From Bolinopsis microptera (lineage: Eukaryota > Ctenophora > Tentaculata > Lobata > Bolinopsidae), in contig NC_087080.1 in the NCBI RefSeq assembly GCF_026151205.1, forward strand, positions 443,812 to 507,811: a DNA stretch of 64,000 nt. The letters run 5' to 3'. Under the pieces are notes generated by a model. The model saw only the letters and a list, made by a program, of their open reading frames with translations. It had not been told where the DNA came from and did no database searches. The position numbers were made by a program, and so were the translations under genes. Each line of letters starts with the position of its first letter. Within the stretch, counting starts at the first letter, position 1. Shown here one piece after another: positions 1 through 64,000 of this stretch.

Positions 1-280
1 TGCTATGTGTTCAGTCAGTGTTACATTTCATTGGATTTATCTTAGGTCAAGATAAATATTTTGTTATGTGATAAAAACTGACTTTCAAAGAGCACTCCCT
101 GTGACGGTCTGTGACCACGGGCATCCTAATTCTCTAATTTAATATGGAATTAGATCTATTTTGGTCGAAAATAATATTTGCCACCGTAGAGTCCTGTTTT
201 TTCACACCCCCACGCCGTAGAGTCCCAGTTTGTACGACACCGCCGTAGAGTCTTACGCCATAGAGTCCGGACCCCATTCC

Positions 281-365
281 TACAGTAACGTGTTGCTATG
301 GTAACGTGTTTCTACAGTAACTTGTTGCTACATCCGTGTTGCTATGGTAACGTGTTGCTAATATG
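281..365. repeat. Small cluster of X-box-like palindromes
   Basis: GTTGCTATGGTAAC occurs twice, with related degenerate copies between them. The core fits the RFX X-box pattern of two inverted half sites. Upstream, 1-280, I see no gene; the phrase 'cgccgtagagtc' recurs several times at 180-270. Confidence 0.55.
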
Positions 366-494
366 TCTGATAACTAATATTTATCTCAGTTAGGGGTCAC
401 TGTTTGTATTAGCAATATCTAATGAAATACTGTTTGTATTTCATTAGTCCACCTAATCACTGTAGAGCGTGCTGTATTGTGTATTATTCTTCTG

Positions 495-1050
495 TTACCA
501 GGTTACCATGTATGGGGCCAGGTTGTCAGGTATGTGACCAGGTTGCCAGGTATGTGACCAGGTTGCCAGGTATGTGACCAGGTTGCCAGGTATGTGACCA
601 GGTTGCCATGTATGTGACCAGGTTGCCAGGCATGTGACCAGGTTGCCAGGTATGTAACCAGGTTGCCAGGTATGTGACCAGGTTACCATGTATGTGACCA
701 GGTTGCCAGGTATGTGACCAGGTTGCCAGGTATGTGACCAGGTTGCCAGGTATCAGTAGTCAATGACTAGACAGGGTTATTGAAAATTACAAAGAATAAA
801 ATGGCGTCTGGACTTGGGACCAGCTCAAAGTACATTTCATTAATGCCCTCTGAAAACCATTCTGCTAGCTCAAATTATTTGTTATATAGTAGTGTTGAAA
901 GTATTAAAAAGTTAAAAAAGGTATGGGACCAGGTTGCCAGGTATGTGACCAGGTTTCCAGGTTTGTGACCATGTTGCTAGGTATGTGACCAGGTTGCCAG
1001 GTATGGGACCAGGTTGCCAGGTATGTGACCAGATTGCCAGGTATGTGACT
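495..1050. repeat. 20-bp minisatellite (ggttgccaggtatgtgacca), two blocks
   Basis: Roughly 13 head-to-tail copies of a 20-bp unit lie at 495-752 and about six more at 925-1050, separated by about 170 bases of unique AT-rich sequence. The small ORFs here only follow the repeat. Confidence 0.9.
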
Positions 1051-1164
1051 TATATTTGCGTACGGACAGTGTAATATGTTTCTGCTTGTAAGTAAATTAC
1101 AGTTAATTGATACACTGGTAATTGTTTAATTAGCAGGTCAGTGTTCAATCGTTAGCACCGTGAC

Positions 1165-2145
1165 TAGTGTTGTGCAGTTACCATAGCAACTAGTATTGTG
1201 CAGTTACCATAGCAGAAAGCATTGTGCAGTTACCATAGCAACAAGCATTGTGCAGTTACCATAGCAACAAGCATCGTGCAGTTACCATAGCAACAAGCAT
1301 TGTGCAGTTACCATCTAGCATTGTGCAGTTACCATAGCAGCAAGCATTGTGCAATGTGCAGTTACCATAGCAACAAGCATTGTGCAGTTACCATAGCAAC
1401 AAGCATTGTGCAGTTACCATAGCAACAAGCATCGTGCAGTTACCATAGCAACAAGCATTGTGCAGTTACCATCTAGCATTGTGCAGTTACCATAGCAGCA
1501 AGCATTGTGCAATGTGCAGTTACCATAGCAACAAGCATTGTGCAGTTCCCATAGCAACAAGCTTTGTGCATTAACCATAGCAACTAGCATTGTGCAGTTA
1601 CCATAGCAGCAAGCATTGTGCAGTTACCATGGCAACAAGCATTGTGCAGTTACCATGGTAACAAGCATTGTGCATTTACCATGGCAACAAGCATTGTGCA
1701 GTTACCATGGTAACAAGCATTGTGCATTTACCATAGCAACAAGCTTTGTGCAGTTACCATAGCAACTAGCATTGTGCATTTACCATAGCAACAAGCATTG
1801 TGCAGTTCCCATAGCAACAAGCTTTGTGCATTAACCATAGCAACTAGCATTGTGCAGTTACCATAGCAGCAAGCATTGTGCAGTTACCATGGCAACAAGC
1901 ATTGTGCAGTTACCATGGTAACAAGCATTGTGCATTTACCATGGCAACAAGCATTGTGCAGTTACCATGGTAACAAGCATTGTGCATTTACCATAGCAAC
2001 AAGCTTTGTGCAGTTACCATAGCAACTAGCATTGTGCATTTACCATAGCAACAAGCATTGTGCAGTTACCATAGCAACAAGCTTTGTGCAGTTACCATGG
2101 TAACAAGCATTGTGCAGTTACCATAGCAACCAGCTTTGTGCAGGT
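1165..2145. repeat. 26-bp minisatellite with X-box core
   Basis: About 36 copies of a 26-bp unit whose core is GTTACCATAGCAAC, joined by 'aagcattgtgca'. Blocks of several units are themselves duplicated (1200-1500, and 1540-1800 against 1800-2060), so there is higher-order structure. Confidence 0.92.
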
Positions 2146-2224
2146 GTTCTACTTTATGTTTTGATAAACTTTTGTCTTATTCTGTCAAGTAGAGAAATTA
2201 CAGCGGAGGTTTATCTGCGTGTTT

Positions 2225-4295
2225 TAAATACCAGTAACCCTAACAACACCAACCGTGTAACGTTACCCTATAACCGTGTAACGTTACTCTCTAGTAACCG
2301 TGTACCGTTAACCTAGTAACCGTTAATTGTTAACCTATTTACCATGTTACGTTACCCCTAGTAACTGTGTAACGTTAACCTATAGACTGTGTAACGTTAA
2401 CCTAGTAACCGTGTACGTTAACCTAGTAACCGTGTAACGTTAACCATAGATTTCAGAAACGTTTAACCTATTTACCATTTACATTACCCTAGTAACCGTT
2501 AAACGTTAACCTAGTAATCGTGTAAACGTTAACCTAGTAACCCGTGTAACGTTAACTTATTACCGTGTAAACGTTACCCTAGTAACCGTGAACGTTACTC
2601 TAGTAACCGTGTAACGTTAACCAGTAACCGAGTAATGTTAACCTATTTACCATGTTACGTTACCCTAGTAACTGTGTAACGTTTACCTAATAACTGTGTA
2701 ACGTTAACCAGGAACCGTTGTAACGTTAACCTAGTACCGTGTAACGTTAACCTAGTAATCCGAGTAACGTTAACCTATTTACCAAGTTACATTACCCTAG
2801 TAACCGTGTAAAGATAAACCTAGTAATCGTGTAAAACGATTTAACCTAGTAACCGTGGTAACGTTAACTTAGTAACCGGTGTAACGTTTAACCCTTAGAA
2901 TACCGTGTAAAACGTTACTCTAGTAACCGAGTGAACGTAACCTAGTAACCGTTGTAATGTTTAACCTATTTACCAATGTTACTTACCCTAGTAACTGTGT
3001 AACGTTAACCTCATAACTGTGTAACGTTTAAACCTATTAACCGTGTAACGTAACCTAGTAACCGTGTAACGTTACCTAGTAATCTGTGTAACGTTAACCT
3101 ATTTACCATGTATACATTACCCTAGTACCCGTGTAAACGTTAACCTAGTAATCGTGTAACGTTAACCTAGTAACCAGGTGTAACGTTTAACTTAGTAACC
3201 GTGTAAACGTTACCCTAGTAACACGTGGGTAACGTTACTCTAGTTACCGGTAACGTCTAAACCCTAGTAAACCGTGTAATGGTAACCTATTTACCATGTT
3301 ACGTTACCCTAGTAACTGGTGTAACGTTAAACCTAATAACTGTGGTAACTTAACCTAGTAACTCGTTTAACGTTAACCTAGAAACCGAGTAACCGTTAAA
3401 CCTAGTAATCGTGTAAACGTTTAACCATTTTACCATGTTACATTACCCTAGTAACCGTGAACGTTAACCGTAGTAATCGGTGTAACGATTAACCTAGTAA
3501 CCGTTAACGTTAAACATAGTAACCGTGTAACGTTACCCGCAAGTAACCGTGTAACGTTACTCTAGTAACCGTGATAACGTTAACTAGTAACCGTGTATGT
3601 TAACACTATTTACCATGTATTACTTTACCCTAGTAACTGTGTAACGTTAACCTAAAACTGTGTAACGTTAACCCTAGTAACCGTGTAACGTTAACCTAGT
3701 AACCGTGTAAACGGTAACCCTAGTAATGCTGTAACTTAACCAATTTACCCATGTTACATATTACCCTAGTAAACGTGTACGATAACCCTAGTAATCGTGT
3801 AACGTTAACCTAGTACCGTGTAACGTTAACAACTTAGTAACCGTGTAAACGTTTTACCCAGTAACCGAGAAACGTTACTCTAGTAACCGTGTAACGTTAA
3901 CCTAGTATCCCGTGTAATGTTTACCTATTTACCATGTTACGTTACCCTATAAACTGTGTAACTTAACCTAATAACTGTGCAACGTTCACCTAGTAACCGT
4001 GTAACGTTTAACCTAGTAACCGTGTAACTTTAACCTAGTATCGTGTAACGTTAACCTATTTACCATGTACATTACCCTAGTAACCGTGTAACGTACCTAG
4101 AATCGGTGAAAAGTTTAACCTAGTAACCGTGTAATCGTTAACTTAGTAACCGAGTAACGAAACCCTAGTAACCGTGTAACGTTTACTCTAGTACCCCGTG
4201 TAAACGTTAACCTAGTAACCGTGTTAATGTTTAACCTATTTTACCTATGTTACGAGATACGCCTAGTTAACTGTGTAACTTAACCTAATAACTGT
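2225..4295. repeat. Degenerate ~20-bp minisatellite (gtaacgttaacctagtaacc)
   Basis: About 100 copies of a 19-22 bp unit built on GTAACGTTAAC and CTAGTAACCGT. Unlike every other array in the window, this one is full of single-base insertions and deletions (aac/aaac, gtg/gtgg), which looks like unpolished long-read consensus as much as real divergence. No coding sequence seen. Confidence 0.88.
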
Positions 4296-4303
4296 GAACG
4301 GAG

Positions 4304-4485
4304 AGTGGAGCTGCTGAGTGTTCAGAGTGTGGAGGGGGGAGTGTTGCTGGGGAGGATGGGCTCGCTCAGTGCACTCAGTGTACTCCGGGTTATTACTCTG
4401 TGGAGAGGACTTTGTGTGCTCCTTGTGCTCCTGGCTCCTTTAACAATATTACCGGGGCCAGCCAGTGTCAACTGTGTGGTGTGGG
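4304..4485 (+). CDS. Exon 1 recovered: GCC2/GCC3 cysteine-rich repeat
   Basis: Reads SGAAECSECGGG..., then CTQCTPGYYS and CAPCAPGSFNN, the spaced cysteine and PG(Y/S)(Y/F) pattern of ephrin-receptor-like repeats. Donor G|GTGAGT at 4486, phase 2. The 5' border is uncertain because the acceptor sits at the edge of the degenerate array; AG at 4302-4303 is the best candidate. Further exons probably lie upstream of the window. Confidence 0.8.
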
Positions 4486-7400
4486 GTGAGTGAGGGTATA
4501 TTTTTTGACTGGTTCAAATTCTTTGATGGCCTTCAAATCAGTACGAAATAATAAAAAATTGGCCAAGGAATAAGAATTTTAGTGCCAAAAATGTGGACCC
4601 CCAAGTGGTATCAAAACTCGAATTAAAAAGGTAATAATTATTTTAGTCTCTGACTCTCTTGAGTCATGACACCACTTTAGGGTTAGAAAAGGGTTCCTGC
4701 TAGTAAAATTGTAAAACCCCTTCCTTTATCCCGGTATCCAACTAGTTAACATCACTTAATGTGTGTGTAGTGTGTGTTATGTAGCTTACGTTACTTAATC
4801 ATTTAATTTAACACCAGGTACGACGCCCCCCAGAACGCGAGTCTTGCTTGTGACATGTGTGAGCCAGGCGCCTTCTCCGACAACACCGGCACACCTGAGT
4901 GCAGTCTCTGTTCTCCGGGTCATGTTGTGGATATCTCCGGAGCTGAGGGATGTGATGCTTGTCCTCAGGGGTACGAACAGGTATTATAAGGGGTGTGATG
5001 CTTGTCCTCAGGGATACGAACAGGTATTATAAGGGGTGTGATGCTTGTACTCAGGGATACGAACAGGTATTATAAGGGGTGTGATGCTTGTCCTCAGGGA
5101 TACGAACAGGTAATATAAGGGGTGTGATGCTTGTCCTCAGGGATACGAACAGGTATTATAAGGGGTGTGATGCTTGTGCTCAGGGGTACGAACAGGTATT
5201 ATAAGGGGTGTGATGCTTGTCCTCAGGGATACGAACAGGTATTATAAGGGGTGTGATGCTTGTACTCAGGGGTACGAACAGGTATTATAAGGGGTGTGGT
5301 GCTTGTCCTCAGGGATACGAACAGGTATTATAAGGGGTGTGATGCTTGTCCTCAGGGATACGAACAGGTATTATAAGGGGTGTGATGCTTGTCCTCAGGG
5401 ATACGAACAGGTATTATAAGGGGTGTGATGCTTGTCCTCAGGGATACGAACAGGTATTATAAGGGGTGTGGTACTTGTCCTCAGGGATACGAACAGGTAT
5501 TATAAGGGGTGTGATGCTTGTCCTCAGGGATACGAACAGGTATTATAAGGGGTGTGATGCTTGTCCTCAGGGATACGAACAGGTATTATAAGGGGTGTGA
5601 TGCTTGTCCTCAGCGATACGAACAGGTATTATAAGGGGTGTGAAGCTTGTCCTCAGGGGTACAAACAGGTATTATAAGGGGTGTGATGCTTGTCCTCAGC
5701 GATACGAACAGGTATTATAAGGAGTGTGATGCTTGTCCTCAGGGATACGAACAGGTATTATAAGGAGTGTGATGCTTGTACTCAGGGATACGAACAGGTA
5801 TTATAAGGGGTGTGATGCTTGTCCTCAGGGATACGAACAGGTATTATAAGGGGTGTGATGCTTGTCCTCAGGGGTACGAACAGGTATTATAAGGGGTGTG
5901 GTGCTTGTCCTCAGGGGTACGAACAGGTATTATAAGGGGTGTAGTGCTTGTCCTCAGGGATACGAACAGGTATTATAAGGGGTGTGAAGCTTGTCCTCAG
6001 GGATACGAACAGGTATTATAAGGGGTGTGATGCTTGTCCTCAGGGATACGAACAGGTATTATAAGGGGTGTGATGCTTGTCCTCAGGGATATGAACAGGT
6101 ATTATAAGGGGTGTGATGCTTGTACTCAGGGATACGAACAGGTATTATAAGGGGTGTGATGCTTGTCCTCAGGGATACGAACAGGTATTATAAGGGGTGT
6201 GATGCTTGTCCTCAGGGATACGAACAGGTATTATAAGGGGTGTGAAGCTTGTCCTCAGGGATACGAACAGGTATTATAAGGGGTGTGATGCTTGTCCTCA
6301 GGGATACGAACAGGTATTATAAGGGGTGTGATGCTTGTCCTCAGGGATATGAACAGGTATTATAAGGGGTGTGATGCTTGTCCTCAGGGATACGAACAGG
6401 TATTATAAGGGGTGTGATGCTTGTCCTCAGGGATACGAACAGGTATTATAAGGGGTGTGATGCTTGTACTCAGGGATACGAACAGGTATTATAAGGGGTG
6501 TGGTGCTTGTTCTCAGGGATACGAACAGGTATTATAAGGGGTGTGATGCTTGTCCTCAGGGATACGAACAGGTATTATAAGGGGTGTGGTGCTTGTCCTC
6601 AGGGATACGAACAGGTATTATAAGGGGTGTGATGCTTGTCCTCAGGGATACGAACAGGTATTATAAGGGGTGTGATGCTTGTCCTCAGGGATATGAACAG
6701 GTATTATAAGGGGTGTGATGCTTGTCCTCAGGGATACGAACAGGTATTATAAGGGGTGTGATGCTTGTCCTCAGGGATACGAACAGGTATTATAAGGGGT
6801 GTGATGCTTGTACTCAGGGATACGAACAGGTATTATAAGGGGTGTGGTGCTTGTTCTCAGGGATACGAACAGGTATTATAAGGGGTGTGATGCTTGTCCT
6901 CAGGGATACGAACAGGTATTATAAGGGGTGTGGTGCTTGTCCTCAGGGATACGAACAGGTATTATAAGGGGTGTGATGCTTGTCCTCAGGGATACGAACA
7001 GGTATTATAAGGGGTGTGATGCTTGTCCTCAGGGATACGAACAGGTATTATAAGGGGTGTGATGCTTGTACTCAGGGGTACGAACAGGTATTATAAGGGG
7101 TGTGATGCTTGTCCTCAGGGATACGAACAGGTATTATAAGGGGTGTGATGCTTGTCCTCAGGGATACGAACAGGTAATATAAGGGGTGTGATGCTTGTAC
7201 TCAGGGATACGAACAGGTATTATAAGGGGTGTGATGCTTGTCCTCAGGGATACGAACAGGTAATATAAGGGGTGTGATGCTTGTCCTCAGGGATACGAAC
7301 AGGTATTATAAGGGGTGTGATGCTTGTCCTCAGGGGTACGAACAGGTATTATAAGGGGTGTGATGCTTGTCCTCAGGGATACGAACAGGTATTATAAGGG

Positions 7401-10400
7401 GTGTGGTGCTTGTCCTCAGGGATACGAACAGGTATTATAAGGGGTGTGGTGCTTGTCCTCAGGGATACGAACAGGTATTATAAGGGGTGTGATGCTTGTC
7501 CTCAGGGATACGAACAGGTAATATAAGGGGTGTGATGCTTGTCCTCAGGGGTACGAACAGGTATTATAAGGGGTGTGATACTTGTCCTCAGGGATACGAA
7601 CAGGTATTATAAGGGGTGTGATGCTTGTCCTCAGGGGTACGAACAGGTATTATAAGGGGTGTGATGCTTGTCCTCAGGGATACGAACAGGTATTATAAGG
7701 GGTGTGATGCTTGTCCTCAGGGATACGAACACGTATTATAAGGGGTGTGGTGCTTGTCCTCAGGGATACGAACACGTATTATAAGGGGTGTGATGCTTGT
7801 ACTCAGGGGTACGAACACGTATTATAAGGGGTGTGATGCTTGTCCTCAGGGGTACGAACAGGTATTATAAGGGGTGTGGTGCTTGTCCTCAGGGGTACGA
7901 ACAGGTATTATAAGGGGTGTGATGCTTGTCCTCAGGGATACGAACAGGTATTATAAGGGGTGTGATGCTTGTCCTCAGGGATACGAACACGTATTATAAG
8001 GGGTGTGATGCTTGTACTCAGGGGTACGAACACGTATTATAAGGGGTGTAATGCTTGTCCTCAGGGATACGAACAGGTATTATAATTGGTGTAATGCTTG
8101 TCCTCAGGGATACGAACAGGTATTATAAGGGGTGTGATGCTTGTCCTCAGGGATACGAACACGTATTATAAGGGGTGTGGTGCTTGTCCTCAGGGATACG
8201 AACACGTATTATAAGGGGTGTGATGCTTGTACTCAGGGGTACGAACACGTATTATAAGGGGTGTGATGCTTGTCCTCAGGGGTACGAACAGGTAATATAA
8301 GGGGTGTGATGCTTGTCCTCAGGGGTACGAACAGGTATTATAAGGGGTGTGATGCTTGTCCTCAGGGATACGAACAGGTATTATAAGGGGTGTGATGCTT
8401 GTCCTCAGGGATACGAACACGTATTATAAGGGGTGTGATGCTTGTACTCAGGGGTACGAACACGTATTATAAGGGGTGTAATGCTTGTCCTCAGGGATAC
8501 GAACAGGTATTATAATTGGTGTAATGCTTGTCCTCAGGGATACGAACAGGTATTATAAGGGGTGTGATGCTTGTACTCAGGGATACGAACACGTATTCTT
8601 AGTACTAACTACCAGTGTTTGTTAGACAGGAGGTCTATCGCTATATCCCAGCTATATAATATGATTTCAGCCTAAAGCAGGAGCGACCCAGTGTAAGATT
8701 TGCCCAGAGGGAACCTACACTGACTCAGAAGGAAGTGATAACTGTGTGTCCTGTCCGAGAGGAACGTACCAAAATAAGCAGGGTTAGTAACCTAGTAACC
8801 AGCTAGTTACCTAGTAACCAGCAAGTAACCAGCTAGTAACCAGCTAGTAACCAGCTAGTAACCAGCTAGTAAATGTGTGTCCTGCCCGAGTGGAACGTAC
8901 CAAAATAAGCAGGGTTTGTTTATGAAAAAGTAAAAAGAAGACCTGATTTAACCATAAAACGTTAGTTTATAAACTTGTATAACCACTGATTTATATCAGC
9001 GGTAACCATGGTAACTATATCAGGAGGTAACACCTGCTCTCCTTGTCCTGATGGGAAGACTACATCAGCTGAAGGAACGACCGGAATAGAAAAGTGTTAT
9101 TGTAAGTATTGAATGTAACCCCCCCCCCCTCCCCCTCCCCCAGTGTTATTGTTAGTATTGAATGAAGCACCCCCTCCCCCTTCCTTTTATGAGGGATTTT
9201 ATTAGACTCCAATTTTGCACAGCGAGAACTGTTTGTTTTTCAACTTAGTTAAAGTTTAGCTTAACTTTAAATTTTTATACATTTTTACAAAATAGTGTGA
9301 CCCCACTTTTGCAGGGGAGCAGTGTCCCATCGGTTACCATAGAAACTCGGATACTAATGATTGTGACGAGTGTTCTCAGGGAAGCTTTACAGACACTGTA
9401 GAGTCTCCTGAGTGTACGCCCTGTGCTATGGTGGGTAATACAACAACAACGTGTTACGCCACTGTAACACACCAGTGTTACGCCACTGTAACACACACAA
9501 CACACCAGTGTTACGCCACTGTAACACACACAACACACCAGTGTTACGCCACTGTAACACACAACACACCAGTGTTACGCCACTGTAACACACACAACAC
9601 ACCAGTGTTACGCCACTGTAACACACACAACACACCAGTGTTACGCCACTGTAACACACACAACACACCAGTGTTACGCCACTGTAACACACTCAACACA
9701 CCAGTGTTACGCCACTGTAACACACTCAACACACCAGTGTTACGCCACTGTAACACACACAACACACCAGTTTTACGCCACTGTAACACACACAACACAC
9801 CAGTGTTACACCACTGTAACACACTCAACACAGATTCACAGACACTCAACACAGATTTAAAAAGTTTTAAACTACATTTTGTATTGTTCAGATCTTCAGA
9901 TTAAATAATATTGTCTCCAGGGCTTCTTCAACCCGATCAGAAGACAAAGAAAGTGTCTTCAGTGCCCTGTAAAACACTGGACCAGATCTACTGGCTCCAT
10001 TCACCCCACCGACTGTATCGGTAAGTAACCTAGTAACCAGATAGTAACCTAGTAACCATATAGTAACCTAGTAACCAGATAGTAACCTAGTAACCAGATA
10101 GTAACCTAGTTACCAGATAGTAACCTAGTAACCAGATAGTAAACTAGTTACGAGATAGTAACCTAGTAACCAGATAGTAACCTAGTAACTTGATGATAAC
10201 CTGGTAACCAGATAGTAACCTAGTTACCATATAGTAACCTAGTAACTTGATAGTAACCTAGTTACGAGATATTAAACTAGTAACCAGCTAGGAACCTAGT
10301 AACCATATAGTAACCTAGTAACCAGATAGAAACCTATTAACCAGCTAGGAACCTAGTTACCAGATAGTAACCTAGTAATCAGATAGTAACCTATTAACCA

Positions 10401-13400
10401 GATAGTAACCTATTAACCAGATAGTAACCTAGTAACCAGCTAGGAACCAAGTAACCAGCTAGGAACCTAGTTACCAGATAGTAACCTAGTAACCAGATAG
10501 TAACCTATTAACCAGATAGTAACCTAGTAACCAGATAGTAACCTAGTAACCAGCTAGTAACCTAGTTACTAGATAGTAAGACCAAACCAACTATATTTAC
10601 CTCAATTCTCTAGTCTTTTCAGACGCAGAATCTTCTACACTCTCTGACTTCTTCTGATGTCTGGGACTTACGACCCCAGATGTAGCTTTCAACGACGTTT
10701 TAAGGGCCCAACGTTCAGCTGTTCATCAGGGTTAAACTGGGCAGGGTCTTTCAGCCAGCTGCCAGTTGTCACTCCAGGTCTTGTTGTAGCGACTAAGCCA
10801 GATAGTGTAGGAACCTTTCAGGGACACCACCGCTGTTGTGTTAAGTGCCCTCTTCTTCTTTGCCCGGGTGATGTTAAGGAAGTTGAAAATTCGGGGTAAT
10901 GTGTGGTGGTAGAATCCACGACATCCAACTTCTACTGTAAAGAGATATCCTTCCCAGCCTGCGGTCTCGATCTCCACCATTAGCTCTTCGTATCTCTTCT
11001 CTTTCCGGGATCTCTGGTCCTCAAAGTTCTCCTCGTTTCCACAGGTCAGCTCTATCAGGATGACTTTCCTGAGTGTGTTAGAGTATATTACCACATCAGG
11101 TCTGAGAGCTGTGTTGACAATATGTTGGGGGAATTGTCTTGTCCTTTCGTCCTCATCAAACACTAGTTTCCAGTCGTTACCTTCGTCTAGAAGATGAGGT
11201 TCTTCTGTAAGCCGTACTTCGGGTTTCCTGTAGGTTCCTTTTCCGGATACGAACTTCCTCCACTCTCTCTTTACTTCTGTCTTTGGGGTAGCACTGTTTA
11301 TCTCCCTCAGCTTCTCTGCAATTGGTTGCACGATTACCCTGAGCACCTGATCATGTCTCCAATTATACCTTCCTTGTTTAAGCGACACTGGGCAACACGT
11401 TAGAATGTGCTTTAGGTTGCACTGCTGACGCCCACAAAGGGGACAGTTGTTCGTGGAGCTGTAGTTCCAAAGCTGGAGGTTGCTAGGTGTACTTGCAACG
11501 TCGTGGATGGCATTTAGGTGGAACTTTGTCAGCTCGGGGCTCAAGGTATACAGCAGGCTTTGCCAGCCAGTGTCTAGCTGCATGGTGTTCTCCCAGGTTA
11601 GAAACTTTCCTTGGACTCTCTTATCGTAGAGAGTTTGAAGGAGCTCCTCTTCTTTCAGAGACTTAATTATCTCCACCAGTTGCTCCTTTTTGTTCTTCTT
11701 CCTCCTCTGATCACCGAATCCAATACCGGCTCCTTCCCTGGTCTGCACGTAGCCAATCAGTTCTTTGAAGTAGAGGTCTCTCTCCCTATTAGTCAGCTCC
11801 TTGGTGTAGTCCCATCTCTTCTTGTCTCTGTTGGTGTTTTCTCTGTACTCGAAAACCTCCCTCACTTTGGGGTCAACCGATGTCTTCAGCATATAGGCCT
11901 TGGACACCTGTAGACATTTGTACAGGTTGGAGATCTGCTTTAACGATAGTCCAAAGTGGTCTTTTGATCTGTACAGCACACTATTCGATATGGAAGTAGT
12001 AACTCCAAGCCATTTCTTCAAGTATCTGGTACAAAGAGCCTCTAGTGTCTGGATGAATGATACTGGGAGGTTGTATATCATAATATTCCACTGTACTTTG
12101 CTAGTTAGCATGTGGTTGTAGATCCAGCACTTGCTTGGTCCAGAGAGCTCCGCCATGTCTACTTTTTCCAGCTGGCCTGAAAGTTGAGTGGTGATTAGCT
12201 CTCTCGTCTCATCTTGGCCCAGGTTGACGTAAATCCAGTGACCAAGGAACTTTATCGGTGTGTCACCAAGGTACGCTACTTTCTCGTTTGCAATGATGAT
12301 CTCAGGGTCAAACGATCTGTAGGTATTGTCCACTACCTTCATTCCGAGAGCAATACACTTGCTGGGTTTAGCTCTCATCGTCCTTGTCCATGCTAAGAAT
12401 TCCTCCATTTGCCCGACCAGCCTCTTCATTTTGTCGAGTCTGTCAGACAGCAGGGTGAGATCATCTGCAAAAGCTCTGTTTGTAGTTGGCTCAGAGCTGA
12501 ACGACGGCTTGTATCCCAGTGTTCTGTCGACCTGAAGTAAATCCAAGAGTAGGTTGAATGCTATTAAGAATAGCACGACAGAAAGCGGGTCCCCTTGAAA
12601 CAACCCAATTAGGTAGTAGAACCACTCACTCTTCCACTTCTTCGTCTTCACCCGTACTACCAGTTCGTCGTAGTACTTGACAATATATTGGACCACTTCT
12701 TCTGGGAACTTGTAGTGCCGAAGCGCAAACACTATCAGCTCATGGGGTACTCTCCCATAAGCATTCATAAGATCCACCCATACTGCATACACCTGTCTTC
12801 TCTTACTCTTTGCATCCCGCAGTTCCTCCATGAGCGCTTGTGTGTGTTCTATGCATCCTGGCATCTTGCGCAGGAAGCCTTTTTGCACAGAGGTATCGAT
12901 GTACTTATTGGTGGTCATGTAGTCGAGCATTTTATCAGCTAGCATACCCATTGCCACTTTCCCACTGGTGTTAGTCATAGTGATGTTCCTAAACTTGCCA
13001 GGGTCACTAAGGTCCGTGGTCTTGGGAAGTAGGATGCTTTCTCCAATTCTCCACTGCAAGGGGACACTGTTTGATAACCAGAGTTTACTAATACACGCAT
13101 ACAATAGTTCTCTCAGCCTGGCACACCTTTTGTAAACTATGTATGGCACTCCGTTGGGCCCTGGTGAAGATACTTACTAGATAGTAACCTAGTAACCAGC
13201 TAATAACCTAGTAACCAGATAGTAACCTAGTAACCAGCTAGTAACTGTAACTCTATCAGGACCTATAATGACAATGTGTGATGGCACTAATATGACGGGT
13301 AACTGTACGACTTACTACGATGTAGAGCTATCAGTACCCTTCACCGCTCAGTCCCTTGAAGTAAAGGCCGGCAAGTTCAAGGTCTGTTCAGGCAAGAAAA

Positions 13401-16400
13401 TGTACCTGAAATGTGAGATGATCTCCTACCCGTTCAGGGCTGATGACGTCACTGATGACGTCACCAGACAGCTCTCTTTCAGTCCGCTCAGTTTAGAGTC
13501 TGACAGTGAGTTAACAGTGTTTAGTGTGTCTTGTTAAACTTATAATTATCAAAAAACATTGTTACATATTATGTCTGATTAAACATTGTTAAATATTATG
13601 TCTGATTGATATAAGAATATAATTTGGTATGAGAGAATCTTCTCCTTGATTTGATGATATCACATGTAAAATCCTTTACTTTAACAGTAACAAAGTCAGT
13701 GTAACTATAATAGTTACAAAGACAGTGTTACTATGGTAACTTTACCACTCCCCCTTTCTCCTCTCAGTTGACGACTCGTTCTGCTACGAAAACAGAGGAG
13801 AAGAGTTCGCTCCCACACGTTTCTACAACGCCACGGTCAACGGACACGGGTAAGTGGCTTTTTATAGCTGTGAGTTGATTCACGATGTCAATCCTTCGCA
13901 GCTCGGTGAGGCACAGTGGTGCATCTCGCCGATCTACCGAAGGTTGCGACTTGCGAGAAGCATTATTGGATGCGCGCGCGCGACCCAGTAGTGCATCGCG
14001 CTACAAAGCTGTGAGGGATCTCTCAGACACTTAATACTTTAGTTACTATAGCAATTATAATCCATGCTCTATAATACTCTTGTTGCTATAGCTACTATAA
14101 TCCATACTCTATGCTCTTGTTGCTATAGCTACTATAATCCATACTCTATAATACTCTTGTTGCTATAGTAATTATAATCCATACTCTATGCTCTAGTTGC
14201 TATAGCAACTATAATCCATACTCTATAATACTCTTGTTGCTATAGCAACTATAATCCATACTCTATGCTCTAGTTGCTATAGCAACTATAATCCATACTC
14301 TATAATACTCTTGTTGCTATAGCAATTATAATCCATATGCTCTATAATACTCTTGTTGCTATAGCAACTATAATCCATACTATATAATAATCTTGTTGCT
14401 ATAGCAACTATAATCCATACTCTATGCTTTAGTTGCTATAGCAATTATAATCCATACTCTATGCTCTAGTTGCTATAGCAACTATAATCCATACTCTATA
14501 ATACTCTTGTTGCTATAGCAATTATAATCCATACTCTATGCTCTAGTTGCTATAGCAACTATAATCCATACTCTATAATACTCTTGTTGCTATAGCAATT
14601 ATAATCCATGCTCTATAATACTCTTGTTGCTATAGCAACTATAATCCATACTATATAATACTCTTGTTGCTATAGCAACTATAATCCATACTCTATGCTT
14701 TAGTTGCTATAGCAATTATAATCCATACTCTATGCTCTAGTTGCTATAGCAACTATAATCCATACTATATAATACTCTTGTTGCTATAGCAACTATAATC
14801 CATACTCTATGCTCTAGTTGCTATAGCAATTATAATCCATACTCTATGCTCTAGTTGCTATAGCAACTATAATCCATACTCTATAATACTCTTGTTGCTA
14901 TAGCAATTATAATCCATACTCTATGCTCTAGTTGCTATAGCTACTATAATCCATACTCTATGCTCTAGTTGCTATAGCAATTATAATCCATACTCTATGC
15001 TCTAGTTGCTATAGCTACTATAATCCATACTCTATGCTCTAGTTGCTATAGCAACTATAACCCATACTCTATGCTCTAGTTGCTATAGCAACTATAACCC
15101 ATACTCTATACTCTAGTTGCTATAGCAACTATAATCCATACTCTATGCTCTAGTTGCTATAGCAACTATAATCCATACTCTATAATACTCTTGTTGCTAT
15201 AGCAATTATAATCCATACTCTATGCTTTAGTTGCTATAGCAATTATAACCCATACTCTATGCTCTAGTTGCTATAGCAACTATAACCCATACTCTATGGT
15301 CTAGTTGCTATAGCAACTATAACCCCATGTAATCTCACTTCCACTGCAGGTGTAAGAACTGGATATAGCAACTATAACCCCATGTAATCTCACTTCCACT
15401 GCAGGTGTAAGAACTGGATATAGCAACTATAACCCATGTAATCTCACTTCCACTGCAGGTGTAAGAACTGGATATAGCAACTATAACCCAATGTAATCTC
15501 ACTTCCACTGCAGGTGTAAGAACTGGATGGACACTCAGCACCCGGAAGCGGGAGATAACACGTACTGCGCTAATCCTGACCCTAAACAGAAGAACGAGCC
15601 GTGGTGCTACACCCACGACCCTGCCGTGGAATGGGAATACTGCTCTGTTCCTAAGTGTGGTCAGTAGTGTTACTATTATCTAATACTGTTCAGTTCCTAA
15701 GTGTGGTCAGTAGTGTTACTATTATCTAATACTGCTCTGTTCCTAAGTGTGGTCAGTTTTACTTTATATAGTCACTAATATTATCTAATACTGCTCTGTT
15801 CCTAAGTGTGGTCAGTAGTGTTACTATTATCTAACACTGTTCAGTTCCTAAGTGTGGTCAGTAGTGTTACTATTATCTAATACTGCTCTGTTCCTAAGTG
15901 TGGTCAGTTTTACTTTATATAGTCACTAATATTATCTAATACTGCTCTGTTCCTAAGTGTGGTCAGTAGTGTTACTATTATCTAATACTGCTCTGTTCCT
16001 AAGTGTGGTCAGTTTTACTTTATATAGTCACTAATATTATCTAATACTGCTCTGTTCCTAAGTGTGGTCAGTTTTACTTTATATAATAGTGTTACTATGG
16101 TTACATTACCTTATATGGTAGTTTGCAGACAATTAACCACCTTGATCCTCCCTCAGTATGGGACTTTGAGTGCTACACTGGTACCGGGTTTGAGTACAGG
16201 GGTACTCTAGCTCGCACGGAACAAGGCTACACTTGCCAGAACTGGCAGAGCGACTGGCCCCATCCTCATGTTAGTTTAATACTTTATTTGTTATTTGCTA
16301 AACTTTATTTAGGAGGAGAACTTAATACGAGACTAAGCGGCTCCTTCATAAAATAACGAAATGTTTATCTGCAGAGTTATCACCGTGGTAACGGGGCAGG

Positions 16401-17074
16401 AGACCATAACTACGGCAGAAACCCGGGTAACAACGAGCGAGCCCCGTGGTGCTTCACAACCAACCTTTTCAAAAGATGGGACTACGTTAACCCTGGACGA
16501 TGCAGTGAGTAATTTCATTATTAGTGCTCCATCTCCTTATATGGGCATCACGTAGGGAGAGCTTCATCTCCTTATATGGGCATCACGTGGGGAGAGCTTC
16601 ATCTCCTTATATGGGCATCACGGAGGGGGGGAGCTACTTTTAAAGCTAGTGTAGATTGGTAATGAACTAAGAACATTCATAAAGTTCTTCCCACTACTTC
16701 GTAGCAACTAGCAATTTATTGTATTTGAGATAATGTGAGGTTAATAGCGAGTTAATGGTGAGTGGGGGGGGGGGGGTGCAATTAACGGTGGATATTTTTG
16801 GCCCAATCTCCAGTTACTGAGCTTTTGTAGAACACGATCTAATTTTAACGTCATACAGCTCTCTAACAGCCTGCAGTCCGCGGTTGTGTAGCAATAGACT
16901 GACGGGTGCATTATAAAGCGTTATCTGGTATTAAACTATAGAAACTGGGTTATATTAGTGTTACTATACATCACTATGGTGACTGCATACATTACTATGG
17001 TAACTATATAATATGTGCTTATATATTATGTTGTTTTTTCAGGTCGTGACAAGTTCCCATTCTACAAAGAATAG
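4304..17074 (+). CDS. Cysteine-rich (GCC2/GCC3-like) and double-kringle extracellular protein, 3' part of gene, 12 exons
   Basis: I can join 4304-4485, 4818-4980, 8671-8782, 9024-9101, 9315-9430, 9921-10020, 13260-13505, 13768-13849, 15514-15659, 16157-16269, 16375-16504 and 17043-17074. All introns are GT-AG and every phase matches, giving about 500 residues and a TAG stop. In order, the protein has about five ephrin-receptor-like cysteine repeats (CxxCxPGxxS pattern), a roughly 80-residue domain of unclear type, kringle 1 (exons 8-9) and kringle 2 (exons 10-11), then a short tail. Kringle hallmarks such as PWCYT, WEYC and PWCFT are visible. Such modules belong to secreted or cell-surface proteins that bind other proteins. 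No transmembrane segment is seen, so the recovered part looks extracellular. The N-terminus and signal peptide are not in the recovered exons. The introns are almost entirely minisatellites, and intron 6 contains a retrotransposon. The assignment of domains is by pattern; the exact orthologue is unknown. Confidence 0.85.
4818..4980 (+). CDS. Exon 2: GCC2/GCC3 cysteine-rich repeat
   Basis: The acceptor 'acaccag' and donor CAG|GTATTA bound 163 bases. Phase 2 is received and phase 0 left. The translation contains CDMCEPGAFSDNTG and CSLCSPGHVVDISG, ending CDACPQGYEQ. The last 30 bases and the donor are the founder of the 43-bp array that fills the next intron. Confidence 0.9.
4950..8600 (+). repeat. 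43-bp minisatellite that repeats the exon 2/intron boundary ~84 times
   Basis: Each unit holds the last ~30 bases of exon 2 (codons for CDACPQGYEQ), the splice donor CAG|GTATTA and about 10 bases of intron. Variants include 'gggtac/ggatac', 'cctcag/actcag', 'gaacag/gaacac' and 'gtaatat'. In the exon frame the sequence past each donor is GTA TTA TAA, so failure to splice at the first donor ends translation at once. Because 43 is not a multiple of 3, later copies lie in rotating frames. Confidence 0.95.
8671..8782 (+). CDS. Exon 3: GCC2/GCC3 cysteine-rich repeat
   Basis: Acceptor 'atgatttcag', donor G|GTTAGT, 112 bases, phase 0 in and phase 1 out. Reads CKICPEGTYTDSEGSDNC then CPRGTYQNKQG, a clear CxxCPxGTY repeat. 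Confidence 0.9.
8783..8913 (+). repeat. Short ctagtaaccag array and duplicated exon 3 end
   Basis: About eight copies of an 11-bp (partly 19-bp) unit are followed at 8874-8913 by a second copy of the exon 3 terminus (CVSCPSGTYQNKQG, donor G|GTTTGT). The copy has no acceptor of its own, so it is probably not an exon. Confidence 0.75.
9024..9101 (+). CDS. Exon 4: cysteine-rich repeat segment
   Basis: Acceptor 'actatatcag', donor T|GTAAGT, 78 bases, phase 1 in and out. Reads GGNTCSPCPDGKTTSAEGTT, then EKCY. Downstream, 9118-9175, are two poly-C runs each next to a copy of 'cagtgttattgt(a/t)agtattgaatg', a further partial copy of this exon's 3' border. Confidence 0.88.
9315..9430 (+). CDS. Exon 5: GCC2/GCC3 cysteine-rich repeat
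   Basis: Acceptor 'acttttgcag', donor ATG|GTGGGT, 116 bases, phase 1 in, phase 0 out. Reads CPIGYHRNSDTNDCDECSQG, SFTDTVESPECTPCAM. The donor position is inferred from the phase of exon 6. Confidence 0.85.
9455..9835. repeat. 33-bp minisatellite (GTTACGCCACTGTAACACAC)
   Basis: About 12 copies of a 31-33 bp unit in intron 5. The unit is a multiple of three, so open frames of 88-158 codons appear on both strands; I take these as by-products. A related core (GTTACGCCACTGCAAC) recurs at 28150-28300. Confidence 0.9.
9921..10020 (+). CDS. Exon 6: end of cysteine-rich region
   Basis: Acceptor 'ttgtctccag', donor G|GTAAGT, 100 bases, phase 0 in, phase 1 out. Reads GFFNPIRRQRKCLQCPVKHW then TRSTGSIHPTDCI, completing the repeat begun in exon 5. 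Confidence 0.88.
10021..10565. repeat. 19-bp minisatellite (agtaacctagtaaccagat), left part
   Basis: About 29 copies in intron 6. The array resumes at 13188-13245 beyond the retrotransposon, so the element landed inside it. Confidence 0.92.
10566..13187 (-). mobile_element. 5'-truncated non-LTR retrotransposon (RLE class) inserted in intron 6
   Basis: The element spans about 10580-13173 and is flanked on both sides by TTACTAGATAGTAA (10566-10579 and 13174-13187). This variant of the host array is unusual ('ctagatag' rather than 'ccagatag'), so sharing it supports a 14-bp target duplication, although the repeat setting keeps some doubt. The 5' end is cut within the start of the reverse transcriptase domain (SSPGPNGVPY...). 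The 3' tail of about 150 bases after the stop has no poly-A. The orientation is antisense to the host gene. Confidence 0.85.
10732..13149 (-). CDS. Reverse transcriptase with C-terminal restriction-like endonuclease (R2/RLE-type), 5'-truncated
   Basis: This is an intact 805-codon frame, open to the truncated 5' end; the listed start is GTG, not a real initiator. RT motifs are complete. Motif A is VDLMNAYGRVP (Asp ~126), motif B is GLFQGDPLS (~182-190), and motif C is FADD (~227-230). A CCHC-type knuckle (CPLCGRQQCNLKHILTC, ~569-585) precedes a PD-(D/E)xK nuclease with RPDVVIYS (Asp ~685) and VILIELT (Glu ~700). This is the domain order of R2, R4, NeSL and related site-selective or RLE-bearing non-LTR elements, which prime reverse transcription from a nick made by the nuclease. 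The N-terminal DNA-binding zinc fingers of a full element are missing. No stop or frameshift over 800 codons suggests a young insertion. The exact clade is not assigned. Confidence 0.9.
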   Translation of the reverse strand: MPYIVYKRCARLRELLYACISKLWLSNSVPLQWRIGESILLPKTTDLSDPGKFRNITMTNTSGKVAMGMLADKMLDYMTTNKYIDTSVQKGFLRKMPGCIEHTQALMEELRDAKSKRRQVYAVWVDLMNAYGRVPHELIVFALRHYKFPEEVVQYIVKYYDELVVRVKTKKWKSEWFYYLIGLFQGDPLSVVLFLIAFNLLLDLLQVDRTLGYKPSFSSEPTTNRAFADDLTLLSDRLDKMKRLVGQMEEFLAWTRTMRAKPSKCIALGMKVVDNTYRSFDPEIIIANEKVAYLGDTPIKFLGHWIYVNLGQDETRELITTQLSGQLEKVDMAELSGPSKCWIYNHMLTSKVQWNIMIYNLPVSFIQTLEALCTRYLKKWLGVTTSISNSVLYRSKDHFGLSLKQISNLYKCLQVSKAYMLKTSVDPKVREVFEYRENTNRDKKRWDYTKELTNRERDLYFKELIGYVQTREGAGIGFGDQRRKKNKKEQLVEIIKSLKEEELLQTLYDKRVQGKFLTWENTMQLDTGWQSLLYTLSPELTKFHLNAIHDVASTPSNLQLWNYSSTNNCPLCGRQQCNLKHILTCCPVSLKQGRYNWRHDQVLRVIVQPIAEKLREINSATPKTEVKREWRKFVSGKGTYRKPEVRLTEEPHLLDEGNDWKLVFDEDERTRQFPQHIVNTALRPDVVIYSNTLRKVILIELTCGNEENFEDQRSRKEKRYEELMVEIETAGWEGYLFTVEVGCRGFYHHTLPRIFNFLNITRAKKKRALNTTAVVSLKGSYTIWLSRYNKTWSDNWQLAERPCPV
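13188..13245. repeat. 19-bp minisatellite, right remnant
   Basis: Three copies of the array found at 10021-10565, separated from it by the retrotransposon. Confidence 0.85.
13260..13505 (+). CDS. Exon 7: ~80-residue domain, possibly beta/gamma-crystallin-like
   Basis: Acceptor 'ctctatcag', donor A|GTGAGT, 246 bases, phase 1 in and out. The translation runs GPIMTMCDGTNMTGNC..., then SLEVKAGKFKVCSG and YLKCEM. The 'C-x5-G-x-C ... SLxVxxGxFxxC' spacing is faintly reminiscent of beta/gamma-crystallin-like folds, but I would not assign it. N-glycosylation sequons (NMT, NCT) fit an extracellular domain. Confidence 0.85.
13768..13849 (+). CDS. Exon 8: first half of kringle 1
   Basis: Acceptor 'ctcctctcag', donor GG|GTAAGT, 82 bases, phase 1 in, phase 2 out. 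Reads DDSFCYENRGEEFAPTRFYN then ATVNGHG; kringles begin with Cys-Tyr and a Gly, and are commonly split by one intron at this point. Confidence 0.9.
14041..15330. repeat. 31/39-bp minisatellite with GTTGCTATAGCAAC palindrome
   Basis: About 38 copies in intron 8. The unit is the perfect 14-bp palindrome GTTGCTATAGCAAC followed by 'tataatccatactctat', with or without 'aatactct'. Long and short units alternate in blocks, indicating higher-order duplication. Confidence 0.93.
15325..15513 (+). repeat. Three decoy copies of the exon 9 acceptor
   Basis: Units of 53-56 bp contain 'cacttccactgcag', the first 15 bases of exon 9 and a piece of the upstream X-box array. Splicing to a decoy would read TGT AAG AAC TGG ATA TAG, an immediate stop. 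The last copy runs into real exon 9. Confidence 0.9.
15514..15659 (+). CDS. Exon 9: second half of kringle 1
   Basis: Acceptor 'cttccactgcag', donor G|GTCAGT, 146 bases, phase 2 in, phase 1 out. Reads CKNWMDTQHPEAGDNTYCAN, then NEPWCYT and VEWEYCSVPKC, the canonical kringle end. The donor is weak; reading through gives CGQ and a TAG stop, so a shorter isoform ending after kringle 1 is conceivable. Confidence 0.92.
15660..16095 (+). repeat. Eight decoy copies of the exon 9 3' end and donor
   Basis: Units of 45 and 57 bp repeat 'ctctgttcctaagtgtg' (codons for CSVPKC) with the donor GTCAGT, followed by 'tagtgttactattatcta' or 'ttttactttatatag'. In the exon frame many copies read GGT CAG TAG, a stop. 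Confidence 0.92.
16157..16269 (+). CDS. Exon 10: first half of kringle 2
   Basis: Acceptor 'atcctccctcag', donor T|GTTAGT, 113 bases, phase 1 in, phase 0 out. Reads VWDFECYTGTGFEYRGTLAR, then CQNWQSDWPHPH, matching the CYxGxGxxYRGT and CQxW kringle signatures. Confidence 0.92.
16375..16504 (+). CDS. Exon 11: second half of kringle 2
   Basis: Acceptor 'tttatctgcag', donor A|GTGAGT, 130 bases, phase 0 in, phase 1 out. Reads HNYGRNPGNNERAPWCFTTN and RWDYVNPGRC. This corresponds to the NYCRNPDxxxxPWC block of kringles, with the usual first Cys of that block replaced by Gly. Confidence 0.92.
16515..16632. repeat. 37-bp tandem repeat, three copies
   Basis: The unit contains 'ctccttatatgggcatcacg'. 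Its core is shared with the much larger array at 23365-25610. Confidence 0.85.
17043..17074 (+). CDS. Exon 12: last coding exon of the kringle gene
   Basis: The acceptor 'gttttttcag' has a good pyrimidine tract. It joins in phase 1 and encodes SRDKFPFYKE followed by TAG. Confidence 0.85.
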
Positions 17075-17128
17075 TAATAATATCAAGATATCCTTTGGTT
17101 ACCATGGAAACTATCAAGATATTCCTGC

Positions 17129-17134
17129 AATAAA
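17129..17134 (+). promoter_or_regulatory. Candidate polyadenylation signal AATAAA
   Basis: AATAAA lies 55 bases after the stop of the kringle gene. The following 400 bases are AT-rich and non-coding. Confidence 0.5.
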
Positions 17135-17559
17135 CGTGATTTTAATTTTAAGTATTGTTTGTTCTATAGAGTAAAATATAACAGACTGTGTTTCAATTGG
17201 TTTATAAAGTAATTATAAATTGATACACAAAAATCACTTCTTGTACTGAAAGTAGAAGGACTATTGAGTTGTTGAAACATATTTAATAACAAAATTTGTA
17301 GCTATTTTTATGCATATTCTCATTCAAATAGTGAAATTCAAAAATTAATTAAACTCAAAGTTGTTCAATTAATTTTGTTGTAAAAATGGGGGATGAAAAT
17401 TAGCTTAACTTAGAATTAAAAACAAAAACTTTGCCAAAGCATAAAGTGAGGTTCACGTGTAAAATGTAAAATGAAAAGCCGCGCGCGAACCATCATTTAA
17501 TTTTGATTTCTTGGAGCAGTTCAAAGAAATTCACTTCCACTTTACTTAGTCAGTCTTAA

Positions 17560-18515
17560 TTTGGTTACTTAGTCAGTGTTACTATGGTTACTTAGTCAGT
17601 GCTACTATAGTTTCTTAGTTAGCGTTACTATGGACATGGTTACTTAGTCAGTGCTTCTATGGTTACTATAGTTACTATGGTTACTATAGTTACTATAGTT
17701 ACTATGGTTACTGTGGCTACTGTTGTTACTATGGTTACTATAGTTACTATAGTTACTGTGGTTACTGTGGTTACTATAGTTACTATAGTTACTATAGTTA
17801 CTGTGTTTACTGTGGTTACTATGGCTACTGTTGTAAGTTGTTACTATGGTTACTCTGGTTACTGCGGTTACTATGGTTACTATAGTTACTATGGTTACTA
17901 TAGTTACTAGAGTTACTTTGGTTACTGTGGCTACTGTTGTTACTATGGTTACTATAGTTACTATGGTTACTATAGTTACTATGGTTACTATAGTTACTAT
18001 GGTTACTATAGTTACTATAGTTACTATGGTTACTATAGTTACTATGGTTACTATAGTTACTATGGTTACTATAGTTACTATAGTTACTATGGTTACTGTG
18101 GCTACTGTTGTTACTATGGTTACTATAGTTACTATAATTACTATAGTTACTGTGGTTACTGTGGTTACTATAGTTACTATAGTTACTATAGTTACTGTGG
18201 TTACTGTGGTTACTATGGCTACTGTTGTTACTATGGTTACTATAGTTACTATGGTTACTATAGTTACTATGGTTACTATAGTTACTATGGTTACTATAGT
18301 TACTATGGTTACTATAGTTACTATAGTTACTATGGTTACTATAGTTACTATGGTTACTATAGTTACTATGGTTACTATAGTTACTATGGTTACTATAGTT
18401 ACTATGGTTACTATAGTTACTATGGTTACTATAGTTACTATAGTTACTGTGGTTACTATGGTTACTATAGTTACTGTGGTTACTGTGGCTACTGATGTTA
18501 CTAGGGTTACTATGT
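17560..18515. repeat. GTTACT-based satellite (ggttactatagttactat)
   Basis: About 950 bases of hexamer-derived 6/12/18-bp repeats. Because the unit is a multiple of three, long frames of VTIVTM (plus) or NHSNYS (minus) appear; neither looks like a protein. A five-copy 'ttactatgg' block follows at 18768-18818. Confidence 0.95.
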
Positions 18516-19434
18516 TGATATGAGAACAATGTCGGCAGTGCTGCAAGACAAAGTGCTATGATAAGAATTAATCCCCTGCAAGCTCTACATGCCACGAGCC
18601 CACTAAGACGGCTACTGAAAGCTAATTAATCTAGCGGATAAGACTCTCTGGCCACGTGTTTAATGTTTTGCGATTAGAATGACACGTGTTTTACAACATA
18701 TCTAGTTTTGTGAGTGTGTGTTGTGTGGTGTTTTATGTGTTACACGTAGTAAGCAGGTTCCAGTTTGTTACTATGGTTACTATGGTTACTATGGTTACTA
18801 TGGTTACTATGGTTACTACAGGAAAATACCTGGATTACAGATCTGAACTGACAGAGTAAAGGTGTTACTAGTAATGACAAATATATTACATAATATTGTA
18901 TCTTTTCATTTATTGCAAGATATCTATCATGGTCTATCATGGTTACCATGGAAACTATCCAACTCGAATCTTCGCGTTTTCCTCCCATCTTTGCAATTAA
19001 TCACTTCTAACGTTTATAAATCTGGGTAAAATAATTTTGCTGAATATTCTTTCAACTCTTTTAATGTGAAATATGGTTTGCAAGACACTTGACAGTACTA
19101 TTTATTTGCAATACTCGCATGTTTAGTACGCATTTTTAGTGTAACTGCACTATACTCCTACTACTACTTTGTCTTGGGCGGCCTTGTTGTGCTCTATCTT
19201 TCTTGAGCATTTGTAGGTAGGATGGTAGTGTGGATGTGAGATGGTGGGCCGGTATATGTAGTGTAGTGCTGTCACCTAACTAGGACTGAGTGCAGTAGGG
19301 CGGTAGTGTGGAAGTAAGTATGTAAGTGTACACTATGTCTATACTACTATAGATGCAGATTATTCGTAAAATTGGGGTGAGGGTAAAAATATAAATAAAA
19401 TAAAGGAAAATAACAAAAATAGGCACTATCCGTC

Positions 19435-19880
19435 GCGGAGTCGAGTCCGCGGCGGAGCCGCCGGACTCCGAGCGGACTCCGAGCGGACTCCGGCGGAGCC
19501 GCCGGACTCCGAGCGGACTCCGGCGGTGCTCCGCCAAAATGTATTTACAGTGGACTCGAGTACATTTTGGCGGACTCCGAGCGGAGCCGAGCGGACTCCG
19601 AGCGGACTTTAAAGTCCGCCGCGGAATCCGAGCGGCTCCGCGGCGGCTCGGCGGAGTGTCCGCCGCGGACTAAGCCACTAGGCGGACTCCGGTCCGCCGC
19701 GGACTCCGGCGGAGTGCTTGGCGGACTCCGCCGGACCTCTCCGCCAGACTTGAATCCGGCGGAGTCCGGCGGAGCTTGGCGGACTCCGCCAGCTCGGCGG
19801 ACTCCGCTCGGAGTCCGCCGGACTCCAACAGAGTCCACTGACTTCCGACCTCCGTCTTCCGACCCTCGGCTAAATTTGTC
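19435..19880. repeat. GC-rich subterminal repeats (cggactccg/cggagtccg), left arm
   Basis: Dense copies of a short palindromic motif combining CGGACTCCG and GCGGAGTCCGC, far richer in GC than the rest of the window. The same block lies inverted at about 22035-22475. Subterminal repeats of this kind are typical transposase-binding regions of foldback and MITE-like elements. Confidence 0.85.
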
Positions 19881-22034
19881 ACGTGACATACAACATAGCA
19901 TTTTGCAATATTGTGGTCAGATGAAAAGGTCGCTAGTGATAAACTTTAACCATTACCCTCACAATGTCAATAGTGTACAACTCTAGTCCTAACTTTGACC
20001 CTATATTGTATAAACGTTGACCCTAACCCTCCACCAAACCGTCCGCAGCGAAATATCAATGTCATTGACTGGTCACGTGACCAACACAATTTTTGTCATA
20101 TTATCTCATATGGGGAAGCGTTTTTAGTTTTACATTTTACCCTACACGTTGCATGTGGCGTCATTCGGCCGGATCCCAGCAAGCAAAAATACGTTGACCA
20201 TCACAGGACGACGCCAGCCAGCACTCTCTACGCTCTTCGAGCTCCGATCGTCCTGTGACGAAGTAAGGACGAAGCCTGAGGTCCTCAGGTAACATCGACC
20301 ACCGATTGAAAATTCAAAGATTTTTTGACATAAAGGTCAAATGTAAAGCTAAAATCTTGATGCTGATTGATTGACGACGTCAATTTTTGAGCACAGCGCG
20401 AGCGCATGCGGAAAAGGACCGCGTAGCTAGTCAAGATGTTGATAAATATTTGGCTTGTGGCGCGATGTGTTGCTCTAACTCCCAGAAAACCTTACCGCCT
20501 GCTGGGCTTGCTAGAGGTGATAGATTTTCAACAGCACGTTTGGCGTCGCGCGTCACATCGAGTTTACCTTTCACACGCTGCATTTAGTTTAGTAGTCATG
20601 ACAACGACATGACTTTGCAAAGTTTAAAAGCTGCAATCTTCAATTTAGCCAAATATCAAACTTTTCGGTTTAATTCAGAATCTAAGTTGTCCCCAATTGT
20701 GCTCCTGGGGAGCCTCCTTTAAATTTACGAGACGGACATTTTGTTGAAAACCGGAAGGTTCTATCTATTTTACTTTTGGAGATATTGCCCGGCCGGTAGG
20801 GTTTGCTGGGCTATAGCCCTCTCGCTTGCAGTAGGGCGCGACCGCCGGAAATGACTTGTGGAACAAGCGCGCCCGCAGCGGCGCGAAAGCACCTGGTTAG
20901 CTAAATGAACGCGATGTGCCTTGCATTCTAGGATGAAATCCTACTAGCTGACGCCACTCGCAGCTGTGATGTTCGCTGTACGTCAGCGATCGAAATTTAT
21001 ACGCGTATCACCCGTTAAGATGTGCCACCCGACGCGCCACGCAATTTTTCTCGTTGCTCGTCGCACGTCGACGAACAACGAAGCTCGTTGCGACGCGCAA
21101 TGAGCTGCCAGGCTAGGACATCGTCCTGGTCCAAAAATTTAATGAGGGCGCCGACTTCCACTCTGGCTAGGTTTCTTCTGGCAAAATTTGTTGGACCAGG
21201 ACGATGTCCTAGCCTGGCAGCTCATTGCGCGGCGCGTCGCAACGAGCTTCGTTGTTCGTCGACGTGCGACGAGCAACGAGAAAAATTGTGTGGCGCGTCG
21301 AGTGGCACATCTTAACGGGGGATACGCGTATAAATTTCGATCGCTGACGTACAGCGAGCAGCACAGCTGCGAATGGCGTCAGCTAGTAGGATTTCATCCT
21401 ACAAGGCACATCGCGTTTACCTAGCTAACCAGGTCATTTCCGCCTCCGGCAGTCGCGCGCTACTGCAAGCGAGAGGGCTATAGTTAGAGCAACACATCGC
21501 GCCACAAGCCAAATATTTATCAACATCTTGACTAGCTACGCGGTCCTTTTCCGCATGCGCTCGCGCTGTGCTCAAAAATTGACGTCGTCAATCAATCAGC
21601 ATCAAGATTTTAGTTTTACATTTGACCTTTATGTCAAAAAATCTTTGAATTTTCAATCGGTGGTCGATGTTACCTGAGGACCTCAGGCTTCGTCCTTACT
21701 TCGTCACAGGACGATCGGAGCTCGAAGAGCGTAGAGAGTGCTGGCTGGCGTCGTCCTGTGATGGTCGACGTATTTTTGCTTGCTAAAAACGCTTCCCCAT
21801 ATGAGATAATATGACAAAAATTGTTTTGGTCACGTGACCAGTCAATGACATTGATATTTCGCTGCGGACGGTTTGGTGGAGGGTTAGGGTCAACGTTTAT
21901 ACATTATAGGGTCAAAGTTAGGACTAGAGTTGTACACTATTGACATTGTGAGGGTAATGGTTAAAGTTTGTCACTAGCGACCTTTTCATCTGACCACAAT
22001 ATTGCAAAATGCTATGTTGTATGTCACGTGACAA

Positions 22035-22475
22035 ATTTAGCCGAGGGTCGGAAGACGGAGGTCGGAAGTCAGTGGACTCTGTTGGAGTCCGGCGGACTCC
22101 GAGCGGAGTCCGCCGAGCTGGCGGAGTCCGCCAAGCTCCGCCGGACTCCGCCGGATTCAAGTCTGGCGGAGAGGTCCGGCGGAGTCCGCCAAGCACTCCG
22201 CCGGAGTCCGCGGCGGACCGGAGTCCACCTAGTGGCTTAGTCCGCGGCGGACACTCCGCCGAGCCGCCGCGGAGCCGCTCGGAGTCCGCGGCGGACTTTA
22301 AAGTCCGCTCGGAGTCCGCTCGGCTCCGCTCGGAGTCCGCCAAAATGTACTCGAGTCCACTGTAAATACATTTTGGCGGAGCACCGCCGGAGTCCGCTCG
22401 GAGTCCGGCGGCTCCGCCGGAGTCCGCTCGGAGTCCGCTCGGAGTCCGGCGGCTCCGCCGCGGACTCGACTCCGC
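22035..22475. repeat. GC-rich subterminal repeats, right arm
   Basis: Reverse-complement counterpart of 19435-19880. Open frames here (up to 236 codons on the minus strand) mirror those of the left arm and are not regarded as genes. Confidence 0.85.
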
Positions 22476-22496
22476 GACGGATAGTGCCCAAAAATA

Positions 22497-23360
22497 AGGT
22501 TTACCGTAACTGTTGTTTTGTTGAGTAACATCTAGGTTAACTTGTTGATTGGTTACTATGGTTACTTTTGAAAGTAACTGTTTTGAGGGCAGGTGTGCAT
22601 GGTTACTATGATTACCGCTGTAGAGTGCGAACAAAGCTGCTATTTTGATAGCGCCCTTGCTGGCTCTAACAAAGCAGCACTGTATTATAGTGAGTTATCG
22701 TATCATCCTCACGTCAACCCTTTGTAACCATAGTAACCTTTGTGGGCAGAGAAGATTACACTACAACAAAATGTCTTGCAAATAGTATTGACACTAGTGG
22801 CTACAAGTGGTTACTATGGTTACTATGCACACTATCGCTCCGGCCTTGAAATGGTGCACGTTTATCTGCTGACGAGATTTATTTGCTTTTTGACGTCAGT
22901 ACGCTTAGTTATCACTTTCAGTAACCATAGTTACCACTGTCAGTAACCATAGTTACCACTGGTTTCATACAGTCATTTCTGTAATAACTAATAACACATT
23001 TTCTTTGCATTTCGATTTCTAGTTTTGTTGTAGGCCCTTTTCGTACTTTATCAGCCCGTTTAGTGCCAAGAAGATAAATATGTTTCTATGGTTACTGTGG
23101 TTACTATGGTAACTACATATTATTAAAGTACCAAAAGGATAGGTATGTTTGTTTCTGTTAGAGAAACTGTTCTTAACTGATATTCTGAATATACTACTAC
23201 TACTTCTAAATGGTTACTATGGTTATTATATGGTTACTGTGGTAACTATTCTGTGTTCTATAGTTCCCAACATAAGTTTAGAATTTACTTTAATTTTGTT
23301 AATCAAGTTTTTAAAATGGTAATGAATATTACTTATTATTTTAAAGATAAACAAGTAAAC
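22497..23360. other. Gene-free stretch with dispersed GTTACTATGGTTAC motifs
   Basis: No coding sequence is recognised. GGTTACTATGGTTAC and its complement occur about ten times (22550-22600, 22720, 22808, 22920-22960, 23090-23120, 23210-23245). Confidence 0.6.
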
Positions 23361-23364
23361 TCTA

Positions 23365-25612
23365 CATTTGGCCTAAGGAACCATTACAACTCCTTATATG
23401 GGCAACAGGTGAGTGGTGACACAGAATCATACGAACCATTACAACTCTTTATATGGGCAACAGGTGACACAGACTCATACGAACCATTACAACTCTTTAT
23501 ATGGGCAACAGGTGACACAGACTCATAGGAACCATTACAACTACTTATATGGGCAACAGGTGACACAGGATCATAGGAACCATTACAACTCCTTATATGG
23601 GCAACAGGTGACACAGGATCATAGGAACCATTACAACTCCTTATATGGGCAACAAGTGACACAGGATCATAGGAACCATTACAACTCCTTATATGGGCAA
23701 CAGGTGACACAGGATCATAGGAACCATTACAACTCCTTATATGGGCAACAGGTAACACAGGATCATAGGAACCATTACAACTCCTTATATGGGCAACAGG
23801 TGACACAGAATCAAAGGAACCATTACAACTCCTTATATGGGCAACAGGTGACACAGGATCATAGGAACCATTACAACTCCTTATATGGGCAACAGGTGAC
23901 ACAGGATCATAGGAACCATTACAACTCCTTATATGGGCAACAGGTGACACAGGATCATAGGAACCATTACAACTCCTTATATGGGCAACAGGTGACACAG
24001 GATCATAGGAACCATTACAACTCCTTATATGGGCAACAGGTGACACAGGATCATAGGAACCATTACAACTCCTTATATGGGCAACAGGTGACACAGGATC
24101 ATAGGAACCATTACCACTCCTTATATGGGCAACATGTGACACAGGATCATAGGAAACATTACAACTCCTTATATGTTCAACAGGTGACACAGAATCATAG
24201 GAAACATTACAACTCCTTATATGGGCAACAGGTGACACAGGATCATAGGAACCATTACAACTCCTTATATGGGCAACAGGTGACACAGGATCATAGGAAA
24301 TATTACAACTCCTTATATGGGCAACATGTGACACAGAATCATAGGAACCATTACAACTCCTTATATGGGCAACAGGTGACACAGGATCATAGGAACCATC
24401 ACAACTCCTTATATGGGCAACAGGTGACACAGGATCATAGGAACCATTACAACTCCTTATATGGGCAACAGGTGACACAGGATCATAGGAACCATTACAA
24501 CTCCTTATATGGGCAACAGTAGACACAGGATCATAGGAACCATAACAACTCCTTATATGGACAACAGGTGACACAGGATCATAGGAACCATTACAACTCC
24601 TTATATGGGCAACATTGACACAGAATCATAGGAACCATTACAACTCCTTATATGGGCAACATTGACACAGAATCATAGGAACCATTACAACTCCTAATAT
24701 GGGCAACAGGTGACACAGGATCATAGGAACCATTACAACTCCTTATATGGGCAACAGGTGACACAGGATCATAGGAACCATTACAACTCCTTATATGGGC
24801 AACAGGTGACACAGAATCATAGGAACCATTACAACTCCTTATATGGGCAACAGGTGACACAGGATCATAGGAACCATTACAACTCCTTATATGGGCAACA
24901 GGTGACACAGGATCATAGGAAACATTACAACTCCTTATATGGGCAACAAGTGACACAGGATCATAGGAAACATTACAACTCCTTAAATGGGCAACAGGTG
25001 ACACAGGATCATAGAAAACATTACAACTCCTTATATGGGCAACAGGTGACACAGAATCATAGGAACCATTACAACTCCTTATATGGGCAACAGGTGACAC
25101 AGGATCATAGGAACCATTACAACTCCTTAAATGGGCAACAGGTGACACAGGATCATAGGAACCATTACAACTCCTTATATGGGCAACAGGTAACACAGGA
25201 TCATAGGAACCATTACAACTCCTTATATGGGCAACAGGTGACACAGGATCATAGGAACCATTACAACTCCTTATATGGGCAACAGGTGACACAGGATCAT
25301 AGGAACCATCACAACTCCTTATATGGGCAACAGGTGACACAGAATCATAGGAACCATTACAACTCCTTATATGGGCAACAGGTGACACAGGATCATAGGA
25401 ACCATTACAACTCCTTATATGGGCAACAGGTGACACAGGATCATAGGAACTATTACAACTCCTTATATGGGCAACAGGTGACACAGACTCATAGGAACCA
25501 TTACAATTCCTTATATGGGCAACAGGTGACACAGGATCATAGGAACCATTACAACTCCTTATATGGGCAACAGGTGACACAGAATCATAGGAACCATCAC
25601 AACCTTAGATTA
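23365..25612. repeat. 48-bp minisatellite, ~47 copies
   Basis: The unit reads 'aggaaccattacaactcc', 'ttatatgggcaacaggtg', 'acacaggatcat'. As 48 is a multiple of three, frames of 305-396 codons run open on both strands with 16-residue periodicity. Frame breaks at about 24518 and 24615-24665, and equal openness of both strands, argue against a protein. Confidence 0.95.
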
Positions 25613-25664
25613 CGAGATTATTATTGAACATACGGCATAAAGATAGCTGCTACTAGCCATCGTT

Positions 25665-26285
25665 ATGACATGGTTATGACATGGTTGTGACATGGTTGTG
25701 ACATGGTTATGACATGGCTATGACATGACCATGTCAAACTTGCCCCCCTCCCCCCCCCCTGGACGTGAGCAGCTAACTTGCCCCACTGGATGTGAGCAGG
25801 AACACAGAATAGTTACCACAGTAACCATATAATAACCATAGTAACCATGTAGAAGTAGTATATTCAGAATATCAGTTAATATGGAATGGTTATGACATGG
25901 TTATGACATGGCTATGACATGGTTATGACATGGTTATGACATGGTTATGACATGGTTATTGGTTATGACATTGTTATGACATGGTTATTGGTTATGACAT
26001 GGTTATGACATGGTTATTGGTTATGACATTGTTATGACATGGTTATTGGTTATGACATTGTTATGACATGGTTATGACATGGTTATGACATTGTTATGAC
26101 ATGGTTATTGGTTATGACATTGTTATGACATGGTTATGACATGGTTATGACAAGGTTATGACATGGTTATTGGTTATGACATTGTTATGACATGGTTATG
26201 ACATGGTTATGACAAGGTTATGACATGGTTATTGGTTATGACATTGTTATGACATGGTTATGACATTGTTATGACAAGGTTATGA
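25665..26285. repeat. ggttatgacatggttattg repeats
   Basis: Blocks of a 10-bp 'ttatgacatg' unit at 25665-25735 and 25885-26285, often with 'gttattg' inserted to make a higher-order unit of about 46 bases. Confidence 0.9.
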
Positions 26286-27180
26286 CATGGATGTGAGCAG
26301 GAAACTGCCCCCCCTGGATTTGCACAGGAAACTTGTCCCTCTGGATTTGCACAGGAAACTTGTCCCCCCTGGTCGTGAGCAGGAAACTTGCCCCCCCCCC
26401 TGGTTGTGAGCAGGAAACTTGCCCCCCCTGGTTGTGAGCAGGAAACTTGCCCCCCCCCCTGGTTGTGAGCAGGAAACCTGCCCCTCCCCCTGGTTGTGAG
26501 CAGGAAACTTGTCCCCCCTGGTCGTGAGCAGGAAACTTGCCCCCCCCCTGGTTGTGAGCAGGAAACTTGCCCCCCCTGGTTGTGAGCAGGAAACTTGCCC
26601 CCCCCCCTGGTTGTGAGCAGGAAACCTGCCCCTCCCCCCCTGGTTGTGAGCAGGAAACTTGCCCCCCCTGGTCGTGAGCAGGAAACTTGCCCCCTCCCTG
26701 GTTGTGAGCAGGAAACTTGCCCCCCCTGGTTGTGAGCAGGAAACTTGCCCCCCCCCCCCTGGTTGTGAGCAGGAAACCTGCCCCTCCCCCTGGTTGTGAG
26801 CAGGAAACTTGTCCCTCTGGATTTGAACAGGAATCTTGCCCCCCCTGGTTGTGAGCAGGAAACTTCCCCCCCCCCTGGTTGTGAGCAGGAAACTTGCCCC
26901 CCCCCCCCTGGTTGTGAGCATAATACTTGCCCCCCCCCCCCCCCTGGTTGTGAGCAGAATACTTGCCCCCCCCCCCCCTGGATGTGAGCAGGAAACTGCC
27001 CCCCCCCCCCCCCCTTGGTTGTGAGCATAATACTTGCCCCCCCCCCCCTGGTTGTGAGCATAATACTTGCCCCCCCCCCCCCCTGGATGTGAGCAGGAAA
27101 CTGCCCCCCCCCCCCCCCCCTTGGTTGTGAGCATAATACTTGCCCCCCCCCCCCCTGGTTGTGAGCAGAATACTTGCTGC
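26286..27180. repeat. ~28-bp minisatellite with poly-C tracts of variable length
   Basis: About 31 copies of 'tggttgtgagcaggaaactt' followed by C runs of 6 to 18. Small frames on both strands are by-products. Poly-C lengths are likely unreliable in the assembly. Confidence 0.92.
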
Positions 27181-28140
27181 ATAATGATAAGACTCGTCAT
27201 GTAACACTTTATTAAAACTTTCTTCGTGCTAAAAATAGACACAGAGTTATTATTATCTTGCTTGTCATCCGTAAATCATGTAAATTGTTCTTAATTCAGT
27301 TTGATTTATTGGAGTACTAATCATATCTTTATTAAGTAGGTACTGATGATGAAAGAAATTATTTTACCAATATTATAAAGATTTGGAACTTTAACACTCA
27401 TCCGTTGTATGATATTGAGAAAAACAGCTGCAGTCACGTGACGCTGATTGCGGTAATAATCCCTGATTATAATTACTTTGCTTTACCTTGCTTTATCGTG
27501 TCGAGTGTGAAGTCAAATGCTTAGTGTCTGAGTGCAGTGAACGTACAATTAATATATAAAGGAGCATATTAAGCGCCACGTTTGCTTGACCCCTATGTTT
27601 ATTATTAGCCGAATTGAAAAGTTTTAAAATTTAATGATAGTAATTGCAGCAGTCTTATAGCAGTATTATTATTGTAATAGGTAAGTAATTAAGTAATCAA
27701 ATAATGAGAAAATGTTGCACCTAGACAGTAGAAACTTATTCTATCCCCGGCCCCCCTCCCCTTAAGAGATTTAAATATTCTTTTATTTTTAACTACTATT
27801 GTAGAAACTTATTCTCGGTGGATCAGGATTCGGGGTGAACCGATTACGCCTCAAATAATTAATTTCGTTTTTATAACCGAGAAAAACATTGTATCGCATG
27901 GTATGACGCCACGTGTAATGACGTCACACCACGTGGTATGACGGCACACCACGTGGTATGACGTGGCACATGGTATGCTGCCACATGAGGGGGAGGAGCT
28001 CTAGATGACTCTAGTAAAGGCCGGCTCCAAAATATATGGCCGACATATGTAATCTTATTTCAGCACTAGAGCAATAGTTAACTAGTTGCACTAGAGCAAT
28101 AGTTAACGTGAGTTCTGTTCTGATCAGTTTGCTCGTTTTG
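27181..28140. other. Gene-free stretch with E-box-containing repeats
   Basis: No coding sequence is recognised. A 26-base segment (27418-27443) containing CAGCTG and GTCACGTGAC recurs exactly at 29458-29483. At 27895-27975 CACGTG-containing 'accacgtggtatgacg' repeats occur with CRE-like TGACGTCA. Confidence 0.6.
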
Positions 28141-28149
28141 AAGTGATGT

Positions 28150-28310
28150 TTGTTGTAATGTTACGCCACTACAACAAACCAGTCGCGTAATGTTACGCCA
28201 CTGCAACAAACCAGTGGCATAACGTTACGCCACTGCAACAAACCAGTGGCGTAACGTTATGCCACTACAACAAACCAGTGGCGTAACGTTATGCCACTGG
28301 TTTGTTGTTT
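28150..28310. repeat. GTTACGCCACTG hairpin repeats
   Basis: Four copies of a unit of about 32-35 bases: GTTACGCCACTG, 'caacaaac' and CAGTGGCGTAAC, a perfect 12-bp stem with a short loop. Confidence 0.85.
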
Positions 28311-28384
28311 TATGCGGCAAGTCTTGTTCGGCCGCAAAAGCGTATAAGTCAGGTGATGATTTGGGGCGTGTATAATAATACGAG

Positions 28385-29072
28385 CTAGTGTAATACTGTA
28401 CTACTACTGTAATACTGTAGTACTACTGTAATACTGTAGTACTACTGTAATACTGTAGTACTACTGTAATACTGTAGTACTACTGTAATACTGTAGTACT
28501 ACTGTAATACTGTAGTACTACTGTAATACTGTAGTACTACTGTAATACTGTACTACTACTGTAATACTGTACTACTACTGTAATACTGTACTACTACTGT
28601 AATACTGTACTACTACTGTAATACTGTACTACTACTGTAATACTGTACTACTACTGTAATACTGTACTACTACTGTAATACTGTACTACTACTGTAATAC
28701 TGTACTACTACTGTAATACTGTACTACTACTGTAATACTGTACTACTACTGTAATACTGTAGTACTACTGTAATACTGTAGTACTACTGTAATACTGTAC
28801 TACTACTGTAATACTGTACTACTACTGTAATACTGTACTACTACTGTAATACTGTACTACTACTGTAATACTGTAGTACTACTGTAATACTGTAGTACTA
28901 CTGTAATACTGTACTACTACTGTAATACTGTACTACTACTGTAATACTGTACTACTACTGTAATACTGTAGTACTACTGTAATACTGTACTACTACTGTA
29001 ATACTGTACTACTACTGTAATACTGTACTACTACTGTAATACTGTAGTACTACTGTAATACTGTAGTACTAC
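28385..29072. repeat. 19-bp minisatellite (taatactgtactactactg)
   Basis: About 36 copies, with variants 'gtagtact' and 'gtactact' arranged in runs. Confidence 0.94.
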
Positions 29073-29457
29073 GAGCCCGTATTCGGAACGTGTGCAACAT
29101 TTATCTAGCAGAGTACGATAGATTACATAGATTTATAATTTATTTAAATTTATTTCTCGTTTTACCTAACATATTCATTTATTTAGCTAGCCTGATGGTA
29201 ATCAGAGAGAATTACTATTAATGTAATGTACTGCAAGCTGGTATCAAGTCCAGACGCCATCATTTCATTTCCATTACAATAACCCTGTGCAGTAGTTATT
29301 GAAAATGTCATCGTACTATAATATTAAGTGGAACTACTTTTCAGTTTTTAAGTTTTGATATTGAACTTAGTCCCGACTTAAGTTAAGCGTCCCCAGCTGC
29401 CCCAGTTACAACTCGTGCAGGTATTGTACTCCGACATGCCCAGAACTCCCTGTTTTT

Positions 29458-29580
29458 AGAAAAACAGCTGCAGTCACGTGACGGCTAGCCCTGCTCTGAT
29501 TGGCCGAGAGCCAGAGTCACGTGACAGGAGTCCTGGCCTCTGATTGGCTGTCGAGCGGGAAAGTTACGTGTGATTGGTGG
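29458..29580. promoter_or_regulatory. Promoter-like cluster of E-boxes and CCAAT boxes
   Basis: Two perfect GTCACGTGAC palindromes (29473-29482, 29516-29525) alternate with three ATTGG (inverted CCAAT) boxes (29499, 29543, 29573). USF/MITF-type E-boxes with NF-Y sites at this spacing are typical of constitutive animal promoters. No first exon is recognisable; the sequence downstream enters the 44-bp array. Confidence 0.45.
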
Positions 29581-29709
29581 GTGAGTAGGGGAGGTGGCGC
29601 GGAGCATCGCGGGGCTACATAATGTGATCTGGGGTTTGAAGTCCGGTAATGCTAATAGTAACTGGCTCATCACACGTTATTCGCTCTCTTAGTAGCTCGT
29701 ATTTATCTG

Positions 29710-32700
29710 CTGCTCACCTAGCACTACCGTTTCTAGTGCGAGTAGTGCAACTACTGCTCACCTAGCACTACCGTTTCTAGTGCGAGTAGTGCGACTACTG
29801 CTCACCTAGCACTACCGTTTCTAGTGCGAGTAGTGCGACTACTGCTCACCTAGCCTAGCACTACTGTTTCTAGTGCGACTACTGCTCACCTAGCACTACC
29901 GTGTCTAGTGCGACTACTGCTCACCTAGCACTACCGTTTCTAGTGCAAGTAGTGCGACTACTGCTCACCTAGCACTACCGTTTCTAGTGCAAGTAGTGCG
30001 ACTACTGCTCACCTAGCACTACCGTTTCTAGTGCGAGTAGTGCAACTACTGCTCACCTAGCACTACCGTTTCTAGTGCGAGTAGTGCGACTACTGCTCAC
30101 CTAGCCTAGCACTACTGTTTCTAGTGCGACTACTGCTCACCTAGCACTACCGTGTCTAGTGCGACTACTGCTCACCTAGCACTACCGTTTCTAGTGCAAG
30201 TAGTGCGACTACTGCTCACCTAGCACTACCGTTTCTAGTGTGAGTAGTGCGACTACTGCTCACCTAGCACTACCGTTTCTAGTGCGACTACTGCTCACCT
30301 AGCACTACCGTGTCTAGTGCGACTACTGCTCACCTAGCACTACCGTTTCTAGTGCGAGTAGTGCGACTACTGCTCACCTAGCACTACCGTTTCTAGTGCA
30401 AGTAGTGCGACTACTGCTCACCTAGCACTACCGTTTCTAGTGCGAGTAGTGCGACTACTGCTCACCTAGCACTACCGTTTCTAGTGCGACTACTGCTCAC
30501 CTAGCACTACCGTGTCTAGTGCGACTACTGCTCACCTAGCACTACCGTTTCTAGTGCGAGTAGTGCGACTACTGCTCACCTAGCACTACCGTTTCTAGTG
30601 CGAGTAGTGCGACTACTGCTCACCTAGCACTACCGTTTCTAGTGCGAGTAGTGCGACTACTGCTCACCTAGCACTACCGTTTCTAGTGCTCAACTAGCAC
30701 TACTGTTTCTAGTGCGAGTAGTGCTACTACTGCTCACCTAGCACTACCGTTTCTAGTGCGAGTAGTGCGACTACTGCTCACCTAGCACTACCGTTTCTAG
30801 TGCTCACCTAGCACTACCGTTTCTAGTGCGAGTAGTGCGACTACTGCTCACCTAGCACTACCGTTTCTAATGCGAGTAGTGCGACTACTGCTCACCTAGC
30901 ACTACCGTTTCTAGTGCGAGTAGTGCGACTACTGCTCACCTAGCCTAGCACTACTGTTTCTAGTGCGACTACTGCTCACCTAGCACTACCGTGTCTAGTG
31001 CGACTACTGCTCACCTAGCACTACCGTTTCTAGTGCAAGTAGTGCGACTACTGCTCACCTAGCACTACCGTTTCTAGTGCGAGTAGTGCGACTACTGCTC
31101 ACCTAGCACTACCGTTTCTAGTGCGACTACTGCTCACCTAGCACTACCGTGTCTAGTGCGACTACTGCTCACCTAGCACTACCGTTTCTAGTGCGAGTAG
31201 TGCGACTACTGCTCACCTAGCACTACCGTTTCTAGTGCGAGTAGTGCGACTACTGCTCACCTAGCACTACCGTTTCTAGTGCGAGTAGTGCGACTACTGC
31301 TCACCTAGCACTACCGTTTCTAGTGCGACTACTGCTCACCTAGCACTACCGTGTCTAGTGCGACTACTGCTCACCTAGCACTACCGTTTCTAGTGCGAGT
31401 AGTGCGACTACTGCTCACCTAGCACTACTGTTTCTAGTGTGAGTAGTGCGACTACTGCTCACCTAGCACTACCGTTTCTAGTGCGAGTAGTGCGACTACT
31501 GCTCACCTAGCACTACTGTTTCTAGTGCGAGTAGTGCGACTACTGCTCACCTAGCACTACCGTTTCTAGTGCGAGTAGTGCGACTACTGCTCACCTAGCA
31601 CTACCGTTTCTAGTGCGAGTAGTGCGACTACTGCTCACCTAGCAATACCGTTTCTAGTGTGAGTAATGCGACTACTGCTCACCTAGAACTACCGTTACTA
31701 GTGCAAGTAGTGCAACTACTGCTCACCTAGCACTACCGTTTCTAGTGCGAGTAGTGCGACTACTGCTCACCTAGCACTACCGTTTCTAGTGCGAGTAGTG
31801 CGACTACTGCTCACCTAGCACTACCGTTTCTAGTGCGAGTAGTGCGACTACTGCTCACCTAGCACTACCGTTTCTAGTGCGAGTAGTGCGACTACTGCTC
31901 ACCTAGCACTACCGTTTCTAGTGCGAGTAGTGCGACTACTGCTCACCTAGCACTACTGTTTCTAGTGCGAGTAGTGCGACTACTGCTCACCTAGCACTAC
32001 CGTTTCTAGTGCGAGTAGTGCGACTACTGCTCACCTAGCACTACCGTTTCTAGTGCGAGTAGTGCGACTACTGCTCACCTAGCAATACCGTTTCTAGTGT
32101 GAGTAATGCGACTACTGCTCACCTAGAACTACCGTTACTAGTGCAAGTAGTGCAACTACTGCTCACCTAGCACTACCGTTTCTAGTGCGAGTAGTGCGAC
32201 TACTGCTCACCTAGCACTACCGTTTCTAGTGCGAGTAGTGCGACTACTGCTCACCTAGCACTACCGTTTTTAGTGCGAGTAGTGCGACTACTGCTCACCT
32301 AGCACTACCGTTTCTAGTGCGAGTAGTGCGACTACTGCTCACCTAGCACTACCGTTTCTAGTGCGAGTAGAGCGACTACTGCTCACCTAGCACTACTGTT
32401 TCTAGTGCGAGTAGTGCGACTACTGCTCACCTAGCACTACTGTTTCTAGTGTGAGTAATGCGACTACTGCTCACCTAGAACTACCGTTACTAGTGCAAGT
32501 AGTGCGACTACTGCTCACCTAGCACTACCGTTTCTAGTGCGACTACTGCTCACATAGCACTACTGTTTCTAGCGCGAGTAGTGCGACTACTGCTCACCTA
32601 GCACTACCGTTTCTAGTGCGAGTAGTGCGACTACTGCTCACCTAGCACTACCGTTTCTAGTGCGAGTAGTGCGACAACTGCTCACCTGGCACTACCGTTT

Positions 32701-33305
32701 CTAGTGCGAGTAGTGCGACTACTGCTCACCTAGCACTACCGTTTCTAGTGTGAGTAATGCGACTACTGCTCACCTAGAACTACCGTTACTAGTGTGAGTA
32801 GTGCGACTACTGCTCACCTAGCACTACCGTTTCTTGTGCGAGTAGTGCGACTACTGCTCACATAGCACTACTGTTTCTAGCGCGAGTAGTGCGACTACTG
32901 CTCACCTAGCACTACCGTTTCTAGTGCGAGTAGTGCGACTACTGCTCACCTAGCACTACCGTTTCTAGTGCGAGTAGTGCGACTACTGCTCACCTAGCAC
33001 TACCGTTTCTAGTGCGAGTAGTGCGACTACTGCTCACCTAGCACTACCGTTTCTAGTGCGAGTAGTGCGACTACTGATCACCTAGCACTACCGTTTCTAG
33101 TGTGAGTAATGCGACTACTGCTCACCTAGAACTACCGTTACTAGTGCGAGTAGTGCGACTACTGCTCACCTAGCACTACCGTTTCTAGTGCGAGTAGTGC
33201 GACTACTGCTCACCTAGCACTACCGTTTCTAGTGCGAGTAGTGCGACTACTGCTCACCTAGCACTACCGTTTCTAGTGCGAGTAGTGCGACTACTGCTCA
33301 CCTAT
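29710..33305. repeat. 44-bp minisatellite, 3.6 kb
   Basis: The units contain 'actgctcacctagcactac' and 'cgtttctagtgcgagtagtg'; a 34-base variant lacks 'gagtagtgcg'. Each unit can fold (GCACTA ... TAGTGC). Blocks of several units are duplicated, for example the stretch with 'agcaataccg' and 'agaactaccgttac'. Confidence 0.95.
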
Positions 33306-34479
33306 CACTTTCGTTTCCGTAAGATAAAATACGCCATCATGTATCACGGATCGGGAAATTGAGCGGCCATCCACAAAAGAAAAGCATTTCTTGTTGAACA
33401 GTGCAGAACCCGTCCTTTTGTTATTTAGTAGTGCAAATAGTGCAAAACCTGTTCTTCTATTATCTATGGTAAAAATCACCTGTTCTAATAATGCAAATTA
33501 TACTTTATCAGCACGTGTCAGGGTCGGAAGCCGTGACAACTTATTTGTGAGCCTATCCTTACCGGAGATTAGATAGATGAAATCTTAAGAGCCTAATTAC
33601 TCTATAGTAGCAGAGTGTAGTTACTACACACACAGCGCCCACGTGACACACACAGCGCCCACGTGACACACACAGCAGTCCCTCATTGGTACAAGCCGTG
33701 CCCTGAGGGGTGCTCTTATCTCTTGATATACAGATAATGTTGTAGGAGATGGTGATATACAGATAACGGAGGATGTAAATATGTTACACGGCGTCTCCCT
33801 TCGTTTAAATGATGTGAGATTGCGCTTATCTTTTTAACCAAGAATGTCAGTTTATAGGGGTGATAACTCCCACTACTCGAGTCACGTAGTACAAAACTGG
33901 CCTAGTGACGGTAATTTGGTGATCGTGGGTCTTTTGGCCTGGGAGAAAACAATTTATGTCACTTAAGCACTTTTGTGAAAACGGGCCCGTTTTCTCACAA
34001 AAGTGCATAAGTGCCATTATACGTTTAATTAAATGTTGATACTGCCAACTGAAACTATATAATCGGTACTAACAAATCTAAATTTTCACGGCGGATCGAT
34101 TGGTGATGGTCATACACTTCAGAAACGCTAGCTTCGCCGTCAAAATTGCCGATTTGTCAATGCAGAAAATTTCAAAATATACGTCATAATTTGCTTTAAA
34201 TTTTTTATTCTCTTATAAGTTGAGACTGCATAATTTTAACTTGCCTGACCTAAATTGAAGTAAATTTTTGATTGGTTTTTGTCTCCGATTCAGAAAATAA
34301 TAAAATCCGTAATAAAAACCAATGTTTGTTGTGTATCATATTGTTAGCGAATTGTCCGCTATTCCTTGACTTTCAGTTATTATGGTATTATTGCATATCC
34401 AGATTTCCAACACATTATTCCATATATGGGAGATAATTTACTTTCAATCATAACCAGTATGGTGTAAAAGGAATTAAAC
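33306..34479. other. Mostly unique, gene-free sequence
   Basis: I see no coding exon. It contains a tandem pair of 'cacacagcgcccacgtga' at 33630-33675 and the long palindrome at 33961-34012. Confidence 0.55.
33961..34012. repeat. Near-perfect ~52-bp palindrome centred on GGGCCC
   Basis: ACTTAAGCACTTTTGTGA with AAACGGG is followed by its reverse complement, with one extra base and one mismatch. The arm motif 'cttaagcacttttgt' recurs at 45170, 45343, 45520 and 45730. Confidence 0.85.
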
Positions 34480-34483
34480 ATAG

Positions 34484-35603
34484 TGTAAGCAGTCATCACT
34501 TGCTTCAGATTCGTAGATTATTTGTAGTAATTTAGGTTACGAACAACAAAAACGAAAGTAATAATTATGGTAAAAAAGGGTAAGAAACAAAATGATTAAC
34601 AATCCAATTACCACAAAATACACTTCCTAATTACTCTGACTTATAACGCCCTACATCTACTGTAAAACACACGTCCTTACTCTACCCTTACTTATCACCC
34701 TCGTTAACCGTCTCTAACGGAGTCTTACCCTTAAACTACACTTACATAACACTGCACTTTTAGCCCTCGCTGACCGTCCTTATATCAGGCCCAAATCCAC
34801 TATAGTTCATTCTCGCTCTACCTGAGCCCGATTGTTGTTGACACGAACCCACTCGTGTTGGATTAACCCGTGTTAACCCTGGCTACAACACAGCCTATTC
34901 CTGCTCTCCTGAGTTAACCAATGTTGACTCTCCCAATGTTGACTCTCCCTACGACTCTCCCTATGCTCATTTCCTCCGCACAGTTCCACTAACTACAGTC
35001 CACGATAATGCTCTCTCCAGGATCCTAACGTAACAGGTCCTGGCTCCAAACTCCAAAGTGTCCTACATCAATGGCCCTCGATTCGGGCAAACTCAATCTC
35101 CTCTTCTGACCTTTCCACCGGACCTTATATAATGTCCTGTCCGTGGTTTTTCACCCGACCTCTCTAACCAGACTCACGTGCCCTTACTCACACCTTTGGC
35201 AGCTGGTCTTATCTCCCACTAAAGCTTCATTGTCCCGAGTCCAGGTGTTACGACTATTCATCTTTTTACCAAAGCTTCCTGTCTGATGACCTCTGAATCC
35301 ATAGTTTGTTAGAGCTCACATCTATCTTTGACTCTCTATCTACACAAAGGGTTTACGTCTGAGTTCTCCTAGAACCATTGTCTCTCCTCCAGAGTGACAT
35401 ATTTCTCGTCCGTCCAGGTGAGGTCCAACCCACAATCTCCATTGTATTCTCTTTCTCTAACTTTCCCTAACCACAGACCAGAACTGGATGTTCCACTTCC
35501 ACTGCCTTATTACACAATACTGCCTTATTACACAATACTGCCTTATTACACAATACTATCTAAAATCTATCAAATAATCTAGATCAAATAATCACGGCAT
35601 ACA
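34484..35603 (-). repeat. LTR (3' LTR if minus-oriented)
   Basis: Begins TGTAAGCAGTCATCAC and ends TCACGGCATACA. By eye it is indistinguishable from its partner at 39658-40777, with equal length and matching sequence at every segment compared. It contains a triple 'cttattacacaatactgc' repeat near its right end. Confidence 0.93.
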
Positions 35604-36599
35604 CAACTTTACAAAATATGATCTTTTTTAGAACTTTACTATAATATGTAGTATAATAATTTAATAGAACATCTCGTACTACAGACTATATTCCATGCCT
35701 GCTCCTAATCACTCAATATTCACGGCTTACACAACTTTACAAAATCTGAGCTTTTTTAGAACTTTACTATGATAGTGCATATAATAACTTTATAGAAAAT
35801 CTCGTACTACAGACTATCGTTCCAAGACTATCTTTAACTCACTTTTCAAAATTCTTACTCTACCAAACTCATTACTCTGTCCCAGAACCAAATAAAATTG
35901 TTCCTTTTTTCGAACCCTATTGTGGTTCATCTTCCTATTATGTTCCCTCATGTCTATAGATAATGCTTGACTTACTTCAATCCGTCTTAATTATGTCTGA
36001 CTCTATACATCATGACGAAATCAGTTCTTCTGACGATCCCTCTGCTCCTCCTCCTCGTGTCACTTTTGAGTAGTACTTTGCGTCGGGTACTTCTCCCCAC
36101 TCCACTTGTTGCCTCCGACTCCAAGTCTTCCTATCCAAAATGATATGGCGAGAAGCTCCTCTCCGGATGATTAGATTCGCTCCCTATCTTCATTTCCAGG
36201 TATGTATTGATCAGCTTTTCTCCACCGCCCCTGGGGGATGATAATCCCCCATAGTTATTCAATCCAGTCTAAGTTTACTTTATAAATTCATTACTCTTCC
36301 ACATCTATCAAATCTTTTCGTTTTTAGGTTGGAAGAATAGCGTAAAACTTTTTGGAATCAACTGCTCCTACTAGAATGTATTTACAACCTGGTAAGTCTC
36401 CAAGTCTCCGAGTCTCCTCCCAACATCTTTCCATTGTTTCTTTTACTGTGTATCTCTCTTGTTCCACTGGTGTTCCTCTTAATTATCAACCTCTTTGCGT
36501 CTCTCTCTTCTTCTCACACCATGTCTCCGTCTTCCACTCGTTTTCCAACATTTTGGACAGTCCCCTGTATTATCGTACTGTTCTTCCCTCCAGCTTTCC

Positions 36600-37330
36600 A
36601 TATCTGTGTCTTCTTCTAATGTTTCACGTGTCTCCTTCTAATGTTTCACGTGTCTCTTCCCAATGTCTCCATGTGTCTACATCCAATGTCTACATGTGTC
36701 TTCTTCCAATGTGTTCACAATTCACATGTCTCCTTCACAAGTCTCCACGTGTTTCCTCCCAATGTTTTCATATGTCTCTTTCCAATGCCATGTGTCTTCT
36801 TCCAATTTCTCCATGTGTCTTCTTCCAATGTGTTCACGTGTCTCCTTCCAATGTCCGCATGTGTCTTTTTCCAATGTCTTCATGTGTCTTCTTCCAACAT
36901 GTTCACGTGTCTCCTTCACAGGTCTCCACGTGTCTCCTCCCAATGTTTTCATATGTGTCTTCCCAATGCCATGTGTCTTCTTCCAATGTCTTCACGTGTC
37001 TTCTTCCAATGTGCGCACGTGTCTCTTTCACAGGTCTCCATGTGTCTTCTTCCAATGTGCTTACGTGTCTCTTTCACAGGTCTCCATGTGTCTTCTTCGT
37101 GACCTCCAATTCATCTGTCATCCAATCAGTCTCCGATCCATGTTTCTATGTGACCTACAATCCATGTGTCCTCCAATCTGTCTCCGATCCATGCTTCTAT
37201 GTGACCTCCAATCCATGTGTCCTCCAATCTGTGTCCGATCCATTTTTCTATGTGACCTCCAGTCTATCTGTCATCCAATCTGTCTCCGATCCAATGCCTC
37301 CGATCCAATGTCTCCTTGTGTCTCCTTCAA
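36600..37330. repeat. Imperfect 'cttccaatgt(ctt)cacgtgtct' repeats inside LTR element
   Basis: Degenerate tandem repeats of about 24 bases. They produce overlapping plus-strand frames of 153-336 codons with no retroviral or cellular motif; I do not call a gene. CACGTG recurs in many units. Confidence 0.75.
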
Positions 37331-37689
37331 ATGTTTCTCCTTCTAGATTTACCCTGGAATAATGGTTAATGCTTTGTCACCACTCGCCATGCTCCTATAG
37401 TATTTCCACTATTTGCCACTAGTATTGCCACTGCAATGCCAATATCTCCAAATGGATTTACGTGTCTCCCTCCAATATCAGTACTCACCACGGTCCAACA
37501 GCACCTTTATAATTACCACTAGTATCGCCAGCGTAATATCTCCTAGTGCCTCGACGTGTCTATTTCTAATACAACCTCTCACACGTCACCAATCACCATG
37601 CTTCAATAGTATTCCCACTATTTATCACCTCTTACCATGTTCCAATAGTAATTCCACTATTTATCACATCCTGTGTTCCAATAGTAATT

Positions 37690-38390
37690 CCACTAGTCAC
37701 CATTAGTACCACCACCTCCAATAGTAATTCCACTAGTCACCATTAGTACCACCACCTCCAATAGTAATTCCACTAGTCACCACTAGTACCACCACCTCCA
37801 ATAGTAATTCCACTAGTCACCACTAGTACCACCACCTCCAATACTAATTCCACTAGTCACCACTAGTACCATCACCTCCAATAGTAATTCCACTAGTCAC
37901 CACTAGTACCACCACCTCCAATAGTAATTCCACTAGTCACCACTAGTACCACCACCTTCAATAGTAATTCCACTAGTCACCACTAGTACCACCACCTCCA
38001 ATAGTAATTCTACTAGTCACCACTAGTACCACCACCTCCAATAGTAATTCCACTAGTCACCACTAGTACCACCACCTCCAATAGTAATTCCACTAGTCAC
38101 CACTAGTACCATCACCTCCAATAGTAATTCCACTAGTCACAATTAGTACCACCACCTCCAATAGTAATTCCACTAGTCACCATTAGTACCACCACCTCCA
38201 ATAGTAATTCCACTAGTCACCATTAGTACCACCACCTCCAATAGTAATTCCACTAGTCACCACTAGTACCACCACCTCCAATAGTAATTCCACTAGTCAC
38301 CACTAGTACCACCACCTCCAATACTAATTCCACTAGTCACCACTAGTACCATCACCTCCAATAGTAATTACACTAGTCACCACTAGTATC
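37690..38390. repeat. 40-bp minisatellite inside LTR element
   Basis: About 17 copies of a unit containing 'ccactagtcaccactagtac' and 'cacctccaatagtaatt'. Confidence 0.93.
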
Positions 38391-39635
38391 AAATTGGAAC
38401 TATTCGCAAAACAAGCAACTGAGCAAACAACCGCTATCTTGTTTAATAGAGGAAACTGAATACTTTTAAAAACTCGCAAACTATAACTAAACATTTAACG
38501 ACAGCCACTCTATATCTTAGATCATGGCTCAGCCCCAGGTGCTCTTATTATATTAAACACCCAGCTCAGACGTAAAACGATATTATTCTTCAACCTTATA
38601 TAAATGTTTCAAGTGCACACCAATACAAGTACAACCATAACTTTCTATCTTGCACTTCACTCACTCAATACAATACTCACCTGTCCGTTACATTTCTCAG
38701 CCCTGTATTTCTCGACTTTCACTATCATTATTAAACCAGTGTCTCACACAGTCACTCCTTGACTTTAATTACAAAACTGCTTTCGTATCATCATATTCGA
38801 GTATTCGACCTGCTAATTCATCACATTCTTCACATAAAAAGCAGTACTATAACTATAACTAGTTTCTTTCATCATAGAAAATACCATACCCTGGCACCCC
38901 CCAAAACATAAAACGCACTCAAAACAAACCACGTTTTCAAACCAATACACTGCTTAAATTCACTAGTGACGTCACATCTCTCCGAATAACCTCCCTCTCC
39001 CTCTCCCTATCCAATGCTAGCCTCACCCGGGTCTCATTTATATAAATTTCATCTGTCGACTCTCTCCCCATACCTCTCTCGCCCACTCCAAACTCCTCCT
39101 CTCCAAACTCCCCCTCTCGCTATCTTCCATAATATAAACAATCGTAGCGCTACAAAAAGAAAACAAGTCTGACACACAACAGAACGATTCAGCAGGCAGC
39201 CACTCCCACTGAGGCTCTGGTGGCTGAACGTATGTCAAGTCTGCCGTCTTAAAACTTAAAATAAGAAACAGTAAACCATGAACTCCTCACGTACCACCCT
39301 CGATAATAATCATAACACTCTCTCGATAAAATCTCTCAACGGACTGACATTTATTCCTCGAAATATCTCCTCAGCCCCTCCTAACCAGTGCCCCTCCGGT
39401 ATCTAACCTCCCTTCCCCTCCATGATGAAAGAAACCCAAAAATATCATTTAAACTTCACACTTAACCGTGCCTTCATTTACTGCTCTTGCGCTGCACTAA
39501 TCTGACAACGGTACCTGGCAACACTGTTACAACGTAACGTAACTATACTCCTCACCTGTCAATTCACTCTTGAATAATAAGTAATCTCCTCCCTACCTTA
39601 ATTAAACTACAAACAATCTATCCTATAATAAAATA

Positions 39636-39655
39636 GGATCCTACCGTTCGCGCCA
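39636..39655 (-). other. Putative primer-binding site of the LTR element
   Basis: Two bases inside the LTR at 39658, the minus strand reads TGGCGCGAACGGTAGGATCC. The leading TGG complements the CCA end of a tRNA, and the rest is compatible with an acceptor stem and T-arm. The priming tRNA is not identified. Confidence 0.55.
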
Positions 39656-39657
39656 TT

Positions 39658-40777
39658 TGTAAGCAGTCATCACTTGCTTCAGATTCGTAGATTATTTGTA
39701 GTAATTTAGGTTACGAACAACAAAAACGAAAGTAATAATTATGGTAAAAAAGGGTAAGAAACAAAATGATTAACAATCCAATTACCACAAAATACACTTC
39801 CTAATTACTCTGACTTATAACGCCCTACATCTACTGTAAAACACACGTCCTTACTCTACCCTTACTTATCACCCTCGTTAACCGTCTCTAACGGAGTCTT
39901 ACCCTTAAACTACACTTACATAACACTGCACTTTTAGCCCTCGCTGACCGTCCTTATATCAGGCCCAAATCCACTATAGTTCATTCTCGCTCTACCTGAG
40001 CCCGATTGTTGTTGACACGAACCCACTCGTGTTGGATTAACCCGTGTTAACCCTGGCTACAACACAGCCTATTCCTGCTCTCCTGAGTTAACCAATGTTG
40101 ACTCTCCCAATGTTGACTCTCCCTACGACTCTCCCTATGCTCATTTCCTCCGCACAGTTCCACTAACTACAGTCCACGATAATGCTCTCTCCAGGATCCT
40201 AACGTAACAGGTCCTGGCTCCAAACTCCAAAGTGTCCTACATCAATGGCCCTCGATTCGGGCAAACTCAATCTCCTCTTCTGACCTTTCCACCGGACCTT
40301 ATATAATGTCCTGTCCGTGGTTTTTCACCCGACCTCTCTAACCAGACTCACGTGCCCTTACTCACACCTTTGGCAGCTGGTCTTATCTCCCACTAAAGCT
40401 TCATTGTCCCGAGTCCAGGTGTTACGACTATTCATCTTTTTACCAAAGCTTCCTGTCTGATGACCTCTGAATCCATAGTTTGTTAGAGCTCACATCTATC
40501 TTTGACTCTCTATCTACACAAAGGGTTTACGTCTGAGTTCTCCTAGAACCATTGTCTCTCCTCCAGAGTGACATATTTCTCGTCCGTCCAGGTGAGGTCC
40601 AACCCACAATCTCCATTGTATTCTCTTTCTCTAACTTTCCCTAACCACAGACCAGAACTGGATGTTCCACTTCCACTGCCTTATTACACAATACTGCCTT
40701 ATTACACAATACTGCCTTATTACACAATACTATCTAAAATCTATCAAATAATCTAGATCAAATAATCACGGCATACA
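39658..40777 (-). repeat. LTR (5' LTR if minus-oriented)
   Basis: Partner of 34484-35603, same 1,120-base length, TG...CA ends. Followed by target-duplication copy ATAG. Confidence 0.93.
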
Positions 40778-41081
40778 ATAGTTTCATCGCAAAGTAAACA
40801 ACCGACTTCCGGGGTCAGTAAAAGTGCACTTAAAGGTATACTAACACTTATTTTCATTTTCCATCCTGGCCTCAACTCAGACGTAATGTTTTCTGCACGT
40901 CCAGGCTGCCAAAAGGATGACCCTTAAACCGGGCTGGGGACCCGAGATATAAAGTAGGGGGTACGGTCCCCCTGCGGGAGCTATGCCCAAATATTAAATT
41001 CAAGTAGTGACAGTAGTGAAAATTAGCTAAAACCGGCTATAGAATAAAAAATACATATAAAATATTATTCAAAAGTATAGC

Positions 41082-41452
<371 letters not shown>

Positions 41453-41521
41453 TCAGATTCTTGAGTGCTAATATTCTCATATTATTGTAATATCTTACAA
41501 CTTGACGTAGACTTTCCTGGT

Positions 41522-41830
41522 ATGGAAAAGACCCTCTGTTCCAGCTGCTCTAAGGTTTCTGAAGATAATGCAGAGGGACCAGGACAAGAAGAAGGAGAAC
41601 CAGAAGAAGAGGTGGATAAAATAACAACCGACGAAGATACGGGTGCTACTACGGACTCGGAGCCCGATTGGGATTCTGAACAGTTTTCATTAAGGCACCT
41701 AAATTGGTGGCAGGCCAGATTTGAAGTTGATAGAGAGGAGAGGGTTGGCTGCCCCCTTGCACCAGACCTTGCAGTCCTGATTTCCGAAGGTTCAATTCAA
41801 AACATCGATGAAGAAGAAAATACTGAATGA
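41522..41830 (+). CDS. Small acidic ORF with CxxC start, upstream of DUF7869-like gene
   Basis: From ATG 41522 a frame of 102 codons reads MEKTLCSSCSKVSEDN..., then an acidic stretch (EEGEPEEEVDKITTDEDTG) and LRHLNWWQARFEVDREER, ending EEENTE and TAA/TGA context at 41828. The composition is not repeat-like, unlike most frames here, and it lies 250 bases before the first exon of the next gene on the same strand. It may be a separate small gene, an alternative first exon, or a second protein of a mobile unit. I do not recognise the family. Confidence 0.45.
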   Translation: MEKTLCSSCSKVSEDNAEGPGQEEGEPEEEVDKITTDEDTGATTDSEPDWDSEQFSLRHLNWWQARFEVDREERVGCPLAPDLAVLISEGSIQNIDEEENTE

Positions 41831-42083
41831 GTGAAATATAACTATTTACTTATTAATATTAACATTAATTGGTTTTTTAATTTGTGTAAAACTGTCTTAT
41901 TTCATTTTTCGATAGATTTTCCGATTATCATTTGGTATCGTCATATTGAACGTTTTTTTTTTGCTAGGAAATTTATACCTGCATGGCTTCATTTGTTGTA
42001 CAGTGTATCACTACCGTGCATGATGTGCACAATTTGAGGCGATTCTGATCCAGCATAACATAACATTCTCTAGCTAAAACAAT

Positions 42084-42134
42084 ATGTCACAGTTAGTCGA
42101 GTACTCGGAATCTTCCCCCAGTGACCACTTGTCA
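42084..42134 (+). CDS. DUF7869-like gene, exon 1
   Basis: ATG start, MSQLVEYSESSPSDHLS, donor A|GTAAGT, phase 0. The upstream sequence 'aaaacaat' before ATG is acceptable for animal initiation. Confidence 0.6.
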
Positions 42135-42316
42135 GTAAGTTACCAAATTAATGTGTTAATGATAAGATTAAGATTTAAATATTACTCTGTACCTTTATTT
42201 GATATAACCATTGCAATTCCTAATGATTAACGTGAACAGTTAAAGTTGTCGCACCATTGAAAGATGTAAGGGTTGCTTTTCATTTTCTGCAAATTTAATG
42301 ACATTGCCGTTCACAG

Positions 42317-42415
42317 TCACAGAACTGTCATCCGGATGACGATCAACCCTACCGTGTTATTCCAGCCCTTCCTGCTCGGTTGATAACAATCTCGTCATCC
42401 TCGTCTTTGTCTCCC
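42317..42415 (+). CDS. DUF7869-like gene, exon 2
   Basis: Acceptor 'ccgttcacag', donor C|GTAAGA, 33 codons (SQNCHPDDDQPYRVIPALPA...). A second acceptor six bases on (tcacag) would drop two residues. Confidence 0.65.
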
Positions 42416-42553
42416 GTAAGACCGCATTTTCACTTTATTATCTTTTCTAAATTTAACCTTTACAAAATTGAGTTTGTAGTCCTTGTCAAAAACTATTTAC
42501 TGGCTATCTTGCTTATACTCGGTCACTGTATGTTAACCTAATGATTTATCTAG

Positions 42554-42781
42554 GACCTTATCACTCTCAATCGGAGGAAGAAACAGAAAAGCAACAGAAA
42601 AAAAAGACGGGATTGCAGGAATCCCACCAGAGAAACTGCTGGAGCTGCCCGCAGTAAGCAGAAGGAAAAGCACCCGATGAGGACAGTTACAAAATGCTGT
42701 TCAAGCAACTGTTTTGAGGTATTATCGAAAGACAGAATTGAAGAACTCCACACCTTATACTGGAGTCTCTCTAGAAGAAAG
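42554..42781 (+). CDS. DUF7869-like gene, exon 3
   Basis: Acceptor 'gatttatctag', donor G|GTAAAT, 76 codons, phase 0. Lysine/arginine-rich start, then TVTKCCSSNCFEVLSKDRIE, a Cys motif typical of the family's N-terminal half. Confidence 0.75.
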
Positions 42782-42911
42782 GTAAATTCATAAGTAACTT
42801 ATTTTAGGTGTTTGTCAATCCTTAACATTCCAAGTAAATAAACTTGCTTATTTGAACATATTATCCTATATGATTGTACGTGACTGCTAGTGCTATAAAA
42901 TAAATTAACAG

Positions 42912-43067
42912 GCTGCTGCTTGGATGTCGAACTTGCTGATTTCTAAGCCCGTCTCTCGGCGTAGAAAAAATCAGAGTCACAGTAAGACACGAACGGTTAC
43001 CATCGAGTACAATATCACTACCGAGGGTGGTGATAGTGTTGCTGTGTGCCAGTCATTTTTTATGCAG
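42912..43067 (+). CDS. DUF7869-like gene, exon 4
   Basis: Acceptor 'aaattaacag', donor G|GTACTT, 52 codons, ending VAVCQSFFMQ, which aligns with the 'VCKxFFLxTL' stretch of relatives. Confidence 0.75.
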
Positions 43068-43191
43068 GTACTTCAGTAAATTATATTTATTTTATGCAAT
43101 GACGACTTTCGTGGCAAATAGCAAAACTTTTTGTATACAATTTTTCTAACATTCCAACTTGTCATAAATAGTTCACATGTCAGGTTTTTAG

Positions 43192-43373
43192 TCTACGTTC
43201 ACAAAGACCTGAAGACCAATCAAAACGGCTATCGAGACAAAGAGAGCGATGAGCAAGAGCAAGAGAACAGTTATCTGGGCTGTTCCAAAGGAGACGAAAA
43301 AGCTTATCGTCAAACATGTTTACTCTTACCAGCCATCAATCAGCCATTACAGGCGTGAACATGCCCCCAATAG
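43192..43373 (+). pseudogene. DUF7869-like gene, exon 5 with in-frame TGA
   Basis: The acceptor 'caggtttttag' gives the frame STFTKT-stop-RPIKTAIETKRA, continuing to KETKKLIVKHVYSYQPSISH and YRREHAPNR. The frame after the stop is clearly the conserved one and leaves phase 2, matching exon 6. The TGA lies seven codons into the exon. Confidence 0.75.
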
Positions 43374-43502
43374 GTAAAAATGACTTAAATAACTTAAATA
43401 CTTGGATTTCCGTTCTTGATTTTAGTTCTTATTTAAATTTCTTATATTTATTCCTATCAATATTTGTCTTTTGACCTACCAAGTAAATGATAACATTTTT
43501 AG

Positions 43503-43699
43503 GCTCTACCTTCCATGTGAGCTGACAGTAAAGGAGATGCACAAGAGATACGTGGAAGAGAACCCAGCAAACAGTGTGTCATACAGCACTTATTGGCGAT
43601 TGGTGAAGGATCTAGGAATAAGTTTCACCAAGCTCGGCAATGAGCAGTGCAGTACGTGCGATGGGTACCACCAGCACAAAGCTGATGAAGTCTGTGGAG
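43503..43699 (+). CDS. DUF7869-like gene, exon 6
   Basis: Acceptor 'aacatttttag', donor G|GTAAAC, phase 2 in, phase 1 out. Reads LYLPCELTVKEMHKRYVEEN and later LGNEQCSTCDGYHQHK, the Cys-x2-Cys knuckle that precedes the catalytic-like domain. Confidence 0.8.
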
Positions 43700-43825
43700 G
43701 TAAACAATTTCTTATTAGTGATTAGTTATTGATTTATTGAACAACATTCGGTTTGAAATAGTATTTGTAAAACACAGCTCTCTGTATCTTATTAAGTAAA
43801 AATAGTACCATACTTTTCACTGCAG

Positions 43826-44625
43826 GTATTGTTGACTGCCGAACGTGCTTGAACTATGCAGTCCACAAGCGGGAGTACAGAGAAGCACGACAGCATTATG
43901 AAAAGGACCGGGGGGAGAATCCTCAATGTTCATTCTCAGTGGACATGGAGAAAGTCTTGCTACTACCTCACATGCCACAGTATAAAGAGGCTATATTCAC
44001 TCGGAGGCTGGTGACATTTAATGAAACATTTGCTAGACTGGGGTCTGATAGCGCCCCATTAGCGATAATATGGCACGAAGCTATTGCTGGGAGAAAAGAT
44101 GAGAACGTTTCTTCAACCTGGGTGAAAGCTATAAGGCATTTTGCTGAAGGGAGGATTGGTGAAAGCCGGGAAATCATTCTGTGGGCAGATAATTGTTCCG
44201 CGCAGAACAAATGCTGGACACTTTACACCGCATTATGTTCACTCATAAACAGCCCTGACCTCGAGCTTGATAAAATAACTGTAAAATATCTGGAGCCAGG
44301 CCATACATTCATGAGCGCTGACTCATTTCACCACAAAGTGGAACTGTCCATCAAACAGTGTGGACAGCTTCATAACTATGAGGACTTTGTTGATGCAGTA
44401 GCAAAGGTCGGTACTGCTGTGTCTATGGCCTGTTCTGACTTCCATTCGTGGCCTAGGTCATATGGGACGAGCAACCGCTGCAAAACTGAACGACCACTGC
44501 TCGAGATGGTGAAGGTCGTTAGGTTTCAGCGTGGCTCGGTGGAAATGGAGTGGAAATCGGAGCATAACGAGGTTTCTTTCCGTTCTGCTCCATTTCTGCG
44601 GCAGAAAGAAGAGCGGTTTAGGTAA
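43826..44625 (+). CDS. DUF7869-like gene, exon 7 (main domain, ends at frameshift)
   Basis: Acceptor 'ttcactgcag' in phase 1. Reads GIVDCRTCLNYAVHKREYRE through the D, D and E motifs to APFLRQKEERFR and a TAA at 44623. Because family members continue with a 'P..I..aKKkDI' tail, and this tail exists in the +1 frame up to 44788, I regard the stop at 44623 as the result of an indel. Confidence 0.82.
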
Positions 44626-45164
44626 TATTATAGCTTTCCCACAAGATCAACCGCGGGGTATAGCAAGTGCTAAAAAGAAAGACATAGTTCAAAAACTTTG
44701 TAAACTTATGAGCCCCCGCAGTAGAGTATTTTGGGTTGATCTTCACAGCTCTGACCATGCAGCAGATCTCAATAGAGTATTTGATTAATATTTATTAAAT
44801 ATTAATGTGTATTTTCATTTACCATTTATTTATGTACAGTGTTACTTACAATTATGTTACATTTTTATACCCTTGTTTTTCTTTGCCTCGCGTTACGATA
44901 TCAATAATTCGCAAATCATTGGTCTTTATGAAGAAAGCCTCATCTGAGTTCTTAATTTAATTTCTAAAGAAAGAAAATTATTTATTATTATCCCGTACTT
45001 TCACCAATCAACTCTTCGTTGAAATGCTGGTAGAATTCCGACTATTTTTTAATCCGCTGGGAGAAGGGAGTGTTTTCGTGTTCCTAAACCACCACCAATC
45101 AATTTGTCGTAAAATTTTAGGTCAGAATGATCGCAGATAAAGTTTCCACTAATGTGGCTGTACT

Positions 45165-45545
45165 TAAGCACTTTTCTCAGAAAACGAAATTTTCAAATTT
45201 TCTATTTCAGCGTGTCCCCTTTTTATAACCAATGTTTCATCACAACTGTTTAAGGCTAATTTTTCGTTTTACTTTCGATGACCAATGGTTTGAACGGGTC
45301 ATTTTCATCGGAACATGGAGCTTTTGCCGATGCGGCTGTACTTAAGCACTTTTGTCAGAAAACGAAATTTCAAATTTTCTATTTCAGCGTGTCACCTATT
45401 TACAACCAATGTTTCATCACAACAGTTTAAGGCTAATTTTTGTTTTACTTTCGATGACCAATGGTTTGAACGGGTCATTTTCATCAGAACATGTAGTATT
45501 TGCCGATGTGACTGTACTTAAGCACTTTTCTAAGAAATTGAAACT
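45165..45545. repeat. ~175-bp tandem repeat, just over two copies
   Basis: Each copy starts 'gtacttaagcacttttgtca' and includes 'accaatgtttcatcacaac' and 'gaccaatggtttgaacgggt'. The short plus-strand frames follow the repeat. Confidence 0.85.
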
Positions 45546-45899
45546 GTAATTTGTGATTTTGAGGCACTTTCCGAGAAGTTAGGATGATGAAACCTTGTCA
45601 TAAGTCTCAAAAGTCGACAAAGTACCTTAGAAACATAGTGGGTGCAGTTTAAATTGGACAGTAGCTAGCCCAGAGCAATTACAGAATTGAAATCTTTAAA
45701 GTCAATTTGCACAAAATGAACCTTGTGTTACTTAAGCACTTTTGTCAGAAAACGGCAGTACTATACTAGTAGTTACTATAGTAACACTACTAGAAAGACT
45801 CGTATGAGTCGTCGCGGCTCGTCTGTTTCACCCTTATAAACATTCTCTTTCACTATTAGTACTAATAGTAATAATAAACAGATTCCTAAGTAATGTTAC

Positions 45900-46335
45900 C
45901 TTATAGTAACACTACTAGGAATGTAGTTACTATACTCTATAGTAACACTACTAGGAATGTAGTTACCATAGTAACACTACTAGGAATGTAGTTACCATAG
46001 TAACACTACTAGGAATGTAGTTACCATAGTAACAATACTAGGAATGTAGTTACCATAGTAACACTACTAGGAATGTAGTTACCATAGTAACACTACTAGG
46101 AATGTAGTTACTATAGTAACACTACTAGGAATGTAGTTACCATAGTAACACTACTAGGAATGTAGTTACCATAGTAACACTACTAGGAATGTAGTTACCA
46201 TAGTAACACTACTAGGAATGTAGTTACCATAGTAACACTACTAGGAATGTAGTTACCATAGTAACACTACTAAGAATGTAGTTACCATAGTAACACTACT
46301 AGGAATGTAGTTACTATAGTAACACTACTAGGAAG
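45900..46335. repeat. 29-bp minisatellite with GTTACCATAGTAAC core
   Basis: About 15 copies of the X-box-like core joined by 'actactaggaatgta'. Some units carry GTTACTATAGTAAC. Confidence 0.94.
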
Positions 46336-46429
46336 CTGATTGATTCTCCCACACGTATACTGCGAGTGTAATTATATTAGATTCCCTTTTTCTAATTATT
46401 TCTTCTCCCCTTATGCTACAGTAGTCGCT

Positions 46430-47000
46430 GTAGTCCCCTTATACCTTGTAATTTGTTTTAACTTTGTGTTAACTTCTCGTCTTATACCGTGTAATTTGTT
46501 TTAACTTTGTGTTAACTTCTCGTCTTATACCTTGTAATTTGTTTTAACTTTGTGTTAAAACTTCTCGTCTTATACCTTGTAATTTGTTTTAACTTTGTGT
46601 TAACTTCTCGTCTTATACCTTGTAATTTGTTTTAACTTTGTGTTAACTTCTCGTCTTATACCTTGTAATTTGTTTTAACTTTGTGTTAACTTCTCGTCTT
46701 ATACCGTGTAATTTGTTTTAACTTTGTGTTAACTTCTCGTCTTATACCGTGTAATTTGTTTTAACTTTGTGTTAACTTCTCGTCTTATACCTTGTAATTT
46801 GTTTTAACTTTGTGTTAACTTCTCGTCTTATACCTTGTAATTTGTTTTAACTTTGTGTTAACTTCTCGTCTTATACCTTGTAATTTGTTTTAACTTTGTG
46901 TTAACTTCTCGTCTTATACCTTGTAATTTGTTTTAACTTTGTGTTAACTTCTCGTCTTATACCTGGTAATTTATTTTAACTTTGTCTTAACTTCTCGTAT
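46430..47000. repeat. 43-bp minisatellite (cttataccttgtaatttg...)
   Basis: Thirteen copies; units end 'tttgtgttaacttctcgt'. Nearly identical, with c.tggta / gtgta variants. Confidence 0.94.
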
Positions 47001-47391
47001 TTTTTGTGAACGAGTAATACTACCAAGAAGGGGTATCCTAGGAAGTTACTTGAACTTATAACAGTTATAACAGGTACCCCTTATTACACCCCTATAATAC
47101 CCCTCCTCAATTAACCCTCCATCAAGTTTCCTATAATTCGGCTGAGTCAAGTCTCCTGAGCCTATAGTATCCAAGAATTCAAATATTTCGGCCACACACA
47201 TGACAAATACAACCGCATTTTGAATATTTTAGCGTGAAAATTTACAACAAAAAGACCAAACAAATTTCTAAATTTGTATTGCGTGTATGTTGTAAGCAAA
47301 ATAACTAATTTAGCCAACATCTCTAGAAACAAGCATTTGAGGGCGTATTATGATTCATAAGTTGTATAATATTCATATATATTATATATAT

Positions 47392-47452
47392 AACTTTCCT
47401 AATGTTCGCAAAGACACATATAATATGTGTCTTTGCGAACATTAGGAAAGTT
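47392..47452. repeat. Perfect 61-bp palindrome (30-bp arms, 1-base spacer)
   Basis: The left arm begins AACTTTCCTAATGTTCGCAA and continues to 47421; the right arm, 47423-47452, is its exact reverse complement. It is flanked on the left by a TA-rich tract that is itself partly palindromic. In RNA it would form a perfect hairpin. Confidence 0.92.
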
Positions 47453-49520
47453 GTTACTATAGTAACACTACTACTAGTTACTATAGTATCTACCAGCTAC
47501 CTAGTTGCTAGGTAACAGTAACTCTACGACATTCCACTTTTGAGATAAGCCAAAAAACAGCTGTTCTTCAATATCTTAAAAGCCCAATTAATACAAAAAT
47601 CCCAAATTTGCAACTTATATCATATTATATTAGGGGTATTTTAATATTTTGCCCCGTAAGATTTAGGACTAGCGACACAGATTGAGCAATTGGGTACCTA
47701 GATAATTTTGACATAACAAACGACCCGTACACACTCAATACAACACTCAATACAACTACACTACACTATTAGATTACTTAGTATCATGTACGTTCAGAGA
47801 TCTCTTGCGCTCACAATTAATAATTATCAATTATTGCCGCTCAAATAGGGTCCTCAACGAGCGAGTGTATAAGGTTAAAAATAGTTTGCGCAGTGTTCAA
47901 CTTGAATACTACACTGACAGGGGTTCTATTCCGTATCGTGACAATCTGCACCTTCTACAGTTACACACGCTGCAAACGCATTACACGTGATCAGTTTCCT
48001 GAGCCCTGATTGGCTGCACCAGCGCGCGCGTGAGTGTGCACGTGCCTGCGCGCGCGTGTCGACCTTGTCATTTCTTAGAGCTAGATTATCTGCTTTGTTT
48101 GCCCATTTCCTTTGTTGTAGCCTGTTAACTGGTTTGGTGGTTGTACCATTATTAGCTTGTTAATTGTAATCTTCTCTCTCTATTGCCGCTTTTACTAAAC
48201 AGCTTGATATTTAGTGATGTTGTTATCTTCTACAATTAGCCAACATCTCTAATTCTTACTTCACTATAACTAGTACTGGTAGTGTAACCACGGTAACTGT
48301 AGCCATGGTAACTGTTTCCACTGCTATTTCACAATGTTCCACATTCTCGGTAATCTAATTTATCCCCTGTCACCATGACAACACATGTTTTTCTATTGTC
48401 ACTGGACACTGACCTTTTTTGCGTTGTACAGGCTTATTCCCCAGTATACATATAATTTACCTTCAGGTTACTTCATCTGGCTATACGTGTATTACTAGAA
48501 AAACCACTTGTCCTTAGCTCTATTTTTATTTATTTCCCCAGAGAGCATGTTTTTGACTGGGAGTGTTTCCCCAGAGAGCATGTTTTTGACTGGGAGTACA
48601 CCCTGCTACTGGGAGTGTTTCTTTTAATTTCCTAACAGTTCCCTGCTATTGTGAGATCTGTTTATCAGAATAGCAAAGTGTCATTGTTCCTGCCTGATGT
48701 TGCTATGGTTACTTGCCTGATGTATTGTAACAGTGTCACGTGTATTGTAACAGTGTCACGTGTATTGGTTATCACTAGTATTTTCGCTATTTCAGTCTTC
48801 TTATCCATAGTTAATGATGAGACTGCATATTTTCATATTCCTTCTCCAGCTTCAGTTACACTACTACTTGTCTTACCTTCAGTTACACTACTACTACTAC
48901 TTGTCTTACCTTCAGTTACACTACTAGTTACTACTACTTGGTATTCGCTTCAGTTACAGCTCAATTATAAGACGTCAACTCCTCTCACTCTCATTTGCTG
49001 GTCAGGATGTTGCTATGGTTACTGTTGCTATGGTTACATGTCTGCAATACTCTTATTCTCCTCATTCTACTTATCCGCAACTCATCAACTAATTAAACCA
49101 ATTATATTGCTGCTTTATAAGTTTATAGTGTAGTCTTCAGTTAGCGCTGTTATTTCTTCTTGTACTTGTATTGATAGATAATGCTATTATTGTCATAGTT
49201 TCCACTCTTATTAAGTATAAATAGACATGCCCCCTATCCTAGCAGCATGTCCCCTTGTATTCTATTAGGGGGGTGTATTGCTATCCTAGCAGCATGTCCC
49301 CTTGTATTCTATTAGGTGGGTGTATTGCTATCATAGCTCACCAGTCTGTCTCCATTTAGACTGTTATTGTATTACTCCTTTATAATATATACTTATACTT
49401 ACTGTTACTTGTTACAGTCCTATTTAGACTGCTTAATTAGATATTGTCGTCATTACATCCCTGCAGGTTTCTCATTAGCGTTCAAGCTTATACAACAAAG
49501 GTAACAATATTAATTACATA
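47453..49520. other. Mostly unique sequence without a recognised gene
   Basis: A plus-strand frame of 160 codons at 48651-49133 has no recognisable domain and is interrupted by repeats such as 'ttcagttacactactacttg'. A CACGTGA with a downstream ATTGG box and GC-rich alternating (CG)n near 47985-48060 looks weakly promoter-like. A 47-bp duplication containing 'agcagcatgtccccttgtat' lies at 49235-49330. Confidence 0.5.
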
Positions 49521-49529
49521 GCGTTACCC

Positions 49530-49890
49530 TGGCAACAGTGTCACGTGATACCCGCGTTACCCTGGCAACAGTGTTACGTGATACCTGTGTTACCCTGGCA
49601 ACAGTGTCACGTTATACATGCGTTACCCTGGTAACAGTGTCACGTTATACATGCGTTACCCTGGCAACAGTGTCACGCGATACCTGCGTTACCCTGTCAA
49701 CAGTGTCACGTGATACCTGTGTTACCCTGGCAACAGTGTCACGTTATACATGCGTTACCCTGGTAACAGTGTCACGTTATACATGCGTTACCCTGGCAAC
49801 AGTGTCACGCGATACCTGCGTTACCCTGTCAACAGTGTCACGTGATACCTGCGTTACCCTGGCAACATTGTCACGTGATACCTGCGTGTA
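49530..49890. repeat. 33-bp minisatellite with GTTACCCTGGCAAC and CACGTGATAC
   Basis: Eleven copies. The unit joins an X-box-like inverted half-site pair to an E-box variant (tcacgtgatacc or tcacgttatac). A 117-codon frame is a by-product. A poly-G tract follows at 49906-49929. Confidence 0.94.
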
Positions 49891-49929
49891 ACTTTGGGCA
49901 CAGTCGGGGGGGGGGGGGGGGGGGGGGGG

Positions 49930-50612
49930 TACTAACTGTGTTCCAAAACACAGTTAGTAATTTCGTACTAAACAAATGTAAATGGTGGGTCTATGAGCTC
50001 ATTTCCCAGAAAAAACAGTTAGTACATGGTACCAAGGGGGTGTCCAACCCCAAAAAATCCATTTTACCCCAAATTTCAATTTTGGGAATGGGTATTTTGG
50101 GTTTTGAGGGTTTTTTAGTTTTTTTTTGGTTCTTTAAAATATTTTTGTAACTTTTTATCTAATTCGACTACATTGAAAACAGAACCCCTACTAAATAGTG
50201 CTATAGTGGGTATAATTTGCCCATTTCCCAAAAACAGTTAGTAAATGGTACTAAATAGTGGGTTTTAGGTCTAATTTGCCCAAAAACAGTTAGTAAATTA
50301 AGATGTTATTAATCATTAAACAGAATGTGATTGATCTTTTGTATAATCTTAAAAAGTGGCCTTCGTTGACTTTTCCACTTGAGAAGGTGCAGCCGTGCAG
50401 CTACTAGTAGTTAGTACTGGTAGTGTAACCATGGTAACTAGTACTGGTTCTTGGATAATGTGTCATGTTTCAGTACATCACCACCAATATAATGACCTTT
50501 TGAAAGGTTGGGTGTCTTAATTATTATCCGAAAAAACAGTTAGTACAGTGGGTGGGTCTTTTGTAAAATTCCAAAATTACACTTAGTCGACGTCACGTAC
50601 AGAACTAAGTAC
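49930..50612. other. Gene-free stretch with repeated 'cagttagta' phrases
   Basis: 'aaaacagttagta(a/c)atggtac' occurs several times. 'tactggtagtgtaaccatgg' at about 50420 is shared with about 48273. Ends in a poly-C tract at 50620-50635. Confidence 0.5.
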
Positions 50613-50639
50613 TCGAACCCCCCCCCCCCCCCCCCGGCA

Positions 50640-51200
50640 CAGTGTTACGTATAATGTTCGTGTGTAATGTTTGTGTGTAATGTTTGTGTGTAATGTTTGT
50701 TGTAATGTTTGTGTGTAATGTTTGTGTGTAATGTCTGTGTGTAATGTTTGTGTGTAATGTTTGTGTGTTTTGTTTGTGTGTAATGTTTGTGTGTAATGTT
50801 TTTGTGTAATATTCGTGTGTAATGTTTGTGTGTAATGTTTGTGTGTAATGTTTGTGTGTAATGTTCGTGTGTAATGTTTGTGTGTAATGTTTGTGTGTAA
50901 TGTTTGTGTGTAATGTTTGTGTGTAATGTTTGTGTGTAATGTTAGTGTCTAATGTTAGTGTGTAATGTTTGTGTGTAATGTTCGTGTGTAATGTTTGTGT
51001 GTAATGTTTGTGTGTAATGTTTGTGTGTAATGTTTGTGTGTAATGTTTGTGTGTAATGTTTGTGTGTAATGTTTGTGTGTAATGTTCGTGTGTAATGTTT
51101 GTGTGTAATGTTTGTGTGTAATGTTTGTGTGTAATGTTTGTGTGTAATGTTCGTGTGTAATGTTTGTGTGTAATGTTTGTGTGTAATGTTTGTGTGTAAT
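50640..51200. repeat. 14-bp minisatellite (tgtttgtgtgtaatg)
   Basis: About 40 copies of 'gtttgtgtgtaat', with 'gttcgtgtgtaat' variants at fairly regular intervals. Confidence 0.95.
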
Positions 51201-51839
51201 GTTTTAAAACAGTAAGATGACTTATAAAATGTTATTGGTAAGAAGTGATTAGTTGTAATTCTCCCAGGGTGTATGATTTATGTTTAATTTCTATTCAACA
51301 ATTCCTCGATCTCCTGCATTCTTCTAAAATAATTACTATAGTTACTATAGTAACGTAGTTTCCATGGTTTCTGCATTCTTCTTCTCAGGGACTGTTCACT
51401 CTTATAATTCAAATTTCAAACATATTTTGAATTTTTCATTCCTTAATCTCATCCCTGTTTTCATTGTGTTATAGTTGTAACGGGTTTGTAGGTGTGTGTA
51501 TCTCTCATCTCGCTAGCTCTGTGTAGTTTGTAGCAGTTAGTGTAACAACTTATTAATCTGGTGTGTGTAATTAAGTAATTAGTTAGTTAGTGTAACTTAC
51601 CCAATGAATATTATACGGGGCTTTACGGTAGGCATTACGTAAGTAGGTTACCTAGCATAGCTATTAGCTCTAAAGTACCCAGCCCTCATCACATTAGAGA
51701 ATCAATGTTTTGTTCAGTATCAGTATCAGTGATTCTGTATCAGTAGTATGTGTGTAGTATGTATAATATTGGTTTTATGTTGCTTTATTCACTGTGTGTG
51801 GCTGGAACTAAAAGAAGCAGTTAATGAAACACTCTTCAG

Positions 51840-52170
51840 TAACTACTAACTACAATGGTAATTTGGTAACTATGGTAACTAATATACTACGGTTGGTTAC
51901 TAGGTTAACTAAGTAACTATGGTAACTATGGTAACTGAATAACTTGGTTACTTAGTATCTATGGTCACTATGATAACTGTAGCAATTAGATAACTATGGT
52001 TACTAAGTAACTATTTTAACTAAGTAGTAAGTAACTATTTTAACTAAGTAGTAAGTAACTATTTTAACTAAGTTAACATGTTAACTGTGGTAACTGTGGT
52101 AACTGTGGTAACTATGGTAACTATGGTAACTAGGGTAACTTAGTAACGTAGTAACTATGGTAACTTAGTA
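51840..52170. repeat. Dispersed and tandem 'ggtaactatggtaact' motifs
   Basis: Irregular copies of TGGTAAC-type half sites, denser at 52070-52170. The same motif recurs near 52260, 53000, 53160 and 53210-53290. Confidence 0.7.
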
Positions 52171-52352
52171 ACTATGATTACTCAAATATGTACTGTATAA
52201 GCCTGAAAATTAACCAAAAAGCAATTATTTTGATAGAAAAACACGAGTCATTAGTCTAATGGTAACTATGGTAACTTTAATTACTCATCAGTCTATGTAA
52301 TCAGTCTATTTAATGAGAAGTTTGCAAACAATCAGGTGAAACTTAATCCTTT

Positions 52353-52682
52353 GTGAAAACTATTTCAGTAGCAGTAGTAGTAGGGCTATTTAGAGCACGG
52401 GTTAGGACTGGAGAACATAGGGTCAAATATTATAAACTTTTAAATGGTGATAAGGTAGATGAAACAAGTGATGAATATAGTTTGGGTTTACATTTGTTGG
52501 ATCATGGTTTTAGACAAAGGGAAGATTTTAACAAAATTTTTAATGTGTCAATTATTGATAATTCTAGTCCTAAAACTTTGGATGTCCGTGAACATAAATA
52601 TATTCAACTACTCAAGACTTTAAAACCTTTGGGAATTAACACTATAAATCCTTTTGGCCTTCCATTACTCCTAACATCTTAA
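52353..52682 (+). pseudogene. GIY-YIG endonuclease-like C-terminal fragment
   Basis: The frame reads, after about 15 non-homologous codons, LFRARVRTGEHRVKYYKLLN, then EYSLGLHLLDHG, LDVREHKYIQLLKTLKP and LGINTINPFG, ending in TAA. The R...R...EH, H...DH and REHxYIxxLxTLxPxGIN pattern fits the second half of the GIY-YIG nuclease at the end of Penelope-like reverse transcriptases. The RT and the GIY and YIG strands are absent, so it is a 5'-truncated relic. The first ATG probably belongs to host sequence. Confidence 0.6.
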
Positions 52683-52927
52683 TTTTAACTTTATAACCGT
52701 TTTAAGAGTGTTCAGATTTTTAAAGGAATTTTGGGTTTTACTAATTTTTTACAATTTCTAGGGCTTATGTCACTGAAGATAACGCCTTGCAACATGTTTG
52801 ACGATAGCCTGTAGATTGATAGTTTGATCTCAGTATTTACAACAATTCATCTAGTTTGATTGATTCAAAGGGAAACAAATTCCTCTAGAGCACACTATTT
52901 CAGTAGTAGTAGGGCTATTTAGAGCAC
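52359..52927 (+). mobile_element. Truncated Penelope-like (GIY-YIG) fragment flanked by ~36-bp direct repeats
   Basis: A GIY-YIG-like coding fragment and its 3' non-coding tail are bracketed by two copies of 'actatttcagtagtagtagg' plus 'gctatttagagcac' (52359-52398, with one 6-base expansion, and 52894-52927). This may be a target-site duplication made on insertion, or remnants of the terminal repeats such elements carry. The tail contains 'gtcactgaagataacgcc', reminiscent of the 3' ends of Penelope-like elements. Confidence 0.6.
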
Positions 52928-54164
52928 AAGATGAATGTTACGCTATTTCAGGGGCTGATATATGGGTGCTTCTTGCTTTTTCAGTGTTTTATCTCAGTAA
53001 CTATGGTAACTATGGTAACTTAGTTACTTAGCGACCAAGTTACTTAGTTCAGTGTTTATCGACCTTTACAGATACTTCTTTTTCTTATCTTCTTCGTTTC
53101 TCCTATGAAGAAATTTTGTATGGGTGGGTAATTATTATACCCACAAACCCTGAGTAACCATAGTAACAGTCACAAACCCAGAGTAACATAGTAACAGTCA
53201 CAAATCCTTAGTAACTATAGTTACTATAGTTACGAAGTTACTATGGCTACTTGGTTTCCATAGTTACTATAATTACTCAGTTCCCATAGTTACTTAATTC
53301 TGCTTATTATTCCACGTAAACTATTGCTATTACAACAGAAATACGACGTAAGATCGTAAAACATCTTAAGAATGTGAGTTAGTTAAAACTAGAACTAATT
53401 AACTGGTAAATTTCCTTGTGACAATTTGCTTGCGTTAATGCACATAATATAATATATTATTATATAATATTAATGCTCATATTATTCAGGTAGTAAGGTG
53501 GGTATCTCTGAAATTTTAAAATATTTGAAATTAGTTTAAATTGTTTAGTTTAAATTGTGATCTTTAACTGTGCTAAAAGCGTGATGATGCAATATTCGCC
53601 CTATGTTACCATGGTTACGCCCTATGTTCCAGTAACTACTGCTAATCCTGTTTTGGGAAGAATTTCTTTACTGGGCACCCCGCATTCGCGTCATCACTCC
53701 GCAAGCATTCGCGTCATTTCCCGTACATTTCGACATCCTTGACAAGAAAAGTGTCAAACATTTCTCCATATATTAGCCTAGATATCGTTACCACTAGTTA
53801 CACACTGTAACCATGGTATTTCTCGATATATTAGCCTAGATATCGTTTTTGGCATTCAGCTTGAATTTTTCGGGTTTTTATCCTGTCAGAATGTTGAATA
53901 TTTCACAAAGCTCACACTTCTTCAAAAGGGCAAAACATTTTAGTTTTCAGAATCTGCCAGATGAGTTCCTGGTAGTGTTAGTTAGCTTTAGCTACTAACT
54001 ATTTACTGTTCAGTGTAAATACTTGCTCTGTTAGGGTTGCTTGCGGAGCATGCTTGACAACATGTGCCCTACTTCAAACAATAAGTGCCCCTCAACTGCT
54101 CCTTCATAAACAATTGTCCTTGTCAGTAGCAGGTTTTGCGGGTGCTATGTGTACTGCTCGTGTT

Positions 54165-55300
54165 ACCACTACACCATTGCTACATAATGCTACACCCGAC
54201 TACATAATGCTACACCCGGCTACATAATGCTACACCCGGCTACATAATGCTACACCCGGCTACATAATGCTACACCACTGCTACATATTAATGCTACACC
54301 ATTGCTACATAATGCTACATAATGCTACATAATGCAACACCATTGCTACATAATGCAACACCACTGCTACATATTAATGCTACACCATTGCTACATAATG
54401 CAACACCATTGCTACACCATTGCTACATAATGCTACACCATTGCTAAATAATGCTACACCGCTGCTACATAATGCTACACCATTGCTACATAATGCTACA
54501 CCACTGCTACATAATGCTACACCATTGATACATAATGCTACACCGCTGCTACATAATGCTACACCATTGCTACATAATGCTACACCACTGCTACATAATG
54601 CTACACCATTGCTACATAATGCTACACCACTGCTACATATTAATGCTACACCATTGCTACATAATGCTACACCACTGCTACATATTAATGCAACACCATT
54701 GCTAAATAATGCTACAACCGGCTAAATAATGCTACACCGCTGCTACATAATGCTACATAATGCTACATAATGCAACACCATTGCTACATAATGCAACACC
54801 ACTGCTACATATTAATGCTACACCATTGCTACATAATGCAACACCATTGCTACATAATGCTACACCACTGCTACATAATGCTACACCATTGCTACATAAT
54901 GCTACACCATTGCTACATAATGCTACACCCGGCTACATAATGCTACATAATGCAACACCATTGCTACATAATGCAACACCACTGCTACATATTAATGCTA
55001 CACCATTGCTACATAATGCAACACCATTGCTACATAATGCTACACCATTGCTACATAATGTTACACCACTGCTACATAATGCTACACCATTGCTACATAA
55101 TGCTACACCATTGCTACATAATGCTACACCCGGCTACATAATGCTACACCATTGCTAAATAATGCTACACCGCTGCTACATAATGCTACACCATTGCTAC
55201 ATAATGCTACACCACTGCTACATAATGCTACACCATTGATACATAATGCTACACCATTGCTACATAATGCTACACCCGGCCACATAACGCTACAATGTTA
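54165..55300. repeat. 19/21-bp minisatellite (gctacataatgctacaccat)
   Basis: About 55 copies with 'cattgc', 'cactgc', 'cccggc' and 'tattaa' variants; a block near 54640-54800 is repeated near 54920-55000. Frames of 101-132 codons are by-products. A poly-C tract at 55349-55377 follows. Confidence 0.93.
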
Positions 55301-55524
55301 CTTGTAGCTTTGATTAAGGGATGAAAACCACTTATGTCACCCCCCCTTAATTCAGCCCCCCCCCCCCCCCCCCCCCCTTTGATATACCTATATAATGTAT
55401 AATATATACTATTATTAGTGTATTTCACTTTTGTAAGTTAATGTACAAGATTAGTGTAGCTTTTTGCAAGCAGCTTTAATTAGTGACACATAATTACCAT
55501 GGTTACAGTGTGTAACTAGTGGTA

Positions 55525-55850
55525 ACCATTAGTTACTGCTTTACTCTGCTGGTGTACCTTTACCACTAGTTACTGCTTTACTCTGCTGTTGTACCTTTAC
55601 CACTAGTTACTGCTTTACTCCGCTAGTGTTCCCTTAATTACTACTAGTTACTGCTTTACTCTGCTGGTGTACCTTTACCACTAGTTACTGCTTTACTCTG
55701 CTGTTGTACCTTTACCACTAGTTACTGCTTTACTCCGCTAGTACCCTTAATTACTACTAGTTACCATGGTTACAGTGTTTGCTACCATGGTTACAGTGTT
55801 TGTTACCATGGTTACAGCGTTTGTTACCATGGTTACTGCTAGTTATCTGT
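55525..55850. repeat. ~38-bp repeat (ctagttactgctttactctg) and X-box-like tail
   Basis: Six copies grouped in two blocks of three, followed by four 'ttaccatggttacagtgttt' units. The neighbouring short frame is not convincing. Confidence 0.88.
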
Positions 55851-56402
55851 CACTTGTTTCGATTTTCACTACTCTTTTTATAGGATGGAATTATTTTATT
55901 CATCTTTGGTCCGTCGGTAAAGACATTTTATTCTTTTGGATGATGTTTTGGGTTTTCTTTTGTAAGATATCTCATTTTTTCATCAGTCATTATTTTCCAT
56001 TGTTGCTTTAATTCGCATTCTTTGTTACCACGGTTACAGCAGGGTATATCCACTGATCAGTCCAGTGTCTTTTTGCTTTTAGTGCTCTTGCTATATTACG
56101 TGCTATGTAAGTTTTCATCGGTTATATTTCTATTGTTAGTGCTTTTGTAACCGATTGTATATAATATATATATATTATTATATATGCAAGTGGTATGATG
56201 GAGTAAACACGTACTATGGAGTATGGATCAATCAACACTACTGCAACCACGTACTGGTTACATAAATTAGTGTGTGGCAGTAATGTGTTAACATTGGCAC
56301 AATTAAAACATCACAACAGGGTAAGAAAAGATTAAATTCGTCACAAAACAAATTATAACTGTATTTGCTCCTTGTTGGCAGAATAACAAATTTATCGACA
56401 TA

Positions 56403-56460
56403 GGTACGATGATAAAGTAACCTACATAGACGTAGGTACGATGATAAAGTAACCTACATA
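56403..56460. repeat. 33-bp direct duplication
   Basis: 'gtaggtacgatgataaagta' plus 'acctacata' occurs twice directly before the mariner-like element. Confidence 0.85.
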
Positions 56461-56461
56461 G

Positions 56462-57975
56462 TACAGGGTGGCCCAAAAGTGACTACCCACACGCAACTTC
56501 TTAATAACTCACGTAATTCGTCTCCAAATTGCACCAAAATTTCAGAGATTATAGATATGGGTCAAACTTAGATTTCCTAAAAGTTTCGTAAGCCACGCCC
56601 AATTACAGTGGGCGTGGCGTGACACCCCCTATTTTTCACTATTGTCTTCATAAAATGAGAACGCTTTAAGCTAAGAACTCCAAATTTTTTTGCACACATT
56701 TGGCTTGATAATTTAAAACCGTTCCCGAAGTTTCAAGTTCATTTTTCAAAATTTGGCTGAGTTATGACCATTTCAAAATTCATCGGATACGTGATCCGAG
56801 CACTCAGTCAGTGATCTCTGCACTCAATCAGTGATCTCGTCACCCAATCTGATCAAGAGTAAGGCGTTAGCGTGTATTGATGAGGTTCATTAGGCTTTAC
56901 CAAACATACTGAGGAGATGACGACCTGATCATGATTGATTGGATACCGATAATGACTTTGCTAGACAGGAAAACACCAAATTCTTCGTAAAAGTAAGGTC
57001 CTAGGATTCCACGAGAACTGATGGCGCACCAGATCGTGACCTTTTCACCTTTTGTTGGCAAAATCTATCCTCGATTGGAAATCACGGTCTAAAAGTTGGT
57101 GTTTCTTTGTGATCCGATAGGCCCGGTTAGAAAGATCTCGCTTTAGGATTCGTTGAAGGGATGTTCTGCTGAGGTCTAAGGCAGGAGCTCGTTTTCGGGT
57201 GCCAATTTTAGGTGTGTCCATCACGTCACCAACAACCATGGTGATGTTTTCTTCGGTCCTCGCAGTTCGTCTTCTGCCGACTCTTCGCCGATCGTATGCA
57301 GAAAAAGTGAACTTGATCTTGTGATGCATATCAAAGCAGCTTTTCCGGCAAGGGGATGGTCGGTTGAATTTCATTTGAAATTGTCGTTTAAGCTGAGGGA
57401 AGAACTCCCCATTCTCTTTGTTCAGGTTGAGGTAGACAAACAATCGTTGTTCCGCAGTATAGGGAGGATAGTGAACCATTTTCGATAATTCAATGGATAG
57501 TTCATTCCTTTTTATCGATTGTAAGGAACGAACCTGTGACTAGCAGGGCTAACAAGCCCTGCAACCAATCAAGCGGTGCATGTGAGCCAAACAGGCCATT
57601 AACCAAGTGCAGAGATCACTGACTGAGTGCTCGGATCACGTATCCGATGAATTTTGAAATGGTCATAACTCAGCCAAATTTTTAAAAATGAACTTGAAAC
57701 TTCGGGAAACAGGAAAGGTTTTAAATTATCAAGCCAAATGTGTGCAAAAAAATTTGGAGTTCTTAGCTTAAAGCGTTCTCATTTTATGAAGACAATAGTG
57801 AAAAAGAGGGAGTGTCACGCCACGCCCACTGTAATTGGGCGTGGCTTACGAAACTTTCAGGAAATCTAAGTTTGACCCATAACTATAATCTCTAAAATTT
57901 TGGTGCAATTTGGAGACGAATTACGTGAGTTATTAAGAGGTTGCGTGTGGGTAGTCACTTTTGGGCCACCCTGTA
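56462..57975 (-). mobile_element. mariner/Tc1-like (IS630 superfamily) element with ~360-bp inverted repeats
   Basis: The element is 56464-57973, flanked by TA on both sides. Ends read CAGGGTGGCCCAAAAGTGAC. The inverted repeats cover about 56464-56822 and 57608-57973 with only a few differences. The interior encodes remains of a transposase on the minus strand. The long inverted repeats and TA target fit the superfamily; internal deletion makes the copy non-autonomous. Confidence 0.92.
56890..57479 (-). pseudogene. mariner-type transposase, internally deleted
   Basis: A 144-codon frame (57479 to 57045) starts MVHYPPYTAEQRLFVYLNLN and contains a paired-type DNA-binding region with GRRRTARTEENI, then TSLQRILKRDL and YRITKKHQLL, as in insect mariner-type transposases. 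It ends at FANKR and a TGA. Just downstream, in another frame, KVTIWCAISSRGILGPYFYE belongs to the catalytic domain between the first and second acidic residues. The stretch carrying the first catalytic Asp (expected xFSDEAHF region) is missing, and nothing after the fragment is recognisable. The copy cannot be active. Confidence 0.88.
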
Positions 57976-59820
57976 CATACGTATTAGATAAAGTAACATT
58001 ATATTAAAATCGAGGTATGCTTCTTCAAAGCAGAGGTAGAAAATGTTAATTTCGTCACATCAGCCAATGTCACATCACAACAGTTCCTTTTGTTTTATAA
58101 CAGTTGATTAACACACGGAATGTAGTAGTATATGCGTATTTTTACACATAAGTTGATATTGATGTTATGCACGTAATAATAATATGTTAATCAACGACTA
58201 TTTCATTCTTTTATCGCTGTTTTTAAAATTTGACCTATGTACGATTTCTTATCATTTTTATGACGATGTTAACTTCAATCGCCCTTAACTTGGATCAACT
58301 ATATCGTCCTTATATAGAGTTTTTAGCCTTTCGAACCAAAATCGGATACAAATGATTTCAGCGATTCACTAAAAATTTCAAAAAATGTGACAGAATTAAT
58401 TTTCAGAACTTGCGAACCTTTTCGATAACTAATAGATGACTAATGTCAAGAACGCTATTTTTAGTGAGCCACCCCCCCCCCCCCCCAGGCTACGTACCTG
58501 GTTACCATGGCTACGTGCCTGAGTACCTCCTCAGTGTACCTTATTGAGAATATCCTCAACTTCAAATAGGCATGTCCTTATAAGTAAAGCTCTTTAAATA
58601 GTCTATTGAATTGTAGTTTCTATTTGTTAGGTGCCTGGTAACCATGGTTACCTGACATCATTTCTACCTTGAAAACTTGTCCTGAATTTAAATCAACTAT
58701 AACAGGGTGCAATTATAATTGCGCTTGGGATCAGGACCTGGTTACCATGGTTACGCTAATTCTGTTTAATTGACCATCAATTAAAGAGTTAGCAGTGTAC
58801 CCGGATACTGCGTTGCCATGGTTACAGCTTGTCAGATTTTTCTCGCCATACACCACATAACTTGCAATACCGGTTTCTAACTTACAGTTAACACCTTCTC
58901 TGTTACCATGGTTACCACTATTAGTGGTTATCTTATCTGCAGTAGTGATTGCTGAATGATTGTCAATTAAATCTCCGTTTGTAACTGTTTGGCTCCCAGT
59001 AGGGGTACACATGATTACACATGATTACCACTCAATAGACACGTGGGGGGGGGGACACATGGGGGTGGGGCCGGGGGGGGGGGGGGGGGGGGGGGGGGGT
59101 GGACACGTCGTGTTCTATAGGCGCGCGCGTATGAAAAAGTTTACATAAAAGATATTGTTAAGTGTTAATACTGCAGTAGTGGGTACTAACTACTAATAGT
59201 ACTAAGTAAGTGGTGTAAGTTGTTCTTGCTAAGTCCACCCTTTTTTAAACTCAGACGTTTCTTTGGGGAACTTCTTTTTCCCAAAGTTTGCGGTAAATCG
59301 GGGTTTTACTGTATAATATTTAATAAGTCATTTCTTGTTTGTAGAATATTTGCGCTTGAAAAGGCGGCAGAAATCATGAAGTCAGAGATTGTTCTATGAT
59401 ATTTCAATCATTAGTGTATAAAGTATAAACGTTGTTTCAGAGCTATGCTACATAAATCTGTGTTCATAGTAGGAACACAGATTATATCTGACTGAGATAT
59501 ACAGCACTCTTTGTTGTTTTGTATCTGTAATTTGTGTGAACTGGATCTGCTGTGTGGTACATAATACTAATGCACTGGGTTAGTAGTAATACTAATGTCA
59601 GCTCAGCTATGATTTTACGGACCGATTTTTAGACTTCCACGCAGGATTTGATAATTGATTTATTGTCCAGCTAAATTGCGTGATAATACGAGCACTGAGC
59701 ACTTGTTTTTGACAGTGCCCAGTGGTAGTGTCCAGTAGTAGTGTCCAGTACGGTGCGTTCTGTACGCGGCGGACTATCCTGGACATTATAATTAGCCTGT
59801 CCACCTACGCATCATTGATT
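57976..59820. other. Gene-free stretch with dispersed GTTACCATGGTTAC
   Basis: No exon is recognised. GTTACCATGGTTAC or close variants occur near 58500, 58640, 58740, 58815 and 58900. A poly-G tract of about 50 bases is at 59044-59100, and an 11-bp-stem hairpin lies at 59455-59483. Confidence 0.55.
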
Positions 59821-59825
59821 AAGGA

Positions 59826-59950
59826 ATGGGTCGCAGCAGTGCACTATTTGTATTTCTGATGCTTACTTTGGTACCGTTTCAATTGTGCGACGAAACGAGC
59901 AGTCGAACACATCAAGTTAACAATATATTGGCCGTCAGGGGATTAGCAGG
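59826..59950 (+). CDS. Possible first exon of a secreted protein (signal peptide)
   Basis: From ATG 59826 ('taaggaATGG', good context) the frame reads MGRSSALFVFLMLTLVPFQL, then CDETSSRTHQVNN. A short polar start, a 14-residue hydrophobic core and a Cys boundary make a textbook signal peptide. A donor-like CAG|GTGTAT follows GGATTAG at 59950; the frame past it drifts into X-box-like repeat sequence. No downstream exon is seen, so this may be a chance frame. Confidence 0.4.
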
Positions 59951-60353
59951 TGTATATAATAATGTGAGGTCTACAAAGCTGTGGTCTGTCAACAGGAGTA
60001 CACGTACGAGACCAGCCCACTCATTACACGGTACTAGGGAGTGCTACCATGGTTACGAGGGAGTGCTACCATGGTTACGAGTGCCGCGCTCCTCCGATCT
60101 CGCACATTCCTCACTCCTCGCCTAGCATTTACACCTTTACACTGTGTTTACACACATGTTACAGTTTTACACGCGCTCTACACCGGTCCTGCTGCTCTAG
60201 TACTTACTCCAAAACTACTAGTTCCCTGAAATATGTGCTCAGACTGGTGTGTTAACGTTCCGTAAATTATATTAGAAATTCCTGTGTCGTGTCAGCACTT
60301 GCATTTAGCTCATTTTTCCTGTTCGTTCCCTATTGCATAATCAAACTACCCTC

Positions 60354-60525
60354 CATCCCTCCCTCTCTCCCTCCCTCCCTCTATCCCTCCCTCCCTCCCT
60401 CCCTCCCTCCCTCCCTCCCTTCCTCCCTCCCTCCCTCTATCCCTCCCTCCCTCCCTCCCTCCCTCCCTCCCTCCCTCCCTCCCTCACTCCCTCCCTCCCT
60501 CCCTCCCTCCCTCCCTCCCTCACCA
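60354..60525. repeat. (CCCT)n microsatellite
   Basis: About 42 tetranucleotide copies with rare ctat/cact interruptions. The PSLPPSLP frames are by-products. Confidence 0.97.
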
Positions 60526-60987
60526 ACCTCTCTATCATGTGTTTACTATTGGTTACTAGTGGTTACCATGGTGACTTCTCTATCTCACTCCCTTCCCTTT
60601 TTCCTGCTTTCTCTTGTCTTCTCATTTGTCAGCGTTTCAATTCACAAAGAATGATATTAACTCTTCAAGACTTTTAATTGAACTGGGACGTATGTATTGT
60701 TGAGATTGCTATTACACAGTTTCAAATTGCACTCCCTCCATTTTCATTGGTTTCTCGTGTGTTCTAGTTTGTCGATGTTTCAAATCACAAAGAACAATAT
60801 TAACTCTTTATTACTTTTTAATTGATCTAAAAGACATGTATTGTTGAATATTATTGCAGTTCCCGTATCAATATCTTCCCCGCTTGAGCATTTGGTTCTC
60901 CTGGCATTTTTTTCCTGGAATCACCTAATTGTGTGTAATGATGTAAACATAGTGTTTTAACACCAATCACATAACTCAATGGTACCG

Positions 60988-61117
60988 CGACAATTGACCC
61001 CCGACAATTGACCCCCTATGTAATTACACTGGGGTCAATTGTCGCGAAATCTAGGGCTTAGTACGACAATTGACCCCCGACAATTGCCCCCATGTAATTA
61101 AACTGGGGTCAATTGAT
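60988..61117. repeat. GACAATTGACCCC / GGGGTCAATTGTC inverted motif cluster
   Basis: Two near-copies of about 75 bases, each with 'cgacaattgacccc', 'atgtaattacactgggg' and 'tcaattgtcg'. The pair flanks the hexamer array and a further copy follows at 61318-61352. Confidence 0.8.
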
Positions 61118-61303
61118 CGGGTCAGGGTCAGGGTCAGGGTCAGGGTCAGGGTCAGGGTCAGGGTCAGGGTCAGGGTCAGGGTCAGGGTCAGGGTCAGGGT
61201 CAGGGTCAGGGTCAGGGTCAGGGTCAGGGTCAGGGTCAGGGTCAGGGTCAGGGTCAGGGTCAGGGTCAGGGTCAGGGTCAGGGTCAGGGTCAGGGTCAGG
61301 GTT
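61118..61303. repeat. (GGGTCA)n hexamer array
   Basis: About 31 perfect copies. GGGTCA is also the half-site recognised by nuclear receptors, so the array is a run of direct half sites without spacers. Frames VRVRVR, GSGSGS and DPDPDP are by-products. Confidence 0.97.
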
Positions 61304-61379
61304 AATGTGGGGGGGGGGGGTCAATTGTCGAATGTCGGGGGGTCAATTGTCACCCACCCCAATACAAGACGTTTTTAAC

Positions 61380-61970
61380 TGTACAATATGTAACGACATC
61401 GGGCCAAAATAAACGGTGAACATTGAAATCAACTAAATAAACACCGCAACTTGGAACTTTGTCATGTACTGTGATCCACAGTCCGCACATTATAGTTCCC
61501 CTTTCCCATTGCTTGATTAGATCTGGTCTTCTTGGGTTTCCAGAGCGCAAGGCTAGGAAAACCAAATATAATTACGACTAACGTTGGAGTATCTTTTTCG
61601 TTCTCGGTGGTGTTGAGATTTACGAAAATCGCTCACGGAGCGCCCGAGAAAACACAGCATTCCTAAGAATTGGGGCCCGTAGAGTGATCTATAATAATGT
61701 TTCAAGAGAGCCGGCACTGTATATGAAACACTGTGTCACATTCAAACTTCTCGGAGAGATGTATCAGATGATCAACTTACTTGAAAATTTTGACAGCGAG
61801 CGGAATTTACTAAATTTTCGACCGAATGGTTTTTGATTTGTTATTAGACCAAGCCATTTTGGTCTTCCCCATATTGGTCTTCGGTGGCCATGATATTGAT
61901 CAATATTGCACGAGCTATTACTCCATTTCTAACAAGGTTGCGGTTCAAAATTCGAATGTGTATCACCTTT
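61380..61970. other. Gene-free unique sequence
   Basis: No exon or RNA gene is recognised in either strand. Confidence 0.5.
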
Positions 61971-61974
61971 TGCT

Positions 61975-63525
61975 CTGATTCAGATCCTCCTGATTCAGAT
62001 CCTCCTGATTCGGATCCTCCTGATTCAGATCCTCCTGATTCAGATCCTCCTGATTCAGATCCTCCCGATTCAGATCCTCCTGATTCAGATCCTCCTGATT
62101 CAGATCCTCCTGTTTCAGATCCTCCTGATTCAGATCCTCCTGATTCAGATCCTCCTGATTCAGATCCTCCTGATTCAGATCCTCCTGATTCAGATCCTCC
62201 TGATTCAGAATTCAGATCCTCCTGATTCAGATCCTCCTGATTCAGATCCTCCCGATTCAGATCCTCCTGATTCAGATCCTCCTGATTCAGATCCTCCTGA
62301 TTCAGATCCTCCTGATTCAGATCCTCCTGATTCAGATCCTCCTGATTCAGATCCTCCTGATTCGGATCCTCCTGATTCGGATCCTCCTGATTCAGATCCT
62401 CCTGATTCAGATCCTCCTGATTCAGATCCTCCTGATTCAGATCCTCCTGATTCAGAATTCAGATCCTCCTGATTCAGATCCTCCTGATTCAGATCCTCCT
62501 GATTCAGATCCTCCTGATTCAGATCCTCCTGATTCAGATCCTCCTGATTCAGATCCTCCTGATTCAGATCCTCCTGATTCAGATCCTCCCGATTCAGATC
62601 CTCCCGATTCAGATCCTCCTGATTCAGATCCTCCTGATTCAGATCCTCCTGATTCAGATCCTCCTGATTCAGATCCTCCTGATTCAGATCCTCCTGATTC
62701 AGATCCTCCTGATTCAGATCCTCCTGATTCAGATCCTCCTGATTCAGATCCTCCTGATTCAGATCCTCCTGATTCAGGTCCCCCTGATTCAGATCCTCCT
62801 GATTCAGATCCTCCTGATTCAGATCCTCCTGATTCAGATCCTCCTGATTCAGATCCTCCTGATTCAGATCCTCCTGATTCAGATCCTCCTGATTCAGATC
62901 CTCCTGATTCAGATCCTCCTGATTCAGATCCTCCTGATTCAGATCCTCCTGATTCAGATCCTCCTGATTCAGATCCTCCTGATTCAGATCCTCCTGATTC
63001 AGATCCTCCTGATTCAGATCCTCCTGATTCAGATCCTCCTGATTCAGATCCTCCTGATTCAGATCCTCCTGATTCAGATCCTCCTGATTCAGATCCTCCT
63101 GATTCAGATCCTCCCGATTCAGATCCTCCCGATTCAGATCCTCCTGGTTCAGATCCTCCTGGTTCAGATCCTCCTGATTCAGATCCTCCTGATTCAGATC
63201 CTCCTGATTCAGATCCTCCTGATTCAGATCCTCCTGATTCAGATCCTCCTGATTCAGATCCTACTGATTCAGATCCTCCTGATTCAGATCCTCCTGATTC
63301 AGATCCTCCTGATTCAGATCCTCCTGATTCAGATCCTCCTGATTCAGATCCTCCTGATTCAGATCCTCCTGATTCAGATCCCCCTGATTCAGATCCTCCT
63401 GATTCAGATCCTCCTGATTCAGATCCTCCTGATTCAGATCCTCCTGATTCAGATCCTCCTGATTCAGATCCTCCTGATTCAGATCCTCCTGATTCAGATC
63501 CTCCTGATTCGGATCCTCCTGATTT
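61975..63525. repeat. 15-bp minisatellite (gattcagatcctcct), ~103 copies
   Basis: Highly homogeneous. The unit is a multiple of three, so the plus strand reads SDPPD and the minus strand GGSES for nearly 400 codons. The two interruptions at ~62210 and ~62455 ('gattcagaattcagatcc') are identical, showing block duplication of about 244 bases. Confidence 0.96.
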
Positions 63526-63599
63526 AAATACCGTGAGTAAGCTTAATTGTGACGTATGCCTCGCAGTGGAAATTAAGAACAATGAGTTCAACTTATCAC

Positions 63600-64000
63600 T
63601 AGCAATTTCGGTAGTAGTTACCATAGTTGCACAACTAGTTGCCATAGCAACTTCAGTATTGTCAAATTAAGCGGGCTCTCAGCTCTGCTGTTAACCTATC
63701 AGCTTACAGCTGTCATGAGTAAAAACAAAGTTGCACTGACTAGGAAAAAATACAGAATATTAGGTAGTTACTAGTCACTAGTGACAAGCTGACGTTACAG
63801 AATATTAGGTAGTTACTAGTTACCAGCTAACGTCGACTCGTCGTTAATCATAAGTTATTAATTAAGAGCTGCTTACAAACTCCCTTACTTAGTTACTAGT
63901 TACCAGTAGTTACCATAGTTACTAGTTTCCAGCTTACTAACTGTACTGATCTCTATTATAGACAAATTGGGCGGACCAAAAGATGTGTTAAAAACCGCCT
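63600..64000. other. Gene-free end of window with X-box-like motifs
   Basis: Contains GTTACCATAGTTGC and GTTGCCATAGCAAC near 63616-63652. Also holds a direct repeat with 'acagaatattaggtagttac' (63750 and 63797), and 'tagttaccagtagttaccat'. Confidence 0.6.

Follow-up and report, generated by a model that had tools for sequence, protein, structure and literature searches.

Gene structure at the locus

The window, the 64,000-nucleotide stretch of DNA analysed here, comes from the ctenophore Bolinopsis microptera and contains a 'plasminogen-like' gene. A paralogous copy with its own array of 43 units lies 102 kb upstream of the window copy. An 11-exon model (A to K, 489 codons; Table 1) drawn across the repeat arrays is open in both copies, and GT and AG are intact at all junctions of the window copy. 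Family proteins match all 11 exons of both copies in tblastn, and the joined chain scores above the curated Pfam cut-offs for PF07699 (126.4 bits) and PF00051 (81.2 bits). The gene is predicted to encode a Kringle/ephrin-receptor-like protein. Between the copies the exon chain has accumulated 24 synonymous and 9 nonsynonymous changes (dS 0.082, dN 0.0078, dN/dS 0.096), a pattern of shared constraint that gene conversion could mimic. Exon A of the paralog extends about 95 nt farther upstream than that of the window. The window copy lacks the upstream exons of the paralog and therefore may be a headless duplicate.

Table 1. Exons and boundary arrays of the window copy (positions in the window; C9 positions as indicated).
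Feature	Position	Strand	Evidence
Exon A, 5' end incomplete relative to paralog	4302-4485	+	98.99% identity to C9:346168-346366; open frame; tblastn match
Exon B, array source; donor CAG/GTATTA	4818-4980	+	open frame; paralog splice sites identical; tblastn E 1.7e-20; GYEQ/PKAG junction in P0001
Boundary minisatellite, 84 units of 43 bp that copy the donor; fills nearly all of intron B	4981-8592	+	
Remainder of intron B: last donor-like copy CAC/GTATTC, TACTAAC, acceptor TTTCAG	8593-8670	+	direct reading; paralog end similar
Exon C, ephrin-receptor-like domain	8671-8782	+	Pfam PF07699 E 1.5e-9; open frame; tblastn
Single extra copy of exon C end and donor, within intron C	8874-8915	+	
Exon D	9024-9101	+	open frame; tblastn
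Exon E	9315-9430	+	open frame; tblastn
Exon F	9921-10020	+	open frame; tblastn
Exon G	13260-13505	+	open frame; tblastn
Exon H	13768-13849	+	open frame; tblastn
55-bp x 4 array copying exon I acceptor and 14 exon nt; last unit is the real acceptor	15309-15528	+	
Exon I, Kringle	15514-15659	+	PF00051 match C9:459338-459469 (15527-15658); open frame; tblastn
46/105/151-bp array copying exon I end and donor G/GTCAGT	15636-16085	+	
Exon J, Kringle first half	16157-16269	+	open frame; Pfam on joined chain; tblastn
Exon K, Kringle second half	16375-16504	+	open frame; Pfam on joined chain; tblastn
Coding end of the last exon, L: DKFPFYKE and stop	17048-17074	+	P0001 ends with the same peptide; in both copies

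Arrays of copied exon/intron boundaries

Following exon B are 84 consecutive tandem units, all of one length by unit-by-unit count, each made up of 33 nt of the exon B end and 10 nt of the intron start; the exonic part equals the last 33 nt of exon B apart from a few changes. A sequence-only reading of this DNA, in which exon B was called 'exon 2', had proposed that the exon/intron boundary and its donor were copied about 84 times between 4950 and 8600. The copying and the count hold, while the end of the array is better placed at 8592 (whole units) or 8597 (TRF, which gives 84.9 copies with 96% matches); a partial final copy begins at 8593. That reading took the donors to be equivalent. Every unit indeed opens with GT (84/84), but three contexts occur when the first donor is counted (CAG/GTATTA in 69/84, CAC/GTATTA in 10/84 and CAG/GTAATA in 5/84), so that the donors are nearly, without being fully, equivalent. 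Its proposal that skipping the first donor closes the frame at once is borne out: read-through of the first unit in the exon frame gives GYEQ-V-L-stop, and the TAA is present in 84/84 units.

An edge probe of 16 exon and 8 intron nt, with up to 4 mismatches allowed, found 84 copies in intron B past the first donor (partial final copy counted), and the reversed and exon-internal control probes found 0 copies in the same intron. A chance origin of the array is ruled out. Runs of identical units recur, as in units 31-39, which are identical to units 39-47. A GGGG run occupies unit columns 10-13 in 80/84 units and is absent from the presumed ancestral intron start, GTATTCTTAGTAC; CTCAG occurs in 84/84 units and TTGTCCTCAG in 68/84.

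Both sides of exon/intron boundaries are arrayed in this gene, namely the donors of exons B, C and I and the acceptor of exon I, in both copies, and exon I carries arrays on both its sides. Array length differs between the window copy and the paralog at the exon B donor (84 vs 43), the exon I acceptor (3 vs 63 extra copies, or 64 in the paralog with the real one) and the exon I donor (8 vs 16 further edge copies); the instability is seen from paralog to paralog. The exon C donor has 1 extra copy in each. The two intron B arrays thus differ in length, and they have variants in common. The paralog has two more acceptor arrays farther upstream (C9:337569 and C9:339556). Neither the paralog with its own array nor the further boundary arrays had been noticed in the sequence-only reading, which also overlooked the amphioxus precedent discussed below. 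One further copy of the exon D donor, 8 exon nt included, lies about 50 nt downstream of it.

Annotated proteins across the arrayed junctions

The NCBI protein of the paralog, P0001, is identical to the paralog's spliced model at 416/416 compared residues and contains the exact junction GYEQ/PKAG. Of the 43 donors it therefore uses the first, and of the 64 acceptors the last. As a database annotation, P0001 belongs to the paralog and not to the window copy, from which it is separated by eight amino-acid variants. Two relatives keep GYEQPK across the exon B/C junction, with GYEQPKR in P0002 (55% identical) and GYEQPKK in P0003 (65% identical). Little of exon B is covered by P0003 because this protein starts one residue before GYEQ. 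In P0004 (55% identical) other residues are found at the junction, with no insertion. These proteins agree with the earlier suggestion that protein results from use of the first donor.

Frequency of boundary arrays

Minisatellites make up 44% of the window, compared with 1-39% in nine samples of 3 kb each taken elsewhere on this chromosome. If arrays were seeded at random, an estimated 12% (43-bp) and 16% (55-bp) of intronic seeds would touch a boundary, a figure that counts a 2.6-kb retroelement as intron and rises to about 27% for 43 bp without it. Of the roughly 10 array blocks of the window copy, 3 are boundary arrays, and at these numbers no enrichment over random seeding is seen.

In a scan of 50 loci, all those belonging to this gene pair were flagged (4/4), and 39 of the other 46 showed no exon-edge copy outside the exon. 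The remaining 7/46 were flagged for other repeats, either a 252-bp coding repeat (L042, L045, L050 and L053) or whole-exon copies (L057-L059). Among the 46, several loci share one gene, and L025 possibly belongs to the upstream portion of the paralogous gene. The scan is weak because most matches lie inside long single-exon frames. One myosin gene gave nine exon matches, two of them copies of each other, with no boundary array; a tenth match, which contains stop codons, was left out of the count. A 48-bp x 2 repeat touching the start of that tenth match reads as non-coding.

Probable origin and tolerance of the arrays

We consider it likely that the intron B array is a 'mirage'-type minisatellite, tolerated because the exon-adjacent site is the one used. 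At its far end the array gives way to a divergent donor and a 78-nt intron-like remainder, which probably represents an ancestral intron of about 78 nt. Starting from such a short intron, a tandem duplication would have fused intron position +10 with a site that lies 33 nt within the preceding exon; because the duplication spans the exon/intron edge, each new copy would bring its own donor. The copy number may then have risen through unequal exchange and block duplication. The spliceosome, presumably guided by exon definition, would take the exon-adjacent site, that is, the first donor at exon B and the last acceptor in the mirror-image array at exon I, and the spare copies would leave together with the intron. 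As judged from sequence and annotation, the annotated protein of the paralog and the constrained open frames fit undisturbed splicing. The broader proposition, that up to 84 near-identical donors and, at a different exon, up to 64 near-identical acceptors are arrayed and only the exon-adjacent copy is used in both cases, is plausible but held more tentatively.

The window copy could instead be an untranscribed, 5'-truncated duplicate whose array has no splicing role. Similarity to the paralog begins at 4301, inside exon A, and tblastn searches with eleven family proteins (E 1e-4) found no family exon in the preceding 14 kb. However, GT and AG are preserved at every junction, and the 9 nonsynonymous changes compare with about 47 expected for one neutral lineage (by simple arithmetic, half of dS 0.082 over 1157 sites). 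We regard this alternative as unlikely, and the window copy is presumably transcribed.

Other alternatives give the array a function. It might be kept as a splicing aid, with many weak donors and, in most units, a GGGG run at +10 increasing the local recruitment of U1 and G-run-binding factors and thereby assisting a donor that is weak by itself. The exon B donor is the sole one of the gene's 11 without G at +5, the GGGG run common to most units is missing from the presumed ancestral intron start, and an array is retained in both paralogs. Yet we saw no sign of selection on the donor columns, which vary like the rest: in the window 2/9 donor columns are variable vs 12/34 others (Fisher p 0.69), and in the paralog 2/9 vs 6/34 (41 of 43 units counted). 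In addition, the G at -1 is lost in 10/84 donors, the exon I donor is also arrayed despite 7/11 consensus positions and a G at +5, and the two-fold length gap between the paralogs speaks against a tuned number, which makes such a role quite improbable. Very improbable, in turn, is that the copies serve alternative splicing, the array perhaps tuning dose through decay of mis-spliced RNA. In each unit an acceptor-like CTCAG/G stands 12 nt from the donor, so that a phase-0 microexon encoding an additional GYEQ would be delimited, and skipping a donor leads to an immediate stop; nevertheless, P0001, P0002 and P0003 each contain a single GYEQ. The sequence-only reading had also raised a U1 decoy array, considered here along with telescripting. 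Although 74 CAG/GTA sites stand in one intron, the common donor form matches the U1 consensus at 6/11 positions, only from -3 to +3, the donor columns are unconstrained, and intron B has no AATAAA or ATTAAA to mask. Titration of an abundant snRNP by one gene pair is moreover implausible. With weak pairing, no constraint and no masked polyadenylation signals, we rejected this role, to which we attach almost no probability.

Relation to known systems

The accessible text of PMC3087553 and PMC3902484 describes amphioxus 'mirage' minisatellites in Adh3, the globins BflGb6 and BflGb9, PGBD5 and troponin C. These repeats lie across an exon/intron boundary, at one or the other end of the intron, and are unstable in length, and regular splicing was reported despite the copied AG/GT signals. 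The ctenophore arrays resemble them in a unit that spans the boundary (33 + 10 nt, with clean controls), in the copying of both 5' and 3' boundaries, and in unstable length, seen here between paralogs only. They differ in size, with 84, 64 and 43 units compared with the 3 and 6 given for BflGb6 in that text, and in belonging to another phylum, in affecting several boundaries within one gene and both ends of a single exon, and in offering two paralogs for comparison. In human IFI6 (6-16/G1P3), according to the available part of PMC4526556, an exon-end minisatellite offers several splice donors, and two downstream repeat units are used, giving isoforms; here, by contrast, read-through meets a stop immediately, and the annotated paralog protein takes the first donor. 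Repeats at exon-intron boundaries are also treated in PMC2812944, as far as its accessible text goes. No ctenophore case was found in the literature searched, which covers few subscription journals, and PMC10232365 does not contain the terms. Intron gain in which exon segments with an AGGT are tandemly duplicated, in the accounts available in part, likewise copies a splice signal, but in this gene an existing intron grew and no new intron arose.

The preferred 'mirage'-type reading would extend to a distant phylum a class of minisatellite found, in the literature searched, only for amphioxus. Ctenophores have been proposed as the sister group of the other animals. The same reading would describe a route from a tiny to a kilobase intron with the protein unchanged.

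Studies of the choice among equal splice sites usually rely on minigenes that carry two or three of them. The redundancy proposed here, if true, far exceeds that number, with dozens of donors and dozens of acceptors in one constrained gene and the array lengths of the paralogs forming a built-in dose series. If RNA confirms the use of exon-adjacent sites, exon definition would override the first-AG rule for acceptors as well as the tendency to prefer, among equal donors, the intron-proximal one. Calling the locus a natural test of donor competition, as was done earlier, is fair, and the idea is stronger than first stated because donors and acceptors are both arrayed.

The 43-bp donor array in intron B

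The intron that follows exon B (4818-4980) opens with 84 tandem units of 43 bp in perfect register (4981-8592; TRF estimates 84.9 copies). Each unit joins 33 nt of the upstream exon end to the initial 10 nt of the intron and therefore carries one donor, with GT kept in 84/84. This bears out the sequence-only reading that a minisatellite has copied this exon/intron boundary, donor included, about 84 times. Its description of the donors as equivalent holds for the GT but not for the surrounding bases, which occur in three contexts (CAG/GTATTA in 69, CAG/GTAATA in 5, and CAC/GTATTA in 10). There are 26 distinct unit sequences, and 30 units are identical to the consensus. A nine-unit run (units 31-39) is repeated as units 39-47, and all 11 units ending in CAC fall within the final 21. 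A GGGG run at +10 is found in 80/84 units. The 78 nt 3' of the array resemble a whole short intron, with a donor-like GTATTC, TACTAAC, and TTTCAG.

A paralogous copy and its protein

Searching the assembly (264.65 Mb, with contig C9, which holds the window, at 17,428,893 bp) for the exact unit pattern returned 75 matches, all of them in this array or at one site 102 kb upstream on C9. The latter holds a second copy of the gene with 43 array units (41 in the column counts, from which two 42-bp units were dropped). Repeat-masked parts of the two copies are 90-99% identical. Both arrays vary at columns 4, 17, 18, 26, 34, and 43; thus, either the array predates the split of the copies or conversion has mixed them.

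In both copies, joining the 11 exons A-K gives a single open frame (489 codons) at whose junctions the GT/AG sites are conserved, and family proteins match every exon. Pfam identifies ephrin-receptor-like repeats and two Kringle stretches. A Nei-Gojobori count puts dS at 0.082 and dN at 0.0078 (ratio 0.096), from 24 synonymous changes vs. 9 nonsynonymous ones between the copies (Fisher p 1.8e-10). P0001, annotated by NCBI as plasminogen-like of the ctenophore Bolinopsis microptera, begins with a Met encoded in exon B and is identical to the joined chain of the paralog at 416/416 compared residues, with 10 further residues from the last exon (L); the window copy departs from it at eight residues. 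In P0001, the GYEQ/PKAG junction requires the array's first donor; NGHG-CKNWMDTQ requires the last of 64 acceptor copies at exon I. At the exon B junction, the relatives P0002 (55% identical) and P0003 (65% identical, beginning just before the junction) read GYEQPKR and GYEQPKK, and P0004 reads GTAQPEA with no insertion; the junction lies outside the sequence of P0006.

An upstream exon of the paralog (L010 1441-1884, C9:345441-345884) has a frame change near C9:345726, with a TGA. In the window, the 5' part of exon A is missing, as are the upstream exons. Thus, either copy may be an incomplete gene.

Other boundary arrays of the gene

We probed 20 exon edges in each gene copy, using 24-nt sequences across the splice site (≤4 mismatches). 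Extra copies occur in the adjacent intron at four edges in each copy (see table), and the other 16/20 have none. Reversed probes, and exon-internal probes (made for donors only), gave zero matches in both copies. The donor of exon D has a shorter copy (8 exon nt) that the probe missed but that is visible by eye. The three additional paralog sites were chosen through exon matches touching arrays or by reading, and lie outside this unbiased count.

Boundary copies and other features
Feature	Position	Extra copies, window	Extra copies, paralog	Remark
Donor of B		84	43	edge probe
Donor of C		1	1	edge probe
Donor of I		8	16	edge probe
Acceptor of I		3	63	edge probe
Acceptor array, far upstream	C9:337569		10	
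Acceptor array, far upstream	C9:339556		29	
Exon-end copy	C9:344845		1	diverged, 29/36 bases, in own intron
Reverse transcriptase frame	10735-13173 (- strand)			intron F
Inverted-repeat insertion	19422-22488			absent from paralog
Direct repeat	34842-35579, 40016-40753			about 5.17 kb apart
Myosin exon pair	L073 812-1003, 1055-1285			C3:9154012-9154203, 9154255-9154485

Splice-site choice, origin, and possible function

As the sequence-only reading held, skipping the first donor of exon B ends the frame: plain use of a later donor closes it. At exon I, using an upstream acceptor copy or reading past the donor likewise gives an early stop. For the paralog, closure by later donors, constraint on the frame, and the annotated protein argue for use of the exon-adjacent site; for the window copy, we argue the same from closure and constraint. 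Exon definition, we infer, would be the agent selecting this site, and growth of the array would be tolerated because the exon-adjacent site is the one used.

The array geometry most likely reflects a tandem duplication that spanned the edge of a very short intron, with minisatellite turnover thereafter. Intron B would have grown from about 78 nt, an inferred starting size, to its present length of 3690 nt (window) or 1929 nt (paralog).

Would the array serve a special function? The donor of exon B matches 6/11 consensus positions and is the only one of 11 without a +5 G; window donors A, E, G, and K also score 5 or 6, with +5 G present. On these base matches, the array multiplies the weakness of this donor, which counts against a special function. 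Donor columns of the array are no more conserved than its other columns (p 0.69 in the window, p 1.0 in the paralog). The GGGG run is the one suggestive feature and could act as an enhancer. Tandem repeats make up 44% of the window vs. 1-39% of nine 3-kb samples of C9, and many units in the window are made of GTTAC/GTAAC-like motifs. Roughly estimated, between one in eight and one in four seeds of array-unit length (upper value corrected for the retroelement) would reach a boundary by chance alone; of the array blocks, about 3 in 10 do. There is no need for a splice-specific mechanism. Nine exon matches checked in one myosin gene showed no boundary array. A myosin gene on C3 has two adjacent exon copies of the same motor-domain stretch, arranged like mutually exclusive exons.

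Studies of duplicated splice sites might lead one to expect preference for the intron-proximal donor or, among acceptors, for the first AG. The ctenophore gene thus offers a real test for donors and acceptors alike, and the proposal that it is a natural test of donor competition extends to acceptors as well. In human DOK7, one report describes competing donors of which the intron-proximal, stronger one is preferred, with SRSF1 shifting the choice (PMC5585400). Boundary-spanning repeats are called “mirages” in an amphioxus globin paper, which cites Adh3, describes 6 units in one haplotype and 3 in another, and states that either boundary may be copied and that regular splicing is unimpeded (PMC3087553). 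A PGBD5 paper adds PGBD5 and troponin C (PMC3902484), and human IFI6 is a second precedent (PMC4526556). The Bolinopsis arrays are alike in kind to the amphioxus mirages but much larger and in a new phylum. Our literature searches found no boundary minisatellite reported for ctenophores, and the terms searched for are absent from the Bolinopsis genome paper (PMC10232365). This is a very large further case of mirages, and the first found in ctenophores as far as searched.

Neighbouring elements

Intron F contains an open frame of 813 aa that encodes a reverse transcriptase domain (PF00078, E 1.2e-18) and is flanked on both sides by stretches of a 19-bp array. This intron is 387 nt in the paralog vs. 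3239 nt in the window, so the element was probably inserted recently. The insertion absent from the paralog is built of nested inverted repeats: the outer arms (706 nt) are 99% complementary, and those further in measure 303 and 177 nt. The paralog flanks overlap by 8 bases, as expected from an 8-bp target duplication. In the direct repeat, three open frames translate identically over the first 60 residues compared, and the two places share their short tandem repeats.
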